Of a stretch of DNA of 64,000 nucleotides, positions 1 to 64,000 are shown in pieces. The stretch spans positions 40,192 through 104,191 of the forward strand of contig CAMPEU010000001.1 in the NCBI GenBank assembly GCA_946804195.1, read 5' to 3'. The notes under the pieces are model-generated. The model was not told where the DNA came from. It saw nothing but the letters and a program-made list of their open reading frames with translations, and made no database searches. This DNA comes from an uncultured Candidatus Saccharibacteria bacterium. GTDB lineage: Bacteria > Patescibacteriota > Saccharimonadia > Saccharimonadales > Saccharimonadaceae. Made by a program: the position numbers and the translations under genes. Within the stretch, counting starts at the first letter, position 1, and each line of letters opens with the position of its first letter.

Positions 1-827
1 CCAAGCCACCCGTACCGATAGCAATCTTTGCATGTGTAATATGGTATGCTCCCGCATCATCTAGCGTTGATGCATCACCAGACAGAAACGTTGTGACACG
101 ATCGATCCTATGTGGCGCAATCAAAATAAACAAGATCCCAGCAGCTACTAGAATACCCGCGATCAATAATCCCCATCTATATTTTAATCCGGCCATATAC
201 AGCATGACTGAGAGAAACGCCATCAGAGACACGCCTGTTCCCATGTCCTTTTGAATGACAATAACAAACAGCATAGCCAATCCCGCAACAACACCCAGTG
301 GAATCAGTGTCTGAGATTTGTCATTGATTAGTCCCTGCTTGGCCCGCATGCCCAGAAAACTCGCAGCAAAAATCAAGACGCCAAACTTTAAAAACTCGGC
401 AGGCTGCAGGCTACCAAATGGGCCAAGATCAAACCACCTACACGCACCCAATGAACACTGCGTAATAGCATCAACGTGCAAAATATTACCAAAAAATAAC
501 AAGGCAACACATGCAATAAAACCCGCGACCAAAATTTTGCCAGCATTGTTTAGTAATAATCTATACGGAACAAATGATGCGACAACAAAGGCAACCAGCG
601 CCAAAAACAAACTCATTGTCTGTTTGATAAAGAAATATGTTGAACCATAAAAATCGGTATCGTATGCATTATTCAATACATTCGCCCTCTGCGGTCCGAT
701 TGCATACATTACAACAAGGCCCAAGAGCATCAATAAGCCCATGTACAATGCAATTTGATAATCTGGTCGATGTCGTCGACCGACGGCGTCGTCAGAGCGC
801 TCTGCTAGACGCTGAGAACGGGTCACA
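1..827 (-). CDS. ftsW: FtsW/RodA-family SEDS cell-division protein, 3' part runs off window
   Basis: Minus-strand translation from GTG at 827 reads VTRSQRLAERSDDAVGRRHRPDYQIALYMGLLMLLGLVVMYAIGPQRANVLNNAYDTDFYGSTYFFIKQTMSL...; start overlaps the mraY stop (GTGA); dcw context. Not in ORF track because it leaves the window. Confidence 0.88.
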
Positions 828-1866
828 AAATGTGACCCCCCGTCAATGCAAGAAGAATACCGGTAAATGCCGCACCGGCACCAAGTACCCAGAATCGCAT
901 TGTAACTTTTGTCTCGGGCCAACCAACAGCCTCTAGGTGATGGTGAATCGGTGCCGAAAGAAATATCCTTCGGTGGAAATATTTCTTGCTCAAAATCTGT
1001 AGCGAGCTAGAACCGGCCTCGATAACAAATACGATTCCGATAACTGGCAGTAGAAAGAAGGTATTGGTCATCATCGCAACGACGCCCAAGCTCGTACCTA
1101 ATGCGAAACTACCAACATCGCCCATAAAGAATCTAGCAGGATAAATATTGAACCACAGATACGCTAGTAATGCACCTAGAACCGTAAAGCAAAAACCAGC
1201 TAACAATTCATGTCCCTGCAATGTCGCAATAACACCAAACGCACCGTAGGCAATCGCAGATAAACCGCCAGCCAAGCCATCCAAGCCATCGCTTATATTA
1301 ACTGCGTTACCCATAGCAACAACAGCAAAGGCAAATAACGGTATCATCCACCACCCTATTACCCAATCACCCAAAAATGGTAAGTGAACCGCATCGTAAC
1401 CGAGTTTTACAGCAAAGTACCAGCCTAGCCCCGCCCCAAGTACCGTGATAGCCATAAACTTCACGCTTGTACGAAGACCGGCAGCTCCCCCGCCCCTACC
1501 CCGTACATTTATAATATCGTCTATTAGACCGACGAATCCACCACCGATGAGCGCAGCAAGTGGTAGCCATGTTTCAGCTCTGTCCATATTGAATGCTAGT
1601 GTCACACTCGCAACAGAAATCACCGTAATCATACCTGCCATTGTTGGAATATTACGCTCAAATTTTTCCTTATGAAGTTTCAAGAAAACTTTTAGCTTTT
1701 CACCATTTGTACTAGTTGTACGCTGGCGCTTCCAAAACTTATAACGATACGCGAAATATGTGTAGATAGGTGTCAGTAACATACCTAAAACAAATGCCGC
1801 AGCGCTTAGTAAAAGTATCATCGTGAGATCATCTGCCAATAGAGCTACAGTTGGTGTACTTGTCAT
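823..1866 (-). CDS. mraY: phospho-N-acetylmuramoyl-pentapeptide-transferase
   Basis: NAVNISDGLDGLAGG, FMGDVGSFALG and APIHHHLEAVGWPE motifs; multi-TM; dcw context. Confidence 0.95.
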   Translation of the reverse strand: MTSTPTVALLADDLTMILLLSAAAFVLGMLLTPIYTYFAYRYKFWKRQRTTSTNGEKLKVFLKLHKEKFERNIPTMAGMITVISVASVTLAFNMDRAETWLPLAALIGGGFVGLIDDIINVRGRGGGAAGLRTSVKFMAITVLGAGLGWYFAVKLGYDAVHLPFLGDWVIGWWMIPLFAFAVVAMGNAVNISDGLDGLAGGLSAIAYGAFGVIATLQGHELLAGFCFTVLGALLAYLWFNIYPARFFMGDVGSFALGTSLGVVAMMTNTFFLLPVIGIVFVIEAGSSSLQILSKKYFHRRIFLSAPIHHHLEAVGWPETKVTMRFWVLGAGAAFTGILLALTGGHIL

Positions 1867-1870
1867 GCAT

Positions 1871-3610
1871 TTAGCCTTTCGGTTGCAACTTTAAATAATC
1901 TATTAACCAGTTCGATATATCGGTAAAGATTGGCAATGCGTGCAGATTTCCCTGCAAATTTTGCCCCTTACCCGAAGCCTCTACCATTATGACATACCTT
2001 GGCTTGGAATTACCTCCATATCCCAAGTATGTCGCAATAGTCTCATCATCAATATATTTTCCGTTCCTAATAGTCTGCGAAGTACCCGTCTTGCCACCAA
2101 TATCATATCCAGGCGTATCATAATCAGCATAAAACGCCTGACGTGCTTTGCGAATCATTGTATGAATTGTTTTCGAAGTTTCTGGTTGGATAGTATTAGG
2201 ATACACTCGCTTCTGCTCGGCCTCTACGAACTCACCGCTGTCGGATACATTGCCCGCAATAATCGTTGGCTGATAATACGTACCTCCATTGACCAGCGAG
2301 CAAAAAGCCGAGGCAACCTGAAGCATCGTTAAATCCATACCCTGGCCAAACGTCATATTAGAATACCTTACTGCATTTCCCTCAACCTCAGTCGGTGGAA
2401 TAATAGTCCCCCGCTGCTCACCTGCCAATTCAATGCCCGTCAACTGACCAAACCGAAAACGATCATGGAAATAGTTATACATAGTATCGCGTGCGCCTCT
2501 GGTAATTCGGTTACCATCTCCCAGTCTCTGCGCTACGGTTACCATGCCGGTATTGAGCGAATAATTCAACGCGTGCTGCATTGTTATCACACCCGTCTCG
2601 CCCTTAAATGCATTCACAATTGTTCTATCCGCGACCTTTATGTAATCGAGGTTGTTATATGTTGATGTTGGCTTGATGACACCTTTGTCGATTCCAGTAG
2701 CAATTGTAAATGTTTTTATATCAGAGCCCGGTTCATAAGGGCTATTAATGACGTTATTGTTGAATACGGCCGCGTCTTTTACCTTGGTAAAATCCTTTGG
2801 GTTATATGTTGGAACATTTGCCATCGCCATAATATCACCGTTCTGAGGATCCATGATAATAACACTTCCGTTCTGTGCTCCTAGCTTTTTCAAACCTGAA
2901 GCAAGTGCCTTTTCGGCATACGCTTGAACATTGCGATCAATTGTTAGCACAATATTATCACCATTTTTTGCCGGCTTGTTTACATTCTTGTCACCGATTG
3001 TCAAAGGTACGCCACTAACATCCGTCACGGACTCCAATAGCCCATCATGCCCAACCAGCCGCTCGTTGAGCGCCTCCTCTACTCCATACTGTCCCGTTCC
3101 CCCATCGTTTACAAAACCAAGAGTTTGCGCAGCCAGGCCACCTTCTGGATAGATACGTTGTGCTACTTCCTGAAAGCCTATTCCCAATAAGCTCTCTTTC
3201 TTGATCAACTCTGCCTGTTTTCTTGTCAATTTTGTACCAAGTATTTGATAGCGTGTATCCTTACGTGCCAATAAATCTTCTGTTTTCGGTCTCAAATTCC
3301 CGCCAGCAACTTCTCGAATCACCTTCAAGGCTTTAGTGGAATCAGTCACCATTACAGGATCAGCAAACAGGGTGTACACTGTTTGGTTCATGACTAGGGG
3401 AACCAAGTTACCACTATCATAGGCGTATATTTCACCTCGTTTTGCAGGAATGATCAGAGGTCTAATTTGTTCGGCCTCTGCCTGACGAACATATTCATCG
3501 TGCTGTATGATCTGCAAATAGAATAACCTAGCGATAAATATCGCAATTACCAACAGAAGAAGTCCGGCAAGTATGCGCGAGCGACTACCTTTTTGAAGCG
3601 ACAGCTCCAT
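1871..3610 (-). CDS. ftsI: Class B penicillin-binding protein (FtsI/PBP2-type transpeptidase)
   Basis: N-terminal TM; SxxK (SDIK), SxN (SLN) and KTGTS transpeptidase motifs; dcw context. Confidence 0.93.
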   Translation of the reverse strand: MELSLQKGSRSRILAGLLLLVIAIFIARLFYLQIIQHDEYVRQAEAEQIRPLIIPAKRGEIYAYDSGNLVPLVMNQTVYTLFADPVMVTDSTKALKVIREVAGGNLRPKTEDLLARKDTRYQILGTKLTRKQAELIKKESLLGIGFQEVAQRIYPEGGLAAQTLGFVNDGGTGQYGVEEALNERLVGHDGLLESVTDVSGVPLTIGDKNVNKPAKNGDNIVLTIDRNVQAYAEKALASGLKKLGAQNGSVIIMDPQNGDIMAMANVPTYNPKDFTKVKDAAVFNNNVINSPYEPGSDIKTFTIATGIDKGVIKPTSTYNNLDYIKVADRTIVNAFKGETGVITMQHALNYSLNTGMVTVAQRLGDGNRITRGARDTMYNYFHDRFRFGQLTGIELAGEQRGTIIPPTEVEGNAVRYSNMTFGQGMDLTMLQVASAFCSLVNGGTYYQPTIIAGNVSDSGEFVEAEQKRVYPNTIQPETSKTIHTMIRKARQAFYADYDTPGYDIGGKTGTSQTIRNGKYIDDETIATYLGYGGNSKPRYVIMVEASGKGQNLQGNLHALPIFTDISNWLIDYLKLQPKG

Positions 3611-3617
3611 TAATGCC

Positions 3618-3965
3618 CTATCTTACGTATGCGGTTGATACCGGCTTTGTCGTTACTTTCGCAACGTCGCTACTACGAACGGTATCCAAGGCCGTCAAGC
3701 GTGCGTTTTCAATCTCTAAATCAGTCTTTTTTGTCTCAAGTGCGGCAATTTGATTGTCAATTTTTTGAGCTTCATAATCATATGCAGTGGCGCGTGTTGC
3801 TTGCGTGAGATAGACGAGTCCCAATACGGTAACCATCAGGGCTACTAATACGGTGTGAGTTACTGGACCAAGTTTGACATTCGAGACAAATGAAACGGTA
3901 TTCTGATTTCTATTCCAGGCGGACTGGCGGCGGCTGTAGAACTGTTGTGCGGTGTGATATGACAT
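3618..3965 (-). CDS. FtsL-like small bitopic division protein
   Basis: 115 aa, single TM followed by coiled coil (YEAQKIDNQIAALETKKTDLEIENARL), located between rsmH and ftsI. Confidence 0.6.
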   Translation of the reverse strand: MSYHTAQQFYSRRQSAWNRNQNTVSFVSNVKLGPVTHTVLVALMVTVLGLVYLTQATRATAYDYEAQKIDNQIAALETKKTDLEIENARLTALDTVRSSDVAKVTTKPVSTAYVR

Positions 3966-4181
3966 GTGGTGGGTCTCTTTTATGTTTGTTTTACTTGCTT
4001 ACGTAGCAGATTCAGTATCTATGCATCGGCTACGCAAGCCGACGAGCGTTCCTCGTGGAACAACTCGTCCTCTTGCGCTAGGCTTTCTAGTGCTTGACGC
4101 GTACGGTGACTTTTGTGTCAACCGACTCGTTCCTTACTGGTATATGGATAGGCATGTGGTGATGCCTCCCTCCTGTTTATT

Positions 4182-5078
4182 TTAAATTTTCACTGCGGCG
4201 CGCAATTTTGCACTGCGTGCACGCGGGTTGTGAACATCATATATTGCTCCATCGATCGGCTTTTTGGTTAGGATTCGTAGCTCTGCCTCATATCCCGAAT
4301 TGGCTTGTTCAGTAAAATACTGCTTTACAAGGCGATCTTCGAGACTGTGAAAACTAATAACCCCCAACCTACCCCCATCTTTTAAGAGGCGTGGCAGTAA
4401 CGGTAACACTTGCTCGATCTGTTCGAGCTCACGATTTACCGCAATACGGAGCGCTTGAAAGGTGCGAGTTGCTGGATGAGTTTTCTTCCAGCCACTATGG
4501 ACAGTTTGCTTGATCAGTTCTGCGAGTTCATCAGTTGTATTGAGCGGTCTAGATCTGACAATTGCATCTGCTATGCGTTTTGCTTTGCCAGCTGGCTCTT
4601 CGCCATAGTCACGGATTATGCGCGTAATGTCTCGTACCGACGCGGTATTGACTAACTTTTTTGCCGTCAATTCCTGGCGCCGATCCATACGCATATCTAG
4701 TGGACCGCCGTTTTTAAATGAAAACCCTCGTTCGCCCTGATCGAGCTGTGGTGATGACACCCCCAAGTCAATTAAGACGATATCAAATTGTTTGCCCTGT
4801 TCTATTAATGCCTTGGTGGCACTGACAAAATCAGTATGCATCAAATTGACGCCATTTTCAGAAAACCGAGACAATTTACCAATGGCATAATCGTCGCGAT
4901 CAACTAATGTAGCACTCGTCTGCGCGTCTGTTTTTTCCAGAAAAGCTGCTGCATGCCCGCCATAACCAGCAGTCAAGTCGAGATAACTCTCGCCCTTTTG
5001 CGGATCTAGCAAATCAAGCGTCGCCCCTAGTAATACAGGTTCGTGCAAATCATGTGGTGGATGTGCTTTAATACTCAT
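4182..5078 (-). CDS. rsmH: 16S rRNA (cytosine(1402)-N(4))-methyltransferase
   Basis: HEPVLLGATLDLL, YLDLTAGYGGHAAAFLE, DLGVSSPQLDQGERGFSF, ISFHSLEDRLVKQYF motifs. Confidence 0.96.
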   Translation of the reverse strand: MSIKAHPPHDLHEPVLLGATLDLLDPQKGESYLDLTAGYGGHAAAFLEKTDAQTSATLVDRDDYAIGKLSRFSENGVNLMHTDFVSATKALIEQGKQFDIVLIDLGVSSPQLDQGERGFSFKNGGPLDMRMDRRQELTAKKLVNTASVRDITRIIRDYGEEPAGKAKRIADAIVRSRPLNTTDELAELIKQTVHSGWKKTHPATRTFQALRIAVNRELEQIEQVLPLLPRLLKDGGRLGVISFHSLEDRLVKQYFTEQANSGYEAELRILTKKPIDGAIYDVHNPRARSAKLRAAVKI

Positions 5079-5376
5079 ACCTCTATTCTACAACAGAGGA
5101 TTCGAGATCACCCAACCGATAACAGCGCTTTTTGTTTTTGAACATGTTTGTTTTTGTATAAGTTATCGATACCGATGCGTCACTATGTAACTCATATATG
5201 GTATCAATTGAGAGACTTATGTGTTGTGAGGTGGAGTTTTTTTTGGGAGGTGTGTTTTGAGGAAGGTGCTGTGGATCTTTTTTCACTAATGTGGTTCCCA
5301 CGGTTTTCCACGCACTGTTACCAGATGGTTAATCTCGAGAGTTTCAAATTGTCAAAGAACTGGCCAAAAACCGTTC

Positions 5377-5748
5377 TTAGTCCGCAATATCAGGTTGCAT
5401 GATACGCCAGTAGCTACCAGCGCGAACCGCCACGATATCGCGTTTAATCCCAGCAAAATCAAGCAAATGCTTTTCGATCGAGACCCTGCCCTGCTTGATA
5501 TCAAGCGAAGCACTGGTCTTGCCGCGACGAAATCTGACATTTACATCAGCAATCCGTTCATCGAGAACATTACCTGTTAGCTCTGGTTCGACATCATTGT
5601 CCCACGTTGATTGTGGGTACATATGAAGATACGGACCAAACCCGCGAGTCAGCACAACGCCGCTAGAGAATTCTTCACGCAATTCGACAGGAATCGTCAA
5701 CCGACGCTTGTCGTCGAGTTTGCGTTCAAAATAATCTACGCTTGACAC
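5377..5748 (-). CDS. mraZ: Transcriptional regulator MraZ
   Basis: KLDDKRRLTIPVELREEF...VVLTRGFGPYLHMYPQSTWD; first gene of dcw cluster; GTG start with upstream GAGG. Confidence 0.92.
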   Translation of the reverse strand: MSSVDYFERKLDDKRRLTIPVELREEFSSGVVLTRGFGPYLHMYPQSTWDNDVEPELTGNVLDERIADVNVRFRRGKTSASLDIKQGRVSIEKHLLDFAGIKRDIVAVRAGSYWRIMQPDIAD

Positions 5749-5825
5749 TTGCTTACCTCTGGGTGGAGTTATGTTAATTTTTAAATTGTGGTTTTTGTGT
5801 TTGTTGCCACTGGTTACATCATACT

Positions 5826-5850
5826 ACCCACAACTACCCACTACAACCCC
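5826..5850 (-). promoter_or_regulatory. MraZ-operator-like triple repeat upstream of mraZ
   Basis: Minus strand GGGGT-tgtag-TGGGT-agttg-TGGGT: pentamers with exact 10-nt period, matching the known TGGGN-N5 MraZ box arrangement. Confidence 0.75.
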
Positions 5851-5882
5851 CAACTTTGCTTTTTTCTTTAGAATATATTATT

Positions 5883-5904
5883 TTATCCACACAACTGTGG
5901 AAAA
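5883..5904 (+). promoter_or_regulatory. DnaA-box-like site plus inverted near-copy
   Basis: TTATCCACA (exact consensus) at 5883-5891, then TGTGGAAAA (inverse of TTTTCCACA) at 5896-5904. Confidence 0.4.
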
Positions 5905-5926
5905 CTAATCTTTGAACATTATATAT

Positions 5927-5947
5927 AGGGCCGCGTCAAGCGGCCCT
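5927..5947. terminator. Strong hairpin between mraZ and the 66-aa gene (possible terminator/RNA element)
   Basis: AGGGCCGC-gtcaa-GCGGCCCT, perfect 8-bp GC-rich stem; weak U-tract. Confidence 0.45.
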
Positions 5948-5972
5948 ACACAAGATGTTATTTTTTCTAACT

Positions 5973-6173
5973 TTATCTAGTAAATAAAAAGCTCTTTACC
6001 TGTGCATCGTACATGTCGGTCGTCTGTAACGTCACCCACCCTATTAATACGAATAAGTTAATGAGTAACGATACTATCAAAAGCGCCGCCATAAAATCAA
6101 GATGCGTTTGATGAAAGCTTCGTAAAAGTTTTTTTGATTTTTTTACTTGTTTGCCCACTTTGTTTTTTGTCAT
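5973..6173 (-). CDS. Small basic single-TM protein, unknown
   Basis: 66 aa: basic N-terminus followed by one hydrophobic helix. Confidence 0.5.
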   Translation of the reverse strand: MTKNKVGKQVKKSKKLLRSFHQTHLDFMAALLIVSLLINLFVLIGWVTLQTTDMYDAQVKSFLFTR

Positions 6174-6194
6174 AATAAAGTTTTATCATACCGC

Positions 6195-6893
6195 TCACGC
6201 TTTGTCTATATCACCCAAACGACGAAGAGCGTCGTGAAGGTTGGATAATCGCTCGACATTGTCTGGCGTATCCCCCTGCTGAGACAAAAGTTCATGCCCC
6301 GCATCAAGGACCCAAAAACCCCGCGATGGACTAGGCGGAAAATGGCTAAAGCTCACGGCCTTGTCATCAAACATAACAATACTATCAGCCGATCCTCCCC
6401 CTAACTCGCTCGGGATCTGAAAAACACCATCCGTATCGAGCCATGTTGAAATCAACTTACCTTTTTCCTTTTTATCCATAATAATGTGCGGTATGTGCTT
6501 AAAGCCCGCAGCCGACAACTTCAGCTTTTGCCACAAGACGTCACCATATGTCAAAATACCGTACGACTTGTCATTCGTATCCAACCACTCCAGCAGTTCA
6601 TTTGCGCCTGGAAGCAAGTAGTTCAACGATCGAGACTCGTGAATAAATAGCTTTTCCATTGCCTCCCAATCATCAATACGATTCTCTGAACTAAGGTGGT
6701 CTCGCACATATGTTGCGAGCAAGAATGTATCGCCACGCTGTTTTACCTCTGAATCGACCTTTTCTATTCGTTCTTTTGGTATATGAAAGTATTTATCCGC
6801 AATTTCAATGAATATCTCGATTAACTTGTCCGAATCGGCCAAAGTGCGATCAAAATCGACTATGTAAAAACTAGTGTCTTTGGCCATACTCAT
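6195..6893 (-). CDS. HAD-superfamily hydrolase
   Basis: Motif I FYIVDFDRTLADSD; later GILTYGDVLWQ and IVMFDDK. Confidence 0.75.
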   Translation of the reverse strand: MSMAKDTSFYIVDFDRTLADSDKLIEIFIEIADKYFHIPKERIEKVDSEVKQRGDTFLLATYVRDHLSSENRIDDWEAMEKLFIHESRSLNYLLPGANELLEWLDTNDKSYGILTYGDVLWQKLKLSAAGFKHIPHIIMDKKEKGKLISTWLDTDGVFQIPSELGGGSADSIVMFDDKAVSFSHFPPSPSRGFWVLDAGHELLSQQGDTPDNVERLSNLHDALRRLGDIDKA

Positions 6894-7911
6894 GCTCGAA
6901 AATGTCGATTATTGCCCTTGCAGCAGCGTCTGGATCGTGACGAATCAGAGACCTTTTCGCCACCGGTAATGCTTCACTCCCCTCGGCTCCATTGGCCATT
7001 GCTCCCAAGAAATTACCACCGACTGCGTGATAATGCTGCTTGTCCATTGTATCTTCGTCAATCTCTACCACATATGCATTTTCTTTTTCACGATACGCTT
7101 CAGCCAAAACGGATGTCGGTTTTTGTTCGTTATACAATACATAGTCCAGGATAGGCGCAGCAGCAAATCTTTCAATTTCAGCGGCATGATCACTCACAGT
7201 AAAGCCTTCCGTCTGACCGCGTTTTGTTACGAGATTAGATACGTATACCACTACAGCAGAAGTTGACTGAAGTGCCTGATTGATTTCATCAATAATTAGC
7301 AAAGGCCCTAGCGACGTATACAAATCGCCAGGGGCGATGACAACAATATCCGCATCATTGATCGCACGGATTGCCAATGGATTCGCTTTTGCAACTGGCA
7401 CAAGTGATAGCTGAGCCGTTCGGGGATCTTTTTTGAAATAATGTTCATCAATAACACGTTCACCGTGAAGTGTTAACTTCTCGTCATTAGGCCACTCCAT
7501 ACGTAATCGCACATCATCTAGCGTTGCCGGTATCACCATTCCTTTGATGTTTAATATCTCTGATGCTGTTTCTACTGCTTCACCAAAACTTCCCGATACT
7601 TTTTCAAGCGCGCTAAGCAACAGATTACCAAATGCGTGACCATTAAAGGTTCCCTCTGTAAACCGATAATTAAATAAATCACGTACCTTTGGGGATTCGC
7701 TAAGAGCAACGAGACATTGTCGAACATCACCTGGTGGCAAAGCACCGAGTTCATCACGTAAAACTCCCGTACTTCCTCCGTCGTCAGCCATATTTACAAG
7801 AGCGGCGATTTTGCTGGTGTGGTCTTTGAGTGCACTGAGTAAGGTAAAACTACCAGTTCCCCCACCGATAACAGCAATCTTTGGCTCTCTTGGAGCAGAT
7901 CCTTCATTCAT
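6871..7911 (-). CDS. YvcK/CofD-like gluconeogenesis/morphology factor
   Basis: KIAVIGGGTGSFTLLSALKD, MADDGGSTGVLRDELGALPPGDVRQCLVAL; overlaps HAD gene by 23 nt. Confidence 0.92.
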   Translation of the reverse strand: MNEGSAPREPKIAVIGGGTGSFTLLSALKDHTSKIAALVNMADDGGSTGVLRDELGALPPGDVRQCLVALSESPKVRDLFNYRFTEGTFNGHAFGNLLLSALEKVSGSFGEAVETASEILNIKGMVIPATLDDVRLRMEWPNDEKLTLHGERVIDEHYFKKDPRTAQLSLVPVAKANPLAIRAINDADIVVIAPGDLYTSLGPLLIIDEINQALQSTSAVVVYVSNLVTKRGQTEGFTVSDHAAEIERFAAAPILDYVLYNEQKPTSVLAEAYREKENAYVVEIDEDTMDKQHYHAVGGNFLGAMANGAEGSEALPVAKRSLIRHDPDAAARAIIDIFEHEYGQRH

Positions 7912-7952
7912 TTATTACAGTATACCACCCGTCAATTGGTATACTAAGTGTA

Positions 7953-8783
7953 ATGATTCTGTTTTTATTGCGCATTGTTTGGCGCACGCTCATATTCTTA
8001 CTCGGCGTTGGTGCGCTTGTTTATATTGTTCGTGCAGTGTGGCCCGGTGATACCAATCAGGCCGCCATTCTCGGTGCGCTTATCTTTACCTACTGCTTGA
8101 TGGCATACGTTGTTATACCGAATCTCATGCGACTCTTTCATGTATTTTCACGCCCGGACCACATCCCTTTATATGTAACAACAAGTGACGGCTGGCCGTC
8201 TGATCCCGTCAATCTTGCAATCATTGCAAAAAGTAAAAAGCACCTCGAAAATGCCATGCATGATGCGGGTTGGCATACGGCCGATCCACTCACTTTTCGT
8301 AATGGGCTACGTGAAGTAATTTCAATTATATTTGATCGATCCTATCCAGCCGCCCCCCTTTCGTCACTCTATCTATTCGATCGTCCTCATGACATAGGGT
8401 TCGAAATACCCACGACAAAATCAGGTAGTGCGCGAACACGGCACCATGTTCGATTTTGGCGCATGACGAAACCACGAAAGGAATCAGAATTTCACAAAAC
8501 ACATTACTTATTTTGGAAGAAAAAATTGCAACAAATACTAGGCGTTGACCAATCCGTGTGGATTGGTGCTGCGACCGAGGAACCGCATGCAATTGACATA
8601 CAATGGCGCACAGGCAGACTGACGCACGGTGGCAGCCACGAACATAATAAAGAGCGGGACTACATTATCGAAACACTAAAAAAAGCTGGTTCAGTAAAAA
8701 AATATCAATCAGTGATGCTGGAGAGGAAGTTAGCTTCCGTGGACAGCAGTTTCGAACTCACTACACAACAGATGGGTGTATAA
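7953..8783 (+). CDS. Two-TM protein with LssY C-terminal-like domain
   Basis: N-terminal TMs, then HHVRFWR...VWIGAATEEPHAIDIQWRTGRLTHGGSHEHNKERDYII pattern; start re-chosen at ATG 7953, in frame with 7881. Confidence 0.6.
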   Translation: MILFLLRIVWRTLIFLLGVGALVYIVRAVWPGDTNQAAILGALIFTYCLMAYVVIPNLMRLFHVFSRPDHIPLYVTTSDGWPSDPVNLAIIAKSKKHLENAMHDAGWHTADPLTFRNGLREVISIIFDRSYPAAPLSSLYLFDRPHDIGFEIPTTKSGSARTRHHVRFWRMTKPRKESEFHKTHYLFWKKKLQQILGVDQSVWIGAATEEPHAIDIQWRTGRLTHGGSHEHNKERDYIIETLKKAGSVKKYQSVMLERKLASVDSSFELTTQQMGV

Positions 8784-8799
8784 AAATTATTCGATTACG

Positions 8800-10320
8800 C
8801 TAGAGAGCTACTTCTTCACCGAAATGTTTTTGTAGTCTAAGCAAAATACTATTTTCGTGGCGGCCAAGCTTTTTACTAATCTCATCTATCGGTACGCCGT
8901 TTTGAAAATCTAACTTTAATTGAGCATCATCAGATTTCGCCCATGGCCTGTATGCATTTGGATGCTTTTCTCTCATCTTCGCTAATTTTTCACCCCAAGT
9001 CGAGGTCGCTTTTTTCTCGGGTACAACAGGTTTTTCTTTACGTTTTGCTGCGTTTTTCTTTAAATGTTCCAACCTTTTAGAATCAGTTGCTGATTTATCG
9101 CGCAAATAACCATCGATTGATTTTGCATCGTCACTGACCTGTAATGCCATGCGATTTATTCCAACCAAATACAAACTCTCCATATTCTTTACGCGACTCA
9201 GTGCAACATAACCCATACCCTCAACGAATGCTTTACGTAAATCAATGCTTGCCGCGTCGAGCGTCATGCCCTGTGACTTGTGTACGGTAATTGCCCATGC
9301 CAAGCGCAGAGGAATCTGAATGATGCTTGCACGTTTTTTGTCACCATCACGCAGCTCCCACGTTTCTGGTACCATTGTAATAGTCTTTCCATTTTTGAAT
9401 TTCACCATTGGATAGTTAGTCAAAACATCAAATCCGACCACTATGCCCAGACTTCCATTGACGTATTTTCTGTCAGGGGCATTCTTTACAGCCATGACAA
9501 ACGCGCCGTCTTTTAGTTTTAGCGCCGAAGGTGCCAGCACGGAACGTTGTAGACTCTCGACATAGTTCGCACTACCAGTCGCTGATTGTGAATATGTATA
9601 TTCATCACCGGGCAGCTCATCAAGTTTTTTCTGATTAAGTTTATCCACATCAATATTCACCGTGTGTAATTGAGTTATATCACCCTCTGGTGGCTCGACA
9701 TCCGCTCGTTCGAGCAACTGTTCTGCGTGATGGCGACGCACATTGCCAGCTCTCATTGCATCAAGTATCGAGAGTAACTTGTCATCATCCTGCCTATATT
9801 GTTCCTGCAAATAACAAATTACCGGATTTAGTTCTTGCCACACTTCGCTATACACTACAAAGCCGCCAGCACGTGAGTCATGACGATTAATCGGCGGAAG
9901 CTGGAAAAAATCACCCGACATTATCACCTGAATCCCACCAAACGGCACATCAGGCTCTTCCCTCACTAATCGACAAGCCATATCGACCATGTCCAAACGA
10001 TAATCATGCAACATGCTAATTTCATCAATAACGAGCACATCTGTTTTTTCAATTATGTCTCGCCTACCTTTACTGACATGATCGGCGAAACCACCGGGCA
10101 GTTCATCCATCACACCTATGCCCGCCCAAGAATGAATGGTCGTACCGCCCAAATGCGTTGCGGCCAGCCCCGTCGTGGCCGTCACCGATACGTGCTGACC
10201 TTCCGCTTTTGCAAAGCGAATAAACTGATTGAGTAAATGAGTCTTGCCTGCTCCCGCAGGTCCAGTCAACAGCACGCTCTCACCAGCCAGCATAATCTCG
10301 AGTGCCAAAGCTTGGTTCAT
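8800..10320 (-). CDS. PIF1/RecD-like helicase with C-terminal Myb/HTH-like domain
   Basis: Walker A GPAGAGKTHLL, DEISML, AWAITVHKSQGMTLD, YVALSRV; C-terminal WAKSDDAQLKLDFQNGVPIDEISKKLGRHENSILLRL. Confidence 0.88.
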   Translation of the reverse strand: MNQALALEIMLAGESVLLTGPAGAGKTHLLNQFIRFAKAEGQHVSVTATTGLAATHLGGTTIHSWAGIGVMDELPGGFADHVSKGRRDIIEKTDVLVIDEISMLHDYRLDMVDMACRLVREEPDVPFGGIQVIMSGDFFQLPPINRHDSRAGGFVVYSEVWQELNPVICYLQEQYRQDDDKLLSILDAMRAGNVRRHHAEQLLERADVEPPEGDITQLHTVNIDVDKLNQKKLDELPGDEYTYSQSATGSANYVESLQRSVLAPSALKLKDGAFVMAVKNAPDRKYVNGSLGIVVGFDVLTNYPMVKFKNGKTITMVPETWELRDGDKKRASIIQIPLRLAWAITVHKSQGMTLDAASIDLRKAFVEGMGYVALSRVKNMESLYLVGINRMALQVSDDAKSIDGYLRDKSATDSKRLEHLKKNAAKRKEKPVVPEKKATSTWGEKLAKMREKHPNAYRPWAKSDDAQLKLDFQNGVPIDEISKKLGRHENSILLRLQKHFGEEVAL

Positions 10321-10429
10321 TATTTTATTATAACCTCTCGCGGTACTAGAAGGTATTTATTATGTTGTTATGATGCTGTATATTAGTAAATGCTAATGTT
10401 TATATATTAAATATATTAGGATAAATTTT

Positions 10430-11404
10430 ATGATAAAAAAGTGGTTCCATGCGTGCTCAAAAAATAAATCACTAACCGGATTCACGGTCGTTGAACTCAT
10501 TATCACCGTCGCGGTCATAGGGGTCCTGGGCTCCGTTGTTAGCGTTGGCTGGTCAAACGTTGTCGTAAGTTCAAATGACGGTGCACGAGCATCTGAAGTG
10601 GAAGCATGGAAATATGCTTTTGATACCTATGAAAGCGAATATGCTAGCTATCCTACCGCACCAACAAACGACGCAACACCTAAATTAGTTTGCCTAGGTA
10701 CTTTTACTTCAACCAATCAAAAATGTGGTCAATACACCTCATCGACAGCCAACAGATTTATCAATGCCAATACAGCCGACACGCAAAATATGCTAACCGA
10801 GGTTGCTAAAGTTGTCACAACACCTACCAACAGCGCGCCTCCTGTAAAGGGTTCGCTCATAGGGCCTTTCGCCTATCTATCTCAAACCACTTCTAGCGGT
10901 ACTTCTACAATCAATATAAAATATATTGGTATTTTCGAAGGCAGCAGCTGTCCAAAAAATTTCACTAATGATTCATCCAATGTGCCATCGTCTAGTATTC
11001 TAGCTGGTATTACGAGCGGAACGGCTATTGCATGTAAAATTAATGACTCTATCGCGTTTACTTCAGGCTCTTCTCCGACACCGACACCGACACCGGCACC
11101 AACTCCAACACCGGCACCAACTCCAACACCGACACCGGCACCAACTTATTGCGAAAGTCAAGGCTGGGCAAATTCTTGGCGAGCAGTTAACTGGGATGGT
11201 ACCGATGGCACATTGTGCTTTACACTATGTGGAGCGGGTTCTAAAACTATCTGGAAAAACACCGACAGGAGCCAATATACCGGTCGAATCATGGGGTGCA
11301 TCACCATGAACGGAGCATCGTACTATATGGGTACCTACCACGGGGTCACCGTTGTAGGTACATGCGCGGGTATAGCCCCGTATAACTGGATAACTCAATG
11401 TTAA
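10430..11404 (+). CDS. Type IV prepilin-like protein with PT-rich linker and Cys-containing C-terminal domain
   Basis: Class III signal GFTVVELIITVAVIGVLGSVVSV; (PTPTPAPTP)n linker; C-terminal domain with six Cys. Confidence 0.85.
   Translation: MIKKWFHACSKNKSLTGFTVVELIITVAVIGVLGSVVSVGWSNVVVSSNDGARASEVEAWKYAFDTYESEYASYPTAPTNDATPKLVCLGTFTSTNQKCGQYTSSTANRFINANTADTQNMLTEVAKVVTTPTNSAPPVKGSLIGPFAYLSQTTSSGTSTINIKYIGIFEGSSCPKNFTNDSSNVPSSSILAGITSGTAIACKINDSIAFTSGSSPTPTPTPAPTPTPAPTPTPTPAPTYCESQGWANSWRAVNWDGTDGTLCFTLCGAGSKTIWKNTDRSQYTGRIMGCITMNGASYYMGTYHGVTVVGTCAGIAPYNWITQC
11075..11144 (+). repeat. Short tandem-repeat tract coding the PT/PA linker
   Basis: ccgacaccgacaccggcaccaactccaacaccggcaccaactccaacaccgacaccggcacca; 18-nt unit CCGGCACCAACTCCAACA duplicated. 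Confidence 0.85.
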
Positions 11405-11436
11405 CCATAAATAACGAGAAGTTAAGGAGCTATATT

Positions 11437-11664
11437 ATGAATAAAAATCAAAATGGATTCGGCGTGATGGGAATTATCGTGACGATTGCTACTGTAGTCC
11501 TTATTGGTGCGGTAGGATGGATGTACTGGCAAAATATATCACAAAGTTCGAATACCACCGATACTAATCAAAGCCAAGACTCAACTGAAAAGAAACCTCA
11601 AGCAACTCAACCACCAACAGCACAAGCATACGACCCCGACGTTCACCCTGCTCCCGCCCCGTAA
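11437..11664 (+). CDS. Small pilin-like membrane-anchored protein
   Basis: MNKNQNGFGVMGIIVTIATVVLIGAVGWMYW: prepilin-like N-terminus without Glu5; start re-chosen at 11437 after AAGGAG; Pro-rich tail. Confidence 0.6.
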   Translation: MNKNQNGFGVMGIIVTIATVVLIGAVGWMYWQNISQSSNTTDTNQSQDSTEKKPQATQPPTAQAYDPDVHPAPAP

Positions 11665-11871
11665 TACGGATAATAAATACTGGACAAATCAAGCGCTCTC
11701 CAGCCCCCCCTCCCTCACTTGCGCTATCGTTATAAATTATTGTTGGTTTCTTTTTGTGGGGTACCCATTCGAAGCTACAGGAGTGAATATGCTGGGCTAC
11801 TGACGACCGCTGGAACAAGTACGTACGCATATTACGAGACGGCTAGCTTTACATACTCACCCGGCTAACCG

Positions 11872-13449
11872 TCAAATAGATGGTGGTGGAACGGGTGGTT
11901 GACCCGTGGGCGGCTGTTGACTAGGCGGATTCTCACTTGTCCCACGCCCTTTTGACTTTTTGCGCACAACAATCGCAACTCCAGCTCCCGCAATCACAAC
12001 GATCACGGCTACAAGACCGACAAATATCGGCATCAAGCCCTGCTGTTCATTGTCCTTATTCGTATCAGCATCTTCTGGATAAATAATTTCATTGTTACCA
12101 TCTATTTTTGCCGTTGCATATGTCCAGTCATCGATATATCGAGCATTACCCCAAGATTCACCACTATATGTCCATCCATGTACACCACCGGCACTAACCG
12201 GGCATGACCTGCCGTCTAATTCCATGGTTGCAAAAGCACTGTTTTTTATGGGATCCAGCTCGGTATCATTCCAGCAAAGGCGATCATTTGGCGCATTCGC
12301 ACCGTTTAATCTGATCAATTCCAGACCATCCCTACCCTCAACATCAGACGCAACAAAATGGATTTCAGCAACCTTCGTAATCTCTACCTTGATGCCAATT
12401 GTTTGTGAAGGAAATATTATCTGACCCTGCTTGTTGACACCCTGAAAATGTACCTTTTGTAGTTTACTCGACAATTCCTTTATCTGAGCAAACAGCGCTA
12501 CGTCATTTTGTCCATCAAAACTACCATCATTATCGGCATCGATTTTTATCTGATACTGCCCAATAAAATTGCGAAGAAAAAATGTGATATCGCCGGACAA
12601 CTGGTCCTTGGTATTATCCGCCACGAAGTGTAACTCACCAATCTCTGGTTTTTGTATCGTTGGCTTTATCCATTCCTTTGTTTTATCGGCAAATACCGAC
12701 TCCTCGGGCAAACTACCCGAGGGCTCTTCAAAAAATAATTTGTATCGGCTTCCGCAAGCGCCCAGCGCAGGAGATAACGATTCGTTTTCTACCAGAGCAC
12801 TTTGATAAGCGGACATACACTCATCGCTATTACGAATACCGACTGAATCCGCCGACAAAATTGATATCTGACCATTGTAGCCATGGTGAACAGCCTTATA
12901 GATGTACCCGTCCTGACTGATATAATACGTCGTAAAATCGCTTGTATACTGTTCGCCAGGAGGCTGCCTGAACGCATAACTGTCAGCCCATACACGCCCT
13001 TTTTGCTCATCATTCCCATTACGTATTGTTATGTTCCATGAATATAAATTACTCACCCACAACACATTCGACGACGCCTCATCGTGTGGTCTCGCTTTGC
13101 TACCCGGGGCAAAGCTAATCTTCCATATGCCTGATTGTTCGACCTTTTTTGGAGCAAAGGAACAACCCTTGCCAACTGCGCCGTCTCGTTTCAATACACA
13201 TTTTTGTTCTTTAACACCGACACCGCTAATTGTCACAGTTATATCGTCGGCAGGAAAAGCACCCTGATTGTAGCTGCTGCGAATAAACTCAGCAGAGATT
13301 TTCTCGCCCGCCTTCACATACGCAAAAAAGGTATTATTGGCGCCGATCAGTTGATTTGGATCCGAAGAAAGTGCACTCGCTGATTGATTTGATACAAGTG
13401 CACCAGTGCTTAATACTGCAAAAAAAACAAATAGATAAAGCTTGCGCAT
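11872..13449 (-). CDS. Large secreted/surface protein with signal peptide and C-terminal TM anchor
   Basis: N-terminal signal; DADNDGSFDGQND Ca-binding-like loop; C-terminal TM then basic and proline-rich tail. Confidence 0.7.
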   Translation of the reverse strand: MRKLYLFVFFAVLSTGALVSNQSASALSSDPNQLIGANNTFFAYVKAGEKISAEFIRSSYNQGAFPADDITVTISGVGVKEQKCVLKRDGAVGKGCSFAPKKVEQSGIWKISFAPGSKARPHDEASSNVLWVSNLYSWNITIRNGNDEQKGRVWADSYAFRQPPGEQYTSDFTTYYISQDGYIYKAVHHGYNGQISILSADSVGIRNSDECMSAYQSALVENESLSPALGACGSRYKLFFEEPSGSLPEESVFADKTKEWIKPTIQKPEIGELHFVADNTKDQLSGDITFFLRNFIGQYQIKIDADNDGSFDGQNDVALFAQIKELSSKLQKVHFQGVNKQGQIIFPSQTIGIKVEITKVAEIHFVASDVEGRDGLELIRLNGANAPNDRLCWNDTELDPIKNSAFATMELDGRSCPVSAGGVHGWTYSGESWGNARYIDDWTYATAKIDGNNEIIYPEDADTNKDNEQQGLMPIFVGLVAVIVVIAGAGVAIVVRKKSKGRGTSENPPSQQPPTGQPPVPPPSI

Positions 13450-13506
13450 ATACTAATAGCATAACCTTTTTATGAACAAAATGAAACATGAAGAATGTAA
13501 TGCAGT

Positions 13507-14814
13507 CTAACGGGTTGCCATCTGTATATAGTCGGTGCCATTGTTAAGATAGGAATAGTCTTCAGATGCGTATAGATTGATCTTGTCACCCTTCTTTAGA
13601 TCCGACCAAGATGCTTGGTTGCAATCAGCATCAATAACCTTTGGCAGGACATTGTACGAATATGATGTATCAGCTAATCTCCCTTGGTAATCATAATATT
13701 CTACATAATATCTATTGGTCGCGGTGTTGATAGACACAAACATCCAGTTTGCCACTACCAATTCTGACTGCTCTTTTTTGTACTTCGATAATTCCGTGCA
13801 ATCAACAAACGTTTGAGAAGCTTCGATACTACCGGGACTGTTTTGACTATTCTTTATTTCTTTTATTTCTTCCTCAGTCTCAGCATTTATCTCTTCCTCA
13901 GTCTCAACATTTATTTCTTCCTCAGTCTCAGCATTTATTTCTTCCCCTAATGACTTGTTGGAATCATCAATGCTGGAAGATTGTCGACTACTGTTGCTCG
14001 CGATATTAAACGACATCCATAAAAACCCAGGTATTATTACAAACAGCACAATTACAGCTATGCCGAAATTCTTAAGAACGCCTGAGCCGTGCGAAACAGT
14101 TTTTTCTTCTTTTGATAAGGGGTGCTTGGCCGTATATACACGATGAAATACCGCTGTCAGCACCGACGATGTTGCAAGCAGAATTACCGACGCAGCCAGC
14201 GCCCGTCCTAGAGCTTCTGGTGGCAAATCCTCCAAAAATATATATGGCATGTAGAGTAGCCACCCGATAACGGTTAGGCCGATAGATACTTGGCTTGCAG
14301 ACCTCGTAACTTTATCTAACAAATTACTTCCAGCTTTTAGCATTAATTGCACCCACAGCACAGCTAAGAATGTAATAATATAGAAATTATATAGCTTCCA
14401 CACAATACTACCAGTCATAACGTCCCACGTACTCAAAATGCTAGTTATAAAACTTGCCACAACAATTAGTAACAAGGTGTTTAGTATCATTTGGTTCGTA
14501 TTCTTATTGCTGTACTCAGATACCAGCCAGAGCATTATTAGAGTATGAATAACCATCGAAAACGTTGTGCCCAATGCCTTCCATACAGCAGCACTAAAGC
14601 CGTCAAACAATACAGCAAATACTGATACAAGTGCGCATACGACCACGCCAGCAACTATGGTATAGAGAAAATATTTATTTAGGCTGTTTGACTTGGCAGA
14701 TTTATCTAGCTCCAACTCAGACTTAGGTTCTTGTTTGATGTCTAGTTTTGGCTCAAGTTCCTGACTCTGTTTCAAATCCGGGCCGTGCTCTGACTGTTTC
14801 TCGTCATTATTCAT
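13507..14814 (-). CDS. Polytopic membrane protein with acidic Glu repeats, unknown
   Basis: Charged N-terminus, several TMs, EEINAETEEEINVETEEEINAETEEE repeat, C-terminal extracytoplasmic domain. Confidence 0.6.
   Translation of the reverse strand: MNNDEKQSEHGPDLKQSQELEPKLDIKQEPKSELELDKSAKSNSLNKYFLYTIVAGVVVCALVSVFAVLFDGFSAAVWKALGTTFSMVIHTLIMLWLVSEYSNKNTNQMILNTLLLIVVASFITSILSTWDVMTGSIVWKLYNFYIITFLAVLWVQLMLKAGSNLLDKVTRSASQVSIGLTVIGWLLYMPYIFLEDLPPEALGRALAASVILLATSSVLTAVFHRVYTAKHPLSKEEKTVSHGSGVLKNFGIAVIVLFVIIPGFLWMSFNIASNSSRQSSSIDDSNKSLGEEINAETEEEINVETEEEINAETEEEIKEIKNSQNSPGSIEASQTFVDCTELSKYKKEQSELVVANWMFVSINTATNRYYVEYYDYQGRLADTSYSYNVLPKVIDADCNQASWSDLKKGDKINLYASEDYSYLNNGTDYIQMATR
13866..13943 (-). 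repeat. 24-nt in-frame tandem repeat (8-aa EEIN[A/V]ETE)
   Basis: cttcctcagtctcagcatttat(c/t)t repeated about three times on the plus strand. Confidence 0.85.
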
Positions 14815-14959
14815 ATACGTTTAGTATACACTAGCATTATCAATATGGTTCTGACTTTTTTTATTGCTCAGTCTACAGCTCTACTTTAACTATTTCACCA
14901 CCTGAAAAATTTACTTCGTCGAATAATTCTCATTCTCGAATCGCTATCTTAACGAAGTT

Positions 14960-16594
14960 TTATTTTAATCTTGTAACCTGATATACGTCAGTATTTTTCC
15001 CTGACTGGATAATCGGGAACTGCGCAAGAAATGCATCGTTAACATCATACGTATGACGCAATTCGTCGTCAACGACTATGTAAGATACCCTGTAGTAATC
15101 CAGCAGTTGCTCGGCACGACTAGAGCCAGAAACCATTTCACCTATGTCCCGCTGCACCTGAGCATAATCTATGCCGTACGACCATAACCAGCCATCATAG
15201 GCCATCAATGCTTGAGTGTTGCCCAGCATAGTATACGGCTGGTTGCTGATTTGACTATCTATGATAATCGCACCGGAGGGAGCAATCTGCCTAAAACGCA
15301 TCACTGCCTGCTGGTCGGCTTTGCTTACAAGCGTATTGATATGATTATCGAACTGGGACATGTGTACGATATCACGCAACCCCGAACCACCAAGCAGCAC
15401 AATAAATACGACAGCCAGCAACCTTTTCATATACCCATGACGTTGCTCCCACCACGCAAGCAATTGCACGGCTATAGGTATGAGTAAGAACAAATAACTA
15501 TAGGTGAATAATTTAGTATTGTCCCATTCCCACACTTGAAAGGACACCAGGTGGCATACGATAAACACACCGATAGCACTTAGAAATAGTGGGTGCATGA
15601 GCCATTTTTGGCGCCAGGCAGAGTAAACACCAAGAGGCAGTAAAACGCCGAAATTAAAAAGCATAAAACCAAGTACATTATACCCTTCTGACATCCAGCC
15701 CAACTGCCAATGCGGGAGGCTACTGCTACCACTGTTCAGCAATAGCCAAAACCAGTACGCCCCTATCCCCAACCCCGCGATAATCGCATACCACAAAAAA
15801 AGTCCATATTGCCGGGGGTATCGAAGCAAATAGACTGCCGACACGACAACAACAATTATGAGCGAATGCGGATGAACGACTGTTAAAATACCAGCTAGTA
15901 ACCCAGCTAGTATTGCATGGAGCACCGACGCTCGTTTTGCAACTATGCGCTCCAAAATCAATATGATCACAAGTGCAATCGGTAAACCGAACATAAAATT
16001 GCGCTGTGGCAACATTTCACCAACAACAAAATTGATGAAATAAATTCCTCGCTCAGGTATGTGCGTATACCATTCGTGCACCACATTGCGCTCGCTCAAA
16101 AAGTACCAAAACCCCAGACCGCCACTGACAAAAAATAAACTTAGAGCAATCACCGCACTCTTCACTCGACCGGTAAAGTAATACATAAATCGATAGAGCG
16201 TGTATAAAAATACCAGCGTCATCAAAATACTTGGCACAACAAATGCCGGCACCACCCCCACCCCAACACGCATAAGTAAACCAGAAATTGCATCAGGCAA
16301 AAAAGGGTACGTAAACTTTGCGCCAGCAAACAGCGGGTGTGCCATAAACCAATCCTGCGGAGCCCGATACGCAAAAACTGAAGCATAGGTCAAATGACTT
16401 GCCCAATCAGCCCAAATCAACGGATAGCCCGTGACGATGTCCCCTTTAAAATTGTAGCGAAATACATTTACCCAGAGCCAGGTAAAATAACCTCCCCACA
16501 GTACCAAGACTATTAGCAAGCCACGATGGTAGCTTTTCAAGCGTCTAGATAACTCGTGGTATTCCTTTAAGACAGCTTTCTTTGACCATTTCAT
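14960..16594 (-). CDS. Polytopic membrane protein, GT-C-glycosyltransferase-like topology
   Basis: 544 aa, about 10 TMs, WADWASHLTYASVFAYR early loop, soluble C-terminal segment. Confidence 0.45.
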   Translation of the reverse strand: MKWSKKAVLKEYHELSRRLKSYHRGLLIVLVLWGGYFTWLWVNVFRYNFKGDIVTGYPLIWADWASHLTYASVFAYRAPQDWFMAHPLFAGAKFTYPFLPDAISGLLMRVGVGVVPAFVVPSILMTLVFLYTLYRFMYYFTGRVKSAVIALSLFFVSGGLGFWYFLSERNVVHEWYTHIPERGIYFINFVVGEMLPQRNFMFGLPIALVIILILERIVAKRASVLHAILAGLLAGILTVVHPHSLIIVVVVSAVYLLRYPRQYGLFLWYAIIAGLGIGAYWFWLLLNSGSSSLPHWQLGWMSEGYNVLGFMLFNFGVLLPLGVYSAWRQKWLMHPLFLSAIGVFIVCHLVSFQVWEWDNTKLFTYSYLFLLIPIAVQLLAWWEQRHGYMKRLLAVVFIVLLGGSGLRDIVHMSQFDNHINTLVSKADQQAVMRFRQIAPSGAIIIDSQISNQPYTMLGNTQALMAYDGWLWSYGIDYAQVQRDIGEMVSGSSRAEQLLDYYRVSYIVVDDELRHTYDVNDAFLAQFPIIQSGKNTDVYQVTRLK

Positions 16595-16647
16595 GTTCTC
16601 TAAGAAATTCTAACGCTTATGGCACGGTCAGACAAGCAAGTATAAGG

Positions 16648-17088
16648 TTAAGAAACCTTCTGTGGCGCCTTCAGATGCATCTCACGCGCCTTGTTTGCCC
16701 ATTCGTCGGCCATTTCATTACCTTCGTCACCCTCGTGCCCACGAACCCAGTTGAGTACTGCATTCGAGCGGCCATATAACGGGTACACGGACTGTACGAT
16801 GTCGAGGTTTTTTATCTCGCCACCTTTCTTTTTCCAGCCTTTTGCCTCCCAGCCAACCGCCCACTTGGTGATCACATTGATCCAAAATTCACTGTCTGTA
16901 TAAATTTCACACGCCTCACCATCTGCATCTTCAAGCGCCGCTTTGATCGCCAAGCCTTCCATGCGAATATTAGTCGTTTCAGGTACATCTTCTCCACCGA
17001 CAATATATGGCTTATTATCACGAATTACCGAAAAACCACCCGGACCAGGATTTGGACTTGCGCTACCGTCTGTATAGTAAACAATCAT
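16648..17088 (-). CDS. rnhA: Ribonuclease HI
   Basis: YTDGSASPNPGPGGF, RMEGLAIKAAL, IYTDSEF, RGHEGDEGNEMADEWAN: catalytic acidic residues present; overlaps the next gene by 4 nt. Confidence 0.88.
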   Translation of the reverse strand: MIVYYTDGSASPNPGPGGFSVIRDNKPYIVGGEDVPETTNIRMEGLAIKAALEDADGEACEIYTDSEFWINVITKWAVGWEAKGWKKKGGEIKNLDIVQSVYPLYGRSNAVLNWVRGHEGDEGNEMADEWANKAREMHLKAPQKVS

Positions 17089-18557
17089 TCTTTGATTATA
17101 TCATTCACTTTGATGTACTCGGTTTCAATTGCGCCATCAAACGGATCCAATACAGTTATTCTATTATGCTTGTTGTCTAAATCCTCATAGGTATACCAAG
17201 ACTTCCAGTATGCTGAATGACTTAAAATCTCCCTACCGCGCCTATACGCTCGTGTTGTTTTAGGAGGATTAACTATTCTGTCTTCCACACTACCCAGCTG
17301 ATTCATATCATCAGCGAAATATTTACGTCGTATCCTACCCGCAGGGCTATTCGCAATTAATTCATCGGTCGTAGCATCACTTTGCGCTTGTTCCTTTGTA
17401 ATCCACAAAGATGATGTATATCGCAAATCCCGCAGTCTACTCACGGCATCCAATGATTTCTTTTTTCTTTTATCTCTGTCCTCATACAAAAGTCGTCGTT
17501 TCAATATCGCATCGCTTTTCTCTAACTCGTCAGGATTACGCTTCATCACCGCATGCGCAATCTTCCATTCCTGCAATATTTTGTCCTGTTCGGACGTTCT
17601 ACCTGTCGTCTGATCTACCCTATTAATAATCTCTTCTTGAATGTCCTGAGCTTTACTTGCACCTTTCATACCCTCTAGATAATATTTTTCTTTGAACTTC
17701 ATATCGAATGTCGCACGTTGCATTGCCCTTGCCGCTACATCTGGACCATCGCTTTCAAACACCATGCCATCCATACGACCTTCCCGCGCAGCTAACAAAA
17801 CCAACGAAGCAGTGCCCATAAACATTTTTGATGCCCACGGAGACACATGCGGATCACCGCCAACCAAATGCAAGCGCCAATATTTTTCCGCACTCGCATA
17901 AGGCTTATCTCTCAAATTCACGATGGGCTTGCCGATATCCGACGTTGTTCCCGTACCATAATCCTCGTTAATCGGTGTTAGCACTTTTTGGCCCCAACTA
18001 TAAACATACTCACCATACCCATTCATGGACACGGCTCCCCCGCCCAGCATTGGCAGGCTCGTTGCTAGATGCGTCAGCAGTGGTCTTGTCCTTATCTTGA
18101 TATCCGCGGTGTCACGAAGCCATGTTCGATCTTCCCCGATATTCGAGTGATACCCCCACGTCGTGTGATGTGCGCCATCAACACGTTTACACAAAAAGCC
18201 CTCGCGCACATCATGCGTCGAAGCGATATGCTTGCGCAAGCCTTCTATGACTATTCTTTCACCGGCCAACTCGGAGAGCACGACGCTCTCGATCGATACA
18301 TCTTCTGGTGTCGCATATTCAAACCGGCCACAATCGTTATAGTATCGAGCTCCGTTACTCAAGTAATTCTCGTAGCTAGCCGATAGCCAGCTGAGTGTGC
18401 CTACGACACCTTCGGGTAACGCATCAACAAGAAACTGATCAAGATAGTTAGAAATTGACAATGATTCAAAATCAGTGGGATTAGTACTTCTACGTACTGA
18501 AATTGGCCATTCCATTTCAGTACCAAAAATCTGTCGAAATGAATCACGCTCAGTCAC
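17085..18557 (-). CDS. PafA/Dop-family protein (Pup ligase / Pup deamidase-depupylase superfamily)
   Basis: IFGTEMEWPI (cf. GxExE), NGARYYNDCGRFEYATPE (cf. NGARxYxDxxHPEYxTPE), TTSDIGKPIVNLRDKPYASAEKYWRLHLVGGDPHVSPWASKMFMGTASLVL (cf. RPIxNTRDEPHADAExxRRLHVIxGDxNMSE). Confidence 0.85.
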   Translation of the reverse strand: MTERDSFRQIFGTEMEWPISVRRSTNPTDFESLSISNYLDQFLVDALPEGVVGTLSWLSASYENYLSNGARYYNDCGRFEYATPEDVSIESVVLSELAGERIVIEGLRKHIASTHDVREGFLCKRVDGAHHTTWGYHSNIGEDRTWLRDTADIKIRTRPLLTHLATSLPMLGGGAVSMNGYGEYVYSWGQKVLTPINEDYGTGTTSDIGKPIVNLRDKPYASAEKYWRLHLVGGDPHVSPWASKMFMGTASLVLLAAREGRMDGMVFESDGPDVAARAMQRATFDMKFKEKYYLEGMKGASKAQDIQEEIINRVDQTTGRTSEQDKILQEWKIAHAVMKRNPDELEKSDAILKRRLLYEDRDKRKKKSLDAVSRLRDLRYTSSLWITKEQAQSDATTDELIANSPAGRIRRKYFADDMNQLGSVEDRIVNPPKTTRAYRRGREILSHSAYWKSWYTYEDLDNKHNRITVLDPFDGAIETEYIKVNDIIKE

Positions 18558-18572
18558 TCCAATGTACCTCTA

Positions 18573-18713
18573 TTAACATGGACCTATTCTACCCGGCATA
18601 GCCAACAAACTCAAACAATAATCAACCGCCTGTTTTAACTTATCTATATCCACCCCTGTACTAACAGCATAAAACCGAGTATAATCTACGGTTAGTTCAT
18701 ATGAAGATAACAC
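18573..18713 (-). CDS. Candidate micro-ORF (46 aa) just upstream of the PafA/Dop-family gene
   Basis: Read directly: GTG start, MLSSYELTVDYTRFYAVSTGVDIDKLKQAVDYCLSLLAMPGRIGPC*; below ORF-track length cut-off; no clear SD. Confidence 0.25.
   Translation of the reverse strand: MLSSYELTVDYTRFYAVSTGVDIDKLKQAVDYCLSLLAMPGRIGPC
18680..18685 (+). promoter_or_regulatory. -10 element (TATAAT) 15 nt before the CofE-like ATG
   Basis: ccgagTATAATctacggttagttcatATG; implies a near-leaderless transcript, no SD visible. Confidence 0.45.
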
Positions 18714-19459
18714 CAGTCAAAACACAGCGTATCGAACCAAGCGCGCTCTCCCTCACCGAACTTCTCGATCGAGTAGTTACTTCACTGTCAGAAAAATCCA
18801 TTGTCGTCATCACCTCAAAAATTGTTTCACTCTGCGAAGGTTCCGTACTGCCAGTTGATGATATTGATCGCGATGAACTCATTGCGCAGCAATCGGATCT
18901 ATATTTGCCACCTCGATACAGCGTACAGGGTCATCATTTTACAATCAAAAATAATACACTCATCGCCACTGCTGGTATCGACCAGTCAAATGGTGATGGC
19001 CAGTATATTTTGTGGCCGCGTGATTCATGGAAAACAGCACGCGAAATTCGAGATTACCTATGTAAGAAATTTGAGCTAAACGATATTGGCGTACTTATTA
19101 CGGATAGTACTTGCGGCGTTCTGCGTCGTGGCACAACAGGAATTGCGCTCGGATATAGTGGATTCATTGGACTAAAAAATTACATCGGTAAACCCGATTT
19201 ATTCGGACGTCCATTCCATGTCACAAATGCAAATATCGCAGAAGGTCTATCGGCATCCGCAGTTGTTGTCATGGGAGAAGGCGCCGAAAGTACTCCGATT
19301 GCCATTATCACGGAATGTGAATCGCATGTAATCTTCTCTGCAAAAAGCCCAACTGATGATGAAAAATTCGAGTGGAACATTCCGTTTGATGAAGATTTAT
19401 TCTCGCCATTCCTAAGTGCGCTCGAGTGGCAAAAAGGTGGCGCCCATGATAAAGAATGA
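18701..19459 (+). CDS. CofE-like F420-0:gamma-glutamyl ligase family protein
   Basis: IVVITSKIVSLCEGSVLP, DSTCGVLRRGTTGIALGYSGFIGLKNYIGKPDLFGRPFHVTNANIAEGLSASAVVVMGEG. Confidence 0.82.
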   Translation: MKITPVKTQRIEPSALSLTELLDRVVTSLSEKSIVVITSKIVSLCEGSVLPVDDIDRDELIAQQSDLYLPPRYSVQGHHFTIKNNTLIATAGIDQSNGDGQYILWPRDSWKTAREIRDYLCKKFELNDIGVLITDSTCGVLRRGTTGIALGYSGFIGLKNYIGKPDLFGRPFHVTNANIAEGLSASAVVVMGEGAESTPIAIITECESHVIFSAKSPTDDEKFEWNIPFDEDLFSPFLSALEWQKGGAHDKE

Positions 19460-19952
19460 AGTTTTATCACACTACATCAATCCGGATTTTGTCTACCGAT
19501 TTAATCATGGACCCAACGTCATTAAATCGCGCGAGCAGGCATTGCGCGAAGGTCTCAACTGTGAAGCACTCGCGCATCTTGCACTGCGTGACCTAACCAA
19601 TGTTGCATTACCGTCAGACCTCCGTTGCTACGAGATGTATAATGACACCGAATACTTTCGCAAGATTGAAACATCCGAAACACTTCAGGAAGGTGACTTA
19701 TTTTGGTTTGGTCAAAATCGCAATATGAGACCTGTTGATTTTCAGCCTCTATTCAATAAAGGCGAACTAACAAATTGGGATGAATATCCTGTTAAACATA
19801 TGGCGTTATTCACAGGAGAGCACGCACACGATGGTAACCCACTACTGCTGCACGCAACATATGTCACCGGCACAAACAGCGTCTGGTCATTACCAGAGTT
19901 CAACAAATACCCTCAATCAAAAAAGCTCTACGGCGTTACGCGACTCAAATAA
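19446..19952 (+). CDS. Cytoplasmic NlpC/P60-like cysteine hydrolase
   Basis: Order Cys-His-His: GLNCEALAHLAL, EGDLFWFG, VKHMALFTGE, LLLHATYVTG; no signal peptide; start re-chosen at ATG 19446, overlapping the CofE-like stop by 14 nt. Confidence 0.65.
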   Translation: MIKNEVLSHYINPDFVYRFNHGPNVIKSREQALREGLNCEALAHLALRDLTNVALPSDLRCYEMYNDTEYFRKIETSETLQEGDLFWFGQNRNMRPVDFQPLFNKGELTNWDEYPVKHMALFTGEHAHDGNPLLLHATYVTGTNSVWSLPEFNKYPQSKKLYGVTRLK

Positions 19953-20684
19953 TTATTCGAGGTCTCCTTCAGACTCTTTTTGCATACGTCTCAAATATCG
20001 TCGAATCGACTTTGCGTGAGGATTCTGAGTCACGGAATGCAAAGGAGATGCCGCGGTTACTGTATCGGGGAAATCATCAGTGCATGCAGGAACATTATCA
20101 CCCAACAAATACTTTCTGATCATCGCTTCAGCAACACGTCGTACGCCATCAGCAAGCCGACGAGGACCATGATGCTCTGGTAGTAATAAGCTATAGATGC
20201 CCGCACGATTCGCAGCTACCACATCGGTCAATATACTGTCACCCACCATCAAAACTCGCTCTGTCGGTAAGCGTTTTTTCTTGATAACAAAATCGATCAT
20301 AGCAGGCAGTGATTGAACCTCTGGACGCACTAAGGCAGACTCTACTTCCAAAATATCAGGACAGATCACGTCAATATCTAACGCTTCGTCCCGCACGACT
20401 CCCTCAAGTTCATCCTGCCGCCTATCACCTTCTTCATTCAATAGATATAAATCCAGACCTATCAGTGACATCCGGCGCATATTGTCGCAAACCTTATCAT
20501 GATCAATTTCACTACATCCAGGAACGAGTGCTGTCCTGGAATCAAATAGCACCGTATCAAAATCTTCTAGCGCCAAACCCTCTCGAAAAACAGCCGGAGT
20601 TATCAACTCCACGCTACTAGCAATGTATGTTGGCTGCCAGTTTTCAAGACACTGTTTCACAACCTCATTATGCTCCCGTACCAA
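19953..20684 (-). CDS. YqeG-like HAD-family protein with degenerate motif I
   Basis: VLMVGDSILTDVVAANRAGIYSLLL is canonical; motif I is FDSRTALVPG instead of DxDxT. Confidence 0.65.
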   Translation of the reverse strand: MVREHNEVVKQCLENWQPTYIASSVELITPAVFREGLALEDFDTVLFDSRTALVPGCSEIDHDKVCDNMRRMSLIGLDLYLLNEEGDRRQDELEGVVRDEALDIDVICPDILEVESALVRPEVQSLPAMIDFVIKKKRLPTERVLMVGDSILTDVVAANRAGIYSLLLPEHHGPRRLADGVRRVAEAMIRKYLLGDNVPACTDDFPDTVTAASPLHSVTQNPHAKSIRRYLRRMQKESEGDLE

Positions 20685-20710
20685 ATGGGATTCAAGCTAA
20701 ATGAACTTTT

Positions 20711-21019
20711 TTACAACTCTTTATTTACTTCAAATAATTTCGACCGCAAATCAGCCAACAAGGCCCAGGCCTTATCAATTTCACCCGCTTCAAATTCGTA
20801 TTCCCAGTCGTTCTCTACGCCACACTCAAAAACAAATGTGATATCCATCACTATGCTTCTCTCATCCGCTTGCGCCTTTTCAAAAGCAACAGTTTGCGCT
20901 GCTTGCATGTTTTCAATTAACTGCTCTAAATTTGCAATATCATGGCGCAAGACATCGGCAGGGTCTTTTATGCCATTTGCAAAATTTTCAATCACATTAT
21001 AATCTAATCGTTCGTTCAC
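20711..21019 (-). CDS. Hypothetical cytoplasmic protein
   Basis: ORF reduced to GTG start at 21019 (VNERLDYNVIENFANGIKDPADVLRHDIANLEQLIENMQAAQ...). Confidence 0.5.
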   Translation of the reverse strand: MNERLDYNVIENFANGIKDPADVLRHDIANLEQLIENMQAAQTVAFEKAQADERSIVMDITFVFECGVENDWEYEFEAGEIDKAWALLADLRSKLFEVNKEL

Positions 21020-21050
21020 GCATTTATTATATCGTAAAAACGTGTTATTG

Positions 21051-21938
21051 CTATACTTTTGGAAATTCAACAACCGTGTCCAGAACGCGAGTACCAAATC
21101 CCTTTAACTCAAAACGATCTTCATACACATCAACCAGACCATAGGCATTTGTTTCACCACTCAACATACCGGGTAGCGTAATGTATATCACCCCTTCACG
21201 CGTTAGACCATACGCCCCGCCGTGATTATGCCCATTCATAAATACCCGAACATTGTCATGTCTGTTTATAACATCCATAATTTCATTACTATTTAGCGCA
21301 GTTAGTGCATTATGAGGAAACAGCTGATGATGCGACATCGGTATCGCTACCTGATCATGTTTTTCGGCATCGGTTAGTTCGTTATCAAACCATTCCAACT
21401 GCTCATCGCTCATTCCACCATTCCACATGTACGCGTTAGTCGCACCTTTATGCCGCATCCGTTCTATCAATTCATATCCCGCTATCCATTCCGGGCTGCC
21501 CTCTGGGTGCTCGAGTGGGCCCAGTTCATTCGTATCCAGCATAACCAGCCTACTCTTGCCCTTTTGCAAAGAATAATAATTATGTGGCATATCTAGTAGT
21601 TGCAGCACTTTTTTGAGCGTTGCTCGTTTATCCATAAATTCATGATTACCAATCAAATGCGCCACCCGGACGCCAACTCCGCCCAAAATACGATTCAACG
21701 CATGTGCGTCATTCATATCACGATCATAAAAATCGCCCAGATGCACAATATAATCCAAGCCTCTTTCATTATTGTATGCAGTAAACGTATCTGCCGCTTG
21801 TTGTAACTTTTGTGCAGACATTCTATAGCAATTCTGGAAGTGTAAATCCGTTGTGCCTAGTATTACGCCCGAGAAATCATCAACATCAGCCGCCTGACAA
21901 TCCGCTACAACACCAAAAGACACCTCGGGACTCTTCAT
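21051..21938 (-). CDS. Calcineurin-like metallophosphoesterase
   Basis: HLGDFYDRD, LIGNHEFMD, PMSHHQLF, FMNGHNHGG motifs. Confidence 0.85.
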   Translation of the reverse strand: MKSPEVSFGVVADCQAADVDDFSGVILGTTDLHFQNCYRMSAQKLQQAADTFTAYNNERGLDYIVHLGDFYDRDMNDAHALNRILGGVGVRVAHLIGNHEFMDKRATLKKVLQLLDMPHNYYSLQKGKSRLVMLDTNELGPLEHPEGSPEWIAGYELIERMRHKGATNAYMWNGGMSDEQLEWFDNELTDAEKHDQVAIPMSHHQLFPHNALTALNSNEIMDVINRHDNVRVFMNGHNHGGAYGLTREGVIYITLPGMLSGETNAYGLVDVYEDRFELKGFGTRVLDTVVEFPKV

Positions 21939-21942
21939 GCAA

Positions 21943-22527
21943 TTATTTTATCAGATTCTGTACTTCGATTACTTCTATCTGTCTCGCTCGACGGAATCGA
22001 GTCAGCAATGATCTAGGAATATCAAATCTTACAATGCCGATTGCCACTGATGCGAACGTTATCAAGTCCGCTGCGGCACCTAAGTATGAATTATTGAGCA
22101 AATTATAGGTCAGCCAAAATGGTGCAATAGTCAACGATATCAATCTAATATTCTTTGGAGACTTTTGCCACAAAGCAGTGGTGGCCAAACACATACCAAT
22201 TAACGCCATGATGCTCGTCCAGTTTTCCCATATGATTAATGTGGTGATGGCATACGTCACAATGACGGCACCATAAACCCATTCATGCTGTCGATACCTA
22301 TCAAAGACAAAACTACGCACTGCGCCCAACAGTATTAAACCCGAAGCTGTCGTCGCTCCCATGAACAAATAATAAACAGACCACATCAAACATGATGCAA
22401 TTTGTAATCTTAATAACGTACGGCGATCATTGACCTGAAAAACCGCAACCATTAAAAAAATACCTACCAGTCCAAACAATTGACCAACAAGCATTCTATA
22501 CCCTCGCTTCTCCGAATTGTCCCGCAA
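21943..22527 (-). CDS. YgjV-like inner membrane protein
   Basis: Multi-TM; GLVGIFLMVAVFQVNDRRTLLRLQIASCLMWSVYYLFMGATTAS...LGAVRSFVF. Confidence 0.65.
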   Translation of the reverse strand: MRDNSEKRGYRMLVGQLFGLVGIFLMVAVFQVNDRRTLLRLQIASCLMWSVYYLFMGATTASGLILLGAVRSFVFDRYRQHEWVYGAVIVTYAITTLIIWENWTSIMALIGMCLATTALWQKSPKNIRLISLTIAPFWLTYNLLNNSYLGAAADLITFASVAIGIVRFDIPRSLLTRFRRARQIEVIEVQNLIK

Positions 22528-22605
22528 ATGTGCGAGTTACATGCTCATAATATCACCCGTATATCGTCTTGAACATACTATTTTTTATTTTGTTTTTCTT
22601 CGAGG

Positions 22606-23298
22606 TTATTCGTCATGATTTATTGCGCGCGCACCTAGCGCAACCGCCAAATCAATTGCTAGTTGTTCACGTACATCTTTTTCACGATTATATAGGTTAT
22701 GTCCCGCATCAACGCTCATGTGAGTTGCTCCACGAATCTCCCTAATAATATTCTCGTCAACGACCGTGTCACGAGCTCCCGTCACGAATATTGTCGGTTT
22801 CGTATCTGCAACACGCTGATATGTTTCCATGTGTTCAAACGCTTCCATGTTCGGAAAATAGTTTGATGATATATAAATCTTTGATGTGCTATTCGTTCGA
22901 TGCAAAATTAAGTCTCCATTTTCGTCCCGCCCACCACCACGATCACGAATCATTTGCACTATAGTATCCGAACCTGCTTCATGTGGTGGAGCCATCAAAA
23001 CGACATTCGTCACATTCTCTAGAATAGCCGCTCCGCATGCTGCTGTCGTTCCACGTGAATGCGCCATTAACAATACCTCACCATCTAAACTACTGATAAA
23101 CCTACTCAGTTTTTCCGTTTGCTCATCCAGTGATGGAATATAAATATCGCCATCGTTACCGTCTTGATATTTCTTGAAATGATCAAAGTTGATCATCGTC
23201 CTATCGTTCAATAAATATTCTGCCGATGATGAAAACAACTTACCGGAATCGGGATCGGTCGCAAAACCATGTGATGTTACAAGATACTTTTCACTCAT
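22606..23298 (-). CDS. Alpha/beta hydrolase
   Basis: LLMAHSRGTTAAC nucleophile elbow; GARDTVVDENIIREI; GATHMSVDAGHNLY. Confidence 0.7.
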   Translation of the reverse strand: MSEKYLVTSHGFATDPDSGKLFSSSAEYLLNDRTMINFDHFKKYQDGNDGDIYIPSLDEQTEKLSRFISSLDGEVLLMAHSRGTTAACGAAILENVTNVVLMAPPHEAGSDTIVQMIRDRGGGRDENGDLILHRTNSTSKIYISSNYFPNMEAFEHMETYQRVADTKPTIFVTGARDTVVDENIIREIRGATHMSVDAGHNLYNREKDVREQLAIDLAVALGARAINHDE

Positions 23299-23432
23299 GA
23301 TACGATTATTCTACTCATATTCATTGCAGATGATTATAAAGTATTTCTCGCTTGTAACAAACATACTCGTCACCTCATGTAAACGACCGATACGCAAACA
23401 GCAGCAATAATGCTTATGTTACAATTAAGTAT

Positions 23433-23996
23433 ATGATAGCTGGTTCACCAGATCGAATGCGACGCAAAGCTGAACGATTAGGCTTTACCATCGTCGAATT
23501 ATTGATTGTTGTAGTCGTCATCGGAATTCTAGCGGCGATAGTTACCGTAGCCTACACCGGCGTGACACAAAGTGCAAATGCAAGTGCAGTCGCCGATGGC
23601 TTCAAAAAATTTGAAAAAGCCATGAGACTATTTGCAACATCTCAGGGCTACACAAGCTGGCCAACTGACAGTACGATAACCGGTGGCGGCAATCCTAACA
23701 TTGCAAGTTTAATTGCGAGCGCACCCGGTTTTAGTAACTATATGCAATCCCCGCCAAACGTAGCAGGTATCAGCTCCGCGCTGTGGAGGTACGATAATGA
23801 TGGCGATACGTATAATGGGTGCTCCGCTAGCCTTGCTGGAACAAGTATTTATGTCAGTAGCTTTCCCGACACGGCACTGGCACAGCAAGTGGACAATATC
23901 TTGGATGATGGCGATTTAACATGCGGGCGAATGCGTTGGGGCGGTAGTGCTGGTAGCACGCTACTTTTTAGTCTCAGTAACGACGGCACATTATAG
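23433..23996 (+). CDS. Type IV prepilin-like protein
   Basis: RLGFTIVELLIVVVVIGILAAIVTVAYTGV class III signal. Confidence 0.9.
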   Translation: MIAGSPDRMRRKAERLGFTIVELLIVVVVIGILAAIVTVAYTGVTQSANASAVADGFKKFEKAMRLFATSQGYTSWPTDSTITGGGNPNIASLIASAPGFSNYMQSPPNVAGISSALWRYDNDGDTYNGCSASLAGTSIYVSSFPDTALAQQVDNILDDGDLTCGRMRWGGSAGSTLLFSLSNDGTL

Positions 23997-24033
23997 AATC
24001 CAGGATACCCTGTTGGTATAGAGCCGAAAGATC

Positions 24034-25350
24034 TTAGCCTAACTCACTAATACTAACCCGCTTTTGTTCAGTCGTATCCCTATCGCGAACAGTAACGGCA
24101 TTGTCTTCCAAAGTTTCAAAATCAATTACTACACAGTACGGCGTACCGATTTCATCCTGCCGTCGATAACGTTTACCGATATTTCCGTTATCGTCCCACA
24201 TGACGTTTCCGTGTTTTTTCTTTAGCATTTGATACACCGTGCGCGCCTTTTCCACCAGTTCAGGCTTGTTCCGTACTAGTGGTGAAACACAGTATTTTAC
24301 GGGAGCTAGGTGCTCTGGAAACTTCATGACAATTCGTTTTTCATCATTGACTTCATCTTCAGTATACGCCGCGCTTAGCACTGCCATAACCGACCGCTCT
24401 ACGCCAAATGATGGTTCGATCACATGCGGAACAAACTTTGTATTCATTCCCTTGATTGTATATTCCATACTCTTACCAGCATGATTCTGAATATTCATCA
24501 GATCGAAGTCCGTACGATATGCTAGACCCAGTAATTCCTCGCGACCAATTGGAAAATCATATTCTATATCGATAGTCCGTTTACTATAATGCGCACGATC
24601 ACCTTCAGGTACTTCAAGTTCATGGATTTTATCGCTCGGCAACCCAAGTGCATTCAAATATTCATGAATGTTTGCCAGTAGCGCATCAAACGATACTTGC
24701 CATTTATCCGGTTCCACAAAGTATTCGATCTCCATTTGTTCAAATTCACGACTACGGAATATGAAGTCACGCGGACTGATCTCGTTTCGAAACGCTTTGC
24801 CCTGCTGTGCCATACCAAACGGTAAATCAGGATAGAAGCTATCGACAACATTTTTGTAATTCGTGAATATTCCTTGCGCCGTTTCGGGTCGTAAATAGCT
24901 AACCGATGTATCGTCTTCGGTTGAACCAACATGCGTCTTGAACATCATATTGAACTGACGAGCCTCGCCGAAAGTACCCTCACTGCCGCATGTCGGACAT
25001 TTATTTGGATTATCTAATTTATCAGCACGAAATCGTCCATGACAATTACTACATTCAACCAGAGGGTCGGTAAATGTTGCAGTATGTCCGCTAGCCTGCC
25101 ACACCTTTTGATTCATCAATATCGCCGCATCCACAGGATACATATCTTCACGATCTTCAACAAACATCTTCCACCATAGATTCATGATGTTTCGTTTTAA
25201 TGCAACTCCTAGTGGACCGTAATCCCACGTACCAGACAAGCCGCCGTAAACATCAGATCCGTTATAGATAAACCCTCGGCGTTTTGCCAAGCTAACAATA
25301 TTTTCTAATTCTTGATTTTTTTCGTTCATAACTACTGTTAATTGTACCAT
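24034..25350 (-). CDS. glyS: Glycyl-tRNA synthetase (single-chain class II)
   Basis: RRGFIYNGSDVYGGLSGTWDYGPLG; CxxC zinc site; FRNEISPRDFIFRSREFEQME; VIEPSFGVERSVMAVL. Confidence 0.95.
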   Translation of the reverse strand: MVQLTVVMNEKNQELENIVSLAKRRGFIYNGSDVYGGLSGTWDYGPLGVALKRNIMNLWWKMFVEDREDMYPVDAAILMNQKVWQASGHTATFTDPLVECSNCHGRFRADKLDNPNKCPTCGSEGTFGEARQFNMMFKTHVGSTEDDTSVSYLRPETAQGIFTNYKNVVDSFYPDLPFGMAQQGKAFRNEISPRDFIFRSREFEQMEIEYFVEPDKWQVSFDALLANIHEYLNALGLPSDKIHELEVPEGDRAHYSKRTIDIEYDFPIGREELLGLAYRTDFDLMNIQNHAGKSMEYTIKGMNTKFVPHVIEPSFGVERSVMAVLSAAYTEDEVNDEKRIVMKFPEHLAPVKYCVSPLVRNKPELVEKARTVYQMLKKKHGNVMWDDNGNIGKRYRRQDEIGTPYCVVIDFETLEDNAVTVRDRDTTEQKRVSISELG

Positions 25351-25422
25351 AACGATTGCTAACAGATGTATTTTGTAATAAGATTACTCAGATATCTCGA
25401 TAAACGATCGCTAGCGAGGAAC

Positions 25423-25572
25423 ATGTTACGATACGCACGACGCCGACGTATGATGGCACTCGGTGGACGGCCAATAAAGCGAACATTGCTACCAGAGCTC
25501 ATCTTTCAGATGTGTGAAACGTCAAAACTGACAGGACAACAGTTCATTCGTTCGATGCACGTCGGACGCTGA
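25423..25572 (+). CDS. Small basic ORF, unknown
   Basis: MLRYARRRRMMALGGRPIKRTLLPELIFQMCETSKLTGQQFIRSMHVGR; GCGAGG 8 nt upstream of ATG. Confidence 0.4.
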   Translation: MLRYARRRRMMALGGRPIKRTLLPELIFQMCETSKLTGQQFIRSMHVGR

Positions 25573-25595
25573 CAAAAAAGGAGTATCCCACGGGA

Positions 25596-25760
25596 ATGCT
25601 AAACCCACGAGCCATACTGGTTTGCCAACGCGAGAAATTCGTCGAAACGCACCCCGGACTGCTGTATGTCTGGATTGTCGTTAGCGACAGCTACTGGCGT
25701 TACATCGGTAGAAAAATCATCGATGCTCGTTCGGCCAAATGTCGTCAACCTAACACATAG
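25596..25760 (+). CDS. Small ORF (54 aa), unknown
   Basis: AAAAGGAG SD; MLNPRAILVCQREKFVETHPGLLYVWIVVSDSYWRYIGRKIIDARSAKCRQPNT*; missing from ORF track because under 60 aa. Confidence 0.45.
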   Translation: MLNPRAILVCQREKFVETHPGLLYVWIVVSDSYWRYIGRKIIDARSAKCRQPNT

Positions 25761-25789
25761 CCCCAGATCGTCCAAGAAATCACACAAGC

Positions 25790-25836
25790 ACCCACGCTTC
25801 CGGTTGATTATAAATCCCGGAAGCGTGGGTCTTTTC
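25790..25836 (+). terminator. Rho-independent-type terminator
   Basis: ACCCACGCTTCCGG-ttgattataaatc-CCGGAAGCGTGGGT followed by cttttc; perfect 14-bp stem. Confidence 0.85.
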
Positions 25837-25947
25837 AATTTCGAAAATCACAAATACTTGATAATCCTGATGGGATAAGATACTATTCCCCTACACATCG
25901 CTCAGTGTCATTCCGACAGCAGAATCCCGCATGCATAGGAGGGAAAG

Positions 25948-26241
25948 ATGATACCTTTCGTCACCATCAACGTACCATTTTCGATAGCGGAACGCAGCAT
26001 TGTGCGAACTGTCGCCTTAGTGCGAGAGGTACCGGCAAAGATTCAGATGCGTCGTGAGCTTCGCGAATGGGAGCAGGATCACACTACCGTTGACTGGCTA
26101 TTCAGAATAGCCGATCTAACGCCAAATGAATCCGAGCTAATGCGTATTGCATCAACAGTGATAAACGCTTCGCGACGCATGCGTAAGATCCGCAAGCCGT
26201 CAAAATTCGAGATCAAGCAGTTCTTTGGCCACCCGATGTGA
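25948..26241 (+). CDS. Small charged protein (97 aa), unknown
   Basis: AGGAGGG SD; TTGATA-N17-TACTAT promoter-like upstream. Confidence 0.5.
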   Translation: MIPFVTINVPFSIAERSIVRTVALVREVPAKIQMRRELREWEQDHTTVDWLFRIADLTPNESELMRIASTVINASRRMRKIRKPSKFEIKQFFGHPM

Positions 26242-26260
26242 ACCACCCCGTCAACCGAGT

Positions 26261-26303
26261 AGATACGCCTGTAAAAACGCGTCCTCGGACGCGGGGTGTA
26301 TCT
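26261..26303. terminator. Two-segment hairpin downstream of the 97-aa ORF
   Basis: AGATACGCC...GGTGTATCT outer stem (one G-U) around perfect CGCGTCC-tc-GGACGCG inner stem. Confidence 0.6.
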
Positions 26304-26305
26304 CT

Positions 26306-26980
26306 TTATAATGCTGCGTGTTGGCGAGCAACATACAAGCAATCAGCCAAATACTCACTCATGCCGCCAACTTGCAAAATCACGTTCAAATCCTTTGCCA
26401 GCACCAATCGCAGAATCTTTATATGCTCTGACGTTATCAGACCATTCGTGTCTTCAACAAATCCCTTCTCCGTGCTGTCATAACGATATTTTTTATCGCC
26501 TTCTAATTTTTTGCCTTGATAATCGCGTGACATATTCAATCCATCACCCAATAATTCAGCAACACGCACGTAGAACCAGGTCTGCACTAACGCCAAGGGG
26601 ACCGATACCGTATCTAACCCTGCCAATATTTCTGCGACAATATCATACCATTCTGCCTCGTCTAGGCTGGCACTAGCCCGTGCAACCTGAGTTAATACCT
26701 CGTAAGCAAACTGCATCCGATCATAATCCTCTAAAATATGACGATAGAACTGTACCAAACGTGCCGACGTCAAAATTCCCAAGTCACCCTTTCCTCGTCC
26801 GATGACAACATCGCACACCGCAAATAGTTCAATACCACCAGCTAATTTTGACTTTTCGCGACGTACACCACGTGCCATTACACTCACCCGGCCTGCTGGC
26901 GTCAAAAAGTCCAACACTCGATCTGCTTCTCCATAATTTGTCCGACGCAATACGATTGCACGCGTCCGATGAGAGTTCAT
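26306..26980 (-). CDS. recO: DNA repair protein RecO
   Basis: AIVLRRTNYGEADRVLDFLTPAGRVSVMARGVRREKSKLAGGIELF. Confidence 0.9.
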   Translation of the reverse strand: MNSHRTRAIVLRRTNYGEADRVLDFLTPAGRVSVMARGVRREKSKLAGGIELFAVCDVVIGRGKGDLGILTSARLVQFYRHILEDYDRMQFAYEVLTQVARASASLDEAEWYDIVAEILAGLDTVSVPLALVQTWFYVRVAELLGDGLNMSRDYQGKKLEGDKKYRYDSTEKGFVEDTNGLITSEHIKILRLVLAKDLNVILQVGGMSEYLADCLYVARQHAAL

Positions 26981-27038
26981 GCTAGTACCTTTTTCACTAT
27001 CGAAAATTTAATTCTAGCAATAGTATGAGCTCTGCTGT

Positions 27039-27410
27039 TCACAGTAGTACGCTCCGAACTGTCGCTACGATATCGCTCGGATGCATCATCGTACTATTTA
27101 TAATTCGTCGGACACCGTACGGCCGTAATTCATCGATATCCAAATCAGCCATGCTACTACACACGATTACCGGGATATCCGCTGTATCCGTATAGCTCTG
27201 TAATTCATGGAGTAAATTCAATGCGCCTGGTCCATCCAGTAGTAAGCTCATGACAATCGCAGAGGGCGGGTTTTCGTCAACCAGATCAATCGCTGCATAT
27301 GCATGCGATGCACGTACAACCGAAAAACCCTGCGATTCCAACTGGCGCTGATAATGATCACCTAGCCACGGCTCACTCTCAATTACCATCACACTTTTAC
27401 TGTCGCTCAT
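27039..27410 (-). CDS. Receiver-domain protein with degenerate phosphorylation site
   Basis: Receiver-like fold VMVIESEPWLGDHYQRQLESQGFSVV...PSAIVMSLLLDGPGAL...IPVIVCSSM; expected Asp position is Ser. Confidence 0.75.
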   Translation of the reverse strand: MSDSKSVMVIESEPWLGDHYQRQLESQGFSVVRASHAYAAIDLVDENPPSAIVMSLLLDGPGALNLLHELQSYTDTADIPVIVCSSMADLDIDELRPYGVRRIINSTMMHPSDIVATVRSVLL

Positions 27411-28171
27411 AGCAAGCTCATCTGTCCAGATACATTCAAATCCACATAAAAAGTTGCGCCATCACGATGACGAACAATCCCCACAATACTGTCCATCTTT
27501 TCGGCCAATCGTTGTGCAGTTATCAGGCCTACTCCGCTAGCCTGCGGACGACTGCTCAGTGGTGCCAATGCACGGCGCGACACGCGACCCTCGAGTTGGC
27601 TCCACATATCAATTGGCACCGCCGGTCCATAATCTCGAACGCCAATACGAACTCGATCACCCCGTCCAGTAATCGCCATCTGAATTGGATGTTTTTTAGA
27701 TCCATAAAACAAAGCATTGTCGCCAAATGCCAACAAGATACGTTGCAAAACGTTGCGATTTGCGACCGTCAAAGGTACCCGAGCTCGCGACTGCAATGTA
27801 ATCTCGCGACCGTAGGCCGAAAACATCGGGGTGAGTTCATGAATAACATCCCGACATACACTCAAAGGATTGACAGGCTCCAGCGGTAACGCTTGCTGAG
27901 TAACGGCTGTCATGTTCAAACTCGATGCCAAACGCAACGCTCGTTCACTCGTCAGAGTTACCTGTTCACTCAACAACTTACGCTCTTCATCGCTGATATT
28001 ATCAGCCCCAACGGCTAACCCTAACTGTCTCATCAAAACTAGCGGTGAGGTTAACTCACCAGCCGCCGCAACAGACAAAACCGAGCCATCAAATAAATGA
28101 CCAACACTACCCCTAATATTCCGATTACCCTCCGCATTCATCGTTATATCTAGTTTATCACGCACGCACAC
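27407..28171 (-). CDS. Histidine-kinase-like protein (HATPase present, H-box His missing)
   Basis: GELTSPLVLMRQL in place of HELRTPL; LLAFGDNALFY (N box), VRDYGPAV, GVGLITAQRLAEK; overlaps receiver gene by 4 nt; start may be 28141. Confidence 0.75.
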   Translation of the reverse strand: MCVRDKLDITMNAEGNRNIRGSVGHLFDGSVLSVAAAGELTSPLVLMRQLGLAVGADNISDEERKLLSEQVTLTSERALRLASSLNMTAVTQQALPLEPVNPLSVCRDVIHELTPMFSAYGREITLQSRARVPLTVANRNVLQRILLAFGDNALFYGSKKHPIQMAITGRGDRVRIGVRDYGPAVPIDMWSQLEGRVSRRALAPLSSRPQASGVGLITAQRLAEKMDSIVGIVRHRDGATFYVDLNVSGQMSLL

Positions 28172-28216
28172 GCAAAAATGCTGTAAAAATTAGCAATACC
28201 CCTGTAGTGTTTGTGC

Positions 28217-28882
28217 TTAGTCGTTAAAGTCTAGTGAAGATACGATTGACTGAAAATCATTCTTGAAAACATCCGCATCTGTTCGCACGGTAATCGTTAA
28301 TGATCGACAGCGATAAACAACCGCATCACCACGAATATTTTTACTAAAGTTACCAGTCAATCGAACACCCTGATGTCCTTGTGACGATGAGGTACTCTGT
28401 TTCAAATCACCCTTTTGTACCAAGTTTTGATATCGCTTCAATACAGAATCAAAATCACGTTGCTCGATGGTTACGCGCAAGGCAAATTGCTCGGAATTAC
28501 TAATCGGTGGAACATAGCCTGGATTGAAATATGCTTCAAAATCACCCCCGTTAGTAATCTGCTCCGCCCAATGTTCACTCCATGTTTTTGGATAATCAAA
28601 TCGTAAGCCACAATAATCGTCTGGTGCCTTGAAATTTTTTGCTGGTTGCTTTTCTCGCTCAGCAAACTTCTCTTCATCAGCTTCAGCCTGTACTCGTTTT
28701 GCTTCGACTTCTGCAATGCGCAGCTTGCCATCAAGATCGCTATTTGCTTCGCCATAGGCAACAAACGCCCAAATGCTAAAAATACCCAATCCGAGCACTA
28801 AAACGCTCAAACCGATAACAGCAAATAACATACCTGATATAACGCCGCGTTCATTGTGGTGCAAAGATTTCATATGGCTCAT
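28217..28882 (-). CDS. Single-TM anchored extracytoplasmic protein, unknown
   Basis: N-terminal TM then charged coiled coil and C-terminal domain DYCGLRFDYPKTWSEHWAE... Confidence 0.5.
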   Translation of the reverse strand: MSHMKSLHHNERGVISGMLFAVIGLSVLVLGLGIFSIWAFVAYGEANSDLDGKLRIAEVEAKRVQAEADEEKFAEREKQPAKNFKAPDDYCGLRFDYPKTWSEHWAEQITNGGDFEAYFNPGYVPPISNSEQFALRVTIEQRDFDSVLKRYQNLVQKGDLKQSTSSSQGHQGVRLTGNFSKNIRGDAVVYRCRSLTITVRTDADVFKNDFQSIVSSLDFND

Positions 28883-29403
28883 TATACTTGTGCTTTTCCA
28901 CTCTGTAAAGGCTTAACTTTATACAAGTAAAAACTTTTGTCATGTTTTTCATGCTGAACATTGGGAACCTTAAAGCCAAAGCTCATAAAGTATACGTCTT
29001 TTCTATGTAATGACGCCGTTTGCTGGACCTTTTTATACATTTTTTTGATGTCCCGCGAATCGCCAAACGTATAGACGATTGTCGTTTCACTAGGTAGAGT
29101 TACGAACCAAAAATCAGCCAAGCGTACGGATATCAGCCGACTGCGCGAGAGTATTTTTGCAACGACAACCAGCGCCGGATTCAGTTCGTATCCGATTGAA
29201 CGAGCGCCACAACGCGCCGCCGCACGCAATACGACACCATCACCGCTCCCGATATCGACAAGTACGTCCCGCTTGCCCAGTGGATACAGCGTGGTGAATG
29301 CTTTGTCCAATAATTTTCGTCGCGTAGGCACGTATGGCGCGCCTCGTACTACAACAAATCCAAACAATACTACAATTCCACTCGCAACCCAGAACCAGAT
29401 CAT
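28882..29403 (-). CDS. Class I SAM-dependent methyltransferase, membrane-anchored
   Basis: DVLVDIGSGDGVVLRAAARCGARSIGYELNP; N-terminal TM. Confidence 0.75.
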   Translation of the reverse strand: MIWFWVASGIVVLFGFVVVRGAPYVPTRRKLLDKAFTTLYPLGKRDVLVDIGSGDGVVLRAAARCGARSIGYELNPALVVVAKILSRSRLISVRLADFWFVTLPSETTIVYTFGDSRDIKKMYKKVQQTASLHRKDVYFMSFGFKVPNVQHEKHDKSFYLYKVKPLQSGKAQV

Positions 29404-29615
29404 TTCTCGTTATCGCTCGCAAAAGAGCGCTTTAGCTCCCGGATGTCGTTAGATACCGCACTCAGATCCTTCTCGATGTCAGCAGCCAACTTTGCCGCTT
29501 CTTTTAACTTTGCGCTCGCTTGTTCAACCTGAAAATCATCACCATCAAACCAACTCACCAACTGATCCAACTGATCGATTTTTTCCTGAACTGTTGTCGT
29601 GTCATTTTTTGTCAT
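29400..29615 (-). CDS. xseB: Exodeoxyribonuclease VII small subunit
   Basis: KIDQLDQLVSWFDGDDFQVEQASAKLKEAAKLAADIEKDL; adjacent to xseA. Confidence 0.82.
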   Translation of the reverse strand: MTKNDTTTVQEKIDQLDQLVSWFDGDDFQVEQASAKLKEAAKLAADIEKDLSAVSNDIRELKRSFASDNEK

Positions 29616-30690
29616 ACGATTCTACCTTTGCTTTTATTATAGCTTGCGCCAGTTCAATTTCGACAGTTTGTCCTACTTTCATCGCTCCACGAACAAGTGC
29701 GTACCCACGCTCCAATGCTCGCGCTGGATCAAATTCCGCCAGTAATCGTTGAGTTTGTAGCAGATACTGCTGGTGCTTCTCGACGTGACGCATCGCAATA
29801 TCAGCAGAATCCTCCACTCTGCCCGCAACATGCTGACGCAACCTATCAACCGTACCCAGAACGTGTGGTATCAGTGACTGTACTTGCATGCGTGTATAGC
29901 CAACAATATCGTGTCGGTTCGGCACTACAATTTGGGCAGCATTACTCGGCGTCGCCGCGCGGACATCAGCTACCAGATCACATAACGACGTATCAACCTC
30001 ATGTCCAATCCCCGTCAAGGTAGGAATACGACTACCGGCGACCGCTCGAACTAATTGCTCATCATTAAACGCACTCAAATCGTCCGCACTACCACCACCT
30101 CTGATAATTATTACAACGTCAGGTAGTGTCTCCTGAGTATTAAAATAGTTCAAGGCTCGAATAATCTGATCAGGAGCCTCCGCTCCTTGCACCGTCACAT
30201 GCGCAACATCGACACGCAATCCACCCCACCGGTCATTGAGTATCTTGATGAAATCTGCATACCCAGCCGCTTGCGTACTACTGATAATGGCAATGTGACG
30301 TGGTATTTTTGGCAACGCCCTTTTTCGCTCAAGAGCGAACAACCCCTCCTGGTCAAGTTTTTTACGCAACATTTCAAAACTCTTTTTTATACTACCCTCA
30401 CCGCTCGGACGAATTGCTTTAACGGTCAGGCTAAACTTGCCCCATTTTGTCAGTTTTGGAGTAGCCGTAACAACAACCTTCATGCCATCCTCTATAGGTA
30501 CGCGCAGTTGAAAAACCATCATAAAACAATTAACACTAGCATCCTCGTCTTTTAAGTCGAAAAAAACAAACTTGCCTTGGTTCACCTTAAAACTGGCGAC
30601 TTCGCCTTCTACCTCAACGAGCGGATACGCATATTCAAAGGTTTGGTTAACGGTAGCGACAAAGTCGCTAACTCGAAATTTTGGGGACAT
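29602..30690 (-). CDS. xseA: Exodeoxyribonuclease VII large subunit
   Basis: VSDFVATVNQTFEYAYPLVEVEGEVASFKVNQGKFVFFDLKD; RGGGSADDLSAFNDEQLVRAV; GIGHEVDTSLCDLVADVRAATPSNAAQ; start re-chosen at 30690. Confidence 0.93.
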   Translation of the reverse strand: MSPKFRVSDFVATVNQTFEYAYPLVEVEGEVASFKVNQGKFVFFDLKDEDASVNCFMMVFQLRVPIEDGMKVVVTATPKLTKWGKFSLTVKAIRPSGEGSIKKSFEMLRKKLDQEGLFALERKRALPKIPRHIAIISSTQAAGYADFIKILNDRWGGLRVDVAHVTVQGAEAPDQIIRALNYFNTQETLPDVVIIIRGGGSADDLSAFNDEQLVRAVAGSRIPTLTGIGHEVDTSLCDLVADVRAATPSNAAQIVVPNRHDIVGYTRMQVQSLIPHVLGTVDRLRQHVAGRVEDSADIAMRHVEKHQQYLLQTQRLLAEFDPARALERGYALVRGAMKVGQTVEIELAQAIIKAKVESYDKK

Positions 30691-31717
30691 TACCCTTGTC
30701 TCCATACGTTGCGAGTGCATGTTGGTAAAAGATATAACCAAGTGCAATAGTTCCAATAAGTATGATGACGCGCGCCAAAACAATACCCGCGATAGCAACA
30801 CCACCGGCAATGCCCGCAAAGGCCAAGAACGTTACCATAACAGCCTCATATGCGCCGGCACCACCAGGAGTCAACACAAAGAATCCAACCAATGTCGCAA
30901 CTCCATATGCAATCAATACAGGCGCGGGATTAAATACTTCACCAAGTGCCCAAAATGCAACCATAAACAATCCAGCATCGCCTAGTGTATGGACAACACC
31001 CCAGAGTAACGGCTTCTTCAATAATTTTTTGTCACTTTTTAACTCCAGAAAATCGCGATGCATATCTTCTAAAAAGTTCTCAACTGTTGACTCTTTTAGT
31101 AATTTACGCCTACGCCCAAAAGTGACTCGACGTGTAATTACATTTAAAATTCGATATATTTGCGATGCAAAACGATCAATGCGCGCCTTACTACTCAATA
31201 AATAGATACCTGTCAAAATTGTGACTGTCATCAGTCCAAACAGCGTTGCGCTCGCCAAAATAATCCAACGATTCAACGTACCGTCGAGAGTGACTAAAAA
31301 GAGCGATAGTAGTAAAAGAGCACCAAAAGCGAAAAAACCAGATGCATGACGAACAACCTGCGCCATAGTTGCACGCCCTGGAAGCACCCCTAGTGAACCA
31401 AGCCTCCATGTCAGATATGACACGCCGCTGACACCACCGCTTGGTAATACATGATTAACGAAATTCCCCTCCAGCGCTATACGTACAAGTTCTCGTCTAT
31501 TTGTTTTGAGTATCTGGCCTTTACCTCGTAAATACGAGAAGATCATTTCGCCTCCCGCATAGTACACGAGAATCTGCAACGGTATCATTAACAAAAGTAC
31601 CCAAAGATTAACCTGACTAAGCAATTCCCATGCCCGTAACAGCTCGTGACGGGATGCAAATAGGATAATAATCAGTAAAAAAACAGTGGCTAAGCTTAAC
31701 CAGGCTCGAAAAGACAT
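30668..31717 (-). CDS. Flippase-like / LPG-synthase-TM (UPF0104) membrane protein
   Basis: Multi-TM; NFVNHVLPSGGVSGVSYLTWRLG; FFVLTPGGAGAYEAVMV. Confidence 0.8.
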   Translation of the reverse strand: MSFRAWLSLATVFLLIIILFASRHELLRAWELLSQVNLWVLLLMIPLQILVYYAGGEMIFSYLRGKGQILKTNRRELVRIALEGNFVNHVLPSGGVSGVSYLTWRLGSLGVLPGRATMAQVVRHASGFFAFGALLLLSLFLVTLDGTLNRWIILASATLFGLMTVTILTGIYLLSSKARIDRFASQIYRILNVITRRVTFGRRRKLLKESTVENFLEDMHRDFLELKSDKKLLKKPLLWGVVHTLGDAGLFMVAFWALGEVFNPAPVLIAYGVATLVGFFVLTPGGAGAYEAVMVTFLAFAGIAGGVAIAGIVLARVIILIGTIALGYIFYQHALATYGDKGNVPKISS

Positions 31718-31741
31718 ACTAACAAGTATATACTATTAGAT

Positions 31742-32923
31742 ATGTACATTGCGATGCTCGGACGACAACCAGAATTAGGCATTGCCGAACTCGAAAGAGT
31801 TTACGGTGATGTTCGGTGGTTTGCGCATGATTCAGCCCTCGTCGACAGCGATACGTTCGATGTACAACGCTTGGGTGGAACTATCAAGGCGGGAGTCGTT
31901 GTGCGAGAGCTCACCGGCACTGACTGGCGCAAGACAAGTATGGAACTCGTAAAAATATATCACCGAAAATGGTCGGATGCTCCGGGTAAAATTACACTAG
32001 GCATCAGCGCACATGGATTCACGATCACGGCAAAAGATGTTGGACGCACCGCACATATCCTCAAGTCAAAGCTCAAAGACAGTGGCGTCAGCGTGCGTAT
32101 GGTGCCGAATGAACAACCGGCACTCAGTAGTGCGTCATCTCATCACAACAAACTCGGTCTATCAAATAATAAAGTAGAGCTAATGGTCGTCCGTGGTCAT
32201 GGTGGCAAAGTAATTATTGCCGAGAGTACCGGTGCTCAAAACATTACCGCACTCGCCAACCGTGATCAAGCGCGACCAGCACGTGATGCATTTGTCGGTA
32301 TGCTACCACCAAAACTTGCGCTCATCATGACAAATCTTGCCGTCGGTAAACTACAGCCCAAAGGTGATGAATCACACCTAACTATTCTCGATCCATTTTG
32401 TGGCACGGGAGTCATATTACAGGAAGCGGCGCTACTAATGTACTCTGTCTATGGCACCGATGTGTCCGAAAAAATGATTCGCTACTCTCGCGATAACATC
32501 CAATGGCTCGAAGAAAAATACAAAATCCGAGCCGGCTGGTATCTCCATGAAGGCGATGCCGTAGAAACAATCTGGCGACAACCAATTGATGCCGTTGCCA
32601 CAGAAGCATACTTGGGGCAACCATTCAGCGCTCCTCCATCACCGAGCAAGCTAGCAGAAGTAAAACAAACGTGCGACACAATTATTAGTAAGTTCCTCAA
32701 AAACATGAGTCATCAGATACAAAGCGGCACACCGTTATGTATCGCAGTCCCCGCTTGGAGTAATCGTGACGGTACCACCTTTACTCGCCTTAATCTCGTC
32801 AAAAAACTTGATTCACTAGGCTACAGACCTGTTGAATTCAAGAATATTGCGGCGAAAGATTTGTTGTATTATCGCCCAGGACAAGTTGTTGCGCGTGACT
32901 TATTGGTCATCGAGAGAATCTAG
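31742..32923 (+). CDS. THUMP/Trm-G10-like tRNA (guanine-N2) methyltransferase
   Basis: ILDPFCGTGVILQEAALLMYSVYGTDVSEKMIRYSRDNIQWL; N-terminal THUMP-like region. Confidence 0.72.
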   Translation: MYIAMLGRQPELGIAELERVYGDVRWFAHDSALVDSDTFDVQRLGGTIKAGVVVRELTGTDWRKTSMELVKIYHRKWSDAPGKITLGISAHGFTITAKDVGRTAHILKSKLKDSGVSVRMVPNEQPALSSASSHHNKLGLSNNKVELMVVRGHGGKVIIAESTGAQNITALANRDQARPARDAFVGMLPPKLALIMTNLAVGKLQPKGDESHLTILDPFCGTGVILQEAALLMYSVYGTDVSEKMIRYSRDNIQWLEEKYKIRAGWYLHEGDAVETIWRQPIDAVATEAYLGQPFSAPPSPSKLAEVKQTCDTIISKFLKNMSHQIQSGTPLCIAVPAWSNRDGTTFTRLNLVKKLDSLGYRPVEFKNIAAKDLLYYRPGQVVARDLLVIERI

Positions 32924-33035
32924 GCCAACAAAAGAGCATCTTGATGAGTTATGGATTTCGACAACAGGGGTTGACGAATCGTCATTTTTTAGTTACAATG
33001 GTTTAGATTTTTGATGTTAATTAAGGAGTTACCAC

Positions 33036-33308
33036 GTGTCACATGTCAAAGCTGGCGGTTCCAGTAAAAACAACCGAAATAACGCCGGTCAACGCCTAGG
33101 TACCAAACGATTTGGTGGCCAGACAGTTCGCAATGGCGAAGTCTTGGTACGACAAACTGGATCAACCAAAATTGCAGGTCCTGGCACATACATGAGCCGT
33201 AACTTCACTATTCACGCAGCCGTTGATGGTGTCGTGAGCTTCGTAAAAGTAAAGAAAGGGCGCTTCACAGGCAAAACCGTTCCTCGCACACAAGTTGTTG
33301 TCCAATAA
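33036..33308 (+). CDS. rpmA: 50S ribosomal protein L27
   Basis: SHVKAGGSSKNNRNNAGQRLGTKRFGGQTVRNGEVLVRQTGSTKIAGPG...; GTG start after AAGGAG. Confidence 0.95.
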   Translation: MSHVKAGGSSKNNRNNAGQRLGTKRFGGQTVRNGEVLVRQTGSTKIAGPGTYMSRNFTIHAAVDGVVSFVKVKKGRFTGKTVPRTQVVVQ

Positions 33309-33326
33309 ATAATTGTTCCAAATAAA

Positions 33327-33360
33327 AATCGCCTTCGGTGTTGAAGGCGACTTTTTATTT
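33327..33360 (+). terminator. Rho-independent terminator of rpmA
   Basis: TCGCCTTC-ggtgtt-GAAGGCGA followed by cTTTTTaTTTTT. Confidence 0.85.
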
Positions 33361-33370
33361 TTAACTCGCT

Positions 33371-33898
33371 CTAGCTCATACCTAAATGATGCTTAACTCG
33401 TTCGACGACATCACCAATAACGACTTGCGATTTAACCAAATAATCATCGACGCCAAGCGATTCAGCTCGTTCTTTGTCTTTTGGTTGGCTTAATGCTGTT
33501 AACATAATAACTTTTATGTTGGTTGTCTCGGGAGTATTCCGCAAAATATCCAACACATCAAATCCGCTGATCTTTGGCATCATCGCGTCCAACAATATCA
33601 GGTTAGGCTTAAATTCTTTTGCAGCCTGTAACGCCTGTTCGCCATCATTGACCTCATAGAGTTCGAATCCTTCTAATTCTAAACGGGATCGATAGACAGC
33701 AGCCAATGCTACATCATCTTCCACGAGTAAAATCTTGCGTCCCGCTCCATCGCCTCCTTCTGGTGTTGGCGCAGGAGTGGCTGGCGTGGTAGTAGCTTCT
33801 GATTCACTGGATGTATCTGCAACTGGAGCTGGAGGCTCAGAATGCCCTTGGTCATCTGACATTTCTGGTTTGTCTAGGTTGTCTGGTTCGTCTTGCAT
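33371..33898 (-). CDS. Response regulator receiver protein with low-complexity N-terminus
   Basis: KILLVEDDVALAAVYRSRLE...PNLILLDAMMPKISGFDVL...VIMLTAL...VDDYLVKS: canonical Asp/Thr/Lys residues. Confidence 0.9.
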   Translation of the reverse strand: MQDEPDNLDKPEMSDDQGHSEPPAPVADTSSESEATTTPATPAPTPEGGDGAGRKILLVEDDVALAAVYRSRLELEGFELYEVNDGEQALQAAKEFKPNLILLDAMMPKISGFDVLDILRNTPETTNIKVIMLTALSQPKDKERAESLGVDDYLVKSQVVIGDVVERVKHHLGMS

Positions 33899-33930
33899 AT
33901 GCTTATACTACTATACCATCGATTATTCGT

Positions 33931-35130
33931 CTACTTTTTCAAGATTGCAAGAGCGCTCGCCATCTGAGGATCCCGATCAGCGTTAGCATCTTCGAATGTC
34001 AGTTCAACCTTTGTATCGGGACTTATACCCTTTTCGTTGATGTTTTTGCCGTCGGGCGTAAACCATTTTGCTATCGTCACCTTCAGTACGGTGCCGTTAG
34101 ATAAATTGATGAGTTTTTGCACGCTCCCTTTCCCAAAAGTCTGTTCACCAACAAGTTTTGCGGCTCCGTGATCCTGAAGTGCTCCCGCAACGATTTCGCT
34201 CGCACTAGCACTCGACCCATTTATCAAAACAATCGTTAGTACACCCTTGAGGATTGATGAGTTGCCCGATTTTAATTCTTCGGTCACCTTACCACCCGAC
34301 CTCTCACTCACAACGACTTTATTATCTAGCCAAATACCCGCAATATCTTGTGCGGCCGACAGCAACCCGCCGCCATTACCACGCAAATCCAAGATCACGC
34401 CTTTCACGCCCTTCTCTTTGAACTCCTTGGCGGTTGTACGTGCCATGTTCGTTGTCGTTTCGTCAAAACGTCGCATTGTCAAAACGCCTATACCATCAAC
34501 TACCTCACCCTCAACACTTGGTGAAGTAATTTCGGCACGCGTTATCGAAAAGTTTTTACTATCCAAACCCCGCAATACCGTTAACTTTACGGTAGTTCCA
34601 ATTTTTCCCCTAATACTATTAACGACTTCGTTCAACGTCCTTCCGGCCATAAACTCATCATTAACAGCAATGATAATGTCACCTGGTTGCAGACCAGACT
34701 CACCTGCGGGCGTACCTTTTAGTGTCCGTATAATTGTTGGTTTTAGATCTCTACTGCCTATTTCGGCACCGATTCCGCCACCAATATTACCCGTTAAATC
34801 CTTGTTGAATTCCTCAGCCTCTTTTTTGTCGAAGTAAACCGTATATACGTCACCTGCTGCCATAACCAAACCACGGCTAGCACCATCAATGAGCGCTTGC
34901 TCGTTCAAATCACCATCAAAATTCGCCTTCAATTGTCGAAATGTTGTCTGTACGTCCGTAAAATCGAGCGTTCCAGTCTGAACTTTAATTCCCAAAACAG
35001 GGGCAACGGCATTCACGATTTGTTCATTTCGCATGCCTCCCAGATATCCAATTATGACAGCGCATGCCAAAACAAGTATCAAAGTACTCGGTGTGAAATT
35101 TATTTTTTTAGGTTTTTTTTCTTCGATCAC
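33931..35130 (-). CDS. S41-family C-terminal processing peptidase
   Basis: PDZ (GLQPGDIIIAVNDE), NGSSASASEIVAGALQDHGAAKLVGEQTFGKGSVQ. Confidence 0.93.
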   Translation of the reverse strand: MIEEKKPKKINFTPSTLILVLACAVIIGYLGGMRNEQIVNAVAPVLGIKVQTGTLDFTDVQTTFRQLKANFDGDLNEQALIDGASRGLVMAAGDVYTVYFDKKEAEEFNKDLTGNIGGGIGAEIGSRDLKPTIIRTLKGTPAGESGLQPGDIIIAVNDEFMAGRTLNEVVNSIRGKIGTTVKLTVLRGLDSKNFSITRAEITSPSVEGEVVDGIGVLTMRRFDETTTNMARTTAKEFKEKGVKGVILDLRGNGGGLLSAAQDIAGIWLDNKVVVSERSGGKVTEELKSGNSSILKGVLTIVLINGSSASASEIVAGALQDHGAAKLVGEQTFGKGSVQKLINLSNGTVLKVTIAKWFTPDGKNINEKGISPDTKVELTFEDANADRDPQMASALAILKK

Positions 35131-35205
35131 TTCAACTCATTATACCCGAATTAACCAAAAGCATGAACCTAAACTATGCAATGAATAACTTCGTATCAAA
35201 CGGTA

Positions 35206-36399
35206 CTAAAAGTAAATGTATGTATCGTATGTAGACGCGTAGACTCGCATCTCGCTATAGTGACCCCAGCCCGATCCACCAGCATTGAAATAGTTATACT
35301 GGCTGACGTCAACAGTTCCGTCGTTATGCACAGCTTCTATCCAAACAGCGTGACCGTATTCACCGGCAGAGATGATACCTACAGAATTTGCCCGGGGAGT
35401 ACTGCCCGTCGTATAGCCTGACGATTCTGCACTTGCAGGCCACATATTTGCATTACCCCAGTAGTACGGGAAGTTGCCGGTTTTTTGACCAACTTTCCAG
35501 GCCGTATAACTCACACATTGCCGACATCCGTATCCTAATGGATCATTGCCGTTACCGTTTGCGCCACCGTGCGACCATGCGTTACCATCAACCCAGCAAT
35601 CAGTTTCCCATGGATAACCACCCTTGTTTGGGTCACCAGGCAAAGTATTTACAACACCGCCAGCAGCCAACAGGGCCGCCTCAATAGCATTTTGCTGTTC
35701 CTTTTGTATCTTTAGTTTTTGATCCTCACGATCGCTAACCAGACGGTTATATGCGGCCTGCTGTCCTCGAGTTTCATTGATGAGCGCAAGCCTCTCGTTC
35801 TCCTTCGCCACCAGCGCATCACGGGCAAGCTTTTGCTCGGAAATCACACGTTCTATATCTACTTGTTGCTGTTCTAATTCAACCTTTATGCGTTTAATCG
35901 TATTAATAGTCAACACGAGGCTGTCGCGAATGCTATTTTGATATGTTTCTTTATCGACATATTCAGCAATGCTACTGCTACTCGCCAGCATTTCCAGCGG
36001 CGTGATATTACCGGATAAATATATACTTGCTATCGTATCACCCAGTACGCCTTTATTAACAACGATTTTTTGCTCGTTCTCCGCTATGCGCGCAACCAGA
36101 CGTTTATGTTCCGCTTCTTTTAGATTTATACGCTTTTGGATAACTTTTTTTTGCGTATTGATTGAATCTATTTCTTTTTGTAACGAATCAGCTTTATCAT
36201 TTAGCTTCTTTGCTTCGTTTTGCAGTCCTTCGATCTGTTTTTCAATCTTTGCAATTTGATCATCAAAATCATCTGCATGCGTAACGCCTACGAGCTGAAA
36301 CGACAAAGTTATGACCATTGCCATAGCAACCGTGGCAGTTATGATTCTTTTTGCGGTTTTTTTTGTGTTTACAACTGGTATGGTGGACAGTTTGTTCAT
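35206..36399 (-). CDS. Secreted coiled-coil + CHAP-domain peptidoglycan hydrolase (PcsB-like), copy 1
   Basis: Signal peptide, long coiled coil, CRQCVSYTAWKVGQ...GHAVWIEAVHNDGTVDVSQYNY. Confidence 0.85.
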   Translation of the reverse strand: MNKLSTIPVVNTKKTAKRIITATVAMAMVITLSFQLVGVTHADDFDDQIAKIEKQIEGLQNEAKKLNDKADSLQKEIDSINTQKKVIQKRINLKEAEHKRLVARIAENEQKIVVNKGVLGDTIASIYLSGNITPLEMLASSSSIAEYVDKETYQNSIRDSLVLTINTIKRIKVELEQQQVDIERVISEQKLARDALVAKENERLALINETRGQQAAYNRLVSDREDQKLKIQKEQQNAIEAALLAAGGVVNTLPGDPNKGGYPWETDCWVDGNAWSHGGANGNGNDPLGYGCRQCVSYTAWKVGQKTGNFPYYWGNANMWPASAESSGYTTGSTPRANSVGIISAGEYGHAVWIEAVHNDGTVDVSQYNYFNAGGSGWGHYSEMRVYASTYDTYIYF

Positions 36400-36409
36400 T
36401 TACACGCTC

Positions 36410-36423
36410 ATTATAGCATAAGC
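36410..36423 (-). promoter_or_regulatory. Extended -10 promoter word GCTTATGCTATAAT
   Basis: Upstream of the CHAP gene starting at 36399; exact 14-mer recurs at 53672-53685. Confidence 0.6.
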
Positions 36424-36452
36424 ATGTTAATTTGTCTAGATGCCCTTCAGCG

Positions 36453-37640
36453 TTATGCGTTAGGGAAACGAAGGAGTATGACGCCAGAATTTTTTACGAA
36501 CATAGTACTGTACTGACCGGTTCCGTAGAAATTATATTGACTCACAAACATACCATCACCCGTTACACTCTCGACAATCATGACATGACCGATAGGCGCA
36601 AACCAACCAGACTGTGGTAGCACAACAACATCACCAGGCTGCGGAGAGTACACTCGCCACGCCCCGCTCCACCGAGCTGCACTCGATGGCCATTCGTAGG
36701 CGTTACCGTCACCGTGCCATGCCTGGACGCTCTTGCCAAATCGATTCTTGAGTGCCCATGCAACATAACTCACGCATTCGCGATTATACAGATTCCATGG
36801 ATCAACCCAAGTATCTTGTGCCATACAATATGGATACCCACCTGAACAACCCTTATTTCCACTCCAGCCCGAATACTGGAACGACCCAACAACTCCAGAA
36901 TTGCCGCCGCCACTCGAGACAAGACTCGCGTAATATGCCTGCTGTTGAGCGTGCACGGACTGTAACTGACTCTTGGCATTCTGTACCAACTTTTGATACG
37001 ATGCTTCCTCGCCACGGGTTTTATTAACTAAATATTGCTGTTCGGACTGCACTGCAGCTAGTTGATCATTTTGTTGCTTCAAATTCGCCAGCACTTTTTC
37101 AACTGATTTTTTGTCACCCTCTAGCTTTATCTTGATGTCCTTGATCTCGACAATCGTCGTATTTAACTGATCGCGCACCGATGATCGATACTCTTGTTTA
37201 TCAATATAATCACCGATACTATCGCTACTAGCTAACTGTTCGAATGGTGATATTTCATCATCTATATACAAATTCGCCAATATCTCGCCCAGCACATCCT
37301 GAGATTCCTTCAGCTTTGTTTCATTCAATGCAATATCCGCCTTGAGTTTCTTCATCTTTGTCTGATTTGTCGCAATTTTCGCTTCTAAAGCCGCCTTTTG
37401 TGCATTGATCAGATTTAATTTATTCTGCAACGTATCCGCTTTCGCGCGTAATTTATTCGCCTCCGCCTGATATGCATCTGCTTTCGCCTGTAGATTACTG
37501 ATCTGATCATCCCATTGATCGGCAAACGCCTTTTCAATAGTAGACATCGGCAATGTAATCGTCATCACAATCGCAAACACGACCAAAATTATTTTGGTCG
37601 TTAAACGTCGCAAAACTGGTGTGGTGGACCGTAGCTTCAT
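36453..37640 (-). CDS. Secreted coiled-coil + CHAP-domain peptidoglycan hydrolase (PcsB-like), copy 2
   Basis: Signal peptide, coiled coil, RECVSYVAWALKNRFGK...IGHVMIVESVTGDGMFVSQYNFYG. Confidence 0.86.
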   Translation of the reverse strand: MKLRSTTPVLRRLTTKIILVVFAIVMTITLPMSTIEKAFADQWDDQISNLQAKADAYQAEANKLRAKADTLQNKLNLINAQKAALEAKIATNQTKMKKLKADIALNETKLKESQDVLGEILANLYIDDEISPFEQLASSDSIGDYIDKQEYRSSVRDQLNTTIVEIKDIKIKLEGDKKSVEKVLANLKQQNDQLAAVQSEQQYLVNKTRGEEASYQKLVQNAKSQLQSVHAQQQAYYASLVSSGGGNSGVVGSFQYSGWSGNKGCSGGYPYCMAQDTWVDPWNLYNRECVSYVAWALKNRFGKSVQAWHGDGNAYEWPSSAARWSGAWRVYSPQPGDVVVLPQSGWFAPIGHVMIVESVTGDGMFVSQYNFYGTGQYSTMFVKNSGVILLRFPNA

Positions 37641-37691
37641 TGCTGTATATAGCTTAATATAATTCCCCTATTCTCGTCAATACGCTTATGG

Positions 37692-38666
37692 TTAAATTTT
37701 TAAATATTTCCGCGTTGCCAGTAGCGACGAAATTACCCCGATAGCCGCACCCGTTAAAATCATTGCCAAGATTACAAAACCTAGATACGCAGAGACTAAC
37801 TCGACCGTATCACCAACATTCACCCATTCATTCAGCTTGTCTCGTACCGCAAATAACGCACCTACGCCCAGTATTGTTGCAAAGACTGCCGCAATAAATC
37901 CATAAACAACTGCCTCGACAATAAAGGGCCCTCGAATGAAATTCCGATCGGCACCAATCAATTTCATCATTTGAATTTCTTCTTTACGATTAAAGATCGC
38001 CATTCGAATTGTGTTAAAGACTATCAATGCCGAAATGACCAAAAATACGAGGCTTGCAATAATTCCCCCACGCTCGGCAACCTCCACCCAGCGACCAATC
38101 GTCTCGATTGCTGTTCGTCGATCACCCTGGAATGACGGTTCCCTATCTGGGTCTGCGTGCATTTTATACAATTCATTTGTACTCACGAATTTATTGAGTT
38201 CTGATGGATCATTAATGTCCGCAATTTTTACTCGAAATATTCCAGGCAGTTTATTTGTTGCTTCATTAAGGGCATCAAGCGTCTGAATGTCACCCTTATT
38301 CTGCTGGGCAAAGTCCGCGCGACCCGCTTCGGGACTGATGTATTGAACACTTTCTACTGACGATAGCCGTTTGATAGCTTGCTTGATATTCTGCGCCTGC
38401 TCTTCTGTCGTCTCGGTATCTACATAAATCGACATATCGACTTTGTCTTTGATGGCATCAACTGTGTCCACTAAAACCTGACGAGCAACGAGAGTAAAAA
38501 ACATAATGAGAAGTGTAATGGTCATTACAGCTGTCGCAGCAACAGTAAGCCACATATTTCGACTAAAATTGTTGATGCCATAACGGCACATGCGTACAAA
38601 TGTCAGCCATTTACGTCGTGTTTTCTTGCCTTGCGTCAGTGCTCGGGGTGCATTATTCTTTGCCAT
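37692..38666 (-). CDS. ftsX: Cell division protein FtsX
   Basis: Four-TM permease topology, NNFSRNMWLTVAATAVMTITLLIMF; immediately downstream of ftsE. Confidence 0.92.
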   Translation of the reverse strand: MAKNNAPRALTQGKKTRRKWLTFVRMCRYGINNFSRNMWLTVAATAVMTITLLIMFFTLVARQVLVDTVDAIKDKVDMSIYVDTETTEEQAQNIKQAIKRLSSVESVQYISPEAGRADFAQQNKGDIQTLDALNEATNKLPGIFRVKIADINDPSELNKFVSTNELYKMHADPDREPSFQGDRRTAIETIGRWVEVAERGGIIASLVFLVISALIVFNTIRMAIFNRKEEIQMMKLIGADRNFIRGPFIVEAVVYGFIAAVFATILGVGALFAVRDKLNEWVNVGDTVELVSAYLGFVILAMILTGAAIGVISSLLATRKYLKI

Positions 38667-38667
38667 G

Positions 38668-39351
38668 CTACTGCCTATAGCTCCCCTGCGCTTGGTCGCT
38701 CGTGACCTTGCCGTGATCCAGCGTAATAACCCGACGCTTTAATTTGTTCACAATCTCGACATTATGTGTCGTGAGCAACACAGTCGTTCCGTATTTGTTA
38801 ATCTTTTCCAAAAGTCGTACGATATCCCAACTGTGTTTCGGATCCAGGTTTCCGGTAGGCTCATCTGCGATCAGGATTTTTGGTTGTCGTACAACGGCAC
38901 GAGCAATCGCGACACGTTGACGTTCACCGCCAGACAGCTGATGTGGAAATTGCTTTTCTTTACCGGTGAGTCCGACTAACTCGATAACCTTTGGCACTGT
39001 ATTTTTGATCTCACGGCCAGTCATACCTGCAATCTCTAGCGCAAAGGCGATGTTCTCGTATACTGTACGCTGCGGCAATAATTTGAAATCCTGAAATACG
39101 ACACCAATCTTGCGTCGCAAAAGTGGAATATGTTTGTCTTTGAGCTGATCATAATCAATACCACCAATAACAATTTTACCGCTTGTTGGTTTTTCCTCGC
39201 GAGTTAATAATTTTAATAATGTTGATTTACCCGCACCACTGGTGCCAACAATAATAACGAACTCTTTTGGCTCGACATGTAAACTAATCCGGTTGAGCGC
39301 CGGTTTGTCATCGCGTCCATATGACTTGGTTACCCTATCTAACAGAATCAT
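38668..39351 (-). CDS. ftsE: Cell division ATP-binding protein FtsE
   Basis: VGTSGAGKSTLLKLL; GVVFQDFKLLPQRTVYENIAFAL; LSGGERQRVAIARAVVRQPKILIADEPTGNLDP. Confidence 0.94.
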   Translation of the reverse strand: MILLDRVTKSYGRDDKPALNRISLHVEPKEFVIIVGTSGAGKSTLLKLLTREEKPTSGKIVIGGIDYDQLKDKHIPLLRRKIGVVFQDFKLLPQRTVYENIAFALEIAGMTGREIKNTVPKVIELVGLTGKEKQFPHQLSGGERQRVAIARAVVRQPKILIADEPTGNLDPKHSWDIVRLLEKINKYGTTVLLTTHNVEIVNKLKRRVITLDHGKVTSDQAQGSYRQ

Positions 39352-39423
39352 CTACTATATATTATACCATGACGCTCATGTAAAAATCATAGGAATACAG
39401 GTGTAATTTCTGCTACTTTTTAA

Positions 39424-40515
39424 CTACTTGTCCTTCTCTGTCATGTGCGCCTCTAGGTATGCATTCATAAAACCATCAATCTTGCCACCCAAAACACTCG
39501 TTGGGTCCTTTTCTTCGTATTTCGTACGCGTGTCCTTGACGAGCGTATACGGATGGAGGACGTAATTACGAATCTGGCTTCCCCAATTTGCCGATTCACC
39601 TGCGCGCAAATCTGCGATAGATTCCGCATGCTGTTCAATTTGTAGATGTGCGAGTTTAGAGCGTAATATTTTCATTGCCGTTTCTTTGTTTTGTAATTGT
39701 GAACGCTCATTTTGAATAGCAACAACGATTCCCGTTGGTTCGTGAGTAACTCGCACGGCACTGTCCGTTGTATTAACCGATTGACCTCCGTGACCGCCAG
39801 CGCGATACACATCAATCTTTAAATCTTTGTCATCAATTTCCACCTCTTCTGGCGCATCAATTTGCGGTAAAACTTCAATCAACGCAAAACTCGTTTGACG
39901 TAAATTATCACTGTTAAACGGGCTCAAGCGCACCAAGCGATGCACACCATTCTCGCTCCGTAATCTTCCATAGGCATATGGACCACTCACTTCAAAGACA
40001 CTTGTCTTAATCCCCGCTTCTTCTCCAGTGGAACGCTCGTCCTGCGTCACACTCATACCGCTATTTTCCGCCCACCTTAGGTACATACGCTCAAGCATTT
40101 CAGCAAAGTCCTGCGCGTCAGTACCGCCAACACCCGCACTAATACGAATAATAGCATTGTGATCATCATACTTTCCGCTAAACAAGAGGTCCTTTTTTCG
40201 GCTCGTTAGCTCACGTTCAAGCGCCTCAATCTGACCCTCAAACTCAGTCCGCAAAGAATCATCACCAAAACTCATGAGCTCAACAATATCGTCCACCTGC
40301 GCGCGCAATGTTTGCCATGGCTGGACTATCGCACCGAGTGCTGATTGTTGCTTACTCTTAGCCTGTGCATCGCTAGGATTATTCCATACTTCCGGAACAG
40401 CCAGCTCATCATCAAGTACCGATAATTGCTTAGCCTTAGCATCAATTGACAGTTGTTCATATGCGGTCGCGACGTCATCCTTGAGTGACTGGACTCTCTT
40501 TTCCAGTGGTTGCAT
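39424..40515 (-). CDS. prfB: Peptide chain release factor 2
   Basis: RLVRLSPFNSDNLRQTSFA (SPF), RAGGHGGQSVNTTDSAVRVTH (GGQ). Confidence 0.93.
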   Translation of the reverse strand: MQPLEKRVQSLKDDVATAYEQLSIDAKAKQLSVLDDELAVPEVWNNPSDAQAKSKQQSALGAIVQPWQTLRAQVDDIVELMSFGDDSLRTEFEGQIEALERELTSRKKDLLFSGKYDDHNAIIRISAGVGGTDAQDFAEMLERMYLRWAENSGMSVTQDERSTGEEAGIKTSVFEVSGPYAYGRLRSENGVHRLVRLSPFNSDNLRQTSFALIEVLPQIDAPEEVEIDDKDLKIDVYRAGGHGGQSVNTTDSAVRVTHEPTGIVVAIQNERSQLQNKETAMKILRSKLAHLQIEQHAESIADLRAGESANWGSQIRNYVLHPYTLVKDTRTKYEEKDPTSVLGGKIDGFMNAYLEAHMTEKDK

Positions 40516-40556
40516 AGTTTAGATTATACAGTACCCACCCATGCTAAACTGAAGAT

Positions 40557-41222
40557 ATGACGAAAATTGGAGTATTTGATTCAGGCATCGGCGGAAAAGC
40601 TATTGCAGATAAGTTAGAGAAATTATTTCCATCAGCAAAAATCATATCTGTAAATGATAGCAAGAATGTGCCGTATGGAGGCAGAAGTCGCGCTGACATC
40701 ATAGAATTGACCGAAAAGGCAATCCAACCACTCATCAATAAAAAATGCGATGCAATAGTTATTGCCTGCAATACCGCGACAACCAATGCCATTAATGATT
40801 TACGTCAAAATCATCCCGATGTTCATTTCGTCGGGATCGAACCCATGATAAAACCCGCCGCAAAACTAACCCAAACAGGTGCCATCGCCGTATTTGCAAC
40901 GCCCGGTACTCTGAAAAGTCGTCGCTATCACCAGCTCAAACATCAATGGGCAGCTAGACTCACTGTTCTCGAACCAGATTGCAGTAGATGGGCAAAACTG
41001 GTAGAAGATAATGAATCTGAACGTATTGATATCAACTCTGTTATATCAGAAGTTAAGCGTTGGAACATTGATGTTATCGTCCTGGGTTGTACTCATTATC
41101 ATCACATCAAAGATCGCATAGAACGAGCAGCCGGACGTAATGTTCATGTCCTCGAGCCATCAGACGCAATTGGAGCACGTCTCGATGAACTACTACCTAC
41201 AGATTTTGCACCGCTTGAATAA
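40557..41222 (+). CDS. murI: Glutamate racemase
   Basis: IGVFDSGIGG, VPYGGRS, IACNTATTNAI, VLGCTHYHHI: both catalytic Cys. Confidence 0.9.
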   Translation: MTKIGVFDSGIGGKAIADKLEKLFPSAKIISVNDSKNVPYGGRSRADIIELTEKAIQPLINKKCDAIVIACNTATTNAINDLRQNHPDVHFVGIEPMIKPAAKLTQTGAIAVFATPGTLKSRRYHQLKHQWAARLTVLEPDCSRWAKLVEDNESERIDINSVISEVKRWNIDVIVLGCTHYHHIKDRIERAAGRNVHVLEPSDAIGARLDELLPTDFAPLE

Positions 41223-42492
41223 ACTGATCGCCTCGATCAGAGTAGCTCGTGAACATATCAAAACTCGCGCATGCGGGGCTAAGGATAACAATATCTCCAG
41301 GCTCTGACGCATTGGATGCCGATTGTACAATATCTGCCATCGAAACCGAAGGACCTAGATTCGTAAATCGAGCAAAGTGAACATTTTTTAAGGCAGTCTC
41401 TAACTTTGGTGCCTCAGCTCCAATCAACAAGACCCTGCGAATCTGCTCATTCGCTTTAATTTTTTGCGCCAACTCATCATACGAAGCGCCTTTGCTAGAT
41501 CCGCCCAATATCAGGACTTTAGGCACGTCAAATGCGGCAATCGCGGCAATCGCACTACCCGGTGTTGTTGCAATACTATCATCAAAATAGCGCACGTCAT
41601 TTACGGTACCGGCCAGCTTTAATCGATGCGGCAAACCTTCAAAAGTTTCTAGACCACGTTCCATATCAAAAGCGTCCTTTAACGACGGCCATACTGCAGA
41701 AATCGCCGCACATGTATTATCACGATTGTGATCACCGGCTAGCCTCAAGGCAGCAACAGAGAACAACTCACTCTCTCCATAATAAAACATACCGTCTTTG
41801 ACGTGCGCCGCAGATTCACTAGGATATGTAATCTTTGTTTTTGCTGGTGATACTTTGCTAATATATTCCGAGTACTGATTTTTGTCTCTGTAGATAATGA
41901 TGTCGTCAGACTTTTGATACTTTGCTATGTTCGCTTTTGCCATCAAATAGTCGTTGAAATCCTTGTGTACATCCAAATGCTCAGACTCAATTCCCAAAAC
42001 AACAGCAACATGAGGACTGACATCACAATCCCATAACTGAAAACTGCTCAATTCATAAATAACAAAATCATTAGGAGCTATCTGATCTAGTACATCAAGT
42101 GCGGCAACACCAATGTTACCCACCAACCATGTCTTCTTTCCGGTCGCATCAAACATCGCCTTAATCAAACTGCATGTTGTACCCTTACCCTTAGAACCGG
42201 TCACGCCAATAACAGGCGCTGGGCAGCGCTTCAAAAACTCTCGAGTGACAGTCGTTAACTCTCCGGTCGTCTCAACTTGCCATGGTGGAATCGATGGAGA
42301 TTTGACAGCCAAATCGGCCGTAATACCTTTGAAATCTTTGACGCTCCCAACGAACCCTACCCCCTCGGGCAATGCTTTTGTGGGCTGAGGATTATTATCA
42401 TAAACGGTAAACGTCGATCCGGGATGCGCCGCACTATAATACTTATAGACACTTTCGCCTTCGACACCGTAACCTAAAATAGCAATATTCAT
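41197..42492 (-). CDS. murD: UDP-N-acetylmuramoylalanine--D-glutamate ligase
   Basis: VIGVTGSKGKGTTCSLIKAM, ELSSFQL, YFDDSIATTPGSAIAAI, LILGGSSKG. Confidence 0.93.
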   Translation of the reverse strand: MNIAILGYGVEGESVYKYYSAAHPGSTFTVYDNNPQPTKALPEGVGFVGSVKDFKGITADLAVKSPSIPPWQVETTGELTTVTREFLKRCPAPVIGVTGSKGKGTTCSLIKAMFDATGKKTWLVGNIGVAALDVLDQIAPNDFVIYELSSFQLWDCDVSPHVAVVLGIESEHLDVHKDFNDYLMAKANIAKYQKSDDIIIYRDKNQYSEYISKVSPAKTKITYPSESAAHVKDGMFYYGESELFSVAALRLAGDHNRDNTCAAISAVWPSLKDAFDMERGLETFEGLPHRLKLAGTVNDVRYFDDSIATTPGSAIAAIAAFDVPKVLILGGSSKGASYDELAQKIKANEQIRRVLLIGAEAPKLETALKNVHFARFTNLGPSVSMADIVQSASNASEPGDIVILSPACASFDMFTSYSDRGDQFIQAVQNL

Positions 42493-42509
42493 AAGCCTAT
42501 TATATCAAT

Positions 42510-43796
42510 TTATGCAGATTCAAATAGCGCGGATAGTTTATCGTCGAGTGAAATAAATTCCTTGCGCTCCCCTGAACTGACTCCAGCAAGTACACTGATA
42601 TTATGATCGATAAATTCTTGCGCAGTCGTTATAATACATTCTCTCGTCGTTCCGTTGATTGAATCAGGGACTTTTTCGTAGTTTTTGACAACTCCATCAG
42701 CAAAGTAGCGATTTGTGTAAAAATTACTAATTTGAGCTACCGTCTGAGCGCCCATCTGATGTCGACCAAGTGCGTATGACTTCGCTGCATCAATTTCCGC
42801 CTCACTAATCTTGCCGTCCATAATGGCGCGTAATTCACGAACAATGATGTCAAACAACGCATCGGCTGTTTCCAAGTTAACCTGTCCACCAAAATCCCAT
42901 GATGAGTCATGGAAACCAACTGATGTGTCGCTAAACATACCATATGCCAAACCACGTTTACGTGCCGCTCCATAAATTCGTGAATGATTAGTGCCAGTAA
43001 GGATGTGATCCAAGCAATCCATCGCATCAGATTCTTCATCCGTCAATTCGCGAGGAACAATCAGGGACCATGCGAAAGTTAAGTTAGAAGCTTCCTTCCG
43101 CCGAATTAATGTTGGCCTGCCGGCATGAAACTCATCCTGAGGTGCTTCGAAACGTTCACCCTCTGGTAACTCCCAACTTTCCAACTGTCGACGAATCTCT
43201 GCCTTGCGTCCATGCAATTTCCCTGCGACCACAAAGCGCATATTATTTGACGTATGAGTCCGTGCGTGATGTTCTTTGATGTGACGAAGTTTAACACGAG
43301 GGATAGTACGTAAGCGTTGGTTAAAAGTCAGCACATCCTCGCCCAATAACTGCTGAACCTTGGGCCATAATAATCGATTATGACTATTCAGGTAACCCGT
43401 CAGCTCACTACGAACATTACCCTTTTCAGCTTCTAGCTCCTCGTTATTGAATCGCGGCTGACAAATCGATACCTGTTGCAAATCCAGAATTCGTTCCCAC
43501 TCAAAGTCGGCACAGTCAGCAATATATACCATGCTCATGTCACTGGTGTACGCATTGTGGTAGGCGCCATTTTTCGTAAACTCAGCCTCAAATTCATGTT
43601 CATCACGAAAACGTGCATTTGCTCCAAATGCCATATGTTCCATAATATGCGCCGTTTCATAAACATTTTTGTTTTTTACGTAACGATTACCGGCACGAAA
43701 TTGAAACTGAAAGCTCATTACGGTTGCACCGGGCACGTCGATAAACAAACCACGGGCGCCGTTTTTAAGCCTTACCTCTTCGACCGTATGTTTCAT
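42510..43796 (-). CDS. M16-family metallopeptidase
   Basis: AHIMEHMAFGAN (HxxEH) and downstream E; overlaps secA end by 4 nt. Confidence 0.9.
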   Translation of the reverse strand: MKHTVEEVRLKNGARGLFIDVPGATVMSFQFQFRAGNRYVKNKNVYETAHIMEHMAFGANARFRDEHEFEAEFTKNGAYHNAYTSDMSMVYIADCADFEWERILDLQQVSICQPRFNNEELEAEKGNVRSELTGYLNSHNRLLWPKVQQLLGEDVLTFNQRLRTIPRVKLRHIKEHHARTHTSNNMRFVVAGKLHGRKAEIRRQLESWELPEGERFEAPQDEFHAGRPTLIRRKEASNLTFAWSLIVPRELTDEESDAMDCLDHILTGTNHSRIYGAARKRGLAYGMFSDTSVGFHDSSWDFGGQVNLETADALFDIIVRELRAIMDGKISEAEIDAAKSYALGRHQMGAQTVAQISNFYTNRYFADGVVKNYEKVPDSINGTTRECIITTAQEFIDHNISVLAGVSSGERKEFISLDDKLSALFESA

Positions 43797-46408
43797 CGAC
43801 GGTTTTTCTTTCGGTTCTGTCGTTGTTTCTTTTTCTTCTTACGAGCATCGTTCCTTATTTTTGCCTCACCCTTCTCAGCTGGTGCAATACTAAAATCATT
43901 GTCACGATTTTTCTCACCGTCCGTAATCTCGTTAACACCACGTTCAACTGAATGCTCGGCCAATTTAGTCAATTCAGTTTCGTGCTCCTCCGTAGACATA
44001 GCTCTGACATCACTCGACCGAACACGCATGATAGCTCCCAACACCTCGTCCCGAAGAGTCGCTTGTAAGCTATCGAACAATTTTGCACTTTCGGATCTAT
44101 ATTCAACCAATGGATCACGTTGACCAACTGAACGCCAATGAATTCCCTCTCGCAAATGTTGCATGTTTTCTAAATGTTGCATCCACAATGTATCAAGTAC
44201 CTGCAAATACACATCACGTTCAACCTTGCGTAATGTTTCTGGTGTTAATTCTTTTTCTTTAGACGCATATAATTTTGCAACAGCCTCTTTTGCCATTTCA
44301 CGACGTCTTTTATCCCGTTTTTCAGCACCGATACCTTCGATAATCTTATCACCGACTGGGAACGTAACATTAAATTCATCTGCAAACTTCGGATTATTCT
44401 TCGCGGGTAGATCTACTAAATTATCCACCTTGTCGTTGAGCAATCGCTCAATTTCTGGCTTGATTGTCGCACCCTCCAAAATTCTACGACGCATTACGTA
44501 TACAACTTTTCGATGCTTATTAATAACGTTATCGTACTGAACGACATTCTTTCGAATATCGTAGTTGTAGCCTTCGACTCGTTTTTGCGCAGCTTCGAGC
44601 GTCTTTGTCACGGCCTTGTTCTGAATTGGTGTATCTTCGGTAACGCCTAATCGTGTCATCAACTTGGCGATACGTTCACCCTGAAAGATACGCATCAAAT
44701 CATCTTCGGTCGATACATAAAACTGCGTTTCTCCCGGATCACCTTGACGTCCGCCGCGTCCACGTAGCTGATTATCGATTCGTCGCGCCTCATGACGCTC
44801 ACTACCAATCACGACTAAGCCACCGAGTTCACGAACTCCATCACCTAATTTGATGTCGGTACCACGTCCGGCAATGTTGGTCGCCAATGTAATCGCGCCT
44901 TTTTCACCCGCCTTTTCGATAATAGCCGCTTCACGCTCGTTATTCTTTGCGTTGAGAATCTCGTACTTAATACCTTCTTTGCGTAAATAATTGGCAATCA
45001 TCTCGTTCTTTGTAATCGACGCGCTACCTACCAAGACCGGTCGTCCAGCTTCGTGATATACCTTGATTGCATCAGCAACGGCTTTTAGTTTGCCCTTTTC
45101 ACTCTTAAAGATTAGATCATCCTTGTCATCACGAACAATTGGTTTATTCGATGGAATCTGCACAACGTCCAAACTATAGATCTGCTGGAACTCTTCTGCC
45201 TCCGTAAATGCCGTACCTGTCATGCCAGAGAGCTTGTCATACAAACGAAAGAAATTCTGGAATGAGACTGTTGCCAACGTCATACTCTCTTGCAAAACAG
45301 CGACGCCCTCTTTAGCTTCTATCGCCTGATGAAGACCTTCATTATAGCGACGACCTTGCATCAAACGCCCCGTGTGCTCGTCGACAATGATTACTTCACC
45401 TTCCTTGGTTACGACATAATCTTTGTCACGACGGAATAACGCCTGAGCCTTGATAGCCTGATCAACATGATAAACGGATTGTACGTATCCGGGTGTGTAC
45501 AGATTTTTTACACCTAACATACGTTGAATTTTTTCAACACCCTGATCGCTCAACGAAACGGTACGACGCTTTTCGTCGAGAACATAATCATCAGGAACCA
45601 ACTTTGCCGCAATCTTTGCAAACTGATAATAACTATCGGGATTTTCGGCAGCGGGAGCGCTAATGATTAATGGAGTACGAGCTTCATCGATCAAAATGCT
45701 GTCTACCTCGTCAACGATAGCAAAATTGAGATCACGCTGGCGAAGTTCATCGACATCGTTAACCATGTTGTCTCGTAGATAGTCAAAACCAAATTCGTTA
45801 TTGGTACCGTATGTCACATCAGCGGCATATGCTTCTTTACGCGTAACGGGGCGCAACTTGCGCATACGTTCATCGTCGTGCTTTTCATTATTAAAATCAG
45901 GGTCATAAACATATGATGCATCATTAATAATGACACCGGTCGACATACCAAGGAAATGATAAACTTCCGCCATCCATCCAGCATCACGTTGTGCCAAATA
46001 ATCGTTAACCGTGACGACATGTACACCCTTGCCCGTCAGCGCATTCAAATACACCGGCAGGGTTGCCACCAGCGTTTTACCCTCACCCGTCTTCATCTCG
46101 GCAACATTACCTTCATGAAGCGCCATACCGCCGATCAACTGCACGTCAAAATGCCTCATGCCGAGTACTCGATCGCTTGCTTCACGTACTAATGCAAATG
46201 CATCTGGTAAGACATCGTCCAAGGTCGTCTTTTTTTTGTCGAGCCGCTTCTTTAATACTGCCGTCTGCTTTTTCAGTTCCGGCTTGCTCATTTTGTGATA
46301 TTTCTCAGCCAACGCATTAATAGCGCCAACTTTTTTCTCCAAACCTTTGAGAATCCGCTTTTGCGGGTCACCGAAGACCTTCATCAAGACTGCTTGTCGA
46401 CTAACCAT
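43793..46408 (-). CDS. secA: Preprotein translocase subunit SecA
   Basis: MKTGEGKTLVATLPVYLNAL, VHVVTVNDYLAQRDA, TNNEFGFDYLRDNM, TNIAGRGTDIKLG; basic C-terminus without Cys zinc motif. Confidence 0.97.
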   Translation of the reverse strand: MVSRQAVLMKVFGDPQKRILKGLEKKVGAINALAEKYHKMSKPELKKQTAVLKKRLDKKKTTLDDVLPDAFALVREASDRVLGMRHFDVQLIGGMALHEGNVAEMKTGEGKTLVATLPVYLNALTGKGVHVVTVNDYLAQRDAGWMAEVYHFLGMSTGVIINDASYVYDPDFNNEKHDDERMRKLRPVTRKEAYAADVTYGTNNEFGFDYLRDNMVNDVDELRQRDLNFAIVDEVDSILIDEARTPLIISAPAAENPDSYYQFAKIAAKLVPDDYVLDEKRRTVSLSDQGVEKIQRMLGVKNLYTPGYVQSVYHVDQAIKAQALFRRDKDYVVTKEGEVIIVDEHTGRLMQGRRYNEGLHQAIEAKEGVAVLQESMTLATVSFQNFFRLYDKLSGMTGTAFTEAEEFQQIYSLDVVQIPSNKPIVRDDKDDLIFKSEKGKLKAVADAIKVYHEAGRPVLVGSASITKNEMIANYLRKEGIKYEILNAKNNEREAAIIEKAGEKGAITLATNIAGRGTDIKLGDGVRELGGLVVIGSERHEARRIDNQLRGRGGRQGDPGETQFYVSTEDDLMRIFQGERIAKLMTRLGVTEDTPIQNKAVTKTLEAAQKRVEGYNYDIRKNVVQYDNVINKHRKVVYVMRRRILEGATIKPEIERLLNDKVDNLVDLPAKNNPKFADEFNVTFPVGDKIIEGIGAEKRDKRRREMAKEAVAKLYASKEKELTPETLRKVERDVYLQVLDTLWMQHLENMQHLREGIHWRSVGQRDPLVEYRSESAKLFDSLQATLRDEVLGAIMRVRSSDVRAMSTEEHETELTKLAEHSVERGVNEITDGEKNRDNDFSIAPAEKGEAKIRNDARKKKKKQRQNRKKNRR

Positions 46409-46500
46409 AAATAACCCTACTCCTGCCGTAATAGCCTGAAAATAACTATCACTAATTATAGCGTATTTTAACTAAAAAGACAGGTGTTTTTGACCACAAT

Positions 46501-46881
46501 CTAGGACTTCTTCGTCGAACGAGAGAGACTACCTGTCATGCGTGATAATATTCGTCCTTGTTTTTTGCGCCTACTCACGGCAACTTTATAGCGATGCAAC
46601 TGCGAAACAAGCTTTGCTTCGACAATATCGATGGCCGCGAGAATATTCATTGTAGAATCCTTGGCAACTAATGTCTTTCCTGGTAACTTCACAATAACCT
46701 CGGCCTCATACTTGTTACCATGCGCTCGATTAACCTCTTTGAGGATTACCTCAGCGCTCACCGAATCACGAGCATGACGTGGCATATACCTATCTAACCG
46801 GCTAATTTTACGAGCAACATATTTCTTAGTTGACTCATCAATGTCCAGCTTGATTCCTGTAATAGTGACAAGGTCAATCAT
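46501..46881 (-). CDS. Ribosome hibernation factor HPF/RaiA family
   Basis: VTITGIKLDIDESTKKYVARKISRLDRYM...AEVIVKLPGKTLVAKDSTMNILAAIDIVEAKLVSQLHRYK; start uncertain (46881 or 46890). Confidence 0.85.
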   Translation of the reverse strand: MIDLVTITGIKLDIDESTKKYVARKISRLDRYMPRHARDSVSAEVILKEVNRAHGNKYEAEVIVKLPGKTLVAKDSTMNILAAIDIVEAKLVSQLHRYKVAVSRRKKQGRILSRMTGSLSRSTKKS

Positions 46882-46892
46882 AGTGCACACAT

Positions 46893-48188
46893 CTATATTA
46901 CTTCTTTACCACCAAGATACGGCTTTAGTACCTCGGGTACGCGTACATTGCCTTCGGCAGTCTGGAAGTTTTCGATAATACCAATAATCGGTCGCTGTGA
47001 AAATGCAGTTGCGTCATTTGTATGTGCAAATTCGACATCACCAGAAGTCCGTCGTACACGCGTCTTCATTGCTCGAGTCTGAAAATCAGTGATGTAATCA
47101 GCCGTGTGTGTCTCACGGTATTGCTGCTGCGATGGTAGCCACACATCCAAATCAACGCCCTTGGCGTTTGGTCGACCAATATCAGCCGTACACTTTTCCA
47201 GCACGCGATATGGCAAACCTAGTTGTTGCATCAAATATTCCTGAATTGCCACCATAAAGCGATGTTCATCCAACGACACATCCGCCGTCGTGAAACTCTC
47301 CATCTCTAGCTTGTTGAACTGATGTAAGCGAAAAATTCCCTCTGTATCCTTACCGTATGTACCCGCTTCACGGCGAAATGCCGTTGTATAGCCGACCATT
47401 CGTACCGGCATATCCGATTCTGGCAAAATTTCGTTCATATACATCGGTGCCAGGGTGTGTTCTGCACTAGCGTTCAACCACAAATCTTCATCTTCAATTT
47501 TGTAGGTTTGTTCTTGTTTATTCAAACGACCGGTGGCCTCGAACACCTCTGTCTTTGCAACGGCCGGAGGTAAAACTAACGTAAAAGGCTTATCACTGAC
47601 ACTCAGATTATTGTCGGTAGCAATCTTACGAAGTGTTTCCCGATTGGTTAACGTCTCGATACCAAATTGCCATAACGCAAATTCTAATCGCGCCATATCA
47701 CCTTTGACATACACAAAGCGCGAACCGGCAATCTTGACCGCACGCTCGGTGTCTAACCATCCTTTCGCTTCAGCAATTTCTGCATGATTTTTTGGCTGAA
47801 AGTCAAAATGTGGTTTGTCGCCAACTTCCTTAATAACAACATTTTCATCCTCGGTCGAACCAACCGGCACATCTGATAGCGCCATATTCGGTACGGCTTT
47901 GAGCAATTTCCAAAATACAACTTCAGTATTCTCTAGGTAGCCCTCTCGTTCCGACAGCTCAACTTTTATCTGCTTACCTTCGTCAATTATCGCTTGATTG
48001 GGCCTGCCGCCACTCATTTTTGCAGCATTGTGGTTGCGACGTTCGCGCAATTCATCCACTTGCTGTTGCAATGTTCGCCGCTCAGCATCCAGCTCAACGA
48101 GCTTGGCAATATCAACGTCATAGCCTTTATTCTTTGCGTTTTGCGCGACAGCGTCAGGCTGCTCTCGAATTAATCGAATATCAATCAT
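46893..48188 (-). CDS. serS: Seryl-tRNA synthetase
   Basis: MIDIRLIREQPDAVAQNAKNKG; coiled-coil arm; YTTAFRREAGTYGKDTEGIFRLHQFNKLE. Confidence 0.96.
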   Translation of the reverse strand: MIDIRLIREQPDAVAQNAKNKGYDVDIAKLVELDAERRTLQQQVDELRERRNHNAAKMSGGRPNQAIIDEGKQIKVELSEREGYLENTEVVFWKLLKAVPNMALSDVPVGSTEDENVVIKEVGDKPHFDFQPKNHAEIAEAKGWLDTERAVKIAGSRFVYVKGDMARLEFALWQFGIETLTNRETLRKIATDNNLSVSDKPFTLVLPPAVAKTEVFEATGRLNKQEQTYKIEDEDLWLNASAEHTLAPMYMNEILPESDMPVRMVGYTTAFRREAGTYGKDTEGIFRLHQFNKLEMESFTTADVSLDEHRFMVAIQEYLMQQLGLPYRVLEKCTADIGRPNAKGVDLDVWLPSQQQYRETHTADYITDFQTRAMKTRVRRTSGDVEFAHTNDATAFSQRPIIGIIENFQTAEGNVRVPEVLKPYLGGKEVI

Positions 48189-48205
48189 AGGTTTATTGTA
48201 TCAAA

Positions 48206-49567
48206 CTATTCCGTTCGTAATGCTTCAATCGGATCAAGTTTTGCAGCTTTTCGAGCCGGGAAATAGCCCGCAATCACCGCAATGATCATCAGACCAACAA
48301 TCAAACTAGCAATTGGCAGCGGTTGAAAGATTAATAGTGAATTGCCATCACCGAGGCTTAATGTATCTGTAATCCATGGATTGAGCCATGATCCGCCCGC
48401 CCATGCAACGCTCGAACCGATTACTCCGCCCAAAAATCCTATCCATGCCGCTTCATATCGGAAAAGTTTCGCAACATCCTTGCTATGCGTGCCAAGGGCT
48501 TTCATCAATCCGATCTGCTGTGTTCGTTCTAGTACACTAATGTACTGTGTATTGATTATGCCGAACACGCTAGCAATCAATGCCAACGCACCAAATCCAG
48601 CCACGATCCCCTGAAGCAAATTCACTATTGTAAATAATAGGCCCTGCAAATCTTCCGCCGTTCGTGCATTCAAACCCTCATCCTTCAATCGCTGTTTTAC
48701 CAGCTCCGGATCAGCACCATCCTTGACGATTGCCGTTGCTGCGATATAATTCTGATACCTCGGCGTGCCTTTTGTCAGAAAATCAGATAACTCCCGGGCG
48801 GTATTCTCGGAAATAAATAATGCATTACTGGCGCTCAGCGATGTCACGGACGCTTTCGCAACGACACGCACCGTAAAGCTTACGTCCCGTACTTCTCCCT
48901 CGACAAGTTTTGCCAAGCCATCAGCCCCCTGCGTCAACAATACGTTTTTGATTTGTTCTTCGGTCGGCTGTACCTGACGAACCAAATGCAGTGTCATCTT
49001 TTTACCAATGAAATCGGCGGGCTTCTTTATCTTGAGCGTCGATAAAAATCCCTCTGGAATAACGACTTCATTATCCATAATTTGCTCACCCAATGGAGGC
49101 AACTTACCCGCAGCCGACTCGGCCAACACGCTGGCGTCATAGACAGACACATCACTCGCGTACTTCTTACTTACACCCTCAAAGGTAATATATTCAGCCT
49201 CAACTAAATAAGTTGGAATGACCTGTTTGATATCTTTATCATTACGTACAACATCCAGATCCTTAGGCGAAAGAGTCTCAATATTCAAGCCAGAAAACTC
49301 TGTCGCCGTTTCTGAATATTCCTTCAAGCCTCCGCCGCCAAAACCACCTTCACCAGCGAGAACCTTATCTTTGAATACCATAATGGCCTGCGGATTTATG
49401 TTTGAACTAATCAACTTGTCCGCATACTGACGCGAACCCTCACCTGCGGCAATCGCAAGTGTTAGCGTAAAGGCACCAACTGCAATCGCAAGACTCGTCA
49501 ACAGGGTTCGTGCTTTTGCCTGGCGCAAACTACGCCCTGCGCGTCGTACTATATATCGTGCTTTCAT
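48206..49567 (-). CDS. MacB/FtsX-like ABC transporter permease
   Basis: ALRQAKARTLLTSLAIAVGAFTLTLA-like N-terminus; C-terminal LKALGTHSKDVAKLF, FPARKAAKLDPIEALRTE. Confidence 0.88.
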   Translation of the reverse strand: MKARYIVRRAGRSLRQAKARTLLTSLAIAVGAFTLTLAIAAGEGSRQYADKLISSNINPQAIMVFKDKVLAGEGGFGGGGLKEYSETATEFSGLNIETLSPKDLDVVRNDKDIKQVIPTYLVEAEYITFEGVSKKYASDVSVYDASVLAESAAGKLPPLGEQIMDNEVVIPEGFLSTLKIKKPADFIGKKMTLHLVRQVQPTEEQIKNVLLTQGADGLAKLVEGEVRDVSFTVRVVAKASVTSLSASNALFISENTARELSDFLTKGTPRYQNYIAATAIVKDGADPELVKQRLKDEGLNARTAEDLQGLLFTIVNLLQGIVAGFGALALIASVFGIINTQYISVLERTQQIGLMKALGTHSKDVAKLFRYEAAWIGFLGGVIGSSVAWAGGSWLNPWITDTLSLGDGNSLLIFQPLPIASLIVGLMIIAVIAGYFPARKAAKLDPIEALRTE

Positions 49568-50283
49568 GATTGAACCACCTTTTTGTGCTTCGTCTTTTGT
49601 ACGGGTTTCTTTTTGTCAATTGATGTAATCTTGCCGTCTCGAATCTGGATCATAATGTCACATCGTTTCGCTAGGTCGTGATCATGCGTCACAATAATCA
49701 ATGTTACGCCTTTTTCCCTGTTATATCGAAAGAGTAGATCTTCAATTATTTCACCTGTCGCACTATCGAGATTTCCTGTCGGCTCATCAGCAAATAAAAT
49801 TTTAGGATCATTAACAATTGCCCTCGCGATCGCCAAGCGCTGCTTTTGTCCACCGGACAAATCACGTGCGCGCGATTTCTTTTTTTCCAACAACTCAACC
49901 GCTTCTAGTGCGCGTTCTATTTTTTCTTGATGCTGCGACGCAGGCACGTCCGCAATCTCGCACACCATTCCAACGTTGTTATAACAGCTCTCATTTGCTT
50001 CAACAAAAAAGCTCTGAAAAATAAAACTCATTTGACGTGAACGAAATTGATCTACTTCTCTTGATTTAAGCTTTAAAATATCTTGTCCATCTATAATTAT
50101 CTCACCTGTTTGCGGTCTATCTAGCCCGCTCATAACGTGCATTAATGTGCTCTTACCCGATCCGCTCTTGCCAATGATAGCAACGCTTGCTCCGTCAGGA
50201 ATCGAAAAATTAACATCATCCAGCGCCGTAAACACTGTATGTTTCTTACCATATGTCTTTGTGACACCATTAACTTCTATCAA
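49564..50283 (-). CDS. ABC transporter ATP-binding protein (LolD/MacB type)
   Basis: IIGKSGSGKSTLMHVMSGLD; DLSGGQKQRLAIARAIVNDPKILFADEPTGNLDSATG. Confidence 0.93.
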   Translation of the reverse strand: MIEVNGVTKTYGKKHTVFTALDDVNFSIPDGASVAIIGKSGSGKSTLMHVMSGLDRPQTGEIIIDGQDILKLKSREVDQFRSRQMSFIFQSFFVEANESCYNNVGMVCEIADVPASQHQEKIERALEAVELLEKKKSRARDLSGGQKQRLAIARAIVNDPKILFADEPTGNLDSATGEIIEDLLFRYNREKGVTLIIVTHDHDLAKRCDIMIQIRDGKITSIDKKKPVQKTKHKKVVQS

Positions 50284-50316
50284 ATTTCCTCCAAGTTTAC
50301 ATATCTTAGTATAGCA

Positions 50317-50754
50317 CTACGGCTTTTTAATTTTCTGTGCGATATGTCGAGCAACCTTGCCGCGCACCTCTGCGCTATCCCCGACACCATGCTCTTCAAG
50401 GACGCTAATGATCTTGTGATCTAATTGAATATCTTCCTCTACTTCGCGCTCCAGACGCATATTATTTCTTACGAGATCCTTTAGCTGTTCGCCCGTCTCA
50501 CGCACCTCACGAGCAGCCTTTTCGGTAATCTGCATCTGTCGCGAAATCGTAATACTCTGCAAAATCGTCACCAGTAGTGCCGCAACACCTATCCCAAATG
50601 CGATCAAACTAAACGTTAGATGCGATGGATCTTCTCCGATATTCGCAAACACCAAAACTGCCAGTCCAATAAGCGCGACCAAAATAATAATACGCACCGA
50701 TAAATAATAACGAGACCGAATATCCTTATATTTCATACCCCTATAATAACGCAA
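50317..50754 (-). CDS. Two-TM hypothetical membrane protein
   Basis: Two adjacent hydrophobic segments then charged helix. Confidence 0.5.
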   Translation of the reverse strand: MRYYRGMKYKDIRSRYYLSVRIIILVALIGLAVLVFANIGEDPSHLTFSLIAFGIGVAALLVTILQSITISRQMQITEKAAREVRETGEQLKDLVRNNMRLEREVEEDIQLDHKIISVLEEHGVGDSAEVRGKVARHIAQKIKKP

Positions 50755-50776
50755 GATAAGCGTTTTGAATATGTAG

Positions 50777-51307
50777 TTAGAACTTCTTGATATGCCCTAC
50801 AAAACTATCAACGTATTTTTGCAATCTCTCTTTGTCTTCACCTGTCACTTCGCCATTTTCACCCAACTTTTTGCTGGCGAAATTGAAATATAGTTCGGGT
50901 TGTCCCATCAAATGCATACCCAGATAGCCAACAATGTGACGCAGTGTAGACTGTGCCACGGCGGTACCTATTGCCCCATCCGTAGCTCCGCCGACGCCAA
51001 CAGGTTTACCGCTGAATGAATTGCCTGGACGCGTCGCCCAGTCAATTGCATTCTTTAATACACCAGGTATGCCCCGGTTATACTCAGGCATGACAAACAA
51101 AACGCCGTCGGCCGATTCAACAATAGCCTTCATAGCTTTGACTGATTCGGGCAGATTATGTTCCATGTCTTGATTCAGTAAAGGCAAATTTAAATCCACA
51201 TATTCAAATACGACACCATCCGGTAAGAGTGACTCCAGGTTGTGTGCTAGTTTTTTATTCAACGAATCTTTTCGCAAACTTCCCACAAATACTGCAATTT
51301 TTATCAT
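50777..51307 (-). CDS. NADPH-dependent FMN reductase family
   Basis: VGSLRKDSLNKKLA, MPEYNRGIPGVLKNAIDW, GKPVGVGGATDG. Confidence 0.9.
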   Translation of the reverse strand: MIKIAVFVGSLRKDSLNKKLAHNLESLLPDGVVFEYVDLNLPLLNQDMEHNLPESVKAMKAIVESADGVLFVMPEYNRGIPGVLKNAIDWATRPGNSFSGKPVGVGGATDGAIGTAVAQSTLRHIVGYLGMHLMGQPELYFNFASKKLGENGEVTGEDKERLQKYVDSFVGHIKKF

Positions 51308-51384
51308 ATTTTCTTCCTCTACTTTTTACTATATTTAGTATAGCATACAACCCGCCGACCCACTAACCCTATAGTATACGGGTA

Positions 51385-51413
51385 TTGACTTTTCATCAAG
51401 CTTATGCTAATAT
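51385..51413 (+). promoter_or_regulatory. Promoter TTGACT-N17-TAATAT containing GCTTATGCTAATAT
   Basis: Direct read upstream of the 51447 gene; resembles the extended -10 word at 36410 and 53672. Confidence 0.55.
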
Positions 51414-51446
51414 TTAAGTATAAATCTGTAGAAACGGAAAACAAAA

Positions 51447-52538
51447 ATGTCAGAAAAACTACCACAACCTGAAAACAACAATGAATTGTCACGAGATGCG
51501 GTCGACAAGCAATTTAGCGACATCTTGAACTATAACAGTCTAGGCACAGATGATTCCGATAAACAGCTTTCGATGATTGATACCGACGGACACATAAGTA
51601 AGGAACTGGCACCCGAAGCTCCTGATGCACAAGGTACCCTCTTTGATACCGAGGGCAATATTACCGGTGAACTACAACTCGAAACAAAAGAAACTAGCAA
51701 GCCTCTAAGCGAGTACTCTGTCGATGAACTTCGTGCGGCCTTAATGGATGCAGAATCACGTGAAAGCGGCATCACCCTCGACCAGGCCTACGCTGAAAAT
51801 GATAAGCGTGACGCACAGGCGCATGAAGACGTTAAACTTGATGAAGCATACGCAGAGAATGAACGATTTGACTCAGAAGGTATAGATAGCACACAAGAGC
51901 ACGCCACAACACCAGAATCAATCGATTACACTACTCGTATCGGTAATGCTACTGACCGCATCTCTCAATGGCTCGGTAACAAAGCTGAAAAGTATGAAGC
52001 AACCGGTGGCGTAAAAGGCTACGCAAAAAAACTACTACGTCGCATGGGTAAAGCCGCATATAAACGATCAGGTCTCGAAGCCGGCGTAAACAAAACACGA
52101 CTCGCAGCCGATAGGATTAATGACTTTAGCGATAGAGTCGAGAGTTCAATCACCGACTCTATTGAAAATCGAAAAAAGAATAAACGCGAAGCACTTGAGC
52201 GACGCGCAAAACGTGCACAAGAACGCCGCGAAAAAAATGTCATGGATTATGTTAATTCACAAAAAACAAAAAATGAATCCGACTCACCTACCGAGAAAAG
52301 CTCAAAGGAAAAAAGACAAGAGCGACGCCAGAAAGCAAACGAACGCAAAGAACATCGTCGCTCAATCAACCGCGATATTCGACAAGCGCGAATTGAAATG
52401 ATGCAAGTTTACTGGGATACCAGCCGAGTCAAACAAATCGGTAGAATTGTTAGCCGATACGCACGAAGTACCAAGGGCGCAGCGGTCGGTGCAATGAATG
52501 GCGCCCGCGCTGGTGCCCGTGCCGAAATGAACCGTTAA
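51447..52538 (+). CDS. Charge-segregated hypothetical protein (acidic N-half, very basic C-half)
   Basis: 363 aa with internal LDQAYAENDKRD / LDEAYAENERFD repeat and Arg/Lys-rich C-terminal half. Confidence 0.7.
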   Translation: MSEKLPQPENNNELSRDAVDKQFSDILNYNSLGTDDSDKQLSMIDTDGHISKELAPEAPDAQGTLFDTEGNITGELQLETKETSKPLSEYSVDELRAALMDAESRESGITLDQAYAENDKRDAQAHEDVKLDEAYAENERFDSEGIDSTQEHATTPESIDYTTRIGNATDRISQWLGNKAEKYEATGGVKGYAKKLLRRMGKAAYKRSGLEAGVNKTRLAADRINDFSDRVESSITDSIENRKKNKREALERRAKRAQERREKNVMDYVNSQKTKNESDSPTEKSSKEKRQERRQKANERKEHRRSINRDIRQARIEMMQVYWDTSRVKQIGRIVSRYARSTKGAAVGAMNGARAGARAEMNR

Positions 52539-52573
52539 AAATATTAATAGAGTGTATAAAAAGGAAAATAAAC

Positions 52574-52891
52574 ATGCAAGATTACGTCACAAAACAAATG
52601 CTCACCGACCTAGGTATCAATGTCCCCAATGAAGATGCCGAATCACTACTCACCCACCTCAATGAAAAGATTGAAGAGATGATTGGTACAGAAATTACAG
52701 ATGCTCTTGATGACACACAACTAGAAGAACTCATAAAACTACAAGATGATGGTAGTGATGACGAAATTGGTGAATGGATTGCCAAGCATGTACCCGACTA
52801 CCAGGAAATCGTTCAAGACAATATCGATATCGCCCTGGGCGAAATGGTCGATAAAGCCGACAACATCAACGAATCTGTCAAAGACGAGTAA
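52574..52891 (+). CDS. Acidic helical protein, DUF5663-like
   Basis: LGINVPNEDAESLLTHLNEKIEEMIGTEITDALDDTQLEELIKLQDDGSDDEIGEWIAKHVPDYQEIVQDNI; AAGGAA upstream; domain name from memory. Confidence 0.6.
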   Translation: MQDYVTKQMLTDLGINVPNEDAESLLTHLNEKIEEMIGTEITDALDDTQLEELIKLQDDGSDDEIGEWIAKHVPDYQEIVQDNIDIALGEMVDKADNINESVKDE

Positions 52892-52908
52892 GTCACCCAT
52901 TGAATCAA

Positions 52909-52937
52909 TAATAGCCCGCGATGCGGGCTATTATTTT
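52909..52937 (+). terminator. Rho-independent terminator
   Basis: TAATAGCCCGC-gat-GCGGGCTATTA followed by TTTTG. Confidence 0.85.
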
Positions 52938-52966
52938 GTACAAGCGAAAAGTTACTCAGATGAATA

Positions 52967-53665
52967 TTATGCGTTTATAAGTCGTTCGAGTTCACGTACG
53001 ACATTACCTAGTTTACGATGAAAGACAGATCCGTCCTGTGTCCGTACAGTATCACATAACTCATCGATCATGCCGTATACGGCTTCTACGTTCTCGTTTG
53101 TTGGCAATAGAACCAAAGCTTCTCGTAGTCCCGCTTGAACGCGACGTATATATTCGTAATCAGGATGTCGTTGATTATTCACCGGCATATCCTCTGCGAT
53201 CCCATTAATTTTGTCGAGTACATTAACGTAACCGTTACCTTGACCGAGCTCTACATCAACAAAAATTGGAATTGGCTCGGTACGATCATCTTTACCCAAC
53301 GCTTCTAACTGCGCATCGCGCTCTGTTCGATATATATCAACAGACGATGATTCCCGGCTAGGCCCAACTATTTTTGGAATCCGAAAGTGCTCGGTAGTAT
53401 TATCGCGTGGTGATGGTGCAGAAAAATAACGTTTCCCTTCTTTTATACCACCCATCACTCGATCAACAGCGGTCGTTCCTGTACTCTTTATGAGTCGTTG
53501 GCGTGTTTTTTCCCACTGTGCTACTTCATCGATAGACATCCTGCCACTCTCGACGGCTTCTGTAATTTGCTGGATTTCACGATCACTAAACATTGTCTGA
53601 TTAGCCAGACTACCAGGCATCTTGATTTTTGATTCTGATTCGCTCGTATGATTTCGTTCTGTCAT
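52967..53665 (-). CDS. Hypothetical cytoplasmic protein
   Basis: 232 aa ORF with upstream extended -10 promoter word at 53672. Confidence 0.6.
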   Translation of the reverse strand: MTERNHTSESESKIKMPGSLANQTMFSDREIQQITEAVESGRMSIDEVAQWEKTRQRLIKSTGTTAVDRVMGGIKEGKRYFSAPSPRDNTTEHFRIPKIVGPSRESSSVDIYRTERDAQLEALGKDDRTEPIPIFVDVELGQGNGYVNVLDKINGIAEDMPVNNQRHPDYEYIRRVQAGLREALVLLPTNENVEAVYGMIDELCDTVRTQDGSVFHRKLGNVVRELERLINA

Positions 53666-53671
53666 ACCTTT

Positions 53672-53685
53672 ATTATAGCATAAGC
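53672..53685 (-). promoter_or_regulatory. Extended -10 promoter word GCTTATGCTATAAT
   Basis: Identical 14-mer to 36410-36423; just upstream of gene start 53665. Confidence 0.6.
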
Positions 53686-53718
53686 GTTGTAAAAAGTAAA
53701 GTATTCTAAAGGGTTAAG

Positions 53719-54603
53719 CTATAGAACAGCGCTATTTTTTAGTATCTCTGCGTGATGAGCGGCAAGTTTTTTGGTAATTGGATTCGCGCCAGTAATTTTG
53801 CGACCGTCAATTTCGCAAACACTAGCCAAAAATGCCGAGGTGCCACAAATAAATACCTCATCAGCAATATATAACTCCGATAGATCCACCATTCGCTCCT
53901 GAACAGGTATACCCTCTTTCTCTGCGAATTCCAAAATAGCACGTCGATTAATGCCTTCCAGTAGATCACTACTGGTGTCAGGTGTAATCAACACACCATC
54001 ACGAACCATAAAGATATTTGCAGCAGCCAACTCACAAACGTGACCCGCTTGATCTAAGAATATGCAATCATCATAGCCAGCGTCCAATGCATCTTGATGC
54101 GCTAAAACTGAATTAACATACGCACCATTTACCTTAGCGCGTGAAGGAATACTGTTATCCGGAACACGTCGCCATTGGCTGGTTTTCAAACGTACATCAC
54201 TTGATTTGTGTATCGATACCGCCTTGTACATAAATGCGCTCAGTTGAGTATGAACATCCCTCGTGCGCGTGCCAGGCACCAAGGCATCCGCATGCAAAGT
54301 TGCTCGGACAAATGAAGGTTCTTTGGGGCCGTTTGCGTGAATCAAACCCTTGACGATAACACTAAATGCATCATACGTCAGATGATCTGGCCACTCTAAT
54401 CCTATAATCTTTGCCGATGAACGTAGGCGCTTATAATGCTCTTCTAAGCGAAATACCCGATAATCTTTGTCATCAGGCACTACATAGAACACAGTATAGA
54501 CACTCAAACCATACAATACTGCCGAGCTCGCAATTGATAAATTCGCGGACTCAAACGGTACCACCGTACCGTTTAGGTATGCGTGTTTGTATATCTTGGC
54601 CAT
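53719..54603 (-). CDS. Class IV aminotransferase (IlvE/D-amino-acid transaminase type)
   Basis: SRAKVNGAYVNSVLAHQDALDAGYDDCIFLDQAGHVCELAAANIFMVRDGVLITP. Confidence 0.88.
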   Translation of the reverse strand: MAKIYKHAYLNGTVVPFESANLSIASSAVLYGLSVYTVFYVVPDDKDYRVFRLEEHYKRLRSSAKIIGLEWPDHLTYDAFSVIVKGLIHANGPKEPSFVRATLHADALVPGTRTRDVHTQLSAFMYKAVSIHKSSDVRLKTSQWRRVPDNSIPSRAKVNGAYVNSVLAHQDALDAGYDDCIFLDQAGHVCELAAANIFMVRDGVLITPDTSSDLLEGINRRAILEFAEKEGIPVQERMVDLSELYIADEVFICGTSAFLASVCEIDGRKITGANPITKKLAAHHAEILKNSAVL

Positions 54604-54613
54604 TTTTATTCCC

Positions 54614-56128
54614 TCAAGTTAGATTGATATCTGGATAAATTGACTTCGTTGTTTCATCAAGCTCGTGCCGAAGTGCCGGAAATGGTACACCCTCTCGTGC
54701 GCTTAGCCTCTCAAGTGACCAAAAAACTCGTTCCGAAAAGCCCAAACCACATGCTGGCGGCATTGCGTATTCGAGCGCTTCAACATAATCTATGTCCATC
54801 ATCTGTGCCTCATCATCACCCTCGTCACGCAATTTTTGTTGTTCCAAAAAGCGATTGTACTGATCGACAGGATCATTCAGTTCAGAAAATGCCTTACACA
54901 TCTCGCTACCACCAAATACCAAATTAAACTGTTCCGTTAGTTGTGGATTCTCTGGTTGTACTTTGGCAAGAGGCTGCATGAATGTCGGGATATCAACCAA
55001 AAAGACCGGACCTGCAATCGTCTTGCGATGCTTTTTCCATAGCTTGTCCAGACTCCTCTGACGATTATCTTGTTTTTCTACCTCGAGGCCATGTTCTTTG
55101 AGCTTGCCAGCGATATCGTCTATCGTGGAGTCAAACACATCAATGCCAAATTCATTTTTCAAAACCTCTACAAAACTAATACGAGAAAAATGCTCACCAT
55201 CAGAACCAAAATCAACCGTTTTGCCATCAGCCAGTGTGAATTGGCGCTTACCCCACGTCTTGTCAACGATGTGGCGAATCATTTCCTCGGTCAAAGCCAT
55301 ACCCTTCTCCCAATCGGAATATGCCCAATACCATTCCATAGCAACGTGCTCGGGTAAATGTTCCTCGCTGTAATTTTCATTTCGAAAACGTGGACCAATA
55401 TCATAAACCTTTTCATATCCAGCGACCAACAAACGTTTGAGCGGTAGCTCGTGACTGATTCGCAAGTAAAAATCTTGATCAAGCGCATTCATATGCGTCA
55501 TAAAAGGTGTCGCATCGGCGCCCCCAGCGGTTGTCTCGAGAACAGGTATATTCACTTCTAAAAAGTCACGTTCGTTCAAAAAGTCACGCGTCGCCTGCCA
55601 GAAAGCGCTACGTCGAACGAAACGCTCTCGTACCTCGATATTCACATTCATGTCAACATAACGACGGCGAAGCCGTTGCTCTTTATCGCTTAGTTCCGTC
55701 GGTATTGGTCGCAAACTCTTTGTGAGTAAACGAAGTGTTCGGACGCCAACCGATATTTCGCCAGTCTTTGTTTTGAGTACCTCACCCGTTGCTTCGACAA
55801 AATCACCAGTATCCAATAGAGGTAATTGTTCCATGCCGACAACACTGTTCTTGGCGTCCATAGGTGCAACATCGGGTGCATGCAAAAATAACTGCACCTG
55901 CCCGCTCTGATCGCGAACAACGATAAAAGCTAACTTACCGAACTTGCGAAGTCCCATAATCCGTCCAGTAATCGTTACTGTCTGTCCTTGCAAGTCGTCA
56001 AATCTCTGCGTGACATCGTTCGCATTATGCGTACGGTGTGACTCAGCCGGATACGGATTGATACCAAGCTCTTTTAACTCGTCTAGTTTCCGTAACCGTT
56101 CATCACGATAGTCCTGAAGTGTTGCCAT
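54614..56128 (-). CDS. lysS: Lysyl-tRNA synthetase (class II)
   Basis: ITGRIMGLRKFGKLAFIVVRDQSGQVQLF; VYDIGPRFRNENYSEEHLPEHVAMEWYWAY; start taken as MATLQDYRDERL. Confidence 0.95.
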   Translation of the reverse strand: MATLQDYRDERLRKLDELKELGINPYPAESHRTHNANDVTQRFDDLQGQTVTITGRIMGLRKFGKLAFIVVRDQSGQVQLFLHAPDVAPMDAKNSVVGMEQLPLLDTGDFVEATGEVLKTKTGEISVGVRTLRLLTKSLRPIPTELSDKEQRLRRRYVDMNVNIEVRERFVRRSAFWQATRDFLNERDFLEVNIPVLETTAGGADATPFMTHMNALDQDFYLRISHELPLKRLLVAGYEKVYDIGPRFRNENYSEEHLPEHVAMEWYWAYSDWEKGMALTEEMIRHIVDKTWGKRQFTLADGKTVDFGSDGEHFSRISFVEVLKNEFGIDVFDSTIDDIAGKLKEHGLEVEKQDNRQRSLDKLWKKHRKTIAGPVFLVDIPTFMQPLAKVQPENPQLTEQFNLVFGGSEMCKAFSELNDPVDQYNRFLEQQKLRDEGDDEAQMMDIDYVEALEYAMPPACGLGFSERVFWSLERLSAREGVPFPALRHELDETTKSIYPDINLT

Positions 56129-56244
56129 ATACAAAAATTATACACTATCAGAGGTATTTTATGTATGCTGAAAAGCATAAGGGTATTGCAATTTTTTATA
56201 TAACGTGCTATAATTTTGCCATAAACGGAATTTAAAACAAAAAA

Positions 56245-57036
56245 ATGAAAACCGAAAAAGCACCACAAGAATCTCCACTAGAATCAACTGCCGCAGCTGT
56301 ATTTAACCCCTTCGAAGACGATGACGATCTAGCGCTACCGACACCAATAGAAGTAATGGACCTACACGATGTTAATCACCTCGTTGATGCATCCCTTCTC
56401 TACTTACATAACCCCAACAACACCGACGAGGACCAACGAGAATTTCACAAAAAGCAACTACTCGACTCCGCAACAGAACTTGCGAGTCACGTCCTATCAA
56501 AAAAATCTTGCGAAGAACTCAACATACAAGCGAAAATCTTGGATAATCAAAGCTTTAATCACCCCCCTATCCGAGAAGATGTTTTTCGCCTATCAGCCGC
56601 TGCCGAAATGTTACATAGCGACTCACTGAAAAAAGCATATGAAGCCGCAATACAAGAATTACCGAATCACCTGAGTATTGTTAAGCGTCGCAGTGAACGC
56701 GCGCTCGGACTCATTAGTTCTGGCCGAAGCGACTCATTCTTTCATGCATACGCCGAGGTTGAGCTCATGGACCATGGTAATGATACTGAGGGCCGTGAAG
56801 TTATGGCAAGCCATGCAAAGCGTTTCGTCGATGACGGTACTATCGACGAAGATACAGATTATAACAAGCTAGACATTAACGATGAAAAGCTGGAGCGTTT
56901 AGTTACTCCGGTCCCAACAAGTTTTGACGGTGAATATGGCACACACGACGAGCCTCGTGTCGAGTTCTACTTCAACAAAAAGAAGGCTGGACAAAGCGCC
57001 ATCAATGCAGTGAACAGAAAAAATACTTCTCGTTAA
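56245..57036 (+). CDS. Hypothetical cytoplasmic acidic/helical protein
   Basis: 263 aa, single gene with TATAAT-like -10 (gtgcTATAATttt); N-terminal FNPFEDDDD. Confidence 0.6.
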   Translation: MKTEKAPQESPLESTAAAVFNPFEDDDDLALPTPIEVMDLHDVNHLVDASLLYLHNPNNTDEDQREFHKKQLLDSATELASHVLSKKSCEELNIQAKILDNQSFNHPPIREDVFRLSAAAEMLHSDSLKKAYEAAIQELPNHLSIVKRRSERALGLISSGRSDSFFHAYAEVELMDHGNDTEGREVMASHAKRFVDDGTIDEDTDYNKLDINDEKLERLVTPVPTSFDGEYGTHDEPRVEFYFNKKKAGQSAINAVNRKNTSR

Positions 57037-57488
57037 CCGACTTTGACAACTTCGTACTTAATATCACCCTTTGGAGTGCTGATAACAACACTGTCACCAA
57101 CCTTTTTACCCATTACCGCTACGCCCATTGGCGACTTATCACTAATCTTACCCGCCATAGGATCAGCCTCGACAGGACCAACCAAATGGTACTCTACTGT
57201 CTTGCTGCCTGTCTTTAATTCAATTTTACTGCCCAGCTTTACCTTACTACTCTTGGTCGCAGAAATAATTGTTGCATTCAGATGGATGTCCTCAATTTCG
57301 GCAATTCGGCTCTCAACAAGCCCCTGCTCTTCACGCGCAGAATCATATTCGGCATTCTCGCTCAGGTCACCATATCCACGAGCATCAGCAATTTTATCAG
57401 CAATAGCACCTCGACGACCCTTTAATTCACCAAGCTCATTTTCGAGCTCTTTTTTACCGGTGTCCGTGATTTGAAATAATTTCTTCAT
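57033..57488 (-). CDS. greA: Transcription elongation factor GreA
   Basis: ITDTGKKELENELGELKGRRGAIADKIADARGYGDLSENAEYDSAREEQGLVESRI. Confidence 0.94.
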   Translation of the reverse strand: MKKLFQITDTGKKELENELGELKGRRGAIADKIADARGYGDLSENAEYDSAREEQGLVESRIAEIEDIHLNATIISATKSSKVKLGSKIELKTGSKTVEYHLVGPVEADPMAGKISDKSPMGVAVMGKKVGDSVVISTPKGDIKYEVVKVG

Positions 57489-57553
57489 ATTTATCCTTAT
57501 CCTTGATTTCAAAAAGTGCTGGTTGTTTTCAGCACAGTCCCTCCCTTATTTAA

Positions 57554-58801
57554 TTACCCCAGTTTAGCAAACAGCTCAGAACGTGTCAATTCAGTTGTTT
57601 CACCGCTATTCCTAGGGGTAAATTCATATTTTTCTGCCTCAATCAAACGATCACTGACTGTGATGCGATATGGTATCCCCATTAGTTCGCTATCTGCGAA
57701 TTTTGCACCAGGTCGCTCATCACGATCATCATAAAGCACTTCGATTCCGCTCGCCTTTAAATCCTCATAAAGCTCATCGGCGTGACGAATTGCATCATCT
57801 CCACCTATGCGTACCAGATATACGCGTGCTGGTGCGACAGCCTCTGGCCACACTAAGCCCTTGTCATCACTAAATAACTCAGCAACCACTCCCATGAGGC
57901 GACTCACCCCTATGCCGTAGCAGCCCATGATAATCGAACGACGCTCGCCCTGTTCGTTTACGTAATAAACATCGAGTGCATCAGTATATTTTGATTCTAA
58001 ATGAAAAGTATTACCAACCTCGACACCACGTTTTTCAACTAATTCACCCCTGTTTAAACCAAGTTTTGCTAGATTATCATCAGTCATGATCTCTTCGTTA
58101 ATGGCGATTTTTTTTGTCTCATCAACAAAAATCTTATCCTCGCCAACATCACTCAATGTTTGAAACTCGTCGCTGAACCTTGGGGTAAAAATACCGCCAT
58201 CCGCATATGTGCGATACGTTCGATCGCCTATGCCTAGACGCTCATATACCTTGTGATATGCCTCAACCGCACGTTCGTACATTTGCTCATGCTCTTCTTG
58301 TGAACGAGCAAAGCTATACATGTCTTTCATCAAAAACTCGCGACCACGTAACAACCCACTTTTTGCGCGTAGTTCATTGCGAAACTTGTTAGCGATTTGA
58401 TAGGTAAAAAACGGCAAATCCTTGTACGAATGAACGTAATTCCCAGAGGCATCAACGATTGGCTCTTCATGAGTCAAGCCAACACCTAGCTCGGCCCCAC
58501 TCGCAAGCTTTGTCTTGAACCAGTTATCAACCTTTGCATCATCCCAGCGATCCGTCTTTTCCCAAATGTCTCGTGGTTGCAATGTCGTCATTAATACTTC
58601 TTGCCCGCCGACCGTATTCATCTCTTCGCGGACAATATTTTTGATTTTTTCCAGAACGCGCAAACCGAGTGGCATGTACGCATAAACACCAGCCATCTCC
58701 TTGTGAATAAAACCCGCTTGAATCAAAAGTTGAGCGTTCCTGGCCGTCTCATCAGCGGGGACGTTTTTTGTCGTCTTTGTAAATAAATGACTGAGTCGCA
58801 T
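57554..58801 (-). CDS. proS: Prolyl-tRNA synthetase, short form without INS editing domain
   Basis: LLIQAGFIHKEMAGVYAYMPLGLRVLEKI; KFRNELRAKSGLLRGREFLMKDMYSF; GCYGIGVSRLMGVVAE; only 415 aa. Confidence 0.92.
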   Translation of the reverse strand: MRLSHLFTKTTKNVPADETARNAQLLIQAGFIHKEMAGVYAYMPLGLRVLEKIKNIVREEMNTVGGQEVLMTTLQPRDIWEKTDRWDDAKVDNWFKTKLASGAELGVGLTHEEPIVDASGNYVHSYKDLPFFTYQIANKFRNELRAKSGLLRGREFLMKDMYSFARSQEEHEQMYERAVEAYHKVYERLGIGDRTYRTYADGGIFTPRFSDEFQTLSDVGEDKIFVDETKKIAINEEIMTDDNLAKLGLNRGELVEKRGVEVGNTFHLESKYTDALDVYYVNEQGERRSIIMGCYGIGVSRLMGVVAELFSDDKGLVWPEAVAPARVYLVRIGGDDAIRHADELYEDLKASGIEVLYDDRDERPGAKFADSELMGIPYRITVSDRLIEAEKYEFTPRNSGETTELTRSELFAKLG

Positions 58802-58807
58802 ATCGTC

Positions 58808-59611
58808 TTAACCTCCAATGATAAATGGACTAATTAGTATAAAATACGCAACGGCATTCTTCATGCTGTGTACCAGTATGCCTGCCCATATATTCCCAGT
58901 GATGCTACGTAAGCCACACAAAAACATACTCAAAACAAACACATCGATCGCGACATTCCACTGCAGATGAACAAGTCCAAATAATAAACTCGTTGCGACA
59001 GCGGCCCATAGTGCCGGTACGTATGCCTTCAGTTTACCATATAGATATCCCCGAAAAAGTATCTCTTCGGCGAGCGGAGCAATAACAACAAGCGCCAAAA
59101 ACGTCAAAACATTATCAAACTGCGAACCAAACAGGCTAAAGCCGACATCCTGTGTCTCATTTGCAGAAAAACCTGGGAACCACGCAGCAATCAAAGCCGT
59201 GACGATCGTGACCGTCACTATATAGGCAATAAACGCTACGGGCGCAAGGCCAATATCAGTCCACGACATTAATCGCGCTAGGCCAACATCCTGTAGGCTT
59301 GTTACTTTGTGTTTAAACAAATAAGGTACGCCAGCAGCGATGATAAGCGAAAAGATATATACCATGGCCGTTACAACAAGCTGATAAGCCGTAGGACTCA
59401 AATACTGTTCGGGTGATATATGCATCCATTCGAGTAACGATGAAATTGCAGATGTTGCAAGAATACTCACGAGGAATGCGAACAACACCCACGCAGGAAG
59501 ATACGCTAAATACGACCATTGTGCTGGGCGTTTTTTGCTATCTTTAGAATGACGTTGTTTCCCGCGCAGTTTCTTGATGAAAGGCGACCTATCTAATAAT
59601 TTTTCCAACAT
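58808..59611 (-). CDS. CPBP-family intramembrane (Abi/Rce1-like) protease
   Basis: APLAEEILFRGYLYGKL and SLLFGLVHLQWN motifs; multi-TM. Confidence 0.88.
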   Translation of the reverse strand: MLEKLLDRSPFIKKLRGKQRHSKDSKKRPAQWSYLAYLPAWVLFAFLVSILATSAISSLLEWMHISPEQYLSPTAYQLVVTAMVYIFSLIIAAGVPYLFKHKVTSLQDVGLARLMSWTDIGLAPVAFIAYIVTVTIVTALIAAWFPGFSANETQDVGFSLFGSQFDNVLTFLALVVIAPLAEEILFRGYLYGKLKAYVPALWAAVATSLLFGLVHLQWNVAIDVFVLSMFLCGLRSITGNIWAGILVHSMKNAVAYFILISPFIIGG

Positions 59612-60728
59612 CCGCCACCGTCACAAGCACTACTAGTGCCATTAATATCAAGAATCCTGTTGCCTGAATCTTTTCTTCACGTTCCTTGGTTAACTTTTTC
59701 TTGAAAACTCTAAAGATAGTCATCGTAAACCAACGGCCACCATCCAATGCGGGTATAGGCAATACATTCATAACGGCAAGGGCGATGGATATAACAGAAA
59801 TAAGCATTACAAGCGTCGTGAGACCCGCTTGTTGTGCTGCGGGGAAAATAACTCCCAATATGCCAACCGGACCGGCGACACTGTCACCTGCTGCGGCAAC
59901 TTCATCACTACCCGCTTTGCGCTGTTCATCATTGCCTACGAGCTGTAATGCAACACCATTCACTAGATTACCGACCAAGCCACCAATACCCTTGAGCGTT
60001 TCCCAGGTCAGCTGACCTGCAGTACCAACGCCGACGATCGGTGCCGACCATGTTGAACGAGTCTGCGTAGGTTGCACGATACTTGCACCAAATAAGGTCT
60101 TGCCCTCATCCTTTAGCTTTACGTCCGTCGTAGCCTCACTACCATCACGCTTATATACGACCTCGACTTCTTGGCCCTTGTACTCACGCGTAAGGTCGAT
60201 AAATGCCTGAGTCGTCTTCACCTCTTGTCCAGCAAATCGCAGTATTGTATCGCGTGATTGCAATCCCGCCTGAGCAGCTGGAAAATCCGCACTAAGTGCA
60301 CCAAGTTGTACGGGCTGATAGTAGGTCTTTGTATCGCCTTCTACTGAAAACTGATTCGAAATCATTTGAGGTAAACCCGTAACAGCCAAAACAGTCAAAA
60401 GCACGGCCGCCGTTAGCCAGTTAATAAACACACCGGCAAGCAATATCTTGGTTTTGACCCAATAATTAGCCGCACCGTAATCACCTTTTTTATCAGCTTC
60501 GTCGTATTCTCCTTGTAGTTTGACGAATCCGCCCAGCGGTAGCCAGTTAATACTCAAGAGAATCTTATTTTTTAATTTTTTGCTCCAAGCTCGCGGAGGA
60601 AAACCAATACCAAATTCTTCGACAACAACATCATTACGTCTGGCAGAGATTGCATGACCTAGCTCGTGGACAACGACCAAAAACGTTAGCGCAAGCAGTC
60701 CTACGATCACGCCAAACACTATTTCCAT
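59589..60728 (-). CDS. rseP: Site-2 metalloprotease RseP/RasP
   Basis: VVHELGHAIS (HExxH), GFVKLQGE, PDZ, NVLPIPALDGGRW. Confidence 0.93.
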   Translation of the reverse strand: MEIVFGVIVGLLALTFLVVVHELGHAISARRNDVVVEEFGIGFPPRAWSKKLKNKILLSINWLPLGGFVKLQGEYDEADKKGDYGAANYWVKTKILLAGVFINWLTAAVLLTVLAVTGLPQMISNQFSVEGDTKTYYQPVQLGALSADFPAAQAGLQSRDTILRFAGQEVKTTQAFIDLTREYKGQEVEVVYKRDGSEATTDVKLKDEGKTLFGASIVQPTQTRSTWSAPIVGVGTAGQLTWETLKGIGGLVGNLVNGVALQLVGNDEQRKAGSDEVAAAGDSVAGPVGILGVIFPAAQQAGLTTLVMLISVISIALAVMNVLPIPALDGGRWFTMTIFRVFKKKLTKEREEKIQATGFLILMALVVLVTVADVGKIIR

Positions 60729-60729
60729 A

Positions 60730-61284
60730 CTAAACCTTCAACACGTCCTGTTCTTTGGTTTTAAACGCTGCATCAATCTTTTCCTGGTAATCAGAAACGA
60801 GCTTATCGATTGCTTTCTCAACCGCCTTCACATCATCTTCGGTGAGTTCCTTGCTCTCTTTTTTGCGCTTTGCTTCGTGCAACGCATCTTGCCGTGCTCC
60901 ACGCAAACCTATACGAGCTTCTTCTACTTTTTCACCTAGTTGTTTCACTAATTGGCGACGACGTTCTTCGGTCAGCGCTGGCACAGGTATGCGAACAATA
61001 CGGCCATCATCAGATGGATTAAATCCTAGTGATTGATCATTACGAATAGAAGTCGAAATAGCATCAATATTCGCTGGATCAAACGGTGTAATCTGTAGTA
61101 GTTGAGGTTCGGGGCATGTAACATTAGCGACTTGATTAAGTGGCATGATCGAACCGTATGCCTCAACCTTCACGTCATCCAGCATGCTAGGTTGCGCACG
61201 GCCCGTTTGGACCTTACGAAGCTCACTCTCGAAATGCTCAAGTGTGGCTTCCATCTTTAATTCATAAGTATCCGTATCAAACAT
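60730..61284 (-). CDS. frr: Ribosome recycling factor
   Basis: LEHFESELRKVQTGRAQPSMLDDVKVEAYGSIMPLNQVANV; RIPVPALTEERRRQLVKQL. Confidence 0.95.
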   Translation of the reverse strand: MFDTDTYELKMEATLEHFESELRKVQTGRAQPSMLDDVKVEAYGSIMPLNQVANVTCPEPQLLQITPFDPANIDAISTSIRNDQSLGFNPSDDGRIVRIPVPALTEERRRQLVKQLGEKVEEARIGLRGARQDALHEAKRKKESKELTEDDVKAVEKAIDKLVSDYQEKIDAAFKTKEQDVLKV

Positions 61285-61328
61285 ATCTTCATATATAGTA
61301 GCATGGAATGTTGATCAATTCGGTGGAA

Positions 61329-62426
61329 TTACTGACGCAAAAAGTCGAAAAATTCTGCCGCATCACGTCGTGCTTTCATCACGGCATATTTTGCCATAAC
61401 TGTTCTTACTTCCCTTTCCCGTTCCTCGATGATATCAACCGTCGCAGCTTCAACATCGTCCGCGCTAATATCCCCACCATGATAGATAGCAGCCAATTCT
61501 TTATCACGGTAATCCGTCAGCGACCTTTTGCGCATTCGACGCTCTTCCATCGAACTATAGCCCGTGACTCGTGAATTGCGCAGACTTGCAGCTACTTTAG
61601 CATCAGCCGGTTTTCCATAAGCGAGCAAGCCCCAATACATGTGCGCAAATGATCTCACTAAGTGGTCACGATAGGCATCAGTCGGTCGTTCTATCTTTAG
61701 CCAATCCGTCTGGTCTAACAACTTGGCCGCCGTACGTAGTGCAAAGCGCTGTTCATCGTTGTCCAGCGCAACGTCACTGTTCTTCTCGCCAATGCGAACT
61801 AATTCAGAATTAAAATCATCATGTTTGGGATCCCACCGTCGAGTTTTATGAAATGGGTCATAATTCAAGGTATACAAATCATCCAAGATAACCCTCGATT
61901 CACTACGATCAGGTTTTATGATGTTATAAAAATTATCTCGACCATTAACCTTCACGCCCCCGTCAAGCGCCACGGCTAAGGCATATCGCCCTCTCTCAAG
62001 GACAGATCTTCGTCCATCCTCATCGAGAACTAAATCAGATGTACCCCGAGCCGGATAAAGCGTTACCGCGTCTTTTTCGATTTTCGCTATCACCTTAGCA
62101 TCATCCTGAAAACTGGTATGAATTCTATCAAGCAAGGTAATCCCATCCTTTAATACTTCTTTTTGCCTCAACACAGATCCATCAGTTACCCTAGTATCAG
62201 TCATTACCAGGCGAGCAATAAATTTATCCAGCTCTGGAACGTCATCATCCAAGGCCTCAATATTACCAATTTGCTCTAGCGTCGCTATTTGATTATTTGT
62301 CTTGGCACGCTGATAACTACGATCAACACCATCCAAAACAGATCCAGCCCTAAGTTCGTCCCTTGCGTCGGTCAGAGCATCAAAAAACGGATTAAAAACT
62401 TGCGTTCGTTGTTCTATACTTTTCAT
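61329..62426 (-). CDS. Hypothetical cytoplasmic protein
   Basis: Start re-chosen at MKSIEQRTQVFNPFFDAL because GAGGAGG lies directly upstream. Confidence 0.65.
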   Translation of the reverse strand: MKSIEQRTQVFNPFFDALTDARDELRAGSVLDGVDRSYQRAKTNNQIATLEQIGNIEALDDDVPELDKFIARLVMTDTRVTDGSVLRQKEVLKDGITLLDRIHTSFQDDAKVIAKIEKDAVTLYPARGTSDLVLDEDGRRSVLERGRYALAVALDGGVKVNGRDNFYNIIKPDRSESRVILDDLYTLNYDPFHKTRRWDPKHDDFNSELVRIGEKNSDVALDNDEQRFALRTAAKLLDQTDWLKIERPTDAYRDHLVRSFAHMYWGLLAYGKPADAKVAASLRNSRVTGYSSMEERRMRKRSLTDYRDKELAAIYHGGDISADDVEAATVDIIEEREREVRTVMAKYAVMKARRDAAEFFDFLRQ

Positions 62427-62551
62427 AATTTTTTCCTCCTCATAACTATTCAATGACAACTAATATCATTACTAATGTTAGTCAACGTGGATTAAATTTA
62501 CCTGAGAATAAGCATAGATTCTTACATGAATGACAACACCCCTGAGGGCAC

Positions 62552-62580
62552 AAGAAAAACGACCCAAATAGGTCGCTCTC
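62552..62580 (-). terminator. Terminator-like hairpin downstream of the 271-aa gene
   Basis: Minus strand GCGACC-tatttg-GGTCGT followed by TTTTC. Confidence 0.6.
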
Positions 62581-62606
62581 CTCGAATAAACGAATCAACT
62601 ACTAAC

Positions 62607-63422
62607 TTACTCGGATGATGGAATTCTGTCCCAAATTTCTGATATCGTTCCTAGCGGCTTACCCGTAACCTTATTCATTACCCGTGCCTGGTAACCGTCC
62701 GTACTCCATTGTTCGCCGTTTGAATGAGGAACGTTCATATCTGATTTTTGGCCATAGCCCATCGCTTCAAGTCGCTGAATTCGTTCATTTGTCGCTTTAC
62801 TAATCTGCACCTTGCCCTGTGGGGTCACCCAGCTTATAACACCTTCATTGACATTATATTTTCCAATGGTATCAGTGAAATATGGATCATCATCTATGAG
62901 GTCTCTTGGCAAATCTTTGTGCAACACTGACTCACCGTTAGCATTTATCTCATCAGTCTCCCTGTTAATACCAACAAAGTCACCATCATCAAATGGGTTT
63001 GCTGTGACAAAGGTCTGTTCAATACCATCACTATCAATATACGTACTCTCCCGCATCTGAGCACCACTTTGTCTAGCGGCCCGATCGATAGCGAGTCGTG
63101 GCATAATATCGCTCATCTCAGTTGGATGCATACCGTTTCCGACTGCGACTAACCCGTTTTCATTCCGATGATATCCCTGTTCCTTTAAAGTTTTAATGAA
63201 ATCATCTTCAGCTAACGCAACGCTCCCTCTTCCGGGCTCGCCGTCACTGATCTGCACAATACCATTATTAATATTGAATTCCTTCGCACCCTTATTATAG
63301 GTATTCTCTTCTCGAGGATTCGTAGCAATACCGATAATAGCTCTTTCAACAGGAACGAGTACTAGATCTTCCGTTCCTTTTTGTTGTTCTGGGTTGTTTG
63401 TTGGCAAGTTATTGTGATTCAT
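62607..63422 (-). CDS. Hypothetical protein with internal duplication
   Basis: FNINNGIVQISDGEPGRGSVALAEDDFIKTLKEQGYH and YNVNEGVISWVTPQGKVQISKATNERIQRLEAMGYG repeats. Confidence 0.65.
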   Translation of the reverse strand: MNHNNLPTNNPEQQKGTEDLVLVPVERAIIGIATNPREENTYNKGAKEFNINNGIVQISDGEPGRGSVALAEDDFIKTLKEQGYHRNENGLVAVGNGMHPTEMSDIMPRLAIDRAARQSGAQMRESTYIDSDGIEQTFVTANPFDDGDFVGINRETDEINANGESVLHKDLPRDLIDDDPYFTDTIGKYNVNEGVISWVTPQGKVQISKATNERIQRLEAMGYGQKSDMNVPHSNGEQWSTDGYQARVMNKVTGKPLGTISEIWDRIPSSE

Positions 63423-63449
63423 ATATTTGTTTTCTTTTTTTATATCGTT

Positions 63450-63478
63450 ATTCTATCATGCTAATGCTTATTTGTCAA
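63450..63478 (-). promoter_or_regulatory. Sigma70-like promoter TTGACA-N17-TAGAAT
   Basis: Minus strand TTGACAaataagcattagcatgaTAGAAT upstream of gene start 63422. Confidence 0.65.
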
Positions 63479-63521
63479 TAACTCCCTACTGGCACATTTT
63501 AAGAATTACGAGTAAACATAC

Positions 63522-63549
63522 AAAAAGAGCCTCGCTTGAGGCTCTTTAT
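63522..63549 (-). terminator. Rho-independent terminator of tsf
   Basis: Minus strand AAGAGCCTC-aagc-GAGGCTCTT followed by TTTG. Confidence 0.85.
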
Positions 63550-63570
63550 AAATAATTTGCACCGATCGTT

Positions 63571-64000
63571 TTATTCGGTAACGCCAAGTTCGATACGTTT
63601 GAATTGAGATATACGAACGTTCTCACCGTTTTGGGCAATTTGTTCTTTGATTCTCTGATCGACAGTCTTGCTGTCATCCAACACGAATGCCTGTTCGGCC
63701 AAGACTTGTTCAGCAAAATGCTTCTTCAACTGACCTTCGACAATTTTTTCAGCCATTTCAGCTGGCTTGCTCTTTAACGAGTCACTTTCCAGTAGTTCTT
63801 TCTTTTTAGCTTCCAAAACTTCAGCCGGAATATCTTCCATCGCTGAATACTGTGGAGACATCGCTGCAACCTGCATAGCCATTTGATGTGCAAATTCCTT
63901 GAATTCAGGAAGACGCGCGACAAAGTCAGTTTCACAATTCACCTCAATAACAACACCAATACGACCAGAGTGGACGTAGCTTTCGATAATACCAGCACGG
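63571..64000 (-). CDS. tsf: Translation elongation factor Ts, 5' part off window
   Basis: Minus-strand reading at the edge ...RAGIIESYVHSGRIGVVIEVNCETDFVARLPEFKEFAHQMAMQVAA. Confidence 0.93.
   Translation of the reverse strand, partial: RAGIIESYVHSGRIGVVIEVNCETDFVARLPEFKEFAHQMAMQVAAMSPQYSAMEDIPAEVLEAKKKELLESDSLKSKPAEMAEKIVEGQLKKHFAEQVLAEQAFVLDDSKTVDQRIKEQIAQNGENVRISQFKRIELGVTE

Follow-up and report, generated by a model that had tools for sequence, protein, structure and literature searches.

A variable site between HAD and RNase HI genes in a Saccharimonadia genome, holding a PafA-type enzyme and a FolC2-like ligase with a putative hydrolase

The locus and its anchors

The window is a stretch of 64,000 nucleotides of contig CAMPEU010000001.1 from an uncultured Candidatus Saccharibacteria bacterium (assembly GCA_946804195.1). 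Its genome is called G000 below, and other G-numbers designate further Saccharibacterial or Saccharimonadia-class genomes. On the minus strand, a PafA/Dop homologue with a GTG start (positions 17085 to 18557, 490 aa, PF03136 E=1.9e-39) is followed downstream by an RNase HI gene (16648 to 17088, 146 aa, PF00075 E=4.3e-30), the two overlapping by 4 nt. A divergent intergenic region of 143 bp (18558 to 18700), assigned to no strand, separates the PafA-like gene from a plus-strand gene for a gamma-glutamate ligase of the COG1478/F420_ligase fold (18701 to 19459, 252 aa, PF01996 E=5e-32). The ligase gene overlaps by 14 nt (19446 to 19459) the plus-strand gene of P0003 (19446 to 19952, 168 aa, ATG start), an NlpC/P60-like putative cytoplasmic thiol hydrolase recognised by weak similarity and conserved homologues. 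A HAD-family phosphatase-like gene on the minus strand (19953 to 20684, PF13242 E=1.6e-9) comes next.

An earlier sequence-only reading had singled out the PafA-like, ligase and P0003 genes. Our check of the open reading frames of the window found all three at exactly the coordinates proposed, with the same 14-nt overlap and the same divergent gap of 143 bp. The 4-nt overlap of the PafA-like and RNase HI genes had not been mentioned there. The codon usage of the three genes is coding-like in the called frame only. A promoter scan gave scores no better than those of shuffled sequences.

The gene order in the window is HAD-P0003-ligase-PafA-RNase HI, without Pup. In the sister genome G009, the corresponding slot reads HAD-Pup-PafA-RNase HI; in G004 it reads HAD-ligase-RNase HI, without PafA, and in G006 the ligase adjoins RNase HI, again without PafA. 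The syntenic HAD gene has Pup as its neighbour in G009 and G008, and the ligase in G004. The RNase HI of the window shares 80 to 88% identity with its orthologues in G009 (80%), G004, G006 and G003. The RNase HI and HAD genes are the conserved anchors of a variable site. The Pup gene of G009 occupies the place of the 143-bp gap, and three-frame translation of the minus strand of this gap gave no Pup-like frame, which rules out a Pup concealed within it.

The PafA-type enzyme and its link to Pup

Placing the first of the three proteins in the PafA/Dop family proved firm: its match to PF03136 (Pup_ligase) reaches 136 bits for a cut-off of 25, far beyond chance. It scores 95 bits with the PafA equivalog model TIGR03686, below the cut-off of 551, and also 95 bits with the Dop model, likewise below cut-off. 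Using the metal-binding and catalytic positions described for Dop (PMC8599861), we found that the Mg-binding and catalytic residues E, E, Y, D, E, H, R and H are all retained, the equivalent of R205 being K. Positions that discriminate PafA from Dop are given by Hecht et al. (PMC7947786, Table 1). Neither the Dop-loop, of about 37 to 40 residues, nor the DHAHPEYS motif is present in the window enzyme, and the Dop-loop is also absent from the Saccharibacterial PafA-type enzymes. In many of these the catalytic loop is of the PafA type, for instance D-V-G-S-H-x-E-Y-A-T in G185/GWC2_48_9. Its counterpart in the window, D-C-G-R-F-E-Y-A-T, keeps the equivalents of G66 and A72/T73, misses one residue and has Pro for Ala74. 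The alpha-loop resembles neither PafA nor Dop. Because the Dop-loop is missing, some residues of the catalytic loop are PafA-like and the metal and catalytic positions are kept, PafA-like ligase chemistry is our best guess for the window enzyme, judged from its residues. The AlphaFold model (pLDDT 38) was too poor for use.

PF03136 is present in 20 of the 101 relatives and in 42 of the 393 genomes of the class. Pup scores over cut-off in 14 of these 393 genomes, 13 of which also carry a PafA homologue, when 1.5 would be expected by chance (Fisher p = 4.7e-13); each of the 13 has exactly one PF03136 match. The Pup gene adjoins PafA in G007, G008, G009, G001, G070, G185/GWC2_48_9, G264, G179 and G406, and is located apart from it in G057, G066, G067, G081 and G321. 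In many genomes the small gene beside PafA clearly codes for Pup, one example being ...DEIDEVLEENAEEFVRGYIQKGGQ of G008, and Saccharibacterial Pups pass the cut-offs of both PF05639 (Pfam) and TIGR03687 (NCBIfam). Candidatus Saccharimonadia MAGs and Saccharibacteria GW2011_GWC2_48_9 are examples by name; in the latter, Pup ends 18 nt ahead of the PafA start. A scan of genome contigs with a narrow alignment returned 3 loci. Contamination is an unlikely source of Pup, since the contigs that carry it include large ones, among them G057:C1 with 736 kb and G066:C20 with 386 kb. A PafA borne by a phage was also considered and rejected: MT835496, recorded as 'Bacteriophage sp.', is a contig of 74% GC with a typical actinobacterial Mpa-Dop-Pup-PafA cluster, and served as a reference only.

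In a maximum-likelihood tree, the window enzyme is sister to that of G009 (99/92), within a six-row clade (100/99) whose other five members all have an adjacent Pup gene. Its identity to Pup-linked relatives is only 28 to 36%, which, together with its scores below the PafA and Dop cut-offs, counts against the main reading proposed below. So does the fact that Pup is not detectable in 29 of the 42 PafA-bearing genomes of the class, where Pup-independent roles are possible. Gene neighbourhoods differ from genome to genome among the 20 PafA-bearing relatives. In G000, Pup was found neither by PF05639 at E<=1 nor by a profile of Saccharibacterial Pups, and Mpa/ARC was not detected.

The PF00227 profile, which detects the 20S proteasome core and also HslV, had no match in any of 25 genomes. 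Among these 25 genomes, Mpa exceeds its equivalog cut-off only in G002, G003 and G005, with a C-terminal GQYL. Their Mpa contigs have 46 to 47% GC, some Saccharibacterial-like flanking genes and 66 to 78% mutual identity; an origin of these Mpa genes from contamination is not fully excluded. Taken together, the co-occurrence of Pup and PafA, the absence of PF00227 and the Mpa of three relatives point to a proteasome-free pupylation system, which Saccharibacteria would encode with one PafA-type enzyme in nearly every Pup genome and no Dop. Most Saccharibacterial Pups have a C-terminal Gln (GGQ), despite this lack of Dop. Such a one-enzyme route is chemically possible, since an engineered Dop-PafA hybrid consumed PupQ and ATP directly (PMC7947786). 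Our literature search, which covered open-access journal papers, returned nothing linking Saccharibacteria or Patescibacteria with pupylation, and pupylation is likely new for the Saccharimonadia class. For some candidate phyla, there is a report of 'UBact', a tag resembling Pup.

The gamma-glutamate ligase and P0003

The second protein had been called CofE-like. This holds for the fold family, the PF01996 match being beyond chance, and not for CofE itself: with the CofE equivalog model the score is 115 bits, below the cut-off of 181 and far behind that of TIGR04132, 'putative folate metabolism gamma-glutamate ligase', which is the nearest NCBIfam model (E=3.4e-76; 256 bits, below its cut-off of 350). 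In the same COG is CT611 (FolC2) of Chlamydia, which can stand in for FolC in a folC mutant of E. coli (PMC1971073). Among the 101 relatives, 10 have TIGR04132, which adjoins a PafA gene in the window only. FolC is found over cut-off in one of 29 genomes, which is not G000, and FolD in all 27 genomes tested. The ligase of G096 has folD at a distance of 1.0 kb, and that of G032 has a FolC-like gene at 0.8 kb. From these observations, a folate gamma-glutamyl ligase appears to be the likeliest role of the window protein. Genomes without TIGR04132 are also without FolC, so that life without FolC does not require TIGR04132.

P0003 has no significant match to Pfam NlpC/P60 (E = 0.17), and its alignment to the profile of 3npf, a putative dipeptidyl-peptidase VI according to its record, is sub-threshold (E = 0.74), with both C39 and the GD motif correctly lined up. 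No match was found in the 101 relatives, and P0003 was first taken as an orphan; a class-wide search then recovered homologues (33 to 48% identity) in five further genomes. N38-C39, G83-D84, H118 and H136-A137 are invariant in P0003 and six homologous proteins from other genomes, so that a Cys-His-polar triad (C39, H118, H136) with a GD motif is present in all seven. The NlpC/P60-like assignment is thus plausible from its motif pattern, while profile matches are not significant and the fold is unconfirmed (the AlphaFold model, with a pLDDT of 34, was too poor to assign one). No signal peptide was seen. The proposed coupling of the two genes fared better: in G317, G320, G169 and G379, the P0003 homologue lies directly downstream of the TIGR04132 gene, and overlaps it as called. 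Gamma-glutamyl chemistry is our best guess for the pair, and from motif and position we would guess that P0003 is a gamma-glutamyl hydrolase.

Two modules, their rivals and known systems

We think it probable that the variable site between HAD and RNase HI, in one Saccharimonadia genus, holds in G000 two independent modules, a PafA-type enzyme and a FolC2-like ligase/hydrolase pair. This reading draws on gene content, homology, synteny, co-occurrence and residue conservation, from which we infer what each module does, which substrate it uses and which way the site has changed. The window enzyme would have descended from a Saccharibacterial Pup-PafA pair, in which the PafA-type enzyme would phosphorylate the C-terminal Glu or Gln of the tag at its side-chain carboxylate (or amide), at the expense of ATP, before its transfer to lysine. 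In G000 the usual slot no longer holds the tag gene, which is undetectable elsewhere, so that the enzyme is probably orphaned, with an unrecognised substrate or as a relic; loss of Pup at the window locus would be the simplest history. The FolC2-like ligase would, most likely, add glutamate to folate in a lineage nearly always without FolC, and the overlapping probable NlpC/P60-type thiol hydrolase may trim the same gamma-glutamyl bonds. A more complete scheme can be drawn, which we hold tentatively and consider rather unlikely in all its parts: a single PafA-type enzyme activates Gln-ended Pup and ligates it to lysine in a proteasome-free pupylation, the G000 enzyme has exchanged Pup for a different substrate, and the FolC2-like ligase and NlpC/P60-type hydrolase act as writer and eraser of folate gamma-glutamyl bonds.

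Alternatively, the PafA-like enzymes of the class may act on an unrelated substrate, another peptide with a C-terminal Glu or Gln or a small molecule, the use of Pup being a special case. The many PafA genomes without detectable Pup and the strongly divergent substrate-side loop make this a possibility to be reckoned with, if not the expected one; however, no alternative tag gene was found when we looked beside the Pup-less PafA genes. That pupylation was lost and the window PafA survives as its decaying remnant is rather doubtful. Neither Pup nor Mpa is detected in G000, a second PafA-like copy there has lost its catalytic residues (D to Q, E to K), and the window PafA is very divergent while the adjoining RNase HI is well conserved. 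Yet the window copy is a full-length ORF with coding-like codon usage, it retains every metal and catalytic position, and its 4-nt overlap with RNase HI is in place. We regard it as unlikely that G000 does have a Pup, and an ordinary PafA-Pup system, that was missed. The assembly consists of 28 contigs, in a gap of which Pup could sit, the second PafA-like copy begins at a contig edge, and five other genomes have Pup apart from PafA; against this, the two profile searches returned nothing at E<=1 in a genome that is 99.8% complete, and other genes fill the usual slot. Finally, the sequence-only reading took all three genes for a single gamma-glutamyl/isopeptide writer-eraser system with one protein or metabolite as its common target, a proposal that is largely refuted and now very improbable. 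In its favour, the genes adjoin in the window, their carboxylate chemistries are related and two of them overlap in a conserved manner. Against it, the trio occurs in no other genome searched, an outcome which that reading had itself named as refuting, the ligase is missing from the PafA neighbourhoods of the 20 PafA-bearing genomes except in the window, it is paired with the hydrolase elsewhere without an adjacent PafA and stands without PafA at the very same site in G004 and G006, and the relatives of the window PafA are linked to Pup instead. The three genes are a juxtaposition at a variable site, and the ligase-hydrolase pair and the link to Pup are the real findings.

Pupylation has been described mainly from Actinobacteria and Nitrospirae, and some Saccharibacteria live on Actinobacteria. 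With actinobacterial PafA (e.g. that of Corynebacterium glutamicum, 4B0T/4BJR), the window enzyme shares PF03136, the ExE, Tyr, Asp, Glu, His, Arg, His site and the lack of a Dop-loop; a PafA-type loop after the catalytic Asp and EYAT are found in most of its clade. It differs by an identity of about 25 to 30%, one loop residue fewer, an unlike alpha-loop, a score under the PafA model cut-off and a genome without Pup. Family, catalytic residues and an equal HMM score relate it to the depupylase/deamidase Dop (Acidothermus, 4B0R), whose Dop-loop and DHAHPEYS motif it does not have. In Corynebacterium, proteasome-free pupylation comprises ARC/Mpa, Pup, PafA and Dop and has a non-degradative role (PMC12288473). 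Saccharibacteria resemble this type by Pup and a PafA-type enzyme without a 20S core, and by the Mpa of G002, G003 and G005, but nearly every Pup genome has a single PafA/Dop enzyme, none with a Dop-loop, and Mpa is missing from most. The single-copy PafA/Dop homologues of Planctomycetes are also lone enzymes about equally related to PafA and Dop; in contrast to the Saccharibacterial ones, they partly align with the Dop-loop (PMC7947786). If bacteria with tiny genomes combine Pup with one PafA-type enzyme and lack a proteasome and mostly also Mpa, tagging would be separated from degradation, and nature would offer a case in which to ask whether PafA and Dop can be replaced by one enzyme covering both jobs.

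As for the second module, CT611 (FolC2, COG1478) and TIGR04132 are the best family match of the window ligase, which differs from them by its score below the TIGR04132 cut-off and by its overlapping NlpC/P60-like partner. CofE, the F420-0:glutamate ligase, shares the fold family and a conserved core region, at a score far under that of TIGR04132. P0003 differs from the NlpC/P60 gamma-D-glutamyl peptidases (3npf) in its lack of a significant sequence match and of a visible signal peptide, and resembles them in having the Cys, GD, His and His-Ala motifs in order. The conserved ligase-hydrolase pair suggests that gamma-glutamyl bonds, perhaps those of folate, may be made and cut in a cycle where FolC is mostly missing.

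Substitutions in a second PafA/Dop-like copy

The window's genome carries a second PafA/Dop-like copy, at positions 1-1368 (+ strand) of locus L038 (G000:C19), which is truncated by the contig start. Two active-site residues are replaced in this copy: the catalytic Asp by Q, and a metal-binding Glu by K. Its relatives in genomes G002 and G003 form tandem pairs, in which both residues are intact. We also observed, in three of the genomes belonging to the window's genus, an unclassified protein of about 360 aa with an HEYLH motif; its gene lies upstream of PafA-like genes, whether single or paired in tandem (L033, 5752-6837; L036, 4955-6031; L035, 446-1594).

Pup, its C-terminus and the proteasome

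Among the 42 genomes of the Saccharimonadia sample that have a PafA-like gene, 29 lack a Pup scoring above the cut-off, and no acidic tag gene ending in Glu or Gln, as an alternative to Pup, was seen adjoining those Pup-less PafA-like genes that were checked. The C-terminus of most Saccharibacterial Pups is GGQ or NGQ, and GGE is the end found in genomes G057, G009, G081 and G067 (loci for these C-termini: L031, L034, L043, L062, L107 and L126-L131). The Gln-ended Pups occur with a single PafA-type enzyme only, and without Dop.

Three genomes from the window's genus encode the proteasomal ATPase Mpa/ARC (L080 in G002:C22, L081 in G003:C8 and L082 in G005:C26), with scores of 755-803 bits and a GQYL C-terminus; no 20S core was found in these three genomes. 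The same four residues also end a 172-aa protein of unknown family (L106, 2934-3452, - strand), encoded about 2.4 kb away from a PafA gene.

PafA loci outside Saccharibacteria

The GenBank record MT835496.1 (L137), titled 'Bacteriophage sp.', has a GC content of 74% and contains an actinobacterial Mpa-Dop-Pup-PafA cluster; its assignment to a phage is probably wrong. Separately, a single actinobacterial replicon, that of Nonomuraea gerenzanensis, was seen to carry two closely similar PafA genes (L138 and L139).

Follow-up and report, generated by a model that had tools for sequence, protein, structure and literature searches.

The Locus and Its Gene Order

The window, by which we mean the whole 64,000-nucleotide stretch of Saccharibacteria DNA that was analyzed, encodes on its minus strand (17085..18557) a PafA/Dop-family enzyme of 490 amino acids with a GTG start, recognized by its ORF, a PF03136 match, a residue table and a structure model. 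The reading frame is intact over all 490 codons, and its stop overlaps the start codon of an RNase HI gene (16648..17088, minus strand; PF00075 and synteny) by 4 bp, as in a coupled operon. The RNase HI neighbor is kept in the relatives G009 and G003.

On the other side of the enzyme gene, positions 18558..19952 correspond by synteny to the slot that holds Pup in G009, and they contain no Pup-like frame. The slot is occupied by two features on the plus strand. One is a gene for a CofE-like gamma-glutamyl ligase (18701..19459; PF01996, E = 5e-32; TIGR04132, 255.8 bits, cut-off 350), which is divergent to the enzyme gene and shares with it a promoter region of 143 bp. The other is a 178-aa ORF (19416..19952; ATG at 19449) with at best a sub-threshold NlpC/P60 resemblance (Pfam E-value only 0.17) and no match in the PDB. 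Beyond the slot lie, on the minus strand, a HAD-family phosphatase gene (19953..20684; Pfam and synteny), whose counterparts in G009 and G008 immediately precede pup, and a metallophosphoesterase gene (21051..21938), part of a neighborhood conserved in G002, G008, and G009.

The gene order in G009 is HAD phosphatase, Pup, enzyme and RNase HI. The window has the same order, except that Pup is replaced by the CofE-like gene and the 178-aa ORF on the opposite strand. In G008, a Pup gene is present in the same slot, but it accompanies an enzyme of a different clade, and the slot therefore appears to exchange cassettes. Six-frame reading of positions 18501-18760, which include the 143-bp intergenic region, gave no Pup-like frame, and a scan of the entire window for Pup tails was likewise negative; a concealed Pup gene was rejected on these grounds. 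This whole-window scan bears out the sequence-only reading, which had seen no Pup gene in the window.

Fold and Active Site of the Enzyme

PF03136 (Pup_ligase) is the single Pfam family matched by the enzyme (E = 1.9e-39; 136.3 bits, cut-off 25), with residues 10-446 covering profile positions 2-427 of 441. Against PDB sequences, Dop (72.5 bits) was nearer than PafA (33.7 bits). A structure model was built from a 12-row alignment (mean pLDDT 79.6, pTM 0.85) and compared with known structures by VIA-align. The best full-length match was the depupylase/deamidase Dop (7oyh, 4b0r), with a Z-score of 42.6 over 426 residues at 3.0 A for 7oyh; the Pup ligase PafA (4bjr, 4b0t) matched with Z 37.1 for 4bjr. 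The next structural families were YbdK (Z 20.3), GCS (Z ∼16) and GS (Z ∼15). Profile and fold thus agree with the proposed membership in the PafA/Dop family. Assignment to another carboxylate-amine ligase family of the GCS/GS kind is ruled out by fold, with Z-scores of 15-20 versus 37-43 for PafA and Dop.

Fifteen active-site positions were scored against five actinobacterial PafA/Dop sequences, and 14 of them are identical in the alignment. Retained are the equivalents of Dop E8, E10, R90, Y92, D94, E99, E103, H155, N157, R227, D228, R239, H241, and D246; the sole change is a Tyr at the position of Dop H231. In the numbering of the window enzyme, the key residues are E14, E16, D75, E80, E85, R216 (R227 in Dop), and H230 (H241 in Dop), with D75 as the catalytic Asp and the Glu pair of the GTExE motif kept. 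The motifs that had been read as preserved (GTEMEW, NGARYYNDCGRFEYATPE, and PIVNLRDKPYASAEKYWRLHLVGGD) are all present. In Dop, R227 and H241 hold the phosphate (PMC8599861). Because the catalytic residues are preserved, the enzyme is likely to be active. The His of the canonical HPEY motif is indeed replaced (RFEY), but the suggestion that this signals specialization is weakened, since the loss is common among relatives, several Pup-linked ones included, and is therefore no special mark.

The Dop-loop was defined as 40-65 residues before strand 2. The spacer between ExE and NGAR is 54 residues long in the window enzyme, compared with 79-83 residues for Dop and 41 for PafA, and by this comparison the loop is absent. 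The enzyme is nearer to Dop in fold and sequence, yet lacks the Dop-loop in the manner of PafA.

A Pup-Linked Lineage Distinct From PafA and Dop

Neither curated equivalog profile (NCBIfam) recognizes the enzyme. It scored 95.3 bits for PafA (TIGR03686, cut-off 551.3) and 94.9 bits for Dop (TIGR03688, cut-off 492.3), nearly equal values that are both far below the cut-offs. A maximum-likelihood tree of 46 sequences was calculated, provisionally rooted as it holds no Planctomycetes or UBact-linked references, and a FastTree run was made for comparison. Actinobacterial PafA and Dop, joined by two members of the class Saccharimonadia (G139 and G141), formed a clade of their own (100%), and the window enzyme fell outside it. 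With this sampling, most Saccharimonadia enzymes are therefore placed outside the split between PafA and Dop.

Judged by score and tree, the window enzyme is an ortholog of neither PafA nor Dop. With Dop it shares the closest fold, the catalytic Asp, and the phosphate-binding Arg and His, but it lacks the Dop-loop, scores under the TIGR03688 cut-off and stands outside the Dop clade. With PafA it has in common the fold, the active site and the missing loop, but it scores under the TIGR03686 cut-off, branches outside the PafA clade and has the longer spacer (54 versus 41). A plain PafA and a plain Dop are both ruled out by the combination of curated cut-offs, tree and missing Dop-loop.

Within the tree, the window enzyme paired with that of G009 (98%), and this pair joined the group G199/(G001,G007) at 100%; FastTree agreed on both groupings (0.92 and 0.997). 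In all four other members of this clade (4/4), the enzyme gene lies directly downstream of pup. The window enzyme descends from Pup-linked enzymes, and because its close relatives encode a real Pup beside the same enzyme, the window copy appears to be orphaned. It does not visibly decay, since its branch is shorter than that of the Pup-linked G009 enzyme (1.04 versus 1.83) and it deviates at few conserved positions (5/37, versus 7/36 for G009).

Absence of Pup, ARC/Mpa and 20S Proteasome From the Assembly

The assembly that holds the window comprises 989 kb in 28 contigs and is 99.8% complete. It gave no Pup match with PF05639 (E ≤ 0.1), and none with a profile that we built from nine real Saccharimonadia Pups (E ≤ 1). 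Among 17 GGNGGNSARTRR sites genome-wide, only one terminates an ORF in GGE/GGQ, and this ORF encodes a pilin-like protein of 229 amino acids. A 20S proteasome was not found by profile search of the whole assembly, and there was no ARC/Mpa match over the cut-off. The lack of Pup and of Mpa/ARC and 20S genes that had been noted for the window therefore holds for the entire assembly, and a genome-wide search for a standard pup-prcBA-mpa locus found none. A divergent Pup or UBact-like tag, which the sequence-only reading had suggested might be encoded elsewhere, did not turn up either, although unlimited divergence or an assembly gap could hide one. The window enzyme should be compared not with UBact but with the Pup system that Saccharimonadia have without a proteasome.

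The same genome encodes a second PafA/Dop homologue (contig C19:1-1368, L035), which is cut by the contig start. It has lost the equivalents of Dop D94 (the catalytic Asp), E99 (the next conserved Glu), R227, and H241, and judging from these residues is very probably a pseudo-enzyme. At the contig ends read (all except the far ends of C25, C26, C27, and C28 and part of C23), there was no match to an N-terminal continuation of this homologue, to Pup or to glutaredoxin. Together with the relatives L047, L049, L050, L138, and L143, the C19 homologue forms a second PafA/Dop-like clade without Pup, in which neither NTRDEPH nor the RRLH His is present. Tandem copies from this clade occur in G002 and G003, and a glutaredoxin-like gene adjoins the clade's genes in some genomes.

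Pup and Its Enzyme Across Saccharimonadia

Of 392 Saccharimonadia genomes sampled, 42 (∼11%) encode a PF03136 protein. By our own tally, 38 homologue-bearing genomes are at least 90% complete; 12 of these have a detectable Pup and 26 have none, which makes the orphan state frequent. The Saccharimonadia Pups are acidic, have roughly 60-110 residues and end in QKGGE, QKGGQ or NGQ; one of them was checked against TIGR03687 and scored above the cut-off. Their genes often adjoin the enzyme gene. Exceptions are G057, with pup about 24 kb from the enzyme gene, and G078, G079, G093, and G332, with pup elsewhere.

None of the homologue-bearing Saccharimonadia genomes encodes a 20S pair. In G218 and G261, PF00227 gave weak matches, but these are to lone NTN-hydrolase-like ORFs and not to a prcA/prcB pair. 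In our searches, each Pup-bearing genome has a single PafA/Dop homologue, even though many of the Pups end in Gln. Such Pups would need deamidation, which suggests that the enzyme is bifunctional or that the amide is used directly.

Some Pup variants have a duplicated or extended acidic helix and end in NGQ or GGQ (G082, L046:7607-7879; G414, L128:5630-5965; G194, L130:6262-6519). They are convergent to an enzyme clade that lost the equivalents of Dop R227 and H241.

A canonical ARC/Mpa is encoded in three genomes that belong to the genus of the window organism (L069:4972-6717 in G002, L070:6008-7774 in G005, L071:6660-8351 in G003). These proteins score 755-803 bits for TIGR03689, are 62-68% identical to Tsukamurella ARC and end in GQYL, the tail that docks to 20S. 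Two of the three keep the ANGDK hairpin, which contacts 20S in Mycobacterium and is replaced in the proteasome-less Corynebacterium glutamicum (PMC8755798). A 20S proteasome was not found in these three genomes, which are only 69-87% complete.

Pup Genes in Viral Contigs

Pup-profile matches were also obtained on 24 viral contigs (L199-L222, IMG/VR), nearly all of them to a complete small Pup gene ending in GGE/GGQ. No PafA/Dop or ARC gene was found within 4 kb of these Pup genes. Inspected by eye, several have T4-like genes around them, with resemblance to UvsY and UvsW, or are adjacent to terminase- or portal-like genes. Six of the viral Pups were tested against PHROGs families, without a match, and the Pup of Streptomyces phage Dagobah is annotated as a "ubiquitin-like protein". 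An alignment search with the window enzyme detected no relatives in viral contigs. The entry MT835496.1 (L107, "Bacteriophage sp."), on which the genes for ARC, Dop, Pup, and PafA follow one another, was not accepted as a phage, as it looks like a misfiled fragment of an actinobacterial chromosome; it was used only as a PafA/Dop reference.

Interpretation of the Apparently Orphaned Enzyme

On balance, we lean toward a catalytically competent enzyme that was secondarily orphaned from a proteasome-free Pup system and that now uses a Glu- or Gln-ended partner, either supplied in trans or a substitute. Its ancestor would have been encoded directly downstream of pup and would have worked in a Pup system without proteasome, and pup would then have been lost from the window locus. 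Judging from the family, the enzyme would phosphorylate the side-chain carboxylate of a C-terminal Glu at the expense of ATP and then form an amide with a lysine, or it would work in the reverse direction, by removing the tag or deamidating a C-terminal Gln. Its partner would be a Pup-type tail provided in trans or a different protein. With neither ARC nor 20S, there would be no dedicated degradation route, and any effect would be non-degradative or would depend on other proteases.

The chief rival is an ordinary proteasome-free Pup system, with pup in an assembly gap or too divergent to be detected. The assembly consists of 28 contigs, one of which (C19) starts inside the second homologue without a continuation that could be found, contigs of G002 and G003 break at the syntenic locus, so that assemblies do fail there, and Pup is unlinked from the enzyme in some relatives, as described above for five genomes. 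We nevertheless regard a missed pup as unlikely, given the completeness of 99.8%, an intact window locus with Pup absent from the expected slot, and the failure of profiles that catch very divergent Pups (such as those of G082 and G414 ending in NGQ) to match anything here. In addition, C19-clade members are not Pup-adjacent in relatives. Alternatively, the enzyme could be a relic on its way to loss, which would fit the absence of Pup, ARC, and 20S and a second copy without active site. A relic is highly improbable: the frame is intact and extends into the start of RNase HI, all but one of the 15 active-site residues are kept, and the branch is shorter than that of the Pup-linked sister. A point against the favored reading is that an enzyme of a tag system that lacks the tag may be unused.

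Two further explanations assign the enzyme a different substrate. Actinobacteria, on which cultured Saccharibacteria live, in many cases have Pup. The Saccharimonadia might have a Pup-type system without a proteasome of their own, in which orphan enzymes act across cells, with an actinobacterial host supplying the tags or pupylated proteins or a phage bringing the Pup. Stand-alone Pup genes on phage contigs would suit this scheme, as would the ARC of the related G002, G003, and G005, with its 20S-docking GQYL tail and no 20S. Still, inspection by eye showed no export signal at the N-terminus of the enzyme, the window organism has no known host, and the phage Pups were not linked to Saccharimonadia phages; we consider action across cells improbable. 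A repurposed small-molecule gamma-glutamyl enzyme, partnered with the CofE-like ligase that replaced pup, appears similarly doubtful. The CofE-like gene sits in the Pup slot and shares the 143-bp divergent promoter region, and the superfamily includes GCS-type ligases, but divergent neighbors are weak evidence, a CofE neighbor occurs at no other locus compared, and the closest structures, those of Dop and PafA, belong to enzymes of protein tags.

Relation to Known Pup Systems

Most descriptions of pupylation concern Actinobacteria, in which the system targets proteins to the proteasome; elsewhere, cases are sporadic. Our literature search, which had most subscription journals outside its coverage, found pupylation described neither for Saccharibacteria nor for Patescibacteria. 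A precedent for pupylation without proteasome is known from C. glutamicum, which has Pup, PafA, Dop, and ARC, with a non-degradative role at ferritin (PMC12288473, PMC8223512). The shared feature is a Pup-family enzyme without 20S core subunits. In contrast to C. glutamicum, the genome of the window has neither Pup nor ARC, and its enzyme is not orthologous to PafA or to Dop; even the Pup-bearing Saccharimonadia relatives have, in our searches, a single enzyme instead of the PafA/Dop pair.

Pup systems that are not linked to proteasome genes have been reported for Plesiocystis and Rhodopirellula (PMC2588565), and sporadic PafA/Dop homologues in other phyla, single-copy in Planctomycetes (PMC7947786). 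These systems resemble the one described here in being unlinked from the proteasome and in having a single enzyme that falls in neither the PafA nor the Dop clade. They differ in that Plesiocystis and Rhodopirellula show linkage of the enzyme to Pup and to a membrane protein, a comparison made by description and not by sequence.

Genomes of ∼1 Mb in which Pup is retained with a single enzyme but without a proteasome suggest a function of the tag that is independent of degradation. As a lineage outside the PafA/Dop split, the Saccharimonadia enzymes are useful for asking which of the two activities came first, and the intact orphan in the window poses a concrete question, the role of a Pup enzyme without Pup.
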